Below, in pieces: positions 1 to 40,618 of a stretch of 40,618 bases of DNA (position 1 is the first letter of the stretch; every line of letters begins with the position of its first letter). The notes below the pieces were generated by a model, which searched no databases, was not told the origin of the DNA, and was given only the letters and a program-made list of their open reading frames with translations. This DNA is from Methanoregula sp. GTDB lineage: Archaea > Halobacteriota > Methanomicrobia > Methanomicrobiales > Methanospirillaceae. The DNA lies in NCBI GenBank assembly GCA_028679185.1, contig JAJRBZ010000080.1:1-40618 (forward strand), in the 5' to 3' direction. The translations under genes were made by a program, and so were the position numbers.

Positions 1-144
1 CGGCGTGACGGTCGTATCTTTGGTTTTTTTGCAGGATTACCCTTTTGGGAGCAAATTGTAATTGTTATAATTATTGCTTTCGGGGTTTTTTATATTCTTT
101 ATTTTTTAATTGCCCAACCACTGATATATTTTATTCCTTTGTAA
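1..144 (+). CDS. C-terminal fragment of a membrane protein (5' end outside window)
   Basis: Frame 1 is open from the first base to a TAA at 142-144 and gives 47 residues with no start codon visible, so the gene begins outside the window. The fragment starts with a polar stretch (RRDGR) and then has a strongly hydrophobic run rich in I, V, F and Y, ending ...FIPL. This is typical of a last transmembrane helix. I do not recognise the family. The base composition is AT-rich, like the next genes. It could be chance, but an uninterrupted hydrophobic helix running to a stop suggests real coding sequence. Confidence 0.45.
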   Translation, partial: RRDGRIFGFFAGLPFWEQIVIVIIIAFGVFYILYFLIAQPLIYFIPL

Positions 145-308
145 GTGAGAAGACCCAACGGAATGGAAGCGTTTACCGAGATCATCGATACAGATGAGGG
201 AATACCTGCCGACATGGTAACCTTCACTCTTCTTCGGAAACCATCAATGTTGCGTTGTATTTAGCCAGAAAATGCCTCTATGAAAAAATAATTAAAGATA
301 AACTGTAA
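145..308 (+). pseudogene. Small gene broken by a frameshift (or sequencing error)
   Basis: A frame from GTG 145 or ATG 163 reads MEAFTEIIDTDEGIPADMVTFTL and then changes character, stopping at TAG 262-264. In a second frame, from about position 228, coherent sequence continues: SSETINVALYLARKCLYEKIIKDKL, ending at TAA 306-308. Joined, the two parts give one plausible acidic-then-basic helical protein of about 48 residues that ends next to the following gene. This is best explained by a single indel near 225-232. I do not recognise the family. A sequencing or assembly error would look the same. Confidence 0.4.
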
Positions 309-704
309 GTGGAAAATCTGATGAATTTGCTAACATCAAGAAGTCATTTCAAAACCATGGATGAGTATATCGCAGAATTCCCAAAAAATGTAAGAGATGT
401 TTTAGAAGAACTTAGGGGGGTTATAAGGGAATCAGCGCCTCAAGCTGAAGAAGCAATAAGTTATGGGATACCTACCTTCAAGCTCAATGGCAACTTGGTG
501 CATTTCGCAGCATTTAAAAATCACATTGGATTCTATCCAACGCCATCAGCAATCGACGCTTTTAATAAAGAGTTGTCTCCGTATAAACAAGCAAAGGGCA
601 CTGTCCAGTTCCCGATAGATAACCCAATCCCGTTTGATCTGGTGAGGAAAATTGTTCGATACAGAGTGAAGGAAAATAGAGAAAGTGGAAAAAAGAAGAA
701 ATAA
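309..704 (+). CDS. DUF1801 (YdhG-like) domain protein
   Basis: The 131-residue product has the DUF1801 pattern: an N-terminal 'MDEYIAEFP..VR..LEELRGVIRESAPQAEEAISYGIPTF' region, a central 'LVHFAAFKNHIGFYPTP' and a C-terminal 'KGTVQFPIDNPIPFDLVRKIVRYRV', followed by a basic KKKK tail. Members are small soluble alpha/beta proteins, some annotated as iron chaperones (Fra/YdhG), with no settled activity. The longest frame starts at GTG 309. ATG 321 and ATG 357 are alternatives, and none has a convincing SD. The gene is AT-richer than the housekeeping genes downstream and lies among small accessory genes. The family call is fairly safe; the function is not known. Confidence 0.85.
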   Translation: MENLMNLLTSRSHFKTMDEYIAEFPKNVRDVLEELRGVIRESAPQAEEAISYGIPTFKLNGNLVHFAAFKNHIGFYPTPSAIDAFNKELSPYKQAKGTVQFPIDNPIPFDLVRKIVRYRVKENRESGKKKK

Positions 705-770
705 GTCTCATATCAGCTCCCGTTTTATCTCCTCCCGTTCACGCCTCCGCAGATTTGCAGCCACTCAAGA

Positions 771-794
771 GTGGATTCGAATCTCACGCTCCAC
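771..794 (+). other. tRNA 3'-end-like fragment (T-arm plus acceptor half)
   Basis: Positions 771-787 have the length and loop of a tRNA T-arm: GTGGA, then TTCGAAT (matching the T-loop consensus TTCRANY), then CTCAC. The stem has three good pairs, one G-T pair and one mismatch. It is followed by GCTCCAC, which could be the 3' acceptor half. No matching 5' half (GTGGAGC) occurs upstream, and no D-arm can be drawn. It is therefore not a working tRNA. It may be a remnant left by integration of a mobile element at a tRNA 3' end, or chance. Confidence 0.2.
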
Positions 795-930
795 TTTCGC
801 ATCCCGTAGACCTGAACCTATTTTTTTAAGACGGCCATTATCTAACTTTTCTTTATGACGATAGACTTATATACTAGATTTTATATAGGAGATGTTTTAC
901 CGAATAGTTAGGTACTATAAGGTCCTATAA

Positions 931-1086
931 ATGAACTCCGGAGCATGGATTTTAAAAGAAATGCGACCAGTAATTCGCGCATTTCACCAGGGGAAATGGC
1001 CGGACCGTCCCAAACGGGATATACCACCGAAGGATGCAGAAACATTGTATCGGGAATGTATGCGGCGGCGGAATAGCCCGGAATAG
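931..1086 (+). CDS. Small basic hypothetical protein (51 aa)
   Basis: ATG 931 opens a 51-codon frame ending at TAG 1084-1086. The product starts MNSGAWILKEMRPVI and ends YRECMRRRNSPE. It is rich in R, K, E and P with a proline-rich centre (WPDRPKRDIPPKD), which looks more like a real small protein than random frame. AAGG lies about 10 bases upstream of the ATG, and a TATA-like TTTATATAGG lies about 45 bases upstream. I do not recognise the family. The small four-cysteine gene follows within 75 bases, so they may be co-transcribed. Confidence 0.4.
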   Translation: MNSGAWILKEMRPVIRAFHQGKWPDRPKRDIPPKDAETLYRECMRRRNSPE

Positions 1087-1157
1087 ATTTCTTGCTTGAA
1101 CAATTTCACACCGTCCCTAGTAATCTCTTCTTTTTGATTGAGTCAAGAACCAGGTTC

Positions 1158-1310
1158 ATGGAATCTTACTGGTGCTCAAAGAAAAACACAATTTTTGAAA
1201 TAATGAAAGACCCACAGAACTATAATCCTGCACTAACACCCTGCCTCAAGTCTGAATGTACTATGTGGAAAAATGGACTGTGCTTCTATATCCTCAAGGC
1301 AGAAAAATGA
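1158..1310 (+). CDS. Small four-cysteine protein, copy 1
   Basis: From ATG 1158 the product is 50 residues, starting MESYWCSKKN and containing PQNYNPALTPCL and NGLCFYI. Cysteines lie at residues 6, 29, 34 and 42 (C-x22-C-x4-C-x7-C), a plausible metal-binding set. A close copy lies at 33443-33601: 35 of the first 47 residues are identical, and similarity starts exactly at this Met. That, rather than an SD, is why this start is preferred over TTG 1092. The DNA is also strongly similar, indicating recent duplication or transfer. The family is not recognised. It is probably cytoplasmic, as there is no signal peptide or membrane segment. Confidence 0.65.
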   Translation: MESYWCSKKNTIFEIMKDPQNYNPALTPCLKSECTMWKNGLCFYILKAEK

Positions 1311-1390
1311 ATGCACTAATTTATCGAATTACATCAGTGTCTTGCATTTATTTTATCGTTTCAAACTGCTAGTTTCATTCATTTGAGAAG

Positions 1391-1573
1391 GTGGCAAAAA
1401 CGTCTATTGATGCACGCCTGGTCCGTTACCTCAATGAACACAAAAATCAAAAAATTCACGCCGTATATATGGCGAAGCGCCTTAAAACATTCCCGGCTGC
1501 GATTACCTACAAGTTAAAACTATTGAATTGGTATCCTTGTGGCGGGGGATATTGGATCAACAGCTCGACATAG
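1391..1573 (+). CDS. Small putative helix-turn-helix protein (60 aa)
   Basis: GTG 1391 opens a 60-residue frame. The product reads as a basic helical segment (ARLVRYLNEHKNQKIHAVYMAKRLKTF), a second helix (PAAITYKLKLLNW) and a short beta-like tail with GGGYWI. This order, 'respond to X, choose helix, wing', resembles a minimal winged-helix DNA-binding fold. No ATG is available. GAGAAG directly precedes the GTG, which is too close for an ideal SD. An unrelated open frame overlaps on the other strand without a start codon. Function is unknown; the regulator call is only inference. Confidence 0.45.
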   Translation: MAKTSIDARLVRYLNEHKNQKIHAVYMAKRLKTFPAAITYKLKLLNWYPCGGGYWINSST

Positions 1574-1720
1574 ACGCTAGAATGACGCTCATATTCGCGT
1601 TCTGTTTGCATATCATACATAGCCGCGTGTGTTTCTGCCTGGTCTTTTTTGAATAGTCCGCACTCAGTACAAAGCCATCCGCATGTTATGAAAACAGAGC
1701 GACCCCGTTATAGACCCGCA

Positions 1721-1757
1721 GCATTTTGGCACCGCATTTTGGGTGCTGGCATTTTGG
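1721..1757. repeat. Three short copies of GCATTTTGG
   Basis: GCATTTTGG occurs at 1721-1729, 1734-1742 and 1749-1757, with starts 13 and 15 bases apart, in the non-coding stretch downstream of TFS. It is too short to call a mobile or structural element and may be chance or local slippage. No gene is supported between 1574 and 1856 otherwise. Confidence 0.35.
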
Positions 1758-1856
1758 ATGCTTGACAGCTGGCATGAAACTTTGGAATTTATAAAACCAA
1801 TCGGACAAAGGATACGAGAGACTGAAAAAAGCGCGTTGTATACGTATGGTAGTTTT

Positions 1857-2171
1857 TCAATCGTATTGTCGCCATGTATGGCTGCATTCAGTGCAACGAA
1901 AAAACCGGACTTCGCTTTCATCAGCTGCACGAAGCTGGCGGAGCCACCAGAATGCAAGGTTGTTTTCACACTTGGGACACTTTATCTGGATAGTGGGCAT
2001 AGTGTTAATTTTATCTTCTTCGTCATCCACAATCATGATCTCCTTTTCCTTGCGCTCTAGTATGGTGTGAATTTTTTTGCTGTCATCAATCTTCCGGATA
2101 TACCCGCATTTCCGGCATTTCAACTGGCCCCCTGAAGAAATCAGCATACTCTTGCATTCTGGACAGAACAT
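1857..2171 (-). CDS. tfs: Transcription factor S (TFIIS/RpoM-like RNA cleavage factor)
   Basis: Archaeal TFS binds RNA polymerase and stimulates cleavage of the 3' end of backtracked transcripts. The product has an N-terminal zinc ribbon (MFCPECK...LKCRKCGY), a flexible linker and a C-terminal zinc ribbon (IKCPKCE...FFRCTECSHTW). An acidic D-E pair (AADESEV) sits in the tip loop, corresponding to the catalytic acidic residues of TFIIS. Starting at ATG 2171 gives 104 residues, the usual TFS size, with the first zinc ligand at residue 3 as in the family. An in-frame ATG at 2192 would add seven residues. A TATA-like box at 2245-2257 serves it, divergent from archaeosortase. Confidence 0.93.
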   Translation of the reverse strand: MFCPECKSMLISSGGQLKCRKCGYIRKIDDSKKIHTILERKEKEIMIVDDEEDKINTMPTIQIKCPKCENNLAFWWLRQLRAADESEVRFFRCTECSHTWRQYD

Positions 2172-2244
2172 CGGTATAGCATGCGCAAGCATAGGAGATT
2201 AACCCTTTTATCGGGCAAAATACAATTCCGTCGGATATTTACGT

Positions 2245-2257
2245 AATTTTTTATAAA
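2245..2257 (-). promoter_or_regulatory. TATA-like box for TFS
   Basis: Read on the minus strand, TTTATAAAAAATT lies about 75 bases before ATG 2171. This would place transcription start near 2220 and leave a leader of roughly 30-50 bases. It sits in the 161-base divergent region shared with archaeosortase A. Confidence 0.45.
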
Positions 2258-2332
2258 CGCACACCGAAAAAAATCAGCAGACCTCGTGCTTCTTCAGAAT
2301 CCTTTTTTTGGTATCGGGTGAATAATTAAATA

Positions 2333-3142
2333 ATGATCGAGTATCTTGTCCTGATTTCCTGTATTGGATTTCTTGCTTTTCTCATACCCGGTCGTCATCA
2401 GAAGTATGCAGCGATAATCGGATGGAGCTTTATTATCCTGTCCCTGTTTGCCAAACTGCCGGACTACTTTTCGCTCAATAATTTTCTTTATCCTGTAATG
2501 GCAGTCCTGTCATTGCCATTCCTTGTCATTACGGCGAAATACCTCCTTTCCGATGATATCTGTGTCCTGCAACTTTCAAGAGCAGCAGCTGTCGCATTCC
2601 TGATCTATGCACCATTTGAATATATTCCATCACTGGGTGACTGGCTCATTGGAATTGTTGTGGGGCAATTGGTATGGATACTCGATGTGCTGCATTACCC
2701 GGTCACGCTTGCTGAATGGAATATCATTGCGAGGAATTCATTCCGCGTAGAAATTATCCTTGCCTGTACTGGTATTCAGAGCATCGCGATCATGCTGGGT
2801 GTCGCTGCAGCAGTACAGACAACACTCCGCCAGAAAATATATGCATTCATGATAATCGCCCCAACTATCTACGTCCTGAATCTGCTGAGGAATGTCTTTG
2901 TGATTATTGCGTATACTGAACAATGGTTTCCGTTTTTTCCGGATATTGCCAGTAATGGAGAGTTCGGGTACGAGAGCTTTTTCTGGGCGCATAATGTCAT
3001 CGCCGAGCTGCTTGCGCTTGTTTGTCTGGTTCTGATTGCGTACGGCCTTTTTTCCATTATCCCGAAACTGGGTCGATTTGCCGATGAACTGTATAAGCTT
3101 TATTCCGGTGAAATCAGGAAAGTGTTCGGTAAAGATAAATAA
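2333..3142 (+). CDS. artA: Archaeosortase A
   Basis: Archaeosortases are membrane transpeptidase-like enzymes that process proteins carrying a C-terminal PGF-CTERM-type sorting signal and attach them to a prenyl lipid at the cell surface (family knowledge from haloarchaea). The 269-residue product is almost entirely transmembrane. It has the exosortase/archaeosortase core: Cys145 in ILACTGIQSI, Arg186 in NLLRNVFVI and His220 in FFWAHNV. The length fits the family. GGTGA lies about 11 bases before ATG 2333, a weak SD. The 3' end overlaps the convergent CDP-alcohol phosphatidyltransferase by 29 bases. No PGF-CTERM substrate protein is visible in the window, so its clients lie elsewhere. Confidence 0.92.
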   Translation: MIEYLVLISCIGFLAFLIPGRHQKYAAIIGWSFIILSLFAKLPDYFSLNNFLYPVMAVLSLPFLVITAKYLLSDDICVLQLSRAAAVAFLIYAPFEYIPSLGDWLIGIVVGQLVWILDVLHYPVTLAEWNIIARNSFRVEIILACTGIQSIAIMLGVAAAVQTTLRQKIYAFMIIAPTIYVLNLLRNVFVIIAYTEQWFPFFPDIASNGEFGYESFFWAHNVIAELLALVCLVLIAYGLFSIIPKLGRFADELYKLYSGEIRKVFGKDK

Positions 3143-3746
3143 CCCTCTGGATTGCTGAAAAATTTGTACATGCAGCGATAATGATTACCGATACCCAGAT
3201 ATACCCTATAATACCGCCCAGAATCAGGACTATAAACGTTTCAGGTCTTCCGAAAAAACCTACACCTTCAAGTGGATCATTAATTTTTCCCTCTACTTTA
3301 CTGACGTAGCCAATCTCTGCATACACTACTGGTTTAATGAAGGTATTCATCAGTGATCCGATGATCGCAAACGCCACAATTCCCAGATCCATGAATGGTG
3401 GCACAGCAATATACTGACTGATTACCGGAATCCCGGACAGTCCTATGCCGAGAAGCACCAGTGCATCAACATACTTATCAACAATCCAGTCAAAAACAGC
3501 CCCGAAATTCGAATGAGCATTGGTCATCCGTGCTACACTCCCGTCAATAAGATCAAAAACCGCAGACAGGATAAGTGCCAGGCTCCCCAGGAGATACTGG
3601 CGCTGAAAAAAAAGGAAAGCACATGAAATACCGGCAAGGAGGGCAAGCATTGAGATCTGGTTGGGGGTAATTCTGAGCTTTACAAAAACTCCTGCCACCG
3701 GCTCAAGGTACCTGATGAACCTTGGCCGGAGTGCAGTGATGTTCAT
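3114..3746 (-). CDS. CDP-alcohol phosphatidyltransferase, probable archaetidylinositol phosphate synthase
   Basis: The enzyme joins a CDP-archaeol lipid to a polar alcohol. In archaea the candidates are inositol phosphate, serine or glycerol phosphate. The complete family motif is present: D65-x2-D68-G69-x2-A72-R73-x8-G82-x3-D86-x3-D90, the metal and CDP site. It is flanked by about six hydrophobic helices. The N-terminal layout (RFIRYLEPVAGVFVKLRITPNQIS) resembles archaetidylinositol phosphate synthases, so I favour inositol-1-phosphate as acceptor, but the substrate cannot be read with certainty. The length of 210 residues is normal. It converges on archaeosortase A with a 29-base overlap. 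Confidence 0.85.
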   Translation of the reverse strand: MNITALRPRFIRYLEPVAGVFVKLRITPNQISMLALLAGISCAFLFFQRQYLLGSLALILSAVFDLIDGSVARMTNAHSNFGAVFDWIVDKYVDALVLLGIGLSGIPVISQYIAVPPFMDLGIVAFAIIGSLMNTFIKPVVYAEIGYVSKVEGKINDPLEGVGFFGRPETFIVLILGGIIGYIWVSVIIIAACTNFSAIQRVIYLYRTLS

Positions 3747-3897
3747 ATCTTAATTCATGAGTACGCGATCCATTAATAGTTGCTGTTGATATCTGGCAGT
3801 ATGATGTATTTCACGACGATTTTAAAGTCCGGCTGATGGTTGAAAACGTCAGCTTATTTATATTGCCCACCCAATGTAACAAAAGACAGGAGTGGCG

Positions 3898-4584
3898 ATG
3901 ACAACCAAAATAGACCGTCCGCATGTGCTGATGATGTCGGAGATAACAGCTGACGGAAAACTTACTCTCAAGAAGGGAGCATCTTCAAAAATCCTTATGA
4001 AATACATGGCGCACGAAACAGAGATCCTTCTTCATAAAACCCGGGCAGAATATGATGCAATTATGGTCGGCGCCAACACCATTCGTATTGATAACTCATT
4101 TCTCACCGTAAGGCTTGTGCCCGGCAAAAGTCCGCTGCGGGTAATCCCGTGCAGTATGGCAGACATCCCGCTTGATGCAAACGTGCTGGGCCCTGACGCC
4201 CCTACGGCGATTGCTGTCTGTGAAGATGCACCCAGGGACCGGATCCGGGAACTAAAAAAGAAAGGGGTTCACATTATTGTCGCCGGAAAAACGCATGTTG
4301 AACTCCCTCTTCTCTTAAAAATCCTCAAGAACACCTTTGCAGTAAATAAACTGATGATTGAAGGAGGACCAACCCTTAACTGGCATATGCTCCACGATAA
4401 ACTCGTGGATGAGATCCGGCTTATCCATCTTCCGTTTATTGTCGGGGGTTCAGACACTCCGTCACTTGTCGGGGGTATGCATATCAACTCCGAGGACGAA
4501 ATGATTCGCCTGAACCTGAAAAAATATTATATGTGTGGCAGCAATCTCGTATCAGAATTTGATATTATATATCCTGAGGTGTAA
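3898..4584 (+). CDS. arfC: 2,5-diamino-6-ribosylamino-4(3H)-pyrimidinone 5'-phosphate reductase (archaeal riboflavin biosynthesis)
   Basis: This is the RibD C-terminal reductase family, archaeal type. It reduces the ribosyl side chain of the riboflavin precursor with NAD(P)H, which also feeds FAD and coenzyme F420 precursor supply. Visible marks are an N-terminal PHVLMMSEITADGKL segment, 'EYDAIMVGANTIRIDNSFLTVRL' (substrate pocket), a central Rossmann-like part and 'KLMIEGGPTLNWHML' near the C-terminus. ATG 3898 is chosen over GTG 3892 because the SD CAGGAG ends too close to 3892 but sits about six bases before 3898; this gives 228 residues. The sppA gene starts two bases after its stop, so they are one operon. 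Confidence 0.9.
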   Translation: MTTKIDRPHVLMMSEITADGKLTLKKGASSKILMKYMAHETEILLHKTRAEYDAIMVGANTIRIDNSFLTVRLVPGKSPLRVIPCSMADIPLDANVLGPDAPTAIAVCEDAPRDRIRELKKKGVHIIVAGKTHVELPLLLKILKNTFAVNKLMIEGGPTLNWHMLHDKLVDEIRLIHLPFIVGGSDTPSLVGGMHINSEDEMIRLNLKKYYMCGSNLVSEFDIIYPEV

Positions 4585-4586
4585 CA

Positions 4587-5381
4587 ATGGATGGCACCAT
4601 GATGCCTCCTGCCACGATTCACCCGAAACCGGGTTCCGGAAAGAAATGGTTTTTCATTATTATTTTCGGTCTTATACTTGTTTTCGGTTTGTTTATCACG
4701 GTGTACTACATCTCCCATGCAGAGCAGATCGGTGTCACAGTAATACGGATGGAGGGGACCATGGTGACAGGTCAGGTTTCTGATGCAGAAACAATTGGCA
4801 GCGAAGTGGTCGGCAGGGAGCTTCGCGATGCGGCTGATGATCCCATGGTTGAAGCAATTGTTCTCAGGGTGAACAGCCCCGGGGGTACTCCGGCTGCTGC
4901 ACAGGAAATAATCCGCGATCTCGATTATGCAAAATCAAAAAAACCGGTTGTGGTCTCCATGGGCGACCTGGGAACCTCTGCAGCATATTATGTGAGTGCC
5001 CATGCAGATAAGATCTATGCAAATCCTGACACATTCACTGGCGGTATAGGAGTTGTCTGGACGTTCTCAGACATCAGCCGCTGGATGGAAAATGAAGGCT
5101 ACAATATCAGTATCATCAAATCGGGAAGTAAAAAAGACATGGGTTCTACATCGCGCCCGTTATCCGATGAAGAACAGATCTATGCACAGAAAATTGTGAA
5201 CGATAGTTTCGAGAATTTCATCAATGATATTACCACCCAGCGTAAGATTGCACGGTCAGATATCGAAGATGGCAGGGTGATCCGCGGGGCTGATGCACTA
5301 CGGTTAAATATCGTTGACGAAATTGGAAATTTAAATGATGCTATCAGTGGCGCAAAATCGATAGCTGAATCACGGGGTTAA
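4587..5381 (+). CDS. sppA: Signal peptide peptidase SppA (S49 family)
   Basis: A membrane-anchored serine/lysine protease that degrades cleaved signal peptides or misfolded membrane pieces outside the membrane. Residues about 20-43 form one transmembrane anchor after a short polar N-terminus. The catalytic domain has 'RVNSPGGTP', the nucleophile Ser131 in TSAAYYVS, and 'GGIGV'. Lys183 in SGSKKDMGS lies 52 residues after the Ser, the spacing I recall for archaeal and Bacillus SppA (family knowledge). The 264-residue length fits the short single-domain type. The gene begins two bases after arfC. Its stop shares TTAA with the stop of the convergent truD. Confidence 0.93.
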   Translation: MDGTMMPPATIHPKPGSGKKWFFIIIFGLILVFGLFITVYYISHAEQIGVTVIRMEGTMVTGQVSDAETIGSEVVGRELRDAADDPMVEAIVLRVNSPGGTPAAAQEIIRDLDYAKSKKPVVVSMGDLGTSAAYYVSAHADKIYANPDTFTGGIGVVWTFSDISRWMENEGYNISIIKSGSKKDMGSTSRPLSDEEQIYAQKIVNDSFENFINDITTQRKIARSDIEDGRVIRGADALRLNIVDEIGNLNDAISGAKSIAESRG

Positions 5382-6652
5382 ATCATCCGGACCGGATCTG
5401 TCTTCATATACTCCCGGCATACGGTCGTTGCATAATGACCGGGTGGCAGGGTAAACTGCAGCTTTACATTCGTTACATCAATTGATGATTCAATATCGGC
5501 TTTCAGTGCGATCGGTCGCAACGCCCCATCGAATTTTGTATGGACAAATGCAGATGCACGTTTAAAATCTTCTGATGTTATTTCGTATTTTCCCAGTATT
5601 GCTTCAATCGCGATAGCCCCTTCTCCTTTTGCCTCGATATGTTCCTGTCCAGGCATAAAAAGTGCGATGCTGCACCGCCCTCGTTTTATGTGCATGGAGG
5701 CGGCATTGCGGCTGGTTCCGGTAATGATATCCGATCGTCCATTGGAAAAGAGGAGGCGATCACCGACAAGAGGTTCAGTGAGGGTGTGACCATCGTCAAA
5801 TCTCTGGCTCAGGGCGCAGTTGAAAAGGTATGACTGGAATGCAGATACAAACATGGACAGGAGTTTTGGCGGCAGCTCTGACAATGCCCCGGAATAATCA
5901 TCCGGATGTGCGTACAGGTAATGGAGCATCGCCCGCTCATACGACATTTGTGGCGGAAGATCGTGCAGGGCTGTCTTGACATCACGGGTGGTGAAAAATG
6001 CAGTACGGACAGTCCTGACATCTTCGGGTTCCCCGGGAAATTCTTTGCCGATATACGTCATTACTGCCTGTTCAAAATCATTCCGCAGGATCCATGTACC
6101 CACGAGATGTGTTACCGGACGGGTTGCACCAAAACGCTGGAGACCAAAATAGTTGGGAATCCCCTCGCGTAGAGTTTCATTCGTCGCATGTACTCGTGAA
6201 TCACGATCAACAGGTTCGGTATCACGTATTGTAATAGCGAAACGGTTTCCCAGCAGATCTCCTAAGGAAAGTGCTTTGTTTACCTGGCCAACGGGTTCAA
6301 GGATTATATCCTTCAGCCGGATTTCAGATACCTGTTCAGCGGTCACGTTGTAGATGGAAATTCTCTGCTGCGTGACGGCGTTGCGATCCTTGGTTCCCGC
6401 CCATCCGATTCTCCGGTGACTGATGCCGAGTCGTTTTGCAATTTCCTTAATCGCATGCTGGAGTTCCCAGTTGGTTTTTGTAAGCGTGCAGATAAGATAG
6501 GGGCCGCTCGCTGTACCTTTTTTTGGTAACGGGATCTCTTCGACCATAAAATCTTCCGGGACTGAGCGGAGTTTCCCCCCGATTCCTTCGGCATCGCTCG
6601 CATAATATTTCATGCCAAGCAGCAGTTCGAGAGGGTAGGTACTCTTTTTCAT
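5378..6652 (-). CDS. truD: tRNA pseudouridine(13) synthase TruD
   Basis: Converts uridine 13 of tRNA to pseudouridine. The 424-residue product shows the family hallmarks: 'GKLRSVPEDFMVEEIP' near the N-terminus, 'RIGWAGTKDRNAVTQQ' with catalytic Asp89, 'GNRFAITIRDT', and 'IPNYFGLQRFG' of the TRUD insert. Archaeal TruDs are longer than the E. coli enzyme, and the length fits. Its first bases overlap the end of pth2 by four (ATGA), so the two are translationally coupled; both act on tRNA. Its stop overlaps that of sppA by four bases on the other strand. Confidence 0.95.
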   Translation of the reverse strand: MKKSTYPLELLLGMKYYASDAEGIGGKLRSVPEDFMVEEIPLPKKGTASGPYLICTLTKTNWELQHAIKEIAKRLGISHRRIGWAGTKDRNAVTQQRISIYNVTAEQVSEIRLKDIILEPVGQVNKALSLGDLLGNRFAITIRDTEPVDRDSRVHATNETLREGIPNYFGLQRFGATRPVTHLVGTWILRNDFEQAVMTYIGKEFPGEPEDVRTVRTAFFTTRDVKTALHDLPPQMSYERAMLHYLYAHPDDYSGALSELPPKLLSMFVSAFQSYLFNCALSQRFDDGHTLTEPLVGDRLLFSNGRSDIITGTSRNAASMHIKRGRCSIALFMPGQEHIEAKGEGAIAIEAILGKYEITSEDFKRASAFVHTKFDGALRPIALKADIESSIDVTNVKLQFTLPPGHYATTVCREYMKTDPVRMI

Positions 6653-7011
6653 AGAAGAGAAAGTGTGCCGGTAATTTTATCAAGATCTTCACTCTTTGCA
6701 GGTCCAAGACCCAGTGCAGTGACCGTGCCAGGGGGGATCTCGGTCAGGCCGGCATCCTGGACCAGAGATGATGAAATCCCAAGTCGTTCAGCAATCACTT
6801 TCAGCTCGTACAGCGTGCGCTCGTCATTTGATCTAAGTACAACTTTCTTCTGGCCTTCCGAGAGCCATGCTTTCTGAAGGGATTTATCGGCATTATTGTA
6901 TGCACCGATAGATGCATGAGCCGCCTGGGCACACCGCTTACCACAGCTCATCTTCAGATCATTACGGATAATCAGGCACTGTTTATAACGGAAATCGGGA
7001 TCAGATACCAT
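6649..7011 (-). CDS. pth2: Peptidyl-tRNA hydrolase, archaeal/eukaryotic type (Pth2)
   Basis: Releases tRNA from peptidyl-tRNA that has dropped off ribosomes. The 120-residue product has the Pth2 core: 'IIRNDLKMSCGKRCAQAAHASIGAY' at the N-terminus, 'KKVVLRSNDERTLYEL' in the middle, and 'LVQDAGLTEIPPGTVTALGLGPA' with the conserved D-A-G and T-x-T-x-L-G-x-G-P near the end. The length is normal. It is upstream in a two-gene unit with truD (ATGA overlap). The ATG at 7011 has no clear SD, so a short or absent leader is likely. Confidence 0.95.
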   Translation of the reverse strand: MVSDPDFRYKQCLIIRNDLKMSCGKRCAQAAHASIGAYNNADKSLQKAWLSEGQKKVVLRSNDERTLYELKVIAERLGISSSLVQDAGLTEIPPGTVTALGLGPAKSEDLDKITGTLSLL

Positions 7012-7280
7012 TTATGTATTCTTGGTCGCCGTTCGTCAAATAGATATAGCCAAGAGGTTCACAAAAGAGATATACAGATTACAAAAAAGTACCAAAGGAA
7101 AAAAAGCTTCCTTAGCTGTTCAAAATCCCCTTATACAATTGCATATCCTTCAAATAGCAAGGTTATACATGAGATGAATAAAAAATTCTATTTCGTGCCT
7201 GCACAATCTGACAACAAAAGTAGATATTTGTACAAGGGAAAAGAGCCGGCTGAAAGAATTCATCAGGGAGGTGCCCCGCC

Positions 7281-8279
7281 ATGCCGGAAACACAACATAA
7301 TCACCGTGAAATTATCATCAATGTAGAAAACCTGGAACATTCTTACGGGAATTTCAAAGCTGTGGACGGGATAAGTTTCTCGGTTAAAAAGGGCGAGATC
7401 TTTTCATTTCTCGGGCCCAACGGCGCCGGCAAGAGCACAGCCATCAATATCCTCATTACCCTGCTTGCAAAGCAAAAAGGCGATGCAACTGTTGCAGGAT
7501 ACGATGTAACCAAAGATCCCCAGAAAGTCCGCGAATCAATAGGTATAGTTTTCCAGGATATTACCCTTGACCGTGATATGACGGTCTGGGAAATCCTCGA
7601 ATTTCATGGCAGACTCTATAACATGCCCCCTGAACAACGCAGGAAAAGAATCGAAGAACTCCTGGATCTTGTAGAGCTGGGAGCAAAGCGGAACGAACGG
7701 ACAAAAAACCTCAGCGGGGGTATGAAACGCCGGCTTGAGATCGCACGCGGCCTCATGACGCGTCCTAAGGTTCTCTTTTTGGATGAACCTACGATAGGGC
7801 TTGACCCGCAGACCAGGATGAGGATGTGGGATTATATCAAGGGGGTGAATAATGAAGGGACGACAATCTTTCTCACGACTCATTACATGGACGAAGCAGA
7901 CCAGCTCTCTGACCGGATCAGCATCATCGATCAGGGAAAAATTGTCATCTCCGGTACATCATGGGAACTCAAGAACACGCTCGGAAGGGATCTCATCTAC
8001 CTTGAAACAAATGACAATAACGCTGCAATCCGGCTTTTGCAGGACCTTCCCAGTGTCCGTGATGTCAAGCCAAAGAGAAAAGGATTTGTGCTTATGGTAA
8101 ACGAGGACGGAACGAAGGTGTTACCTGTTGTCATAGATGTACTGCGTAATGCAGGAATTGAGACTTTAACAATCAACTTAAAAAAACCGTCCATGGACGA
8201 TGTATTTGTTTTTTATACCGGAAAAGAGCTCCGTGACGAACCGTCCGGAAAAATTCCGATGCGACCGGGAGGACGATGA
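7281..8279 (+). CDS. ABC transporter ATPase, DrrA/ABC-2 exporter type
   Basis: The cytoplasmic ATPase of a two-gene ABC-2 exporter; the substrate is unknown (drug, lipid or polysaccharide are all seen for this family). Walker A is GPNGAGKST at residues 45-53, the signature is LSGGMKRRLEIARG, Walker B is VLFLDEPTIGLDP, and the switch His is in 'LTTHYMDEAD'. The C-terminal 80 residues form the DrrA-type extension seen in daunorubicin-resistance-like ATPases. The length of 332 is typical. The SD GGGAGGTG stands about seven bases before ATG 7281. The permease follows one base after the stop. The preceding 269 bases carry no supported gene. Confidence 0.92.
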   Translation: MPETQHNHREIIINVENLEHSYGNFKAVDGISFSVKKGEIFSFLGPNGAGKSTAINILITLLAKQKGDATVAGYDVTKDPQKVRESIGIVFQDITLDRDMTVWEILEFHGRLYNMPPEQRRKRIEELLDLVELGAKRNERTKNLSGGMKRRLEIARGLMTRPKVLFLDEPTIGLDPQTRMRMWDYIKGVNNEGTTIFLTTHYMDEADQLSDRISIIDQGKIVISGTSWELKNTLGRDLIYLETNDNNAAIRLLQDLPSVRDVKPKRKGFVLMVNEDGTKVLPVVIDVLRNAGIETLTINLKKPSMDDVFVFYTGKELRDEPSGKIPMRPGGR

Positions 8280-8280
8280 T

Positions 8281-9117
8281 ATGACCCTGGGTTTTACCAC
8301 AATTTACTGGAGGGATATGATCAGATTTGTCAGGTTCAAGACTCTGCTTGTCTCTTCCCTTCTCCAGCCAGCTCTCTGGCTTGCATTTTTTGGTATTGCG
8401 ATGTCCAGCAGTTTTGATACGCTGATGGCCGGCATGCCGGTACCGCCCGGAGCTCACAGCGTTGGTTATCTCACGTTCATGGGGGCAGGTATTATCGCAA
8501 TGACAACGCTGTTCACGAGTCTCTTTGGCGGGATTGTAATTCTCTTTGACAAAAACTGGGGACTGATGCGTGAGATTCTTGCAAGTCCGATGAACAGGAA
8601 CCATATCATCTTCGGCATAGGGCTCTCGGGAGTTACCAAATCATTTATACAGGCGGTAATAATCATGGTCTTTGGCATCCTTATTGGTGCGGCATTCTTT
8701 GCAGGATTTTCACCCGTTGAAATTATCGTTGGCGTTGCCGGAGTCCTCGCTTTTGTAGGCATGTTTGCCCTAGGATTCCTCTTCCTCTCAGCTGCGATTG
8801 CCATTTCCATGGAGAGTCCTGAAGGACTGCAGGGAGTCACGACTCTTTTAACCATGCCGATATTTTTTGCCAGCAACGCTCTCTACCCGATTGATGCGTT
8901 CCCGGAGATTCTGAAAATTCTCTCTGTCTACAATCCCATGACGCTGCTCATAACCGGGATCCGGTATTTTGTCATAGGCCCGGATTTCATTGCCCTTGGG
9001 AAACATTACCAGTACACCCAGTCTGATATTCTCACATCCTATCTTGGCCTGATGCTCTTTACCGCATTCATGTTCGGATTGGCCTGGTGGCGGTTTAAAA
9101 AAGCAGTCGTTACATAA
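8281..9117 (+). CDS. ABC-2 type transporter permease
   Basis: The membrane partner of the preceding ATPase. From ATG 8281 it is 278 residues with six hydrophobic segments, an N-terminal amphipathic part (YWRDMIRFVRF) and the ABC-2 central pattern 'REILASPMNRNHIIFG' between helices two and three. Later come 'FFASNALYPIDAFPEILKILSVYNPMTLLITGIRY', the usual loop and final helix region. The start was set by the SD GGAGGACGATGAT lying before 8281 and inside the end of the ATPase gene. A longer frame from 8200 would overlap that gene by 80 bases and lacks the family's usual N-terminus. Confidence 0.92.
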   Translation: MTLGFTTIYWRDMIRFVRFKTLLVSSLLQPALWLAFFGIAMSSSFDTLMAGMPVPPGAHSVGYLTFMGAGIIAMTTLFTSLFGGIVILFDKNWGLMREILASPMNRNHIIFGIGLSGVTKSFIQAVIIMVFGILIGAAFFAGFSPVEIIVGVAGVLAFVGMFALGFLFLSAAIAISMESPEGLQGVTTLLTMPIFFASNALYPIDAFPEILKILSVYNPMTLLITGIRYFVIGPDFIALGKHYQYTQSDILTSYLGLMLFTAFMFGLAWWRFKKAVVT

Positions 9118-9228
9118 GCCAACAGGCTTTATTGTACGATTTTTTTCATTATGATCCGATGTACTACGCTGCAGAATTATTCAATAGCAGGCAGATGAAC
9201 TCTAGTAGTATATATTCCGGAGCTGGGG

Positions 9229-10323
9229 ATGGCGCACATACTGGTCTCGCCACTGAACTGGGGTCTTGGTCATGCAACCCGTGATATCCCGATTATTCAG
9301 AAACTGCTTTTTCATCACCATGATGTGACGATTGCAGCGGCGGGAAATGCACGGTCTGTGCTTGAACAGGAATTTCCTGACTGCAGGTCAATTCATTTTC
9401 CTGATTATCCCGCTCCCTACAGTACAAGCCGGTTTTTTCTTCCGAAATTTGCAGCTTCCCTTCCGTTCATGCTCAAGGCGATTTCCGATGAACGGAAAAA
9501 TCTGAATGCAATTCTTTCAAAAGACCGGTATGATCTTATTATCAGTGACAACAGGCTGGGCGTTTATTCTTCAAAAATTCCTTCAGTCTTTATCACCCAC
9601 CAGCTCCATTATCACCTGCCCGTAATCTTCTGGCCGGTCGAGCTCCTCGCACTGGTGATGAACGGGTACCTGCATGGCAAATACAGGCATGTAATTGTAC
9701 CTGATAATCCTCTTGGTGCGCAAGCCCTGGCCGGAAAACTTTCCCGGCCCGGGACCGATGAAACAAAAAAAAGAGTGTATTTTTCCGGTATCCTCACAAG
9801 CACTCATAAACTCGATATCGGGCAGGATCTTGATTTTCTCGTGATGATTTCAGGACCTGAGCCCCAGAGGAAACAGCTTGAACAGATCCTGTTACGTCAG
9901 ATCCATAATATTTCCGGAACCTGTGTCATCCTGCTTGGCAGTCCCGGTTACCATGATATTCAGACACGATATGAAAATTGCAGGGTTATTCCCTATGCAT
10001 CAACACCGGAAAAAGAATATCTCATGAACAGGGCGAGATTTATCATTTGTCGTTCAGGATACACATCAATCATGGAGATTGCGGAGCTCAGAAAGAACCA
10101 GGCGCTGTTCATCCCGACACCCGGGCAGACTGAGCAGGAATACCTGTCATGGTATTATGAAAAAAAAGGCTGGTTCCATTCACAAAACCAGTACAGGCTC
10201 GATCTTTCAGAAGATATCAGGATCGCGCAGCAACCGCATTACACAGGATTTCCTCCTGTATCCAGAACTAAGGAGAATATAAAAAGGCTCTATGACGACA
10301 TATTTGCATATTATCTTGATTGA
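9229..10323 (+). CDS. MurG-like (GT28/GT-B) glycosyltransferase
   Basis: A soluble or membrane-associated GT-B fold sugar transferase. The N-terminus 'HILVSPLNWGLGHATRDIPIIQKL' is the acceptor-side glycine-rich loop with the GHATR motif of the MurG-like group. The C-terminal half has 'ARFIICRSGYTSIMEIAELRKNQALFIPTPGQTEQEYLSWYYEKKG', the nucleotide-sugar site of GT28 enzymes. The length of 364 is usual. GGAG sits about eight bases before ATG 9229. Donor and acceptor cannot be read. It follows the ABC exporter by 111 bases, so a shared role in making and exporting a glycolipid is possible but only inferred from position. Confidence 0.8.
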   Translation: MAHILVSPLNWGLGHATRDIPIIQKLLFHHHDVTIAAAGNARSVLEQEFPDCRSIHFPDYPAPYSTSRFFLPKFAASLPFMLKAISDERKNLNAILSKDRYDLIISDNRLGVYSSKIPSVFITHQLHYHLPVIFWPVELLALVMNGYLHGKYRHVIVPDNPLGAQALAGKLSRPGTDETKKRVYFSGILTSTHKLDIGQDLDFLVMISGPEPQRKQLEQILLRQIHNISGTCVILLGSPGYHDIQTRYENCRVIPYASTPEKEYLMNRARFIICRSGYTSIMEIAELRKNQALFIPTPGQTEQEYLSWYYEKKGWFHSQNQYRLDLSEDIRIAQQPHYTGFPPVSRTKENIKRLYDDIFAYYLD

Positions 10324-10385
10324 TTGCATGTCTGCCGGGTAAAGAATAACCAGGTGATACTTAAAAGAGGGAAAAACCCATTTCC

Positions 10386-10604
10386 ATGGACGAACTGGTA
10401 ATAACCGGAGTGTTTGGCTTCATCGGGGTCTTTATCGCAGCTGCCATGCTTCTTTACGGTTTATTCATAATTGCAGGAATGGTTGTTACTCTGATTGTTA
10501 CCGGAGAGTATGGTGCAGCCTTTGCCATAGTACTTGGCATTTTTATTTTTGTATTTCTCTATATTGAGACCGGTTGCCGGCTGCACAAAACAGATCGGAT
10601 ATGA
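10386..10604 (+). CDS. Small two-helix membrane protein
   Basis: The 72-residue product has two long hydrophobic stretches (about residues 4-38 and 44-60) separated by a short GEYGA turn. It ends in a polar basic tail (GCRLHKTDRI). I do not recognise the family. It lies 62 bases after the glycosyltransferase in the same direction and may be co-transcribed with it. No strong SD is visible; the initiator ATG 10386 is the only sensible start. The coding call rests on membrane-protein composition and the absence of any other gene here. Confidence 0.6.
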   Translation: MDELVITGVFGFIGVFIAAAMLLYGLFIIAGMVVTLIVTGEYGAAFAIVLGIFIFVFLYIETGCRLHKTDRI

Positions 10605-10811
10605 TAATTTTTTCTTATTCCCATGACGCTGCAATCCGGTAACCGGCTCATTGTTCCCGTTTCCGGCATCATGGTCTGCTCATATCATTCCTGATGCAGC
10701 TTTCTTTCATCCTTTGGAACAGACAGATCAGCAGATAGATATGAAGCCGGATAACGAAACCCAGATGCATGACAAGTAGCAGGAGGAGGAACAGGGCACC
10801 TCCATGGAAAT

Positions 10812-10828
10812 TTTGGTATCATACCAAA
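10812..10828. promoter_or_regulatory. Perfect palindrome, probable operator of the DtxR-family regulator
   Basis: TTTGGTATCATACCAAA is a perfect inverted repeat with 8-base arms about one central base. It lies 33-49 bases before ATG 10861 of the metal regulator gene and ahead of the metal-transporter genes. DtxR/MntR-family proteins bind such palindromes as dimers. Autoregulation is inferred. Confidence 0.55.
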
Positions 10829-10860
10829 TCTTATTCAACAGCAATGGTACAGAAAATACT

Positions 10861-11301
10861 ATGGAAATGAATGATGGTCTTGAGCTCCCGGCCAAAAAGG
10901 TGGAGTATCTCAAGTACCTCTTTGGCCGTAATACAGCGGTGAAAACAAATGACCTTGCCTCACGTTTCGGAGTCGACCCGTCAACCATCACAAAAACAAT
11001 CAATGAACTTGCAGAATCCGGGTATATCACCCATGTACCCTATCACGGAGTCCGACTTTCAGAAGATGGAAAACAGTATGCAGAATTTTGCATAAAACGG
11101 CACAGGATACTCGCCCTTATGCTGGCTCATTACGGGCTTTCAGATGAAAGGGCATGCAGCGAAGTATCACGTTTTGAAGGTCTTGTCTCCCGTTACGCTA
11201 TCGATCGCATATGTCATGCAATGGGACATCCGCGTCAGGGTATCTGCGGTAAAATAACTCATGATTCCTTGTGTCCTGAGTGCGAAGTACAGGATGCCTG
11301 A
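10861..11301 (+). CDS. DtxR/MntR-family metal-dependent transcription regulator
   Basis: Residues about 10-70 form a winged helix (YLKYLFGRNTAVKTNDLASRFGVDPSTITKTINELAESGYITHVPYHGVRLSEDGKQYA). It is followed by the DtxR dimerisation and metal region (RHRILALMLAHYGLSDERACSEVSRFEGLVSRYAIDRICHAMGHPR), with conserved His, Cys and Glu ligand positions. A cysteine pair near the end (C..H.SLCPEC) may bind extra metal. There is no SH3-like third domain. ATG 10861 (146 residues) is chosen because the family begins here. A start at 10804 would put the operator palindrome inside the reading frame, though AGGAGG lies upstream of it. It heads a CbiQ-CbiO-CbiM locus and likely controls it. Confidence 0.85.
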   Translation: MEMNDGLELPAKKVEYLKYLFGRNTAVKTNDLASRFGVDPSTITKTINELAESGYITHVPYHGVRLSEDGKQYAEFCIKRHRILALMLAHYGLSDERACSEVSRFEGLVSRYAIDRICHAMGHPRQGICGKITHDSLCPECEVQDA

Positions 11302-11350
11302 TCAAAAATGAACTGTCCTGTCGGAAGATTCGGGAGGGACAAACGTCAGC

Positions 11351-12142
11351 ATGAAAACCCTTTCTGATCATATCCCTGATCTGAACCTCATTACCTATTA
11401 CGCAGAAAATCAGCGATCCTGGTTTTCAGGCATGAGCCCTTGGACAAAATTTATCCTTCTCATCCTCGTTATTCTTATGGTCACCCTGACAAGTGACAGT
11501 ATCATTCTTATTGGGCTGTACCTGGTCATTCTCGGTGCTTATACCTCCGCTCACCTTCCGGTCAGGAAACTGTTTGCCTGGTATATCCTGCCGGCTCTTT
11601 TCGTCCTGTCGCTGGTTGGCATCATGGCATGGAACGAACCGGGAATCACGATAATTTCATTCAGTATTGGCAAAATACCCTTTATTCTTACGGACAGAGG
11701 CATTCTGCTTGTCCTTGGATTACTGCTCAAAGCTCTGACGGTCGTGACCTATTCGTTGTTTTTCCTTATGACTACACGTTACCAGCACTTTGCTGCAATG
11801 ATCTGCCATATTTTCCCGTATCCTGTGGACCAGATCTTTCTCATGGCGTACCGGTTCCTGTTCCTGACGCTTGCTATGATCGACTCGATACTCAAAGCGG
11901 TTAATTCCAGGGGTGGTGGTGTCATCCATAGTATCCGTAAGCAGGGACGGATGTTTGCAGAAGTCTTCGCACTGGTATTTATCCGCTCATTTGAGCGTTC
12001 GGAACGGGTGCATAAGGCAATGATTGCGCGGGGATTTTCCGGGTCTTATAGTACAACAGTTGAAGTCCCCGCGCTTACGCTGTATGATTACCTGATTGTT
12101 GGTGCGGGTGCTGCCATCGTCATTGCGGTGGCAATAAAATGA
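11351..12142 (+). CDS. cbiQ: Energy-coupling factor transmembrane protein, CbiQ/NikQ type
   Basis: The T-component of a group I ECF metal importer (cobalt or nickel). The 263-residue protein has about five membrane helices. In the C-terminal cytoplasmic part are the coupling-helix motifs: 'LKAVNSRGGG' and 'RSFERSERVHKAMIARGFSG', the second matching the A-x-x-x-R-G signature that docks onto the ATPase. GGGAGGG precedes ATG 11351. It lies 49 bases after the DtxR-type regulator and 28 bases before the ATPase gene, so these form one transcription unit. Metal specificity is not readable from this subunit. Confidence 0.9.
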   Translation: MKTLSDHIPDLNLITYYAENQRSWFSGMSPWTKFILLILVILMVTLTSDSIILIGLYLVILGAYTSAHLPVRKLFAWYILPALFVLSLVGIMAWNEPGITIISFSIGKIPFILTDRGILLVLGLLLKALTVVTYSLFFLMTTRYQHFAAMICHIFPYPVDQIFLMAYRFLFLTLAMIDSILKAVNSRGGGVIHSIRKQGRMFAEVFALVFIRSFERSERVHKAMIARGFSGSYSTTVEVPALTLYDYLIVGAGAAIVIAVAIK

Positions 12143-12170
12143 CAGTATCTTTCAGGAGGGTAACAGAACC

Positions 12171-13055
12171 ATGACCATTATCCGTGCGGATCCGAAGAGC
12201 ATTCCTCACTGCTCGCATAATGACAAAGAATCTGAGTTGATCCATGTTGACTGCGCAAGCCATATCTATCCTGATGGCAGCGTGGGGATCCATGATATGT
12301 GCTTCTATGTTCAGAAAAACGAGATTGTGGCTTTGTGCGGACCAAATGGTTCGGGAAAATCCACGCTCATCGAACACCTGAACGGGCTGCTTACACCATC
12401 GGAGGGCAGTATTGCGGTGAACGGCAAATCTATCACAACAGGCGAACACACGGGTCTTTGGCGAGACGTCGGTATAGTTTTCCAGCGATCTGATGACCAG
12501 CTCTTTGCCCCGACAGTTCTTGATGATGTGATGTTCGGTCCACTTAATCTGGGCATGTCCCGCGACGCGGCAAGAACTTCTGCCATGGAAGCCCTCGCTG
12601 CTGTAGGGGCTGCAGATCTTATCGGAAAACTACCCAACTACCTTTCCGGAGGTCAGAAGCGACTGGTTTCAATCGCCGGTATCCTTGCAATGAAACCCAA
12701 GATTATCGCGCTGGATGAACCAACTTCGGATCTCGATCCGGTCCATAGCGGGATGATTGAACATCTTATCCTTGAATTAAAACAGCGGTTCGGGATCAGC
12801 ATCGTTATTGCCACCCATGACCTCGATTTTGCAGCGAGGATAGCAGACCGGATCTGTCTTGTAAGGAAAGGATCCATCTATGCTGAGGGTTCTCCCGCTG
12901 AAATTTTTTATGAGTTGCCACTGCTGCAGGAAACAGAATTAAAACCCCCCCAGATTGTTCAGATATATCTTACCTTCTGCCAGAAGATGGGTATAGTTGC
13001 GGATCTCCACCCGATTACCATTGAGGAAATGATGGCTGCAATCCATTGGAAATGA
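12171..13055 (+). CDS. cbiO: ECF/cobalt-nickel ABC transporter ATPase, CbiO type
   Basis: Drives the ECF importer. Walker A is GPNGSGKST, the Q-loop reads 'VGIVFQRSDDQLFAPTVLDDVMFGPLNLG' (the CbiO-type 'QNPDDQLF' feature), the signature is LSGGQKRLVSIAGIL, Walker B is IIALDEPTSDLDP, and the switch His is in 'IATHDLDFAARIADRI'. It carries about 30 extra N-terminal residues before the ATPase fold and a C-terminal tail of about 50 residues. CAGGAGGG stands about ten bases before ATG 12171. The length of 294 is normal. Only one ATPase gene is present, consistent with a homodimeric CbiO. Confidence 0.93.
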   Translation: MTIIRADPKSIPHCSHNDKESELIHVDCASHIYPDGSVGIHDMCFYVQKNEIVALCGPNGSGKSTLIEHLNGLLTPSEGSIAVNGKSITTGEHTGLWRDVGIVFQRSDDQLFAPTVLDDVMFGPLNLGMSRDAARTSAMEALAAVGAADLIGKLPNYLSGGQKRLVSIAGILAMKPKIIALDEPTSDLDPVHSGMIEHLILELKQRFGISIVIATHDLDFAARIADRICLVRKGSIYAEGSPAEIFYELPLLQETELKPPQIVQIYLTFCQKMGIVADLHPITIEEMMAAIHWK

Positions 13056-13129
13056 TGCCGGGATATATCAGTTGAAATAATTTGGAGTTGCCCCAAGATT
13101 TTCATAAAGTATTTATTTAATCCATTCAT

Positions 13130-13153
13130 TGGTCATCGTATATCAGATAACCA
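13130..13153. promoter_or_regulatory. Imperfect inverted repeat upstream of the CbiM-like gene
   Basis: TGGTCATC (13130-13137) and GATAACCA (13146-13153) match as reverse complements at seven of eight positions, around an 8-base spacer. The site lies 26 bases before ATG 13179 and just after a TATA-like TATTTATTTAAT. It shares the TTGGT/ACCA edge with the palindrome at 10812-10828 and could be a second, weaker operator. Confidence 0.25.
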
Positions 13154-13178
13154 TCGGAAAAAACTGCGGGTTTGTAAC

Positions 13179-13829
13179 ATGGCACATATACATCTTGAAG
13201 ATGGATCGTTTACCCTTTTCTGGGCTTGTGTCTGGTGGGCAATTGCACTTATCCTTATCAGTGCCGCGCTTTTATGGGTGAGATCAGGTAAAAAAATCGA
13301 TAACCGCAGGATAACTCTCGCAGCGTTTTGTACTGCTGCGGCATTTGCAGTCTTTCAGGTAAGTATCCCGATATTTGGAGGGATTCACCTTAATCTCACA
13401 CCCCTGATCGGTATTCTTATCGGGCCGGCTTTTGGCTCGTTTGTCGTTCTCATTACCAACATTCTTTCAGCAGCAATCGGTCACGGCGGCTGGGGAATGA
13501 TCGGGGCAAACCTGCTTGTTAATATCATTGAGGTGATTGTTGCCTATGTCCTCTTCCGGGTGCTGAAAAAAATTTTTCCGGGACCCTTTGCCCGTGGAGG
13601 GATAGCAACACTCGCTGGTTTGTTCTGCGGCAACCTGGCCATGATTGCCATTATCATTATTTCCGGTGTCCAGGGGTTTACCCAGACCCCGTCCCAGATC
13701 CTTGGCGGTCTTGTTCTTATAGCTGGTGTTAATATGGGTTTTGCGTTCATTGAGGCTGGTATCAGTGCTATGATAATTTCATACATTATCCGGGTCAGAC
13801 CGGATATGCTGGAAAGTGAGCGATCCTGA
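13179..13829 (+). CDS. cbiM: CbiM/NikM-like substrate-binding component of ECF metal importer
   Basis: The S-component that binds Co2+ or Ni2+. The 216-residue protein has about six helices. After the N-terminal MAHIHLEDGSF come 'FGGIHLNLTPLIGILIGPAFGSFVVLITNILSAAIGHGGWGMIGANL', the conserved CbiM centre, with His in GGIHLNL and HGG. In the family the amino terminus and His2 form the metal site. Removal of Met before Ala would leave A-H-I here and put a His at position 2. The gene has its own TATA-like region 60 bases upstream and follows cbiO by 123 bases. In most operons cbiM comes first, so the order is altered. Confidence 0.88.
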   Translation: MAHIHLEDGSFTLFWACVWWAIALILISAALLWVRSGKKIDNRRITLAAFCTAAAFAVFQVSIPIFGGIHLNLTPLIGILIGPAFGSFVVLITNILSAAIGHGGWGMIGANLLVNIIEVIVAYVLFRVLKKIFPGPFARGGIATLAGLFCGNLAMIAIIIISGVQGFTQTPSQILGGLVLIAGVNMGFAFIEAGISAMIISYIIRVRPDMLESERS

Positions 13830-13836
13830 CAGTGAT

Positions 13837-13956
13837 ATGCCCAGGAAAAAACAGGTGACCTTCGCGGTAATTATCGCCGTAACGGGAATCGCTGCAGCGG
13901 CTGCATTCCGGTTCACCGTTCTGAGGGATAGTGCAGAGCGGTTCAAGAACGCATGA
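13837..13956 (+). CDS. Very small membrane protein, CbiN/PDGLE-like position
   Basis: ATG 13837 begins a 39-residue frame seven bases after the cbiM stop. The product has a basic N-terminus (MPRKKQ), one hydrophobic helix (TFAVIIAVTGIAAAAAFRF) and a charged tail (LRDSAERFKNA). CbiN, NikN and PDGLE-domain accessory subunits next to CbiM have this build: a helix, an external loop and often a Ser/Asp-rich start. The full two-helix CbiN form and the PDGLE motif are absent, so this is either a shortened accessory subunit or a remnant. The position supports coding; the function is inferred. Confidence 0.55.
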   Translation: MPRKKQVTFAVIIAVTGIAAAAAFRFTVLRDSAERFKNA

Positions 13957-14012
13957 GGGAACTCTTCATCATAGGGATGGATGGAGGCGATGAAACGCCA
14001 AAAACCGTGAGT

Positions 14013-14025
14013 GAAAAATTTTTTT
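14013..14025. terminator. T-run terminator between convergent units
   Basis: GAAAAATTTTTTT just after the metal locus gives seven Ts on the plus strand and five on the minus strand. It could end both the cbiM unit and the convergent coiled-coil gene, whose stop is at 14035. Confidence 0.4.
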
Positions 14026-14034
14026 AATTAATTT

Positions 14035-16971
14035 TTAGCTGGGCTTGTACCCGAGAGTCTGAACCAATACGAGAAGCTCCCTGACCTGATCTTCCTGTTT
14101 GCTTGTCAGCTTCCTGTCCTTCTGGATCAACCTCCCCATCCTGACAATCTGCAGCCGCTGGTCGTGAGAGATTTCTTTTGAGTGATGTGCCCATTTGAGC
14201 AGGTCAAACCATTGCCTGCGATTTAAAGAAAACGCTCCGGCAGGCATTATTTCATCTGTTTCATCCGGAATAATATCGGTTTTTTCTTCTTCAGGTTCTT
14301 CCCCGATTGTATCGCCAATTCGCTTGTCAGCCTCAGAAATTCCCATTGCATCTTCTACCACGTCTGATGGAGATTCAGGGGGTGTTTCGGGAGATATTTC
14401 ATCTGAGCTCTGTTCGCTTTCCGGCATGTAAGTGGGTTGTATTTCAGGGGGTGTTACGAGTGCAGGAGAATGGGGTACAGGCTCTGAAATCGTATGAGAA
14501 TCCGACTCTTTGTCGATAACTACCTGGGAAAGTGACTGCTCCAGACGTTGTCGTTCTTCAACGGCCGCGGCAAGCCGTTCGTCACTGGTCATATGATCCT
14601 CCCATTCGTTGGCAAGTGCCGTTCTTGCCTGTTCAAGTTCGGTGGTAAGGGCCTGGACTTTTTGTTCTGCCTGTAATTTTTCCTCAGTCAGGATCGCGAC
14701 CTGTTTTTCAAGGGAGTTCTGCAGGTCGCATAAACTTTCGAGATCCTTTTTTAGATTCTGGATCTTTTCGGCCCTGTCATTTTCCTGACGCTGCTGCTCG
14801 ACAGCTGCCGCTTGAAATTCCTTTTCAACCTGTTCATGTTCCTGTGCCATCGCTCTCGTTTTTTCTTCAGCGTCGATTCGCAACTTCTGTTCGTTTTTTA
14901 GGACCTCATTCAGCTTGTCCCGTTCATCAACAGCTCGGCGAAGATCCTGCTCAACACGCTCCATAGTCTGCACAACTCCCTCCAGGCTTTCGTCGCTGGT
15001 CTGGTGCAGACTTCTCTCGGTTTCAAAGGCCGCTTTCACTTTTTCCAATTCTTCAATAAGCGATCGTGCCTGCAGATCAGATTGTTCCCTGCCCTGAGAT
15101 GCCTGATTAAGTTCATTTTCATACGCTTTGTTCTGTATTTTTACGATCTCAATCTCTCTCTCAAGCGTTGTTCGGGCGGCAGTTGCCTCATCCAGATCCC
15201 GTTTCAGTTTTATGAAGGTCGTTTTGTACGAATCCAGGTCTGTTTTCACCAGTTCTTCCGTTTTTTCCTTCACACCAACAGCTTCAGTGAGCTCCTGCTT
15301 AAGAGATGTTGTCAGATCCCTTTCATGTTCAAGAGCTGCCTTTACCTGCTCCAGTTCATCAGCAAGCACCTTCACCTGGTGTGAAGACTGTTCCTCTGCC
15401 TGAGATGCCAGGTTCAGCTTCTCTTCAAATGCCCGGGTCTCTGCTTTTGCTGCATCGAGATCCCGCTCAAGTGCTGTCCGGGTTGCTGCTGCTGCTTCCA
15501 GATTGTTTTTCAGGTCTTCAAGTGCTGTCTGATAGGCTTCAACTTCTGAAAGATTTTCCCGGAGGGATGTTGTTATTGTCTTTTCATGTTCAAGTGCTGC
15601 ACAAGCTGATTCGTACTGTGTCTGCAGTTCACCGACTTGCCGGTTGAGATCATCTTTCGCAGATCGAAGCGATGATTCCAGCTGTTCCTTGTCCAGGCTG
15701 AGTGATCCAACCTGATTTTCTGCAGATGTACGCAGGTTTGTCTCAGCTTCGAGCTCATTTTTCAACCGGGTCAGATCCTGAGTCTGGTGTTGTACAGACT
15801 CACTGAGACTGTCAATTTTTTGGGTCAGGTCCTGTTCAGATTGCGTTTTAGCGAGGGTTATCGCTTCAATCTCCTGTTCTGCAGAGGTTGCCCGGCTTTT
15901 CTCAATTGCCAGGGCATTTTTCAGCTGTTCGTATTCACCTGTCAGCGTAAGGAGTGTGTTTTCCGCAAGCTCTTTTTGCGGGACGAGCAGCTCAATCGTG
16001 CATTCCAGTGATGTGCCATGAATTTTTTCTTCGTCAAGTTCCGTCTGTACTGTTTCAAGAAATATTTTTGAAGTATCAAGTTCAGCTGAAAGATCTGAGA
16101 TCTGCTGCGTGAGGGTGTCGAGTTCAGAACGGTGAGATGTCTCAATATCCTTTATTTCCTGGACAATTAAGCGAAGGTTTTCCTCATAGGTTGCAAGGAG
16201 GGACTTATTTTCTTCAAGTTCCTGAACAAGCTTTTCGATCTCTTCTGTATTTTGGGCAAGTACCTGTTCTTTCTCTTCAAGCTCACCGGTGAATGTGATT
16301 ATTTTATGTTCTTTTTCCCGGAGTGCCGCATTGGCACTATTGATGAAACGGGTTTGTTCTGTGACCCTTCCTTCAAGGTGAATTACAGATTCTGATAGTG
16401 ATTTATGTTCCGCTTTTATGTGTGATAATTCCAATGATTTGTTGGCAGCAATCTCAAAGGACGACAGGAGAAATTCAAGGAGTTTCCGGCGGTTGGCTGC
16501 TACTACATAGATCCGGTCATCATGACTGATCTTGAACTGCGTTTTGATCTGATCTGGGGTCTGGCGCTCCACGGGAGAGCCGAGCATGCTTTCAATAACC
16601 GAAAGACAATAAGAAAGATCCACAGGATATGGCATGAAGTTGTCCGCATTACAGTCCAGGACTTGTAAAAGGTCAGAAATAGCGGAAGCACCGGTAAGGA
16701 TTAAGACAGGAATAACCCAGAGATCCTCATCTGCCTTTATCTGGCGGCAGACTTCAAATCCTTCCTCATCAAGGGTCGTAGTATCACAGATAAGAAGATT
16801 TGGTTTTCCATGACGGATAGTCTCGAGAAGATAGTTACCATCGGTAAAGAAAGTAACCCGGTATCCTTTTTTCTCCAGATTCTCCGTAACCATTGAGGCT
16901 ACGGTTTCGCTTACACTTAGAACGAAAATGTCAATGTCACTTTCATTTACAGCTGAAGGTGGATCATTCAT
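14035..16971 (-). CDS. Giant receiver-domain coiled-coil protein (978 aa)
   Basis: Residues 10-135 form a response-regulator receiver fold with phospho-acceptor Asp63 (LLICDTTTLDEEGFEVCR) and Thr93. The usual acidic pair near the N-terminus is replaced (VLSVSET), and the conserved Lys before Pro is Tyr115 (MPYPVD), so normal phosphorylation is doubtful. Residues about 180-820 are a very long, E/Q/L-rich coiled coil with recognisable repeats of roughly 90 residues (ALERDLDAAK.., TLEREIEIVK..; ELEQVKAALEHER.., ELEKVKAAFETER..). An acidic, proline-rich linker follows, then a compact C-terminal domain (SLNRRQWFDLLKWAHHSKEIS..). There are no membrane helices or enzyme domain. GAGAG precedes the ATG. 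Possibly a scaffold or chemosensory/cell-structure protein; the role is unknown. Confidence 0.85.
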   Translation of the reverse strand: MNDPPSAVNESDIDIFVLSVSETVASMVTENLEKKGYRVTFFTDGNYLLETIRHGKPNLLICDTTTLDEEGFEVCRQIKADEDLWVIPVLILTGASAISDLLQVLDCNADNFMPYPVDLSYCLSVIESMLGSPVERQTPDQIKTQFKISHDDRIYVVAANRRKLLEFLLSSFEIAANKSLELSHIKAEHKSLSESVIHLEGRVTEQTRFINSANAALREKEHKIITFTGELEEKEQVLAQNTEEIEKLVQELEENKSLLATYEENLRLIVQEIKDIETSHRSELDTLTQQISDLSAELDTSKIFLETVQTELDEEKIHGTSLECTIELLVPQKELAENTLLTLTGEYEQLKNALAIEKSRATSAEQEIEAITLAKTQSEQDLTQKIDSLSESVQHQTQDLTRLKNELEAETNLRTSAENQVGSLSLDKEQLESSLRSAKDDLNRQVGELQTQYESACAALEHEKTITTSLRENLSEVEAYQTALEDLKNNLEAAAATRTALERDLDAAKAETRAFEEKLNLASQAEEQSSHQVKVLADELEQVKAALEHERDLTTSLKQELTEAVGVKEKTEELVKTDLDSYKTTFIKLKRDLDEATAARTTLEREIEIVKIQNKAYENELNQASQGREQSDLQARSLIEELEKVKAAFETERSLHQTSDESLEGVVQTMERVEQDLRRAVDERDKLNEVLKNEQKLRIDAEEKTRAMAQEHEQVEKEFQAAAVEQQRQENDRAEKIQNLKKDLESLCDLQNSLEKQVAILTEEKLQAEQKVQALTTELEQARTALANEWEDHMTSDERLAAAVEERQRLEQSLSQVVIDKESDSHTISEPVPHSPALVTPPEIQPTYMPESEQSSDEISPETPPESPSDVVEDAMGISEADKRIGDTIGEEPEEEKTDIIPDETDEIMPAGAFSLNRRQWFDLLKWAHHSKEISHDQRLQIVRMGRLIQKDRKLTSKQEDQVRELLVLVQTLGYKPS

Positions 16972-17016
16972 CGTAATCTCTCTTGTTTGATTGGAAATTC
17001 AAAATGTTATGTTCCT

Positions 17017-17025
17017 GTTTATATG
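17017..17025 (-). promoter_or_regulatory. TATA-like box for the receiver coiled-coil gene
   Basis: On the minus strand CATATAAAC lies about 46 bases before ATG 16971. That fits a start site near 16995 and a short leader with the GAGAG SD. The rest of 16972-17250 shows nothing else recognisable. Confidence 0.4.
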
Positions 17026-17250
17026 ATCTTGTATACTCAATTATAGCATTTCTGGTTGAATCAATAGTATCGTTATTTTTTAATCATGAAATCGTGACAC
17101 GTATACGCATAACAAGCGGATGACTGGTAATTAAAATCGGGCATTTTTTACATAAACGGTGCCATCAGCAAAAAAATTCCGTTAAAAACTATATTTTCAG
17201 AATACTGTCTGACTTATTCCAGGTATTCATTGAGTTTCTGAAATCAATCA

Positions 17251-18111
17251 TTACACCAGAGGGTTTGGCTGATTGTCACCAAGGGCAGGCAGCCTCGTGG
17301 GTTTTACCAGGACCGGCTCATCTGACTGCCTGATTTTTTCAATGATGAGTGATTTTCCTTTTTGTGTCATCGCAAAAACCGGAACTGAAATACCAGCCTG
17401 AAGAAGTGCCCCCGCCCCGGCCAGTTCCCGTATGGTCTTTGACGCACAGGACGTCACCAGGTCTGATACCGAAACCAGTAATTCTGCTTCATCACGAGAG
17501 AGACCGGTCACATGAACTGCAAATATCAGGGTATCAGGATGGATCCGGCGGATAATTTCCGCAGTTTCCGGTCTGGCTACGGTAACTGCGATATTCCGAT
17601 ATCCTTCCGAAACTGCGAGTGCTACTCCTGCCAGCTGGTCAATTCTGGCATGGTCCCGATCAAGGACTATTCCACCACCCTGCTCAATGCGATCCATGAC
17701 TGATCTGTAAGGAGATGTTTTTACGAGCCCGGACATCCTGCCCCCGATTCCCTGCGCCATTTCGGGTTTTGTCACAATGACAGTTCCGGCACCATCACAT
17801 GCAAGAACTGCAGCATCGACTAACCCCGATAAAAGACCAAAGCTTAACAATTCCGATGCACCGAAGCCGACAAATTCCCGGGTATCAAGAACCTCCCTGT
17901 CCGGAGTACACATTCCGAATGTTTTTATCCGGTGCTCGATATTTGCTTTGATGGCATCTTTTGTTATTGCAGGGATCGGGAAACCAAACCGTTTCGCAAG
18001 AGGACAATCGGTAATCTGTGCCTCGCCGACTTCAATTACCCTGCTGTCCCTGATTATAATGCGGCTCCGACCGATTGCTTCGATAATATGGTCACTATTT
18101 TCTTCTTCCAT
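17251..18111 (-). CDS. Methanogenesis marker protein 8 (DUF2099)
   Basis: A protein of unknown biochemical role found in methanogens and used as a phylogenetic marker of methanogenesis. The 286-residue product follows the family closely: 'HIIEAIGRSRIIIRDSRVIEVGEAQITDCPLA', 'NIEHRIKTFGMCTPDREVLDTREFVGFGASELL', 'VLACDGAGTVIVTKPEMAQGIGGRMSGLVKTSPYRSV' and a later 'LVTSCASKTIRELAG'. Several conserved Cys (in DCPLA, GMCTP, ACDGAG, SCASK) could bind a metal or cofactor. It has no membrane segment. It stands alone between an intergenic region and a divergent membrane protein gene, so its neighbours give no hint of partner. The family call is strong, and it identifies the host as a methanogen. Confidence 0.92.
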   Translation of the reverse strand: MEEENSDHIIEAIGRSRIIIRDSRVIEVGEAQITDCPLAKRFGFPIPAITKDAIKANIEHRIKTFGMCTPDREVLDTREFVGFGASELLSFGLLSGLVDAAVLACDGAGTVIVTKPEMAQGIGGRMSGLVKTSPYRSVMDRIEQGGGIVLDRDHARIDQLAGVALAVSEGYRNIAVTVARPETAEIIRRIHPDTLIFAVHVTGLSRDEAELLVSVSDLVTSCASKTIRELAGAGALLQAGISVPVFAMTQKGKSLIIEKIRQSDEPVLVKPTRLPALGDNQPNPLV

Positions 18112-18249
18112 AGGTACTCATTCCTGGAATAATGAATATCAGGAATAATTTGTTTCTCATGGATAAGGAATATTGCAAGCCGGCAAACCTGCGATCCCAT
18201 GATTACAAGTGTCCAAAATGATATGACAGAACAGTGATGATGCATATAC

Positions 18250-18990
18250 ATGGATGCGGCTCTTCGGTATCAGGAGATTGATTTGGTCCGCGGTATCGCC
18301 ATCCTCATGATGATACTTTTTCATACCCTTCTTGATCTGAATTTTTTCATGATTTATCCGGTAGAGATTTCAACAGGATTCTGGCGGTATTTTGCATTTG
18401 CGACTGCATCCCTGTTCCTCCTGATTGTTGGCATATCACTGACTTTGAGCCGGACAAGGGCAAAAAGAGTCATTTCAGGACATGCGCTGGTGCAAAAATT
18501 CGTATATCGCGGCACTGGTATTTTTCTTCTCGGGCTGCTTGTAACGGCAGGAACATGGCTGTATGTCAGGGAGGGGTTTATTGTCTTTGGTATCCTGCAC
18601 CTCATCGGTGTATCAATAGTAATCTCACCGTTCTTTTTCCGGTTTAAAAAATTAAATGCTGTGCTGGGTCTTCTTTTCATCGCTGTCGGTATTTTCTTTT
18701 CCACTATTACCGGTCCGATCTGGTTCCTTCCCCTGGGCATTCACCCGGCTTCGTTCTATTCTTTGGATTACGAACCCCTCTTTCCCTGGTTTGGTGTCGT
18801 GCTGATAGGCATGGGAATCGGAGAGTACCTCTACCCTGAGAACGTGAGGCGGTTCACTCTTCCGCAGATCCCTTCAGTTTTTGTGCAGCCCCTGGCATTT
18901 CTGGGGCGGCAATCCCTCTTGATTTACCTTATACACCAACCGGTAATCATTCTTCTTCTTGCAGCTTTAACCGGTGTGAAGGTACTCTGA
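18250..18990 (+). CDS. DUF1624-type membrane acyltransferase-like protein
   Basis: The 246-residue protein has about seven transmembrane helices. The N-terminus reads 'RYQEIDLVRGIAILMMILFHTLLDLNFF', the typical start of DUF1624/YeiB and acyltransferase-3 proteins, in which an arginine-glycine and a membrane-embedded His (FH) are conserved. Near the C-terminus 'FLGRQSLLIYLIHQPVIILLL' is the family's last helix with its His. These proteins transfer acyl groups to surface sugars or are of unknown role. The acceptor is unknown here. It is divergent from marker protein 8 with 138 bases between them. The following 252 bases to the adenine deaminase stop hold nothing I can support. Confidence 0.8.
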   Translation: MDAALRYQEIDLVRGIAILMMILFHTLLDLNFFMIYPVEISTGFWRYFAFATASLFLLIVGISLTLSRTRAKRVISGHALVQKFVYRGTGIFLLGLLVTAGTWLYVREGFIVFGILHLIGVSIVISPFFFRFKKLNAVLGLLFIAVGIFFSTITGPIWFLPLGIHPASFYSLDYEPLFPWFGVVLIGMGIGEYLYPENVRRFTLPQIPSVFVQPLAFLGRQSLLIYLIHQPVIILLLAALTGVKVL

Positions 18991-19242
18991 ATCCCTGTCC
19001 TTGCTGAAATGAAAAATTCTCAAAAATCCTTTGTTTAAGGGTCTGTGATCCGCCGCAGTTGGCTGACCTTGCCTTGATTCGCATATCCGGAAAAGTAATT
19101 AACCATCAGTTCCGGTTCCCAGAATTGCGGCGGGAGTATGATATATTCTCAGGATAACTCCAAACCGGCAATGCAAAAATGTTCTCGCGTGCATTTCTGA
19201 TAATTGGTCGTTCAACTGGTCTGCTTTTTTTTGATAATAGTT

Positions 19243-20910
19243 TTATTCCACAAAAAGCGGGACATCCTTTAATTTTACGGCATCAAACAACCCCCGGTCC
19301 GTGATCCTCAAAGCAGGAATCACGGTCAGGGCAAGAAACGACAGGTACATAAACGGATTATCTATGCTGCCCATATCCCTGGTGATCGCATGGATATCCC
19401 GGAGGCGCTGATCGACCTCGGAGTAGGGCAGCGTTGACATCAACCCACCACACTCAAGCGGGAGGATTGTCTTTGTATTCCCAACAACAGCGACCATCCC
19501 GCCTTTCGAACGGATGACGGCATCAATTGCATTCAGGATATCTGTATCACTCGTCCCCACTGCAATGATATTATGAGCATCATGGGCAACGCTTGATGCA
19601 ATGGCCCCACTCTTCAGCGAGAAACCGTGGACAAGACCCACACCGGTTTTTTTGTCGATATACCTGTTGCAGACTGCCAGTTTCAGGATATCACGATTAA
19701 AATCGGGTATGCCCTGATATTTGATATCGAACAGGAGAGATTCAGTGCTAATCTGATGGGGAATGAGCCCGATTACCCGGGCTTTTCCACTCCCATGTAT
19801 CCGGATAGCATCTGCAGAAGGAAGTGAGCACCCGAATGATGACGGCAAGGCACAGGGATTTGAACGCTCCGATAATAAGACCTCTTTTCCCATCACAAAT
19901 ACTCGTCTGATATTGAACTGCAGCGGGTCATCGACAATACAGAAATCTGCCCTTCTGCCAGGGGTTAATGCGCCGCGATCAGACAGACCAAACCGTTCTG
20001 CGGCAGAAAGTGTCGCCATTCTCAGGGCAAGATCACGGTCAAGCCCGCACTCTGTTGATTTTCGTATACACCGGTCTATATGTCCTTTCTCGAACAGTAC
20101 ATCGACATGGCAGTCATCAGAGCAAAAACAACAGCGGGATACAGTATCCCGGGTAACCAGACCAATAAGATCTTCAATATTTTGCTCTGTTGATCCTTCG
20201 CGGATAAAGATATACATACCGCGCCGGAGTTTTTCTTCAGCCTCATCCATTTTTGTACATTCGTGGTCACTTTGCATACCGGCAAGGATATAGGCGTTAA
20301 GATCATTTCCTGTGAGCAGGGGGGCATGGCCATCGCGGATATCAAAGAGCCGGAGTTTTTCTTTGATGGTAGGATCTGCAGCAAGGACGCCGTAAACGTT
20401 CATCATCTCTCCAAGCCCCAGAACACCTTCCCGCCCGACATACTGTTCAAGATCCCGCGCTTTGAGAGTCGCACCGCCCACATCTGTCGGCGTCGCCGGT
20501 ACACAGGAAGGAAGAAGATACAAAATATCGATTACAGCACCTTCCCGTTCAGCAAGCATGTATTCTATTCCCCGGGCACCCGCAACATTTGCGATTTCAT
20601 GCGGGTCGGCTATCACTGTAGTCGTTCCATGAAGAGCAACGAGACGGGCATATTCAGAAGGTACGAGAAGTGAACTTTCAATATGGACATGAGCGTCTAT
20701 AAGACCGGGGATTATATAAAAACCCGAAAAATCATATTCTGTTTTTCCTGTGTAGTTTCCGATACCAAGGATCAGTCCGTTTTTGACAGCGAGGGTCCCC
20801 CGATCCCAGGTACAGGAAAAGGGATTGAATATCACGGTATTTTTAAATGTACTATCTGCCGGGGTAAGCCCCCGGGCTGCATCAAGCATATCCTTTGAAA
20901 AAATTTTCAT
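19243..20910 (-). CDS. ade: Adenine deaminase
   Basis: Converts adenine to hypoxanthine and ammonia for purine salvage; an amidohydrolase of the Ade/AdeC type with a binuclear metal site. The fold begins with a small beta-domain. Then come 'GLIDAHVHIESSLLVPSEYAR' (metal His pair), 'HGTTTVIADPHEIANVAG', 'SCVPATP', 'GEMMN', 'HAPLLTGNDLNAYILAGMQSDHE' and 'CCFCSDDCHVDVLF'. The C-terminal Ade domain includes 'GLVHGFSLKSGAIASSVAHDAHNIIAVG' and 'GGMVAVVGNTKTILPLECGGLMS'. The length of about 555 is normal. ATG 20910 is preferred to TTG 20913, which directly abuts the stop of the upstream lipoprotein-like gene; the two genes look co-transcribed. Confidence 0.95.
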   Translation of the reverse strand: MKIFSKDMLDAARGLTPADSTFKNTVIFNPFSCTWDRGTLAVKNGLILGIGNYTGKTEYDFSGFYIIPGLIDAHVHIESSLLVPSEYARLVALHGTTTVIADPHEIANVAGARGIEYMLAEREGAVIDILYLLPSCVPATPTDVGGATLKARDLEQYVGREGVLGLGEMMNVYGVLAADPTIKEKLRLFDIRDGHAPLLTGNDLNAYILAGMQSDHECTKMDEAEEKLRRGMYIFIREGSTEQNIEDLIGLVTRDTVSRCCFCSDDCHVDVLFEKGHIDRCIRKSTECGLDRDLALRMATLSAAERFGLSDRGALTPGRRADFCIVDDPLQFNIRRVFVMGKEVLLSERSNPCALPSSFGCSLPSADAIRIHGSGKARVIGLIPHQISTESLLFDIKYQGIPDFNRDILKLAVCNRYIDKKTGVGLVHGFSLKSGAIASSVAHDAHNIIAVGTSDTDILNAIDAVIRSKGGMVAVVGNTKTILPLECGGLMSTLPYSEVDQRLRDIHAITRDMGSIDNPFMYLSFLALTVIPALRITDRGLFDAVKLKDVPLFVE

Positions 20911-20913
20911 CAA

Positions 20914-21270
20914 TCACACCACGATGTCACGAATCACCGCGGTTTGCCGCTCATTATTTTGGATAAGATAAACATAGAGTTTGTAGGTTCCGGGTTTGAG
21001 GGTAGCAGGGATCATGATTTTGTTGTTACCGGATTCCAGTTTCACGGGATGCATGATGACCGTGTGCTCCTGCTGCACAATGCCATTTACCGTGTATATA
21101 GTAACCTGCACAAATGCATCAGAGGGTTCCCCGGGATTATATATCATTGCTGAAAGTCCGTTATTTTCATAACTGACGTCCCCAATGCTCATGGATACAC
21201 AACCGCAAAGTAATAAAAAAAGACCCAGAAGAGCTAGTTCGGTTGTGATAATCTGCAATTTCGCGGACAT
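20914..21270 (-). CDS. Lipoprotein-like exported protein
   Basis: From ATG 21270 the product is 118 residues. It starts MSAKLQIITTEL, followed by a hydrophobic stretch ending in the lipobox-like LLLCGCVSM, so export and lipid attachment at Cys are likely. The mature part is beta-rich: SYENNGLSAMIYNPGEPSDAFVQVTIYTVNGIV, then KPGTYKLYVYLIQNNERQTAVIRDIVV. It resembles an Ig-like or CARDB-type extracellular domain. A longer frame to 21312 would place a basic, non-hydrophobic stretch ahead of the signal peptide and is less likely. It ends three bases before the ade start, although a functional link with purine salvage is not obvious. Confidence 0.65.
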   Translation of the reverse strand: MSAKLQIITTELALLGLFLLLCGCVSMSIGDVSYENNGLSAMIYNPGEPSDAFVQVTIYTVNGIVQQEHTVIMHPVKLESGNNKIMIPATLKPGTYKLYVYLIQNNERQTAVIRDIVV

Positions 21271-21620
21271 TAATCTGATGTAAATTTTTTGGCACTTAAA
21301 CTTTTGGTACAATTCTTACTAAAATATGTTCGACCTGAAACACTGAACACTTTATTGTACTGATTTTTTTGATATTGGATAAGGTGAAAAATGCTACTCA
21401 TCTGCTATCGGTGTTTTTCTGTTTTTTTTAAACGCACATTCTCAGGAAACCTCTTATTGTCCCTTAAACTGATCAAATTTAAAAAAAAGTCTCCTGAAGA
21501 AAAATCCGGATCCAGGATGGGAACAACCCGGTTTTCCTTTCATTTTCTTAAGCGCTCAATAACGGATGATGGAGCAGATCATACAAAAATGACTGACGTA
21601 TATTGCAGGGTATCTGATTG
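21271..21620. other. Intergenic region without a supported gene
   Basis: This 350-base stretch lies between the lipoprotein-like gene and the small minus-strand gene ending at 21621. It has several T-runs (for example 21365-21371 and 21421-21429) and A-runs near 21481. I see no convincing coding frame, tRNA or operator. The open frames that cross it are overlap artefacts. It probably holds the promoter for the 21270 gene. Confidence 0.4.
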
Positions 21621-21806
21621 TTACTGGAGTTTTTCAACGGTTATCCGCACACGGTCACCGGCTTTTAACTTGTGTCCTTTGGGGATATCGATGTTGAACC
21701 AAAGAGAATCATCATCTGTATGCGGGGACATAAGGCAATCTTTCTGGTCACTGAACTGATCATTTATATGATAAATGACTGATTCAAACTCAAGGACTTT
21801 TTCCAT
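21621..21806 (-). CDS. Small acidic hypothetical protein (61 aa)
   Basis: The product reads MEKVLEFESVIYHIND, an acidic middle (PHTDDDSLWFNIDIPKG) and a basic end (HKLKAGDRVRITVEKLQ). The 'IPKG..LKAGDRVRI' ending resembles the last strands of small SH3-, OB- or DUF-type beta barrels in nucleic-acid-binding proteins. I do not recognise a specific family. The AT-rich upstream lacks an SD, so it may be leaderless. It ends 27 bases after the winged-helix gene at 21834-22085 in the same direction and could be its operon partner. Confidence 0.6.
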   Translation of the reverse strand: MEKVLEFESVIYHINDQFSDQKDCLMSPHTDDDSLWFNIDIPKGHKLKAGDRVRITVEKLQ

Positions 21807-21833
21807 AATAAAAAAGATTTGAGGGCGTTATCG

Positions 21834-22085
21834 TTAAATCGCCCGCGGCGTGACCATCCACGTCGTACTGTTCGAATAGCTCCATCGGATAATGTCGAGT
21901 TCCTTGCAGATATCTGCAAGGATCGCCATGTTTGTTCCTACTTCTTTTGGGGATAAACCAAGTTCTTTTGCAATATATTTTGATTTGAAGTAGTGTTTCC
22001 CCTTGGTTATACCCGAACTAAGGTACTGAACAATTTTGTGCTGGGTCTCATTATAGGTTTCACGTAATTTTTTTGTTGTGGACAT
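21834..22085 (-). CDS. Small winged-helix protein resembling haloarchaeal DUF7123
   Basis: From ATG 22085 the product is 83 residues. A helical N-terminus (TKKLRETYNETQHKIVQYLSSGI) is followed by 'KHYFKSKYIAKELGLSPKEVGTNMAILADICKELDIIRWSYSNSTTWMV', a compact winged helix. I recall very similar small proteins ('YFKSKFIA..LSPKEIG...WSY..ATTW') across Euryarchaeota. The start is fixed by the SD TGAGGCAC six bases before ATG 22085; an upstream ATG at 22100 lacks one. No target is known. The gene lies downstream of the DHH protein by 220 bases with its own SD and is probably an independent small regulator. Confidence 0.75.
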   Translation of the reverse strand: MSTTKKLRETYNETQHKIVQYLSSGITKGKHYFKSKYIAKELGLSPKEVGTNMAILADICKELDIIRWSYSNSTTWMVTPRAI

Positions 22086-22304
22086 GGTGTGCCTCAGCAT
22101 TTAAATCTCATATAGAACAAATTGTATATATAACTATCTGATTGTTCTGGTTAAAGGATCTGCCTTTTTTGTTTTACTGCACTAATAATCTGACCAGAAA
22201 AATATATCTGGCACGCTTATTAAGCGGATTATCGTGGACACGATTCACATGCACCCCGGGCATTTAGGAGATTATACATTGAGTTTTATTAATAACAATG
22301 ATAA

Positions 22305-24149
22305 TTATTTTCCTTTTTGAATGTCTGCATCCGATATTTTGCCGATGAGAGCTTCGAGGACCACATCGCGCATACCTTCCACGAATTTTATGCTGCCAAC
22401 CACAAGGTGCCCGCCACCACTGATTCCACCACCGGGTATCTCGTTTCTTAGTTCCCTGACCATCTTTGGAATATTCATGAGCACACCACGTGAACGCAGC
22501 ACCGCGAAGTCCGGTCCAAAACCAATGGTGACAACGGGTATTCCTGCATTCTGTTTGCAGAGCCGGTCATGCACTTCTCCGGAAGTCTTGCCGGGTGGGG
22601 GGAAGGTGAACTTATGTGCATGGATTTCTACGTCGATAAGGAAGAGATGTGCTTCGTTTTTGAGGACTCTTGGGACGACATGAGGCATGCTGGCGCTCAT
22701 CTGGTCTTCGATCATAAAATTGGCTCCTTCAACGAGAAGCGAGACAAGTTTCCTGTGACGTTCAGGGTTACCGGTAAGGTTCAGGATGTCCTTGATAATT
22801 TCCCTGCCGTCATTAAACCGGAGCCAGAACTGCTCGTAGTCAAGCGCAAGTGCAATATCCTTGCATACCTGTTCAGGATACTGGTCATGAACCAGAGTGA
22901 GAAAGAGGGCGCGTTCGGCCGCTTCGCTCCGGTCACCCACACCAGCCACAGCCGGGAGGTGCCGGATAAGACGTTCAACTTTGGGATTAATCAGCCGTGC
23001 AACTTCAGTGCCAAGCATTCCGGCAGTAATCCCGAAGTCTCCTCCCGCGTGATAGGGGTTGACATGTGCTTTGAGGTATTTGTCGATTGTCGCGTCAGGG
23101 TGATGATGGTCGATCACGACAAAGGGTATATCGTAAACGCTGGCAATCTTGTAGGCAGGTTCATCCTCTTCAGTAGATCCATTATCGGTGAGAAGAACCA
23201 GCGGCATCTTCTGCCCGTACCTGATATGGTCCTTTAATGAAAAATCAAGGTCGCGGGTAATATCTTCAATTTCATAGAATGGTGCTTTTGAAGGGGCGCG
23301 TTTGAAAAGGAAGTAATCAGCATCAAAGTCACCACCACTGTCCTTGATCAGGGAGACGACAGCCTGTTCTATAGCGACCGCAGAACAGATGCCGTCAGCA
23401 TCTGCATGATGACGCAGGATGATCGGCTGAGACGTGAAGACCGCTTTCCGGATAATTTTTGCGATCTTCCGCATTTCCGGGCGGAGCTTTTCCATAACGT
23501 CGCTTTGCACAAGCAATGGGATATTTTCAGGTTCCGATCGTGCATCCAGCGCTTTCTCAATTCTTATTTTAACTGCTGCAGCATCCTCGTCTCTGAGAAC
23601 AGAGAGGGAATCAACTTCAATCTGCAGCTGGTTATTCCGCAGCATCACTTCACCGACAATTTTGACAATATCATCAAGTTCTGCATCAGGATAGGCCCGG
23701 ACTCCGGCTTCCACAAAAGCTGCAGCATTCTGGGTCCCGGTCTCATCAACAATGGTGAAAATGGTAGGGCCGCTCGTCTGCTTGATCTGCGCAATCTCCC
23801 CTTCAATTGCCACCGTCTTTCCTACTTTGCCGGCGAGATCAGATATGCATACTATTGTCGATTTGCGATCTACATTCTGCACCTGATATACCTGGACAAG
23901 CACTTCTTCCAGATCGATATTGCCATTCGGACGGATCTGGCGAACCCTGACCAGGACAGGATCGCGTTCCTTGTGTTCTGCCTTGATATTGCTCTTGTGC
24001 ACAAGACCTTTAATCCGGTCGTTTATCTGTGCAAACATACCAAACGTAGCAAAACCCTGCACTTTTGCCTGATATATCTTTCCTTCTTCGACATCAGCGA
24101 GGTCACATCCCGCACCCAGCCGATAAACAATCACATCTTTATTTTCCAT
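22305..24149 (-). CDS. S1/OB-fold plus DHH-DHHA1 phosphoesterase (archaeal RecJ-like)
   Basis: Domains in order: an S1-type RNA-binding domain (EGKIYQAKVQGFATFGMFAQIND..KGLVHKSNI, residues about 20-90), an OB-fold of the DNA/tRNA-binding type (GKVGKTVAIEGEIAQIKQTSGPTIFTIVDETG, about 105-200), a DHH catalytic domain (ILRHHADADGICSAVAIEQAV; LLTDNGS; FVVIDHHHPD) and DHHA1 (GGGISGGGHLVVGSIKF). The first motif is HHADADG, so both metal-binding Asp are kept. Such proteins are nucleases or oligonucleotide phosphodiesterases; several archaeal members associate with replication or RNA processing. ATG 24149 is chosen because GGAG stands nine bases upstream; GTG 24164 is less likely. There are 614 residues. 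Confidence 0.88.
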   Translation of the reverse strand: MENKDVIVYRLGAGCDLADVEEGKIYQAKVQGFATFGMFAQINDRIKGLVHKSNIKAEHKERDPVLVRVRQIRPNGNIDLEEVLVQVYQVQNVDRKSTIVCISDLAGKVGKTVAIEGEIAQIKQTSGPTIFTIVDETGTQNAAAFVEAGVRAYPDAELDDIVKIVGEVMLRNNQLQIEVDSLSVLRDEDAAAVKIRIEKALDARSEPENIPLLVQSDVMEKLRPEMRKIAKIIRKAVFTSQPIILRHHADADGICSAVAIEQAVVSLIKDSGGDFDADYFLFKRAPSKAPFYEIEDITRDLDFSLKDHIRYGQKMPLVLLTDNGSTEEDEPAYKIASVYDIPFVVIDHHHPDATIDKYLKAHVNPYHAGGDFGITAGMLGTEVARLINPKVERLIRHLPAVAGVGDRSEAAERALFLTLVHDQYPEQVCKDIALALDYEQFWLRFNDGREIIKDILNLTGNPERHRKLVSLLVEGANFMIEDQMSASMPHVVPRVLKNEAHLFLIDVEIHAHKFTFPPPGKTSGEVHDRLCKQNAGIPVVTIGFGPDFAVLRSRGVLMNIPKMVRELRNEIPGGGISGGGHLVVGSIKFVEGMRDVVLEALIGKISDADIQKGK

Positions 24150-24412
24150 GGTTTTTCTCTCCACACACAGCGAAGCGTACCTTTGGTCTGCATTGTTGCG
24201 ATTATTAATAATACTGCATCATTGCATAACGAAACAAGGCTGATTGATTATCATTAGCTGTATTTACGTTAAAGTTCATTGTATCCATCCTGTTGCGTAG
24301 TGGTGAGAATATACCCATTGGCAAAAAAATTTCATTACGGTAAAGGTGTACTGAATCTATTCAGATTTTTGGCCACGGAGAATTTTTTTTTCCGGGGTAT
24401 GGGAAAAATTTT

Positions 24413-25357
24413 TTAAATTTCATCCCGGAATGTAACTTCGATCATATCAAGATCGCTGGGTGCAATAACCGGGCCTGAAAATTTTTTCTTTGCATCGTTG
24501 ATATGTGACTGTGCATCCGGGTATCGTGAACTGGTATGGACAAGAACAAGAGTCCTTGCATTAAGTACTGATGCTGCTTCTCCGGCTTGTGCAGCTGTTG
24601 CATGATAAAATTCCAGCCCGCGCTCTGCTTCCGACTCATCATAGGTTGCATCATGGATCAGGAGATCAGGATCATGGGCGATTTCCCTGATATTCATGTG
24701 AATGGCTCGCGTATCTCCTGTATAAACGATTTTACGACCCGGCCTTGGTGGCCCCATCACCTGTTCAGGCCGGATCTCACGCGCTTCATCCCCAACTTCC
24801 AGTCTGATGCTATCACCCCGCTGAAGTCTTCCAAAAAGGGGACCTGGGGGGACACCCAGCGCGACTGCCTTTTCACGGTTGAACCTTCCCGGCCGTGGAT
24901 CTTCTTCAAGAATATAACCAAGAGAGGGGAGTCCGTGTTTTGTCAAAAAGGCTGTAATTGTATAGCCATCAAAACGCACCCAGGAACCCTGACCGAGCTC
25001 GACGGGTTCTAAGGAGAATTTGAGATTGAATCGTGCAACCTGCTGGAGGATAGCGACAAAATCATGCACCCATTGAGGGCCGTAAATGGTGAGCGGTTCA
25101 GTCCGCCCGTTAAAAGACATAGTCTGGATGAGTCCGAAAAGACCAAGGAAGTGATCTGCATGCCAGTGGGAGATAAAAACTGCATTTACCAAAAAACCGC
25201 ACCGCGAACGCATCATCTGCTGCTGGGCACCTTCCCCACAGTCAAATAGGAGTGTATCGGAACCTCGCCGTATCATAATGCAGGACGGGTTACGCTGAGG
25301 AGTCGGAAGTGCCCCGGCCGTACCCAGGAAGTAGACATGCAGTGTCTCACCGCTCAT
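24413..25357 (-). CDS. rnz: Ribonuclease Z (tRNA 3' processing endonuclease)
   Basis: Cuts precursor tRNA at the 3' end; metallo-beta-lactamase fold, homodimer. Zinc motif: SHWHADHFLGL (His64, His66, Asp68, His69). Other hallmarks are 'FLGTAGALPTPQRNPSCIMIR', 'LLFDCGEGAQQQMMR', 'IVYTGDTRAI', 'LLIHDATYDESEAERG' and 'LVLVHTSSRY'. From ATG 25357 it has 314 residues, the usual size. That start overlaps the stop of the upstream gene as ATGA and has GGAG nine bases ahead; an ATG three codons earlier lies directly against the SD. It is last in the four-gene coupled operon. An A/T-rich tract follows its stop. Confidence 0.95.
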   Translation of the reverse strand: MSGETLHVYFLGTAGALPTPQRNPSCIMIRRGSDTLLFDCGEGAQQQMMRSRCGFLVNAVFISHWHADHFLGLFGLIQTMSFNGRTEPLTIYGPQWVHDFVAILQQVARFNLKFSLEPVELGQGSWVRFDGYTITAFLTKHGLPSLGYILEEDPRPGRFNREKAVALGVPPGPLFGRLQRGDSIRLEVGDEAREIRPEQVMGPPRPGRKIVYTGDTRAIHMNIREIAHDPDLLIHDATYDESEAERGLEFYHATAAQAGEAASVLNARTLVLVHTSSRYPDAQSHINDAKKKFSGPVIAPSDLDMIEVTFRDEI

Positions 25358-26127
25358 AAAAAGCATCTCCTGAACACGGCAATACTTTTCTTTGCCTCAT
25401 CGATTGATTTTCCTTCAATAACAACAACTCCATGATACTCAGCAGCAATTCTTTTTCCTACTGTTACCCATGGAACAGTTCCTTCGCCCAGTGCAAGATG
25501 TTCATCGGACATGCCATTATTATCATGAATATGGATATGATGAGCTTTTTTTACGCATGCAAGGAAATTGTTTACTTTCCCGATAGTATTCGCATGACCG
25601 AAGTCAAAGGTCATACCAATACCTTCAATCCCTTCCGTCATGCCAATGAGTTCTTCAGGGAGCCGGCAGAGAAATTCCTTGACGCCAATCATATTTTCAA
25701 GACATGCGAGTACCGAATGTTCCTGTGCACATTTCCCGATCTGCCTGAGGGCTTCCTTCTGGAGATCCCAGACTTTCTGGGGCATCAGTTTGCCTACAGG
25801 AGAAAGATAACCGGGGTGAATTGTAACCTTGTCAGTGATTGCCGATGCATGGATGATGCAGGTACAAATCTGCCGTATGGATTCGCGCCATATTGGATCG
25901 TTGAGTGTAGCAAGGTTCAGGTCACCATACGGTGCGTGTACGCTTATTCCCAGATGCGTTGCTGCGATCACCTCTTCAATTTTTGAAAAACATGCAGGAT
26001 TATCCAGACGGTAATTACCATCGCACACAATCTCCCAGCCGGAATATCCTGCCTCTTCAATATCATATACCCAGGAGATGTCATCCCATACTTTTGCCGA
26101 TGATGAGAAAAATGGCCGGATGCTCAT
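25354..26127 (-). CDS. Sugar phosphate isomerase/epimerase-like TIM-barrel protein
   Basis: The 257-residue product is of the xylose-isomerase-like / AP endonuclease family 2 superfamily. Metal and catalytic positions are visible: 'LGISVHAPYGDLNLAT' (His), 'KVTIHPGY' (His), 'LACLENM' (Glu), 'IGMTFDFGHAN' (Asp and His), 'HHIHIHDNNG' (His, Asp) and 'VVVIEGKS' (Glu). These match the binding set of family members acting on sugars or abasic DNA; I cannot tell which. It is the third gene of a coupled operon: its ATG overlaps the UPF0200 stop (26124-26127), and its stop overlaps the rnz start. Confidence 0.8.
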   Translation of the reverse strand: MSIRPFFSSSAKVWDDISWVYDIEEAGYSGWEIVCDGNYRLDNPACFSKIEEVIAATHLGISVHAPYGDLNLATLNDPIWRESIRQICTCIIHASAITDKVTIHPGYLSPVGKLMPQKVWDLQKEALRQIGKCAQEHSVLACLENMIGVKEFLCRLPEELIGMTEGIEGIGMTFDFGHANTIGKVNNFLACVKKAHHIHIHDNNGMSDEHLALGEGTVPWVTVGKRIAAEYHGVVVIEGKSIDEAKKSIAVFRRCFL

Positions 26128-26672
26128 GGATCACACCCTATCTGTTTGATAACACGGTGAACCTCATGAGAAAATTCCTCAAGTGTTTTTTCATTGAGAA
26201 TATGAATATCCGCACTCTGCATGGCTTCGCGCAGCCCCCAGCCCTGCTCACGAAAATCCCGTTTACGGAGTTCATCGGCTGATTCGAAATCATCGGAACG
26301 TCCCCGTGCCTTGATGCGCGCCAGTCGCGTTTTAAATGAAGATTCAATACTGATGAGGTGAAAACCTGGAAAAATACTGCGAAATACCGATACTTCCGCA
26401 TCCCCACGTATGCCATCAATAAGCACGATTGGAGCAGTCTGGCGCCGAAGCTCGGGAATACAGAGCTGTGCTATTGCATCCATCCCATGTTCTGACCTGA
26501 GTCTGTTTGCCATGGCACCAAGATTTGCATCGGTGGGGTCCATTCCTTCTTCATGTACGGCATTCCGGATCATATCACCCATAACTATCACAGGAATGCC
26601 CATTGCCGCTGCAATCTTTGAGAATTCACCTTTACCGCTTGCGGGAAGACCGACGACGCCGATGACCTTCAT
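26124..26672 (-). CDS. UPF0200 family P-loop kinase-like protein
   Basis: The 182-residue product is an archaeal relative of dephospho-CoA/adenylate kinases. The P-loop is GLPASGKGEFSK at residues 8-19. 'VIVMGDMIRNAVHEEGMDPTDANLGAMANRLRSEHG' is characteristic of this family, and 'IVLIDGIRGDAEVSVFR' contains the second acidic motif. Near the C-terminus is 'KARGRSDDFESADELRKRDFREQGWGL', a lid-like Arg-rich region. No member I know has a proven substrate. The gene overlaps the activase gene before it and the TIM-barrel gene after it by four bases each (ATGA), so translation is coupled. Confidence 0.88.
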   Translation of the reverse strand: MKVIGVVGLPASGKGEFSKIAAAMGIPVIVMGDMIRNAVHEEGMDPTDANLGAMANRLRSEHGMDAIAQLCIPELRRQTAPIVLIDGIRGDAEVSVFRSIFPGFHLISIESSFKTRLARIKARGRSDDFESADELRKRDFREQGWGLREAMQSADIHILNEKTLEEFSHEVHRVIKQIGCDP

Positions 26673-27460
26673 AGACCCACTCTGCCTTTATAGATAATTT
26701 CTCCAACCTCGCGTGTTCGAATTCTGACTTTTCTTCCTAATTTGTCAGCTATTCGTTTAATCTCATCTAATGTCAGAGGATGATAATCTTCCTGGAGTTG
26801 CCGCTTTTTTTCCCGGTACTCACCTTCAGTCATATTTAAGGGGATTGTTGGCAGCCGTAAAATTTTGTGTTCACCCTGCTGGAGAACAAGAGGCACTTTA
26901 CCAATGAGTCCCGAAATTTCTTCAATGTACACTTCGTTTTCGTAAAAAATGGTAATTACAACCTCGAATTCCGAAAGATTATTTCTAGCATAAGCATTTT
27001 TACAAATATTAAAAGATTTACGGACATTTCGTTCATAATTTTCATAATTAAAACCGCTCTTTTCCTTTTGACCTGAATACCCTTCAAAACGTGACTTGAA
27101 GTCCAATGCAACTTTATTAACCAGTCGTTCTTCAATTAACTGACCCAGTACGTCAGGAAATAGTCCATTTGTCTGAATACCGACATCAAGGTTAATCCCT
27201 TTTGAATACCGGGCTAATTCCATCAGAGCCTCTCTTTGCCTTGTGGGTTCCCCTCCGGAAAACATAACACCGCTGATATAGGGCGACGAAGAATAGATCA
27301 TCTCTTTGATCTCTTCCAGATCCCGCCAATCTTCTCCGGTTTGAATGCCCTCATTCTGGCAATAGGAACATCGTATCGGACAGCCTCGCAAAAAAACTGT
27401 GCACACGGATCTGCCCCGCCAGTCAACCGTTGAGAGCGGAACAAATCCCCCGAAATTTAT
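26669..27460 (-). CDS. Radical SAM activating enzyme, anaerobic NrdG type
   Basis: A [4Fe-4S] radical-SAM activase likely acting on a glycyl-radical enzyme such as anaerobic ribonucleotide reductase. The cluster motif is RGCPIRCSYCQN (C-x3-C-x2-C), and the SAM-binding GGE is in 'VMFSGGEPTRQ'. The family N-terminus, 'NFGGFVPLSTVDWRGRSV', lies in frame upstream of GTG 27406, but no ATG/GTG/TTG precedes it before other sequence. I therefore set the start at ATA 27460, ten bases after GGTGA; ATT 27466 is an alternative. Residues 110-170 are Asn/Lys-rich and the DNA is AT-richer than its neighbours, suggesting transfer. No nrdD is in the window. It heads the coupled operon. Confidence 0.82.
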   Translation of the reverse strand: MNFGGFVPLSTVDWRGRSVCTVFLRGCPIRCSYCQNEGIQTGEDWRDLEEIKEMIYSSSPYISGVMFSGGEPTRQREALMELARYSKGINLDVGIQTNGLFPDVLGQLIEERLVNKVALDFKSRFEGYSGQKEKSGFNYENYERNVRKSFNICKNAYARNNLSEFEVVITIFYENEVYIEEISGLIGKVPLVLQQGEHKILRLPTIPLNMTEGEYREKKRQLQEDYHPLTLDEIKRIADKLGRKVRIRTREVGEIIYKGRVGL

Positions 27461-27544
27461 CTGAATAAAATCACCGTTCCTACTATTTTGTAACGAGGTT
27501 ATTTTAGTGTATTGAGTTGCAGCCGGGGAGTGCCGGCACCTTAC

Positions 27545-28132
27545 TTAAGAATACCCGCTGCAATGGTGGATGCCGTTTTCCGTTACAACCATGTCCATTT
27601 TAATATCATTCGCTTCGCAGGGAACACGTTCGGTTTCCAGGCACGTGAATGCAAGCCCGATTTTTTTAATATGGGGATGATCAGAAAGGAACCGGTCATA
27701 ATATCCCGCCCCGTACCCAAGCCGGTTGCCGGATTGATCGAAAGCCAGCATCGGCACGACAATCGCTTTAACCTCACCGGGCTGTGCAGGGATCTCATTT
27801 CCGACAGGTTCATGAACGTGAAATGTGCTTTTGACCAGTACTGAAGTATTCCCGATATAGGAAAGACGCAGGGTTCGTGTATCCCTTTCAATAATCGGTA
27901 CGATTACCTGCTTCCTGCTGGAGATGAGATAATCGATAAGATCCTTCGTGTTTACCTCCAGCGGCTTTGAGACATAGACCATAACAGGATCGATACCATC
28001 GAGGATGTCGAGGAGGAACCTGCAGATGCACGCACTTTTTTCTTCAATCTGTGCCGGTGAGAGGGTGGACCGTATTGCGCGTGCATGATCACGCAATATT
28101 TTTTTTTGGATCTTGAGTGGGGTATCCGGCAT
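27545..28132 (-). CDS. 5-formyltetrahydrofolate cyclo-ligase family protein
   Basis: An ATP-dependent cyclo-ligase fold. The signature 'VPMLAFDQSGNRLGYGAGYYDRFL' is complete, and the N-terminus has 'KILRDHARAIRSTLSPAQIEEKS' with the Arg used for phosphate binding. The length of 195 is normal. In methanogens, which use tetrahydromethanopterin, the natural substrate is uncertain. Paralogues of COG0212 have been linked to thiamine metabolism (general knowledge), and thiC lies immediately upstream here, 98 bases away on the same strand. This makes a thiamine-linked role worth testing. The ATG at 28132 has no strong SD. Confidence 0.88.
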   Translation of the reverse strand: MPDTPLKIQKKILRDHARAIRSTLSPAQIEEKSACICRFLLDILDGIDPVMVYVSKPLEVNTKDLIDYLISSRKQVIVPIIERDTRTLRLSYIGNTSVLVKSTFHVHEPVGNEIPAQPGEVKAIVVPMLAFDQSGNRLGYGAGYYDRFLSDHPHIKKIGLAFTCLETERVPCEANDIKMDMVVTENGIHHCSGYS

Positions 28133-28229
28133 GGTATAGTACTATCATTTGTGAGGGCTATCCAATAATCCTGATGTTTGTTGTGTATTGAGAACCTTTG
28201 AAAATGAAGTAAAAAAATGATATGTCATA

Positions 28230-29507
28230 TCAGAAAGTGAAATGCCGGTTGACGATTTTAATCGCACAGTAATCCCCGCACATGGTGCAGGCATCAGTAT
28301 CTGCCGGCATCCGTTCTTTCCTGATTGCCCGTGCACGGGATGCATTAATGGCAACGGCAAACTGGCGTTCCCAGTCAAGGTCGCGACGTGCATGTCCCAT
28401 CTCGAGGTCTGCCTCACGGGTCTTTTTGAGTTTTATCATATCTCCGACATGCGCAGCGATTCTCGAACTGATAACGCCCTCATAGACTTCCTCAGGAGTT
28501 GGGAGGGCAAGATGTTCGGCCGGGGTGACATAACAGATAAAATCGGCACCCAGTGATGACGAGATTGCAGCACCGATAGCTGCGACCCGGTCATCGTAGC
28601 CGGGTGCAATATCAGTTACAATAGGTCCGAGCATATAGAAGGGTTTGTTGTTGGTAACGCGTTTCATAAGTGTGACGTTTGTGGCAATCTCATCGATCGG
28701 CACGTGTCCGGGTCCTTCGACTATTACCTGGACCCCGTCCTTATGCGCTTTGTCTGCAAGTTCGGCGTTGATGAGAAGTTCCTGTACAGCAGCCCTGTCG
28801 GTTGCATCGTGAATTGCCCCGGCTCTCATACCATTCCCCATTGACAGGGTTACCTCATGCTCTTTCATGATCTCGAGCAGGTAATCAAATTCAGAGTAAA
28901 GAGGGTTCTCTTTTTCATTATGGAGCATCCAGGCAGTCATAAATGCACCGCCGCGGGAAACAAGCCCTGCGTGCCGGCCCTGGTTTTTGAGGCGCTTGAT
29001 GGTTTCCCAGTTGATTCCGGTATGGATGGCCATGAAATTTGTTCCGAGTTTTGCCTGTTCTGCAGTAATCCTGAACAGGTCATCTTCCTTCATGTTGACA
29101 ACAGCACCGTCTTTTTGCGCAGCCTCGATGAATGCCTGATACAGGGGCACGCATCCGACAGAAAGTTTTGTATTGGCTATAACCTGTTTCCGGATCTCGA
29201 TAAAATCTCCACCGGTCGAGAGTTCCATCAGGGTATCGGCACCGGCAAGCTCTGCCTGACGGGCTTTTTCCAGTTCCTGATCAATATCAACAATATCTGT
29301 CGAGGTACCAATGGACGCATTCACTTTGGTACGTAATCCTTCACCAATCCCGCAGATCCTGACTTTGCGGTAAGGAGAGACGGGAATTACAATATGTCCC
29401 TGTGCAACACCACGCCTCACAAAATCTTCGGTTACTCCTTCCTCCGCAGCGACGACCTTCATCTCATCAGTGACGATGCCACGCCGGGCATCAGCAATAA
29501 TACTCAT
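28230..29507 (-). CDS. thiC: Phosphomethylpyrimidine synthase ThiC
   Basis: Radical-SAM enzyme turning aminoimidazole ribotide into the HMP-phosphate moiety of thiamine. Recognisable blocks are 'ADTLMELSTGGDF', 'KLSVGCVPLYQAF', 'FMAIHTGINWETI', 'GLVSRGGAFMTAWMLHN', 'DVTLSMGNGMRAG-type' (here VTLSMGNGMRAGAIHD), 'QVIVEGPGHVPIDEI' and 'PFYMLGPIVTDIAPGYD'. The C-terminal cluster motif is CTMCGDYC (C-x2-C-x3-C), one residue shorter than the classical C-x2-C-x4-C. The length of about 425 suits the archaeal short form without the N-terminal extension. ATG 29507 is chosen over GTG 29516. A perfect palindrome stands 64 bases upstream. Confidence 0.95.
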   Translation of the reverse strand: MSIIADARRGIVTDEMKVVAAEEGVTEDFVRRGVAQGHIVIPVSPYRKVRICGIGEGLRTKVNASIGTSTDIVDIDQELEKARQAELAGADTLMELSTGGDFIEIRKQVIANTKLSVGCVPLYQAFIEAAQKDGAVVNMKEDDLFRITAEQAKLGTNFMAIHTGINWETIKRLKNQGRHAGLVSRGGAFMTAWMLHNEKENPLYSEFDYLLEIMKEHEVTLSMGNGMRAGAIHDATDRAAVQELLINAELADKAHKDGVQVIVEGPGHVPIDEIATNVTLMKRVTNNKPFYMLGPIVTDIAPGYDDRVAAIGAAISSSLGADFICYVTPAEHLALPTPEEVYEGVISSRIAAHVGDMIKLKKTREADLEMGHARRDLDWERQFAVAINASRARAIRKERMPADTDACTMCGDYCAIKIVNRHFTF

Positions 29508-29570
29508 ACCATACACGTTGCTGCAAAGACAAAATAAAGGCTCGTTTTTTAAATTCTGGACTAAATCTGG

Positions 29571-29587
29571 CTTGTTAAGTTAACAAG
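29571..29587. promoter_or_regulatory. Perfect palindrome upstream of thiC, probable thiamine-regulon operator
   Basis: CTTGTTAAGTTAACAAG is a perfect inverted repeat with 8-base arms about one base. It lies 64-80 bases before ATG 29507. Two A/T-rich TATA candidates flank it on the minus strand: TTAAATAAAA upstream (about 29595-29605) and ATTTAAAAAA downstream (about 29545-29555). The archaeal regulator ThiR controls thiamine genes through palindromes, so this is a candidate ThiR site. No TPP riboswitch motif was seen here. Confidence 0.55.
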
Positions 29588-29766
29588 TAAAGTTGATTTT
29601 ATTTAAGAAAAAAAAATTTGTTTTGCAGTCAGTACAGTCATTCACCAGCCCGGTTACTGGTAAAGATGAAATTGTATCAGAAAAAAGTCGGTCTTTTGCC
29701 GACCTGACAGACAAACACCGTATGTATCAGCAACGTGAATAAAAGTCTCACGGATACTTCTGCAGG

Positions 29767-30138
29767 TCATCCTTTATACCGGTAGTATGCCATCTGGGGT
29801 AATCTCCTCATGGATAGTGAATCGTCAGACGAATCGTACACCCATTCAGTTATTTCACCGGTAATTGAATGCGTTACATAGAGACCACGATCTATCTTTG
29901 TCCAGTTCCCGGTATCAGTCGTTACCCCTCGGTTTAAAAAAAAATTGGTGGAATAAAAAGTCCCGTTTTCATAAAAAATCATGTGGCGGTCTGATGCCGG
30001 CGGTTCGCCACCAATCCACTGACCGGTAATCGGATCGGGAGTAATGGGGAGAATATGCATGCCCGGTAGCTGGATACATCCTGATGTTATTATTGAACAA
30101 AAGACAATCAGGCAAATGATACCCTCTGGTTTCATCAT
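29767..30138 (-). CDS. Putative lipoprotein of the methanogen beta-rich type
   Basis: The 123-residue product begins MMKPEGIICLIVFCSIITSGC, a short signal peptide with a clear lipobox (ITSGC), so it is exported and probably lipid-anchored. The mature part, from 'PITPDPITGQWIG' through 'MIFYENGTFYSTNFF', 'DTGNWTKIDRGLYVTH' and 'WVYDSSDDSLSMR', reads like a small beta-barrel of the 'D-P-x-x-G-x-W' lipoprotein group common in Methanomicrobiales. The function is unknown. It is isolated: 178 bases separate it from the divergent cdc48 promoter. ATG 30135 is an equally possible start. Confidence 0.7.
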   Translation of the reverse strand: MMKPEGIICLIVFCSIITSGCIQLPGMHILPITPDPITGQWIGGEPPASDRHMIFYENGTFYSTNFFLNRGVTTDTGNWTKIDRGLYVTHSITGEITEWVYDSSDDSLSMRRLPQMAYYRYKG

Positions 30139-30289
30139 TGTTAGTGGATATTTCTGACACGTTTAAGCTTTCTTCCGTTCAATACCAAAGAGAGGGCATT
30201 TGTTATACCAGTAATCCCTTTTTTTCAGATACGACTGCATTTTTTAAGGGTGGAGACGAAGCTGAATTCGGACACACAATACACGCAAT

Positions 30290-30299
30290 ATTTATATAA
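30290..30299 (+). promoter_or_regulatory. TATA box of the cdc48-hsp20 operon
   Basis: ATTTATATAA at 30290-30299 would place transcription start near 30320. An ATG at 30316 would then lie before the transcript, which supports translation from ATG 30349. Confidence 0.65.
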
Positions 30300-30348
30300 T
30301 ATTAAACACTAACTTATGGTAAATCTAAAAGATTCAGGGGATTTTACG

Positions 30349-32739
30349 ATGACAGATAAAGAATTCACAGAAGTTACGGTAAAGGAAGCTGCTCATGACG
30401 ATGCTGGGAGGGGCATTGCACGGGTGAGTATTGATGTAATGAAAAAACTCGGGCTTGTCTCCGGTGATGTAATCGAAATCCAGGGTAAGAAGAAAGCCGC
30501 TGCGATCGTCTGGCCTGGCTTCCAGCAGGATACCGGTTACAGCATCCTCCGTATAGACGGCAATATCCGGGGCAACCTGAGTACCGGTATTGATGAGAAG
30601 GTTAAGATTCGGAAATCCGAAGCAGAATATGCAAAGAAGGTGGTGATACAGCCCACGCAGCCAATACGTCTGGTCGGCGGTGAACAGTATCTTTCCCGGC
30701 TATTGCGCGGACGGGCAGTATTTGAAGGTCAGACACAGCGGATAGATGTAATCGGGAATTCCATTACCCTGGTCATTGCAAAAGTCCTGCCAAAAGGCAT
30801 TGCGATTGTAACAGACGAAACCGACATTGAACTCAAAGAGGAACCATATAAACCTGAAGAAGGCAAGAAAGAAGTATCTGACATCCACTACGAGGATATC
30901 GGGGGCCTTGGGCGGGAACTCCAGCTGGTCCGTGAGATGATCGAACTTCCGTTGCGACATCCGGAGATCTTTGAGCGGCTTGGTATTCAGCCTCCCAAAG
31001 GAGTACTCCTCTATGGGCCACCAGGGACTGGAAAGACACTGATCGCAAAAGCGGTCGCGAATGAAGTTGATGCACACTTTATTTCGCTCTCCGGCCCGGA
31101 AATAATGAGTAAATATTATGGCGAAAGTGAGAAAGGGCTGCGAGGAAAATTTGAAGAGGCCGAACAGAATGCACCGGCGATAATTTTTATTGATGAGATT
31201 GATTCAATAGCTCCCAAGCGCGCCGAGGTCCAGGGAGAAGTTGAACGGCGTGTGGTAGCTCAGCTCCTTTCTCTCATGGACGGGCTCAAGGGCCGGGGAC
31301 AGGTAATTGTAATTGCTGCCACCAACCTTCCGGATGCCATAGATCCTGCTCTCCGGCGTGGCGGCCGGTTTGACAGGGAAATCGAAATCGGTATACCGGA
31401 TAAAAAAGGAAGACTGGAAATATTCCAGGTTCATTCCCGGGGTGTACCTCTTGCAGATGATGTAAAATTAGACGAATTTGCAAATTCCACCCACGGGTTT
31501 GTTGGTGCTGACATCTCACTGCTTGTCAAGGAAGCAGCAATGCATGCACTGCGGAAGGTGATACCCCGGATAAAGATAGATGAGGATATCCCCAATGAAG
31601 TACTCGACCAGCTGAAAGTATCCAACGAGGACTTTGCAGAAGCACGCAAACATGTCGAACCTTCCGCAATGCGTGAGGTGCTGGTTGAAGTTCCGGATGT
31701 AACCTGGGACCAGGTCGGCGGGCTGGAGGATGTAAAACAGGAACTCCGGGAGGCTGTTGAATGGCCGCTTAAATTTCCTGATGTATTTGAACGGCTCATG
31801 ACCAAGCCGCCAAAAGGCATCCTGCTTTTCGGACCACCCGGAACCGGTAAAACCCTGCTGGCAAAAGCAGTGGCAAACGAGAGCGAGTGTAACTTCATCG
31901 CGGTAAAAGGCCCCGAACTACTGTCCAAGTGGGTCGGGGAATCAGAAAAAGGTGTCAGGGAGATCTTCCGGAAGGCCAGGCAGGCATCCCCCTCTATCAT
32001 CTTCTTCGATGAGGTTGATGCCCTCGTGCCAAAGCGCGGGACCTTCCAGGGTTCATCCCATGTAACCGAGAGTGTGGTCTCCCAGATACTTACCGAGCTT
32101 GACGGGATGGAGGAACTCAAAAATGTCACCGTCCTTGCAGCGACCAATCGCCCGGATATGCTGGATGATGCACTTCTCCGCCCGGGAAGGCTTGAACGTC
32201 ATATTTATGTTCCGGCGCCGGATGAAGAAAGCCGAAGGAAGATTTTTGAAGTCTACCTTGGAGGGGAGACTGAAAATATCCTTGCAAAAGATGTTGACAT
32301 CGGTGTGCTGGTAAAAAAGACTGAAGGATATGTCGGTGCTGATATTGAAGCTCTCGTACGGGAAGCAAAGATGGCAGCCATGCGTGATTTCATTATCGTC
32401 ATGGGAACCAGGAATGAGCAGGAGCGGAAAGATGCGATCAAGAACGTCATGTTAACCAGCACTCACTTTGATGATGCAATACTCAAGGTGAAGGGATCAC
32501 TTGATCGCGATGCCCTTGAGAAATCCGAGCGCCAGTCATGGGAGATGCTGTATAATCAGGACCAGCGCACTGTTCTTGACAAGTCTTTGGCTGCAATGAA
32601 CCGTGCAGGTCTGGCACGCAAAAAGATTGATGAGAAGGTAATCAGCGATCTCCGGAAAGCGACCTATCAGCGGAAGAAAGACTTTGGAGAGATCGCAAAA
32701 CTTACCGGGGAACTGGAAAAGAACATCGACAAAAAATAA
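30349..32739 (+). CDS. cdc48: Cdc48/VAT family AAA+ ATPase
   Basis: A hexameric unfoldase that feeds proteins to the proteasome or remodels complexes. From ATG 30349 it has 796 residues. The N-domain (about 1-180) begins with the double-psi barrel ([37 protein letters not shown]). D1 has Walker [13 protein letters not shown] and Walker [10 protein letters not shown], with the arginine-finger region [10 protein letters not shown]2 has Walker [13 protein letters not shown] and Walker [10 protein letters not shown], with [13 protein letters not shown] lies eight bases before ATG 30349 and a TATA box at 30290, so the ATG at 30316 is rejected. The C-terminal tail ends in DKK, lacking the eukaryotic HbYX-like end. 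hsp20 follows by 15 bases. Confidence 0.96.
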
Positions 32740-32754
32740 CAACCGGAGGAAATA

Positions 32755-33201
32755 ATGTACGAAGACCCGCAGGATATGTTCCGCAAGATGGACAGACTGT
32801 TCTCCCATCTTTTTGCCCAGATGACCAGCGATTTTTCCGATGGAGACCCCCAGGCATCCGGCTTTCACACGGTCATGCCGGCTGGTGGAATGCAGTCACA
32901 GATACCGGGTTTACATGACATCCCGTGTCGGGGGAGCACCCGACCCGCTGTAGAGGTCCACCGGCATGGAAACGAGGTGAAAGCAGTCACCGAACTTCCC
33001 GGTACAACAAAGGATGGAATAAGGCTCAATGTACAGGGTCCGGCCCTCATAATCGATGCAGACGGGGGTCATGTACAGTACCACACAACTGCTGCGCTGC
33101 CTCCTGTTGATCCCGTATCAATGCAGGCCTCGTTCAAAAACGGGGTACTTGAAGTGACGTTTAAGATTCTGCCTGATATGTCCGATGAAAATATCTCATA
33201 A
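32755..33201 (+). CDS. hsp20: Small heat-shock protein, Hsp20/alpha-crystallin family
   Basis: An ATP-independent holdase. The 148-residue product has an N-terminal arm beginning MYEDPQDMFRKMDRLFSHLF, a Met/Pro/Gly-rich linker, and an alpha-crystallin domain: 'RPAVEVHRHGNEVKAVTELPGTTKDGIRLNVQGPALIIDADGGHVQYHTTAALPPVDPVSMQASFKNGVLEVTF'. This contains the 'F.NGVLEV' strand that defines the family. The C-terminal I-x-I anchor is only weakly present (FKILPDM). CCGGAGGAAATA precedes the ATG. It lies 15 bases after cdc48, so the two are one operon and probably act together on unfolded proteins. Confidence 0.88.
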   Translation: MYEDPQDMFRKMDRLFSHLFAQMTSDFSDGDPQASGFHTVMPAGGMQSQIPGLHDIPCRGSTRPAVEVHRHGNEVKAVTELPGTTKDGIRLNVQGPALIIDADGGHVQYHTTAALPPVDPVSMQASFKNGVLEVTFKILPDMSDENIS

Positions 33202-33214
33202 AAGAGATCCAATA

Positions 33215-33221
33215 TTTTTTT
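33215..33221 (+). terminator. T-run terminator after hsp20
   Basis: Seven Ts (33215-33221), 14 bases after the hsp20 stop, fit an archaeal oligo-T terminator. No strong hairpin is seen. The rest of 33222-33442 shows no supported gene. Confidence 0.45.
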
Positions 33222-33442
33222 AATCTTCAATGTTAATCCACAGCAATTTTTCTCTCGAGATACATTGCCGTGTTGATTTCATCAGCAGATAAACAATGGT
33301 TCCTCTTCTCCCGATCATCGTTTCAGGTTCATGGTTCTGACATGGAACCTCATTAATTTAATACTATTTTCCGGTTTTTTAAATACAGTTACGCCCCCTC
33401 CTTACTATCATACTCTTGAATATTCCAGGTAAAATCAGCATC

Positions 33443-33601
33443 ATGGAATCTTTCTGGTGCTCAAAGAAAAATTCAATACCTGCAATGATGAAAGCTCCAC
33501 AGAACTATAATCCTGCATTAACACCATGCCTTAAGGCTGAATGTGAGAAGTGGGATAATGGTGAGTGCTTCTATATCCACAAAGTAATAACGTTAAGGTG
33601 A
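33443..33601 (+). CDS. Small four-cysteine protein, copy 2
   Basis: A 52-residue protein beginning MESFWCSKKN. It is the close copy of the gene at 1158-1310: 35 of the first 47 residues are identical, with cysteines at 6, 29, 34 and 42 in the same spacing, plus conserved PQNYNPALTPCL and CFYI. Similarity starts exactly at this Met, so ATG 33443 is preferred over TTG 33416. The DNA is also strongly similar but clearly diverged. The cysteines and aromatic residues suggest a small metal-binding or redox protein; the function is unknown. It sits between the hsp20 terminator and a small membrane protein gene, with no shared neighbours with copy 1. Confidence 0.65.
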   Translation: MESFWCSKKNSIPAMMKAPQNYNPALTPCLKAECEKWDNGECFYIHKVITLR

Positions 33602-33660
33602 ATTGATTAATGGATAATAATGGATGTTATTTAATTAAGAAAGATTAAATTCTTAAAATT

Positions 33661-33960
33661 ATGAATGAACCAAATATTCCGAAGTTACCCTATACATGGG
33701 GTATAATATTTTTTATTATCGGTTGTTTTTTTATGGTTCTCGGTGTTATTCAATTTAATAATTGGATCATTTTCTCAGGCGTGGGTGTTTGCATATTGGG
33801 TTTATTAATCGCTTGGGGCCTTCTTTACTTTGAATGGGTAATTGATAAAAGTCCGTCGGTTGATGAAGCAAAACAATATGCAGTGCTATATATTGGGTTA
33901 GCAGTAATCATTTTTTTACTTTCAATGATCCTTATTGGTATTTCATTATTTAAAAAATAA
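33661..33960 (+). CDS. Small three-helix membrane protein
   Basis: The 99-residue product has three hydrophobic helices: about residues 12-33 (WGIIFFIIGCFFMVLGVI), 36-58 and 72-96. A polar loop (IDKSPSVDEAKQYAV) lies before the last, and the end is LFKK. I do not recognise the family. It is AT-rich, like copy 2 of the four-cysteine gene 59 bases upstream. No SD is visible; the AT-rich sequence upstream may contain a promoter for a leaderless transcript. A perfect hairpin follows 14 bases after its stop. Confidence 0.6.
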   Translation: MNEPNIPKLPYTWGIIFFIIGCFFMVLGVIQFNNWIIFSGVGVCILGLLIAWGLLYFEWVIDKSPSVDEAKQYAVLYIGLAVIIFLLSMILIGISLFKK

Positions 33961-33974
33961 AAAAAGTTTTAGAC

Positions 33975-33994
33975 TTTTGGAAATAATTCCAAAA
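33975..33994. terminator. Perfect 8-bp hairpin, terminator or operator
   Basis: TTTTGGAA (33975-33982) and TTCCAAAA (33987-33994) pair fully around ATAA, followed by CACCTATTTTT. It could end the small membrane protein transcript. It could instead be a palindromic operator for the FBPase-aldolase pair, although that start is over 200 bases away. Confidence 0.45.
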
Positions 33995-34206
33995 ACACCT
34001 ATTTTTAATACTTCCGGGAATGATAAACTGGTTGTCCCAGGGCGGGTATGGTAAATTGCAGGGAATTGTGTAGAAACGAATTAACCTGATTTCCAAATTT
34101 GTTCAAGTCTGATAAACCTCGGGATCAAACGACTACACAAACCAGGGCAGCCGGCTGGATAATCCACCATGCAACGCTCTTTGCGACAGAAAAAGGCGGT
34201 AAAAAT

Positions 34207-35115
34207 ATGGACCTAAAAAATTTCCTTACAGGCGCAGGAACACCAAAAAACCTCACGAACGTAATTCTCCTTTTAAGTACACAGGCTCAGGACGTGAAGG
34301 ACGGTTTTCTCCGGAACTGTATGAAAACACAAACCTGTGAACAGACCAGAAACGTATTTGGCGAAGAGCAGATGGCTCTTGACAAGTATGCTGACGGGGT
34401 GTTTGTTTCCGGACTTAAAAAGTCACGACTTGTCCGTTATATCGCGACAGAAGAACAGGAGCAGCTCATCGAAATAGAGAACCCGATAAACAATTTTGGC
34501 GTTGTTATTGATCCACTTGATGGTTCCTCGCTTATTGATGTGAATCTTTGTATAGGATCGATCATCGGTATCTATCCCGGGCATGTTCTGGAAAAAGGTG
34601 CCAAGATGGTTGCTGCCCTGTACATCCTGTACGGGCCTCTCACCACTCTGACATTAACAACAGGAAAGGGAGTTCATGAATTCGTCCTTGACGATACAGG
34701 TGAATTCATACTCATGCAACAGGATATCAAAATCCCGGAGGGGAAAATATACGCACCTGGTGCCCTGAGAAAGGATTATCTCCCGGCTCATGCACGGTGG
34801 ATTGAGCAACTCGAGCAGGCGGGATATAAACTACGCTTCAGTGGCTGTTTTGTTGCAGATGTACACCAGATCCTCCATAAAGGTGGGGTCTTTACCTATC
34901 CTGGATTCAAAGGCAGGGAAAAAGGAAAACTGAGACTATTATACGAGGCAAATCCCATGGGGAAAATCATTCATGAGGCTGGCGGGGCAATCAGTAACGG
35001 AAGGACAGACATCCTGGGTATTACACCAGAAGCAATCGACCAGGTCACTCCCATCTATGTGGGAGGTACAAAAGAGATCAGACTTATTGAAAAGTATATG
35101 ACGGAAGGGGGATAA
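34207..35115 (+). CDS. fbp: Fructose-1,6-bisphosphatase, class I
   Basis: Hydrolyses fructose-1,6-bisphosphate to fructose-6-phosphate in gluconeogenesis. The class I metal motif 'DPLDGSS' (in [15 protein letters not shown]) is clear, and 'GIYPG', '[18 protein letters not shown]', '[14 protein letters not shown]' and '[26 protein letters not shown]' are all characteristic. ATG 34207 gives 302 residues and has AGGCGGT seven bases upstream. A longer frame from 34099 starts with TTG and adds 36 residues not typical of the family. The aldolase gene follows after 18 bases in the same operon. The class is mainly bacterial/eukaryotic, and the bases here are visibly AT-richer than the FBPA/ase gene, so transfer is possible. 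Confidence 0.93.
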
Positions 35116-35133
35116 ATCAGGTGTGATTAGCAT

Positions 35134-36273
35134 ATGAAACAAAACGATTATGGTCCAATCCCTGGTTCAACAATATTTCGAGGCATTTCCGGCCGAAAAA
35201 CAATTATCATGGCAGCTAACACACGGATTGCTACTGTCGCCAGGGGAATTTTCAAAGCTGCAAAGGAAACTGATTCTGCGGTTTTCATGGAGCTTGCCCG
35301 GTCTGAATGTGACCTGAAAGGAGGGTATACAGGTTTAACTCCAAAGGATTTCTCAGAAAAGATGAGAGAAGCTGCAGAGGCGACCCGGTTTGATATCTGG
35401 GCTCTTCATGCTGACCATATTACTATTAAGACAGGAGACGCAAAAGAGATCGAAAGTACAAAACAGTTAATCGATGCCCAGATTATGGCAGGGTATACAT
35501 CATTTGCCATTGATGCATCACACCTGTTTAATTTTGAAGGAAAAAATGTCCGTCAGGAACTGGACAAAAATATCCTGGTCACTTCCGAACTGGCCATTTA
35601 TATTAAAAACAACATGAAAGGGAAGGATTTCGGTCTGGAAGTGGAAGTGGGGGAGATCGGGAGAAAAGATGGTCAAGGGATGATCCTGACAAAACCCGAA
35701 GAAGCGGTTGAATTCATAAAAGCCCTGCATGATAACGGAGTGTATCCGCAGGTGCTGGCAATTGCCAATGGAAGCACGCACGGACACGTGTATGATGAAA
35801 AAGGGAACGTAATCGAGCAGCTTTCCATCGATATCCCACGGACAAAAGCTGTTGCAAAAGCATTACGGGATAATAAACTGAATGTCGGCATTGCCCAGCA
35901 TGGGATAACAGGAACTCCCCGGGATCTCATTAATCAGCATTTCCCCAAAGGGGATATCATCAAAGGAAACGTCGGAACGTTCTGGCAGGATGTCGTATTC
36001 AATGCCCTGAAAGTGTACGAGCCTGCATTGTATAAAAACATCCAAGAATGGACTCTGGAGAAATACCGGCCCGCAAATCCCGGGAAAAAAGACAGCCAGA
36101 TATTTGACGGGAATTGCAAGTTTGCGATCAAAGAATTTTTCAAAGAGATCTATTCGGTAGAAGAAGATACTGAACAGGCAATTCTGGCAATGACATATGC
36201 TGAAAGTCTCGTCTTTTTCAAATCGTTCAGTTCATATGGGTCTGCATCTCTTGTGAGAAAAGTTCTTGAGTAA
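35134..36273 (+). CDS. Class II (zinc) fructose-bisphosphate aldolase-like protein
   Basis: A metal-dependent TIM-barrel ketose-bisphosphate aldolase. Zinc ligands are recognisable: 'WALHADHITI' (His92 and neighbours), 'ANGSTHGHVYDEKG' and 'AQHGITGTPRDLI', the last matching the HG-x-x-G-T motif. After a basic N-terminus, 'AANTRIATVARGIFKAAKETDSAVFMELARSE' is the class II start. At 379 residues it is longer than the usual 285-350. The substrate may be fructose- or another ketose-bisphosphate. AGGTGTGA lies seven bases before ATG 35134. It pairs with the class I FBPase upstream, which gives a complete bacterial-style step from triose phosphates to fructose-6-phosphate. The next gene is its archaeal counterpart. 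Confidence 0.85.
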   Translation: MKQNDYGPIPGSTIFRGISGRKTIIMAANTRIATVARGIFKAAKETDSAVFMELARSECDLKGGYTGLTPKDFSEKMREAAEATRFDIWALHADHITIKTGDAKEIESTKQLIDAQIMAGYTSFAIDASHLFNFEGKNVRQELDKNILVTSELAIYIKNNMKGKDFGLEVEVGEIGRKDGQGMILTKPEEAVEFIKALHDNGVYPQVLAIANGSTHGHVYDEKGNVIEQLSIDIPRTKAVAKALRDNKLNVGIAQHGITGTPRDLINQHFPKGDIIKGNVGTFWQDVVFNALKVYEPALYKNIQEWTLEKYRPANPGKKDSQIFDGNCKFAIKEFFKEIYSVEEDTEQAILAMTYAESLVFFKSFSSYGSASLVRKVLE

Positions 36274-36295
36274 AAATTCAGCGCAACTTTTTTCT

Positions 36296-36303
36296 TTTTA
36301 AAA
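36296..36303 (+). promoter_or_regulatory. TATA-like box of the FBP aldolase/phosphatase gene
   Basis: TTTTAAAA lies about 28 bases before ATG 36328 and follows a pyrimidine tract. This spacing indicates an own promoter with a very short or absent leader, separate from the upstream FBPase-aldolase pair. Confidence 0.45.
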
Positions 36304-36327
36304 GAGATTCTTTACTGTGATTTTCTC

Positions 36328-37425
36328 ATGCCGAAGACTACGATTTCCGTTATCAAGGCAGATGTGGGAAGTTTCCCCGGACACTCCCGCACTCACCCGA
36401 AGCTTCTTGAGAAGGCAGCAAAGATGCTCAAGGAAGAGGAAGGTAAACTGCTCATAGACTCCTTTGTCACCCATTGTGGTGACGACCTTGAATTGATCAT
36501 GACGCATACCCATGGTGTGGACCATGAAAAGGTTCACAAGCTGGCATGGGATGTCTTTATGGAATGCACGGCAATAGCAAAAAGCCTGAAACTCTATGGT
36601 GCCGGCCAGGATATGCTTGCCGATGCATTTTCCGGAAATGTCAAGGGTATGGGCCCGGGTGTTGCCGAGATGGAGTTTGAGGAACGGGGAAGTGATCCCG
36701 TTCTTGTTTTCATGGCAGACAAAACTGAGCCGGGCGCATGGAACTTCTTCCTCTACAAGATCTTTGCCGACCCGTTCAACACGGCAGGTCTTGTGATCGA
36801 CCCATCTATGCATAAGGGTTTTGTCTTTGAGGTTCACGATCTTATTGAAAAACGCCGTATCATGTTCAAGTGCCCGGAAGAGATCTATAATCTTCTCGCG
36901 TACATTGGTGCACCGTCGCGGTACGTGATTAAGCATGTGTTCAAGCGCGAGGGCGATATTGCTGCTGCATCCAGCACCCAGCGCCTGAGTCTGATCGCGG
37001 GAAAATACGTTGGCAAGGATGACCCGGTCATGATCGTCAGGGCCCAGAGCGGTTTTCCTGCGGTCGGTGAAGTGATCGATCCATTCTGCACACCGGTACT
37101 TGTCGCCGGCTGGATGCGTGGATCGCACCACGGTCCGTTAATGCCTGTCGGTCTGTGCGATGCCAACTGTACCAGGTTTGATGGGCCACCCCGGGTCATT
37201 TGTATGGGTTTCCAGGTCAGCAATGGAAAACTCATCGGTCCTGCAGATATGTTTGATGATGTAGGATTCGATCGTGTGCGGGCGCGTTGTAATGAGATTG
37301 CTGACCTTATACGGGCGCAGGGGCCATTCGAGCCTCACCGCCTCTCGCTTGGGGAGATGGAATATACTACTCTCCCGGGTGTTGAAAAGGTACTTTCAAA
37401 ACGATGGGAGCCGCTTCCTCCATAA
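36328..37425 (+). CDS. Fructose-1,6-bisphosphate aldolase/phosphatase (bifunctional, class V)
   Basis: The archaeal one-way gluconeogenic enzyme that both condenses triose phosphates and dephosphorylates the product. The 365-residue sequence is full length and typical: 'ISVIKADVGSFPGHSRTHP' (metal ligands), 'LIDSFVTHCGDDLELIMTHTHG', 'LYGAGQDMLADAFSGNVKGMGPGVAEMEFEERGSDP', 'ADKTEPGAWN', 'GKYVGKDDPVMIV' (Tyr and Lys three apart, matching the catalytic Tyr/Lys pair of the aldolase step), and 'GSHHGPLMPV'. It has its own TATA-like box. Its base composition is GC-richer than the class I FBPase and aldolase just upstream, so it looks like the resident enzyme. The two systems overlap in function. 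Confidence 0.95.
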   Translation: MPKTTISVIKADVGSFPGHSRTHPKLLEKAAKMLKEEEGKLLIDSFVTHCGDDLELIMTHTHGVDHEKVHKLAWDVFMECTAIAKSLKLYGAGQDMLADAFSGNVKGMGPGVAEMEFEERGSDPVLVFMADKTEPGAWNFFLYKIFADPFNTAGLVIDPSMHKGFVFEVHDLIEKRRIMFKCPEEIYNLLAYIGAPSRYVIKHVFKREGDIAAASSTQRLSLIAGKYVGKDDPVMIVRAQSGFPAVGEVIDPFCTPVLVAGWMRGSHHGPLMPVGLCDANCTRFDGPPRVICMGFQVSNGKLIGPADMFDDVGFDRVRARCNEIADLIRAQGPFEPHRLSLGEMEYTTLPGVEKVLSKRWEPLPP

Positions 37426-37524
37426 TATTTTTTCCTCCAAGGTGTTATGTAACTCCGTTTTTTTTTGTCCATAGTTGTGAAATTTCTCAAGACTGATTCT
37501 TCGGGTCTATGATGATGGGCAAAC

Positions 37525-37533
37525 TTTAATTAT
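37525..37533 (+). promoter_or_regulatory. TATA-like box of the LSm gene
   Basis: TTTAATTAT lies 23-31 bases before ATG 37556, the spacing expected for a leaderless transcript. This favours that start over the in-frame TTG at 37535. Confidence 0.4.
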
Positions 37534-37555
37534 CTTGCATCCCAAATTAGGGCAG

Positions 37556-37792
37556 ATGGTTAACGGAATTGTTTTGCCGATAAAAAAGGTGTTCGGGCTG
37601 GTGGATTCAAAAATATCTGTCGAAATCAAGGACGAAGGCCGGAAACTTCAGGGGCGTCTGGTAGCCGTGGATGAGTACCTGAATATCCACATGGACGAAA
37701 CGATCGAGCTTGTCGATAACCAGCGTGGTAGAAGCCTTGGCACGGTCGTGATACGGGGCAATAATATTCTTACCATTGCACCGGTTATATAA
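37556..37792 (+). CDS. LSm/Sm-like RNA-binding protein
   Basis: Archaeal Sm proteins form heptameric rings that bind U-rich RNA. From ATG 37556 the product is 78 residues with both Sm motifs. Sm1 is 'KISVEIKDEGRKLQGRLVAVDEYLNIHMDETIEL', including the L-x-G and D-x-x-x-N/M-x-x-L type residues. Sm2 is 'SLGTVVIRGNNILTI', matching the I-R-G-x-N-I-x-x-I motif. The size is typical. AGGGCAG just before the ATG is too close to be a strong SD; the TATA box at 37525-37533 points to a leaderless start. The winged-helix gene follows by 21 bases with its own SD and is probably in the same operon. Confidence 0.92.
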   Translation: MVNGIVLPIKKVFGLVDSKISVEIKDEGRKLQGRLVAVDEYLNIHMDETIELVDNQRGRSLGTVVIRGNNILTIAPVI

Positions 37793-37813
37793 CAGGCACA
37801 AAGGTGGACAAAA

Positions 37814-38155
37814 GTGACAGATCCCGTTGAAGAAACACTGAGACTGATTCAGTCGAAACCTGAAGGTATTCTCCAGAGCGAACTCTGGAAAGAGCTTGGC
37901 GTTGACAGCCGTAAATGTTCACGGATTGTCAAAAAACTTGAAGATGCCGGAATTATTGAGAGGTCTGAGTTCAAGAAAGATGGGATTAAGACGTTCCTTC
38001 TGCGTGCCAAAAAGATGCCGGTTAATCCCTCTGACCTGCTTGCAGGAGATGAGTTGATCCCCTGTATCAATTGTGAACTTGAATGCATCGTTGAGGAGTG
38101 TCATCCTCTCATGGACTGGATGTACCAGCTGGCGATTGTTCAGCACACGGAATAA
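37814..38155 (+). CDS. Winged-helix regulator with a cysteine-rich tail
   Basis: GTG 37814 has GGTGG six bases upstream and starts a 113-residue protein. Residues about 5-65 form a winged helix (ETLRLIQSKPEGILQSELWKELGVDSRKCSRIVKKLEDAGIIERSEFKKDGIKTFLL). The C-terminal part carries 'CINCELECIVEEC' with four Cys (C-x2-C-x3-C-x4-C), a likely zinc or Fe-S site. This layout, wHTH plus C-terminal Cys cluster, is seen in archaeal redox- or metal-sensing regulators; I cannot name the family with certainty. It follows the LSm gene in what looks like one operon. The target genes and signal are unknown. Confidence 0.78.
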   Translation: MTDPVEETLRLIQSKPEGILQSELWKELGVDSRKCSRIVKKLEDAGIIERSEFKKDGIKTFLLRAKKMPVNPSDLLAGDELIPCINCELECIVEECHPLMDWMYQLAIVQHTE

Positions 38156-38239
38156 CCGGTTTTTTCCATTCTGGCATTATACCGCTTCGTTTCGATATAC
38201 TGAAATACGTTTCAGTGAAAAAGAATTATCCTGTTTATT

Positions 38240-38740
38240 ATGGTAAAATACAGGATTCCGCTTATCATCCAGTGCCTCATTTTTTTGATCCCACTGAATA
38301 TTTACATGTGGGGGGATTGGATTGTTGTTGATTTACAGTGGGCGCTCTTCCGTTATCAACAATCTCCGTTTGGGAACAGCCTCATCCCGGGATACAAGGA
38401 TATCAATTATATTTTTCTGGGGCAGACTACGGGGCTGTATAATATCCTTTCAATATTATTCTGGATAACAGGAGGCGTTCTTCTCATCATCGGACTGCTT
38501 CTGATAATTCAGGCAAATCTCGATGAGAGATTAATACTCATAAAGAAGGCTTCAATTTTTACCGTAATTTCTGGTATCTTATTTGGTTTGTCAGCTCTGT
38601 TACGATTCTTCGGTGGGTTTGCCATCCCTGTTGGCGTTCCAATTGTCATGTTTTTCGGTTGGTGGATGTACAAAGAGAAGTTTGAACCAGACAGGACAGA
38701 AGAGCCCTTGGATGATAAAGAACCAGCTGTGCCTGAATAG
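38240..38740 (+). CDS. Four-helix membrane protein of unknown function
   Basis: The 166-residue product has hydrophobic segments at about 6-25, 62-90, 100-122 and 125-145. A long polar loop after the first helix includes 'WALFRYQQSPFGNSLIPGYKDINY', and an acidic C-terminal tail includes 'EEPLDDKEPAVPE'. I recognise the general pattern of Methanomicrobiales integral membrane proteins but no named family. No SD is evident before ATG 38240. It lies 84 bases after the winged-helix gene in the same direction, and the sensory gene downstream has its own SD after 147 bases; no functional link is shown. Confidence 0.65.
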   Translation: MVKYRIPLIIQCLIFLIPLNIYMWGDWIVVDLQWALFRYQQSPFGNSLIPGYKDINYIFLGQTTGLYNILSILFWITGGVLLIIGLLLIIQANLDERLILIKKASIFTVISGILFGLSALLRFFGGFAIPVGVPIVMFFGWWMYKEKFEPDRTEEPLDDKEPAVPE

Positions 38741-38887
38741 TGCGGGAAAAATCCTGACTTATCGTCCATTTTTTTGAATTTCTCATTTGAAACTGTATCA
38801 GGATCTTTTGAATTCTCGGACAACTATTTATCGCAAAACTATCCACCTCATATGAGTGAATAATTCGCAATTTCCCCCGGGAGATAT

Positions 38888-40567
38888 ATGATTTCTGTTT
38901 TGTTTGTCGATGATAACTCCGATCTTTTCGGCCATATCCGTTCATTTCTGGAAAAAGCCGGAGATATCAGGCTCGACAACGCACGCTCAATAAAACAGGC
39001 AATGGAAAAAACCAAAGGCCGTACGTATGACGTAATCGTCTGCTATGAACAGATACCTGAAGTGAACGGTATTGAATTTGTCTCCGATATGACGGGATTG
39101 GAATTTTTAAAATATCTCAAATCGCAGGGAAATTCGACACCGGTTATCCTGCTCTGCAGGCGAGGCAATAACAAAATTGCTGTTCAGGAAGTCAGTATTG
39201 GCACGGATGTCAGGCTCCCAAAAAACGGGGACGTCCGCCCGCATCTGCAAGAAATTGTAACCCTTATCAAACAGACAATGCTCCGCAGAAAAGCTGAACG
39301 GGAGATCAAGGTGCAGAATGATCAGCTGACTGCCATCCTTTCTGCAACACCCCTGGGGATATTCCAGGTACATAACCGGCTCATAGCATGGGTGAACCAC
39401 CAGTTCGCAAAAATGCTGGGCTGTGAAGAATCTTACCTTATTGGAAAAGACATGCAAAGCATTTTTAAGACCGCTGAAGACTGTGGCCACGTCTGCCATG
39501 AACTCCAGGTCAGCTGGAATGGACGGGGGTTTGGCAATACAGAATGTAAGCTGGTAAAACAAGACGGATCGTATCTTGTCTGCCATCTGCAGGTCCAGAT
39601 GGTTGATCCCCGCGATATCAGTAAAGGGGGCACATTTATAGTAACCGATATATCAGAAAAAAGAAAAATTGCTGATGCCCTCAAAGAGAGCGAAGCAAAA
39701 TACCGTGAAGTCATCCAGAATACCCAGAGTATCATCATCAGGATGGATACATTAGGAAATATCACTTTTTTTAACCATTTTGCACTCTCCTTTTTTGACT
39801 TTACCAGTGACGAAGTAATTGGCAAAAATGTTATTGGTACTATTGTTCCCACAAAAACCCGCTCTGGTCATGACCTCTCCATGATGGTAAATGATCTTGG
39901 GTTTAATGCTGAGGGCTATGCTGTCAATGTCAACGAGAATATACGCCGGAATGGGGACAGGGTCTGGATCGCGTGGATAAATAAGGCGATCCGTGATGAG
40001 AAAGGTCACATAATTGAAATCCTGTGTATTGGCAACGATATTACTGATCGAAAGCGAACCGGAGAGGTTCGTATCAGTACCGATACCTGGAAGGACATTG
40101 TCGTAGCAGATACCGATGTAAAAGAAGAAGTCTTTGATGTGGTCTTCCACATATGCACTGAAATATCGATCGAGGGAAGGGAAGGCAAACCGGTAGGTAC
40201 AACGTTTCTGCTCGGTGATGCCGATAATGTCATGGCAAAATCGCGGCAGATATCAATCAATGCATTTGAGGGGCAGAAGCCTGAATCGCGTATTGTCACA
40301 AACCAGGACATCAAGGAAAATATCAAAGAATTTGCCCAGCTTGATGGAGCTTTTGTTATTGACGGTGATGGATATATCCGTGCACAAAGTCGTTACATCA
40401 CCGTCGATACCAGTAATGTTTCCTTACCCAAGGGCATGGGCACCCGTCACAACTCAGTTGCTGCAATAACACAGGTCACAAATACAGTTGGCATCGTAGT
40501 ATCCCAAAGCGGTGGAGGGATTACCATTTTCAAAAACGGGTTGATCCTTAAAAAGATTACTCTCTGA
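38888..40567 (+). CDS. Pseudo-receiver, two PAS domains and C-terminal DAC (diadenylate cyclase) domain
   Basis: Predicted sensory cyclic-di-AMP synthase. Residues 1-130: receiver fold with D8-D9 and K112, but the phospho-acceptor site is Tyr53 (VIVCYEQIPEVNG), so it is a pseudo-receiver. Residues about 140-258: PAS 1 (ILSATPLGIFQVHNRLIAWVNHQFAKMLG). Residues about 270-388: PAS 2 (SIIIRMDTLGNITFFNHFALSFFDF) with a PAC-type end. Residues about 398-559: DAC, with the motif D486-G487-A488 (QLDGAFVIDGDG) and R520-H521-N522 (KGMGTRHNSVAAITQ), where the last residue of the usual RHR is Asn. 'TVGIVVSQSGGGI' and 'FKNG' fit the fold. GGGAG precedes the ATG. There are no membrane helices. Activity is inferred; a regulatory or inactive DAC is possible. 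Confidence 0.82.
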   Translation: MISVLFVDDNSDLFGHIRSFLEKAGDIRLDNARSIKQAMEKTKGRTYDVIVCYEQIPEVNGIEFVSDMTGLEFLKYLKSQGNSTPVILLCRRGNNKIAVQEVSIGTDVRLPKNGDVRPHLQEIVTLIKQTMLRRKAEREIKVQNDQLTAILSATPLGIFQVHNRLIAWVNHQFAKMLGCEESYLIGKDMQSIFKTAEDCGHVCHELQVSWNGRGFGNTECKLVKQDGSYLVCHLQVQMVDPRDISKGGTFIVTDISEKRKIADALKESEAKYREVIQNTQSIIIRMDTLGNITFFNHFALSFFDFTSDEVIGKNVIGTIVPTKTRSGHDLSMMVNDLGFNAEGYAVNVNENIRRNGDRVWIAWINKAIRDEKGHIIEILCIGNDITDRKRTGEVRISTDTWKDIVVADTDVKEEVFDVVFHICTEISIEGREGKPVGTTFLLGDADNVMAKSRQISINAFEGQKPESRIVTNQDIKENIKEFAQLDGAFVIDGDGYIRAQSRYITVDTSNVSLPKGMGTRHNSVAAITQVTNTVGIVVSQSGGGITIFKNGLILKKITL

Positions 40568-40618
40568 TAAACATGGTTTGTTACTGTGGATCAGAACACA
40601 TCCGTTTGTTAAAGTATA

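Follow-up and report, generated by a model that had tools for sequence, protein, structure and literature searches.

Methanoregula is a genus of methanogens found in peat and sediments, and a gene in one of its genomes raises the question of why a predicted c-di-AMP synthase should be joined to a set of sensor domains, and whether such a protein makes c-di-AMP at all. To our knowledge, work on c-di-AMP covers only a small number of archaea. The window analysed here is a stretch of 40,618 nucleotides of Methanoregula sp. (GenBank assembly GCA_028679185.1, contig JAJRBZ010000080.1), and the gene lies near its 3' end, encoding a protein, P0001, in which a receiver and two PAS domains precede a diadenylate cyclase (DAC) domain (Table 1).

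Gene and domain architecture

The open reading frame of P0001 is intact from ATG to TGA, encodes 559 amino acids and is preceded by a purine-rich GGGAG stretch. The first-pass annotation, made from the sequence alone, had described a DAC domain fused to two PAS domains and a receiver, and Pfam matches bear this out for all of them: Response_reg at residues 4–115, two PAS stretches at about 147–258 and 271–390 with PAS models above the Pfam cut-off (PAS_9, 1.2e-16), and DAC (PF02457, DAC/DisA_N) at residues 427–551 (4e-18; score 65.6 bits, with the cut-off at 27). The same syntenic architecture is present in many Methanoregula genomes, so that it is neither a chance arrangement nor an assembly artefact, and an assembly or frameshift chimera was ruled out by these syntenic orthologues. 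The full-length AlphaFold model resembles the PAS proteins DosP, FixL and PpsR in structure matching, although its pTM of 0.48 leaves the mutual placement of the domains uncertain; it has a long helix at residues 117–153 ahead of PAS1 and a second helix, at 256–278, linking PAS1 to PAS2.

Table 1. Position of the P0001 gene and of its encoded parts within the window
Feature	Coordinates	Strand	Basis
Receiver-PAS-PAS-DAC protein P0001	38888..40567	+	ORF and translation, Pfam, syntenic Methanoregula orthologues
Pseudo-receiver, residues 1–115	38888..39232	+	Pfam Response_reg, 1e-13
Tyr53 codon, at phospho-acceptor Asp position	39044-39046	+	Alignment of 33 homologues
PAS 1, about residues 141–262	39308..39673	+	Pfam PAS_8 / PAS_9, AlphaFold
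PAS 2, residues 263–392	39674..40063	+	Pfam PAS, 2.1e-16
Diadenylate cyclase (DAC) domain, residues 403–557	40094..40558	+	Pfam DAC, CdaA/DisA sequence and fold matches

The diadenylate cyclase domain

The assignment of a DAC fold to the C-terminal part, which the first-pass annotation had made from the signatures LDGAFVIDGDG (residues 485–495) and GTRHNSVAAIT (518–528), agrees with the structural evidence. Residues 391–559, the last 169 of the protein, are modelled by AlphaFold with a mean pLDDT of 85 and match DisA and CdaA structures; each of the 50 PDB entries that Foldseek listed is a diadenylate cyclase, the best being DisA, CdaA and CdaM/DacM (probability 1.00), and in a PDB sequence search every match with E below 0.001 was a diadenylate cyclase. 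The motifs of the domain are DGA at residues 486–488, GTRHN at 518–522 and VSQS at 538–541.

In Listeria CdaA, ATP is contacted by Leu31, Asp71, Gly101, Thr102, Arg103, His104 and Ser122, the main chains of Leu88 and Glu123 also touch it, and Glu124 serves the metal (PMC7288161). Asp71, Gly101, Thr102, Arg103, His104 and Ser122 correspond to D486, G518, T519, R520, H521 and S539 of P0001, all of which are invariant or nearly so, and D486, G487, A488, G518, R520 and H521 are invariant across 33 homologues. Mutants of Leptospira CdaA showed the Asp and the first Arg to be essential, with reduced activity in the Ser mutant (PMC12974146); motif-wide RHR-to-AAA mutants leave the three residues of that motif unseparated (PMC3328451, PMC4568413).

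Two features of bacterial CdaA and DisA are lacking in P0001, namely the last Arg of RHR, replaced by Asn522, and the Glu of VSEE, replaced by Ser541. The first of these changes had been taken in the first-pass annotation to leave activity open, a doubt that other archaeal DACs take away for the most part. The third Arg is absent from the CdaA ATP-contact list of PMC7288161, and among the archaeal DACs that we gathered this residue is R, L, M, I, V, A, S, T, G or N, with the preceding Arg-His fixed. Leu or Met occurs here in stand-alone DacZ proteins outside the organism's own family that are the sole DAC of their genomes (e.g. L097 and L103–L106), and Asn522 itself is invariant in Methanoregula, where the P0001 type is usually the only DAC. 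Since the third position is free in archaeal DACs, RHN gives no special reason against activity, and a dead enzyme was dropped as the main reading of this motif. At the position of the CdaA metal ligand Glu124, the stand-alone DacZ proteins of the order are also without Glu (SES), so that Ser541 is not specific to P0001, although this is no proof of activity.

Constraint is strongest on the DAC part in a set of 19 Methanoregula-type orthologues, where it has an identity of 81% and a median dN/dS of 0.067, compared with medians of 78% and 0.105 for PAS2, 62% and 0.171 for the receiver and 54% and 0.222 for PAS1, the least conserved domain; these Nei–Gojobori values, which span 0.10–0.27 for the non-DAC parts, are comparative only, as many pairs are near saturation. 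We consider the DAC domain likely to be catalytically active as a c-di-AMP synthase.

The receiver and PAS domains

The replacement of the phospho-acceptor Asp by Tyr53, noted in the first-pass annotation, is a conserved trait: Tyr is found in 32 of 33 aligned homologues, which come from Methanoregulaceae and one neighbour, and in the genome set Cys or Phe stands at this position in single orthologues (G085, G011). Receivers of the same genome keep the Asp in the corresponding stretch (...IISDYAMP, IVDYDLP, IISDYQMP), where P0001 reads IVCYEQIP. In the homologue alignment Asp9 is kept, Asp8 is kept in nearly all Methanoregula but gives way to His beyond that genus and its near relatives, and the Thr/Ser position of beta4, residue 90, varies among C, G, A, S, H and N. 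AlphaFold predicts the alpha4 region as a strand in place of the usual helix. Judged by its sequence, the domain is a pseudo-receiver without the usual phospho-acceptor Asp.

The N-terminal half of P0001 is like the receiver-PAS sensors and histidine kinases of Methanomicrobiales. Within the same genome, the receiver-containing stretch of L277 is 32% identical to that of P0001, and the PAS domain of the histidine kinase L276 is 43% identical to PAS2. The receiver-PAS histidine kinases have a HisKA/HATPase output, whereas P0001 has a DAC output and a receiver without the phospho-acceptor Asp. This kinship with same-genome sensors suggests domain shuffling between receiver-PAS sensors and DAC.

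As to what the PAS domains might perceive, no LOV-type Cys motif was seen in them, and candidate heme-ligand positions were not conserved in a by-eye check of the homologue alignment. When PAS2 and the receiver were compared with the PDB, the matches were weak and of a generic kind (RpfR PAS at 4e-6, NtrC receivers) and gave no clue to a cofactor; in all, no sensing residue or cofactor site was identifiable in P0001. Redox or ligand sensing by the PAS domains is plausible.

DacZ and sensor-fused DACs in the Methanoregulaceae

The distribution of P0001-like proteins was compared with that of the canonical stand-alone DacZ, for which PF21754 (DacZ_A) is the marker domain. The family and genus of the organism, labelled f1 and g1 in our genome set, are inferred to be Methanoregulaceae and Methanoregula. 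Among 120 Methanomicrobiales genomes (25 within f1 and 95 outside, counted by hand), a DAC is present in 119, and DacZ_A is found in 91 of the 95 genomes outside f1 versus one of the 25 within it. A larger set of 108 f1 genomes gave a single DacZ_A match and one weak one; DAC (PF02457) was found in 100 of these 108 genomes, including 59 of the 59 good ones. Neither P0001 nor its genome has a DacZ_A match.

Among the sequences gathered, GGRHR-type DacZ is confined within f1 to two genera, g7 and g10; the DacZ_A model undercounts g10, whose divergent DacZ came to light through the DAC search and was assigned from its position in the tree. As the g7 and g10 copies are nested within the DacZ branch of the order, DacZ was ancestral and has been lost in the rest of f1. 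Seven single-contig genomes have exactly one DAC each, in every case of the receiver-PAS-PAS-DAC form (G017, G064, G085, G093, G109 and G171 of g1, and G011 of genus g3). Taken together, these genome comparisons indicate that sensor-fused DACs have probably replaced DacZ across most of the Methanoregulaceae, a stronger point that the first-pass annotation missed, and sensor control may govern most of the c-di-AMP synthesis in that family.

The organism's own genome differs from these seven in that P0001 is not its sole DAC. The second, L001:1480-3174 (-) on contig C33, is of the same design, having 565 amino acids, two PAS domains and a DAC by Pfam, a GTRHT motif and a receiver-like N-terminus that is visible in homology search only; orthologues are also carried by some further Methanoregula and by relatives (L070, L203, L207, L209). 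An overlooked canonical DacZ in this genome was considered and rejected: the DAC search finds only P0001 and this paralogue, both sensor-fused.

Proposed mode of action and alternatives

We think it probable that P0001 is a soluble, active c-di-AMP synthase set by its N-terminal sensor module, and that its type took over c-di-AMP synthesis in the Methanoregulaceae as the stand-alone DacZ was lost. The receiver would not be phosphorylatable at the usual place; the pseudo-receiver and the PAS pair, joined by the long helices, could instead dimerise and bring the DAC domains face to face, and a signal read by the PAS domains, or a partner bound by the pseudo-receiver, may then change the relative orientation of the two DAC active sites. 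With DacZ gone and, in several single-contig genomes, the only synthase sensor-linked, Methanoregula should allow a direct test of the input signal on a single protein.

Several other readings bear on individual steps of this scheme. The one that deserves most weight, though we consider it unlikely, accepts an active DAC but no regulation by a signal, so that the receiver-PAS-PAS part would serve only for dimerisation or localisation and synthesis would be constitutive or set by substrate. DAC activity requires a dimer and PAS domains commonly dimerise, the receiver and PAS1 evolve fast, and a recognisable cofactor site is lacking, all of which fits; yet the constraint on PAS2 comes close to that on the DAC domain, and the most similar PAS domain encoded by this genome belongs to a histidine kinase, which is a sensing context. 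It is less probable still that DAC catalysis has been lost and that the domain is a receptor for ATP or c-di-AMP. The Asn and Ser changes at the third RHR position and the metal Glu would speak for this, but both are normal in archaeal DACs, the residues of the active site do not vary, and several single-contig genomes, in which this is the sole DAC, would have no c-di-AMP synthase if it were dead.

If the receiver were still phosphorylated, at another residue, P0001 would be a conventional response regulator whose output is a DAC. The acidic pocket of Asp8 and Asp9, kept in nearly all Methanoregula, is the point in its favour, and we nevertheless regard this as very improbable, given the near-universal Tyr53, the His in place of Asp8 in other genera, the variable beta4 position and the strand modelled at alpha4. 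A regulated, active synthase with a pseudo-receiver remains the reading that we prefer.

Relation to known diadenylate cyclases

DACs have reportedly been sorted into families by domain architecture by Galperin in 2023. The DAC domain of P0001 is homologous to that of DacZ/CdaZ, known from Haloferax volcanii (HVO_1660) and Methanocaldococcus jannaschii, and the best NCBIfam match of P0001, NF041371 (2e-33, below its cut-off), links it to these proteins. It differs from them in lacking the DacZ_A/PK_C-like N-terminal domain, and P0001-type DACs lie outside the DacZ branch, across a well-supported split (99 on the DacZ stem). The DacZ of the order carries LDGVF and GGRH[R/L], where the P0001 type carries LDGAF and GTRH[N/S/A]. 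With bacterial CdaA and DisA, P0001 shares the fold, the DGA and RH motifs and the equivalent of Ser122, but identity is only about 20%, the N-terminal modules are different, and P0001 has RHN for RHR and no VSEE Glu pair.

The claim of the first-pass annotation that this build is unlike the best-known archaeal DACs thus stands with respect to stand-alone DacZ, and needs correction in that the kind is on record. Five archaeal DAC classes, DacV to DacZ, are cited by Braun et al. 2019 (PMC6741144), after Corrigan and Gruendling 2013, with DacX sequences from Methanoregula boonei (A7I8S2) and Methanoregulaceae among those given. The match with P0001 is by organism; as single-contig g1 genomes have one DAC, of the P0001 architecture, DacX is very probably the P0001 protein type, which would make P0001 a member of a kind already recorded. 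What is new here is the lineage-wide replacement of DacZ, as it appears from the genomes, together with the details; a limited literature search found no account of the loss of DacZ, the conserved Tyr pseudo-receiver, the paralogues or TrkH-DAC proteins.

Other fusions in the DAC clade

The DAC clade to which P0001 belongs is joined to a range of inputs, comprising receiver-PAS-PAS, PAS-PAS, PKD repeats, TPR and, in family f3, TrkH. The underlying tree is a quick one of 155 columns in which sub-branches within the P0001 clade are weakly resolved, and we therefore make no claim on the number of origins of the receiver-PAS-PAS form. It is possible, and we put this forward tentatively, that a soluble sensor enzyme bearing a conserved Tyr pseudo-receiver has taken on housekeeping c-di-AMP synthesis in Methanoregulaceae, that the same DAC clade was repeatedly fused to TrkH, AAA, PKD and TPR inputs, and that c-di-AMP is a multi-input signalling hub in these methanogens and their relatives, as opposed to the product of a single stand-alone synthase.

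A TrkH potassium transporter and a DAC are combined in one protein in three f3 genomes, at L073:3393-5453 (+), L090:368-2566 (-) and L080 (cut by the contig end), with TrkH matches of 1.3e-47 and 3e-45 and the DAC above cut-off. Potassium transport is a main target of c-di-AMP in bacteria, and such fusions in relatives would couple c-di-AMP synthesis physically to it. PKD-repeat proteins with a C-terminal DAC form one branch of the clade (L068:3309-5393 (+), L047:3713-5380 (+) and 13 more). Methanoperedens has DACs of the same clade as short proteins, and two records of about 600 amino acids have the DAC at the C-terminus: L178:4663-6459 (+), with an AAA ATPase domain (AAA, 3.4e-38) and Vps4_C ahead of it, and L186:932-2722 (+), assigned by tree and length only.

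Genomic neighbourhood and possible downstream components

The gene order conserved in Methanoregula is FBPase, aldolase, FBPase_3, LSm, winged helix, membrane protein and DAC, followed in most Methanoregula by a convergent gene that resembles acyl-CoA synthetase (named by eye from its sequence). Upstream of the DAC gene, positions 34099-37425 of the window hold a compact gluconeogenesis cluster, kept in many Methanoregula, in which two different fructose-1,6-bisphosphatases, FBPase and FBPase_3, lie either side of a class-II-type aldolase gene. Immediately 5' of the DAC gene, at 38240-38740, is a gene for a 166-residue membrane protein without a Pfam match, whose place is likewise kept in many Methanoregula. 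Elsewhere the genome encodes several proteins with TrkA_C (RCK_C), among them L273, a K+ channel that has TrkA domains. A TrkA_N-DHH-DHHA1 fusion, L266:1420-2988 (-) on contig C12, is a candidate nucleotide phosphodiesterase linked to an RCK-type domain, and could act on c-di-AMP or be an unrelated phosphoesterase.
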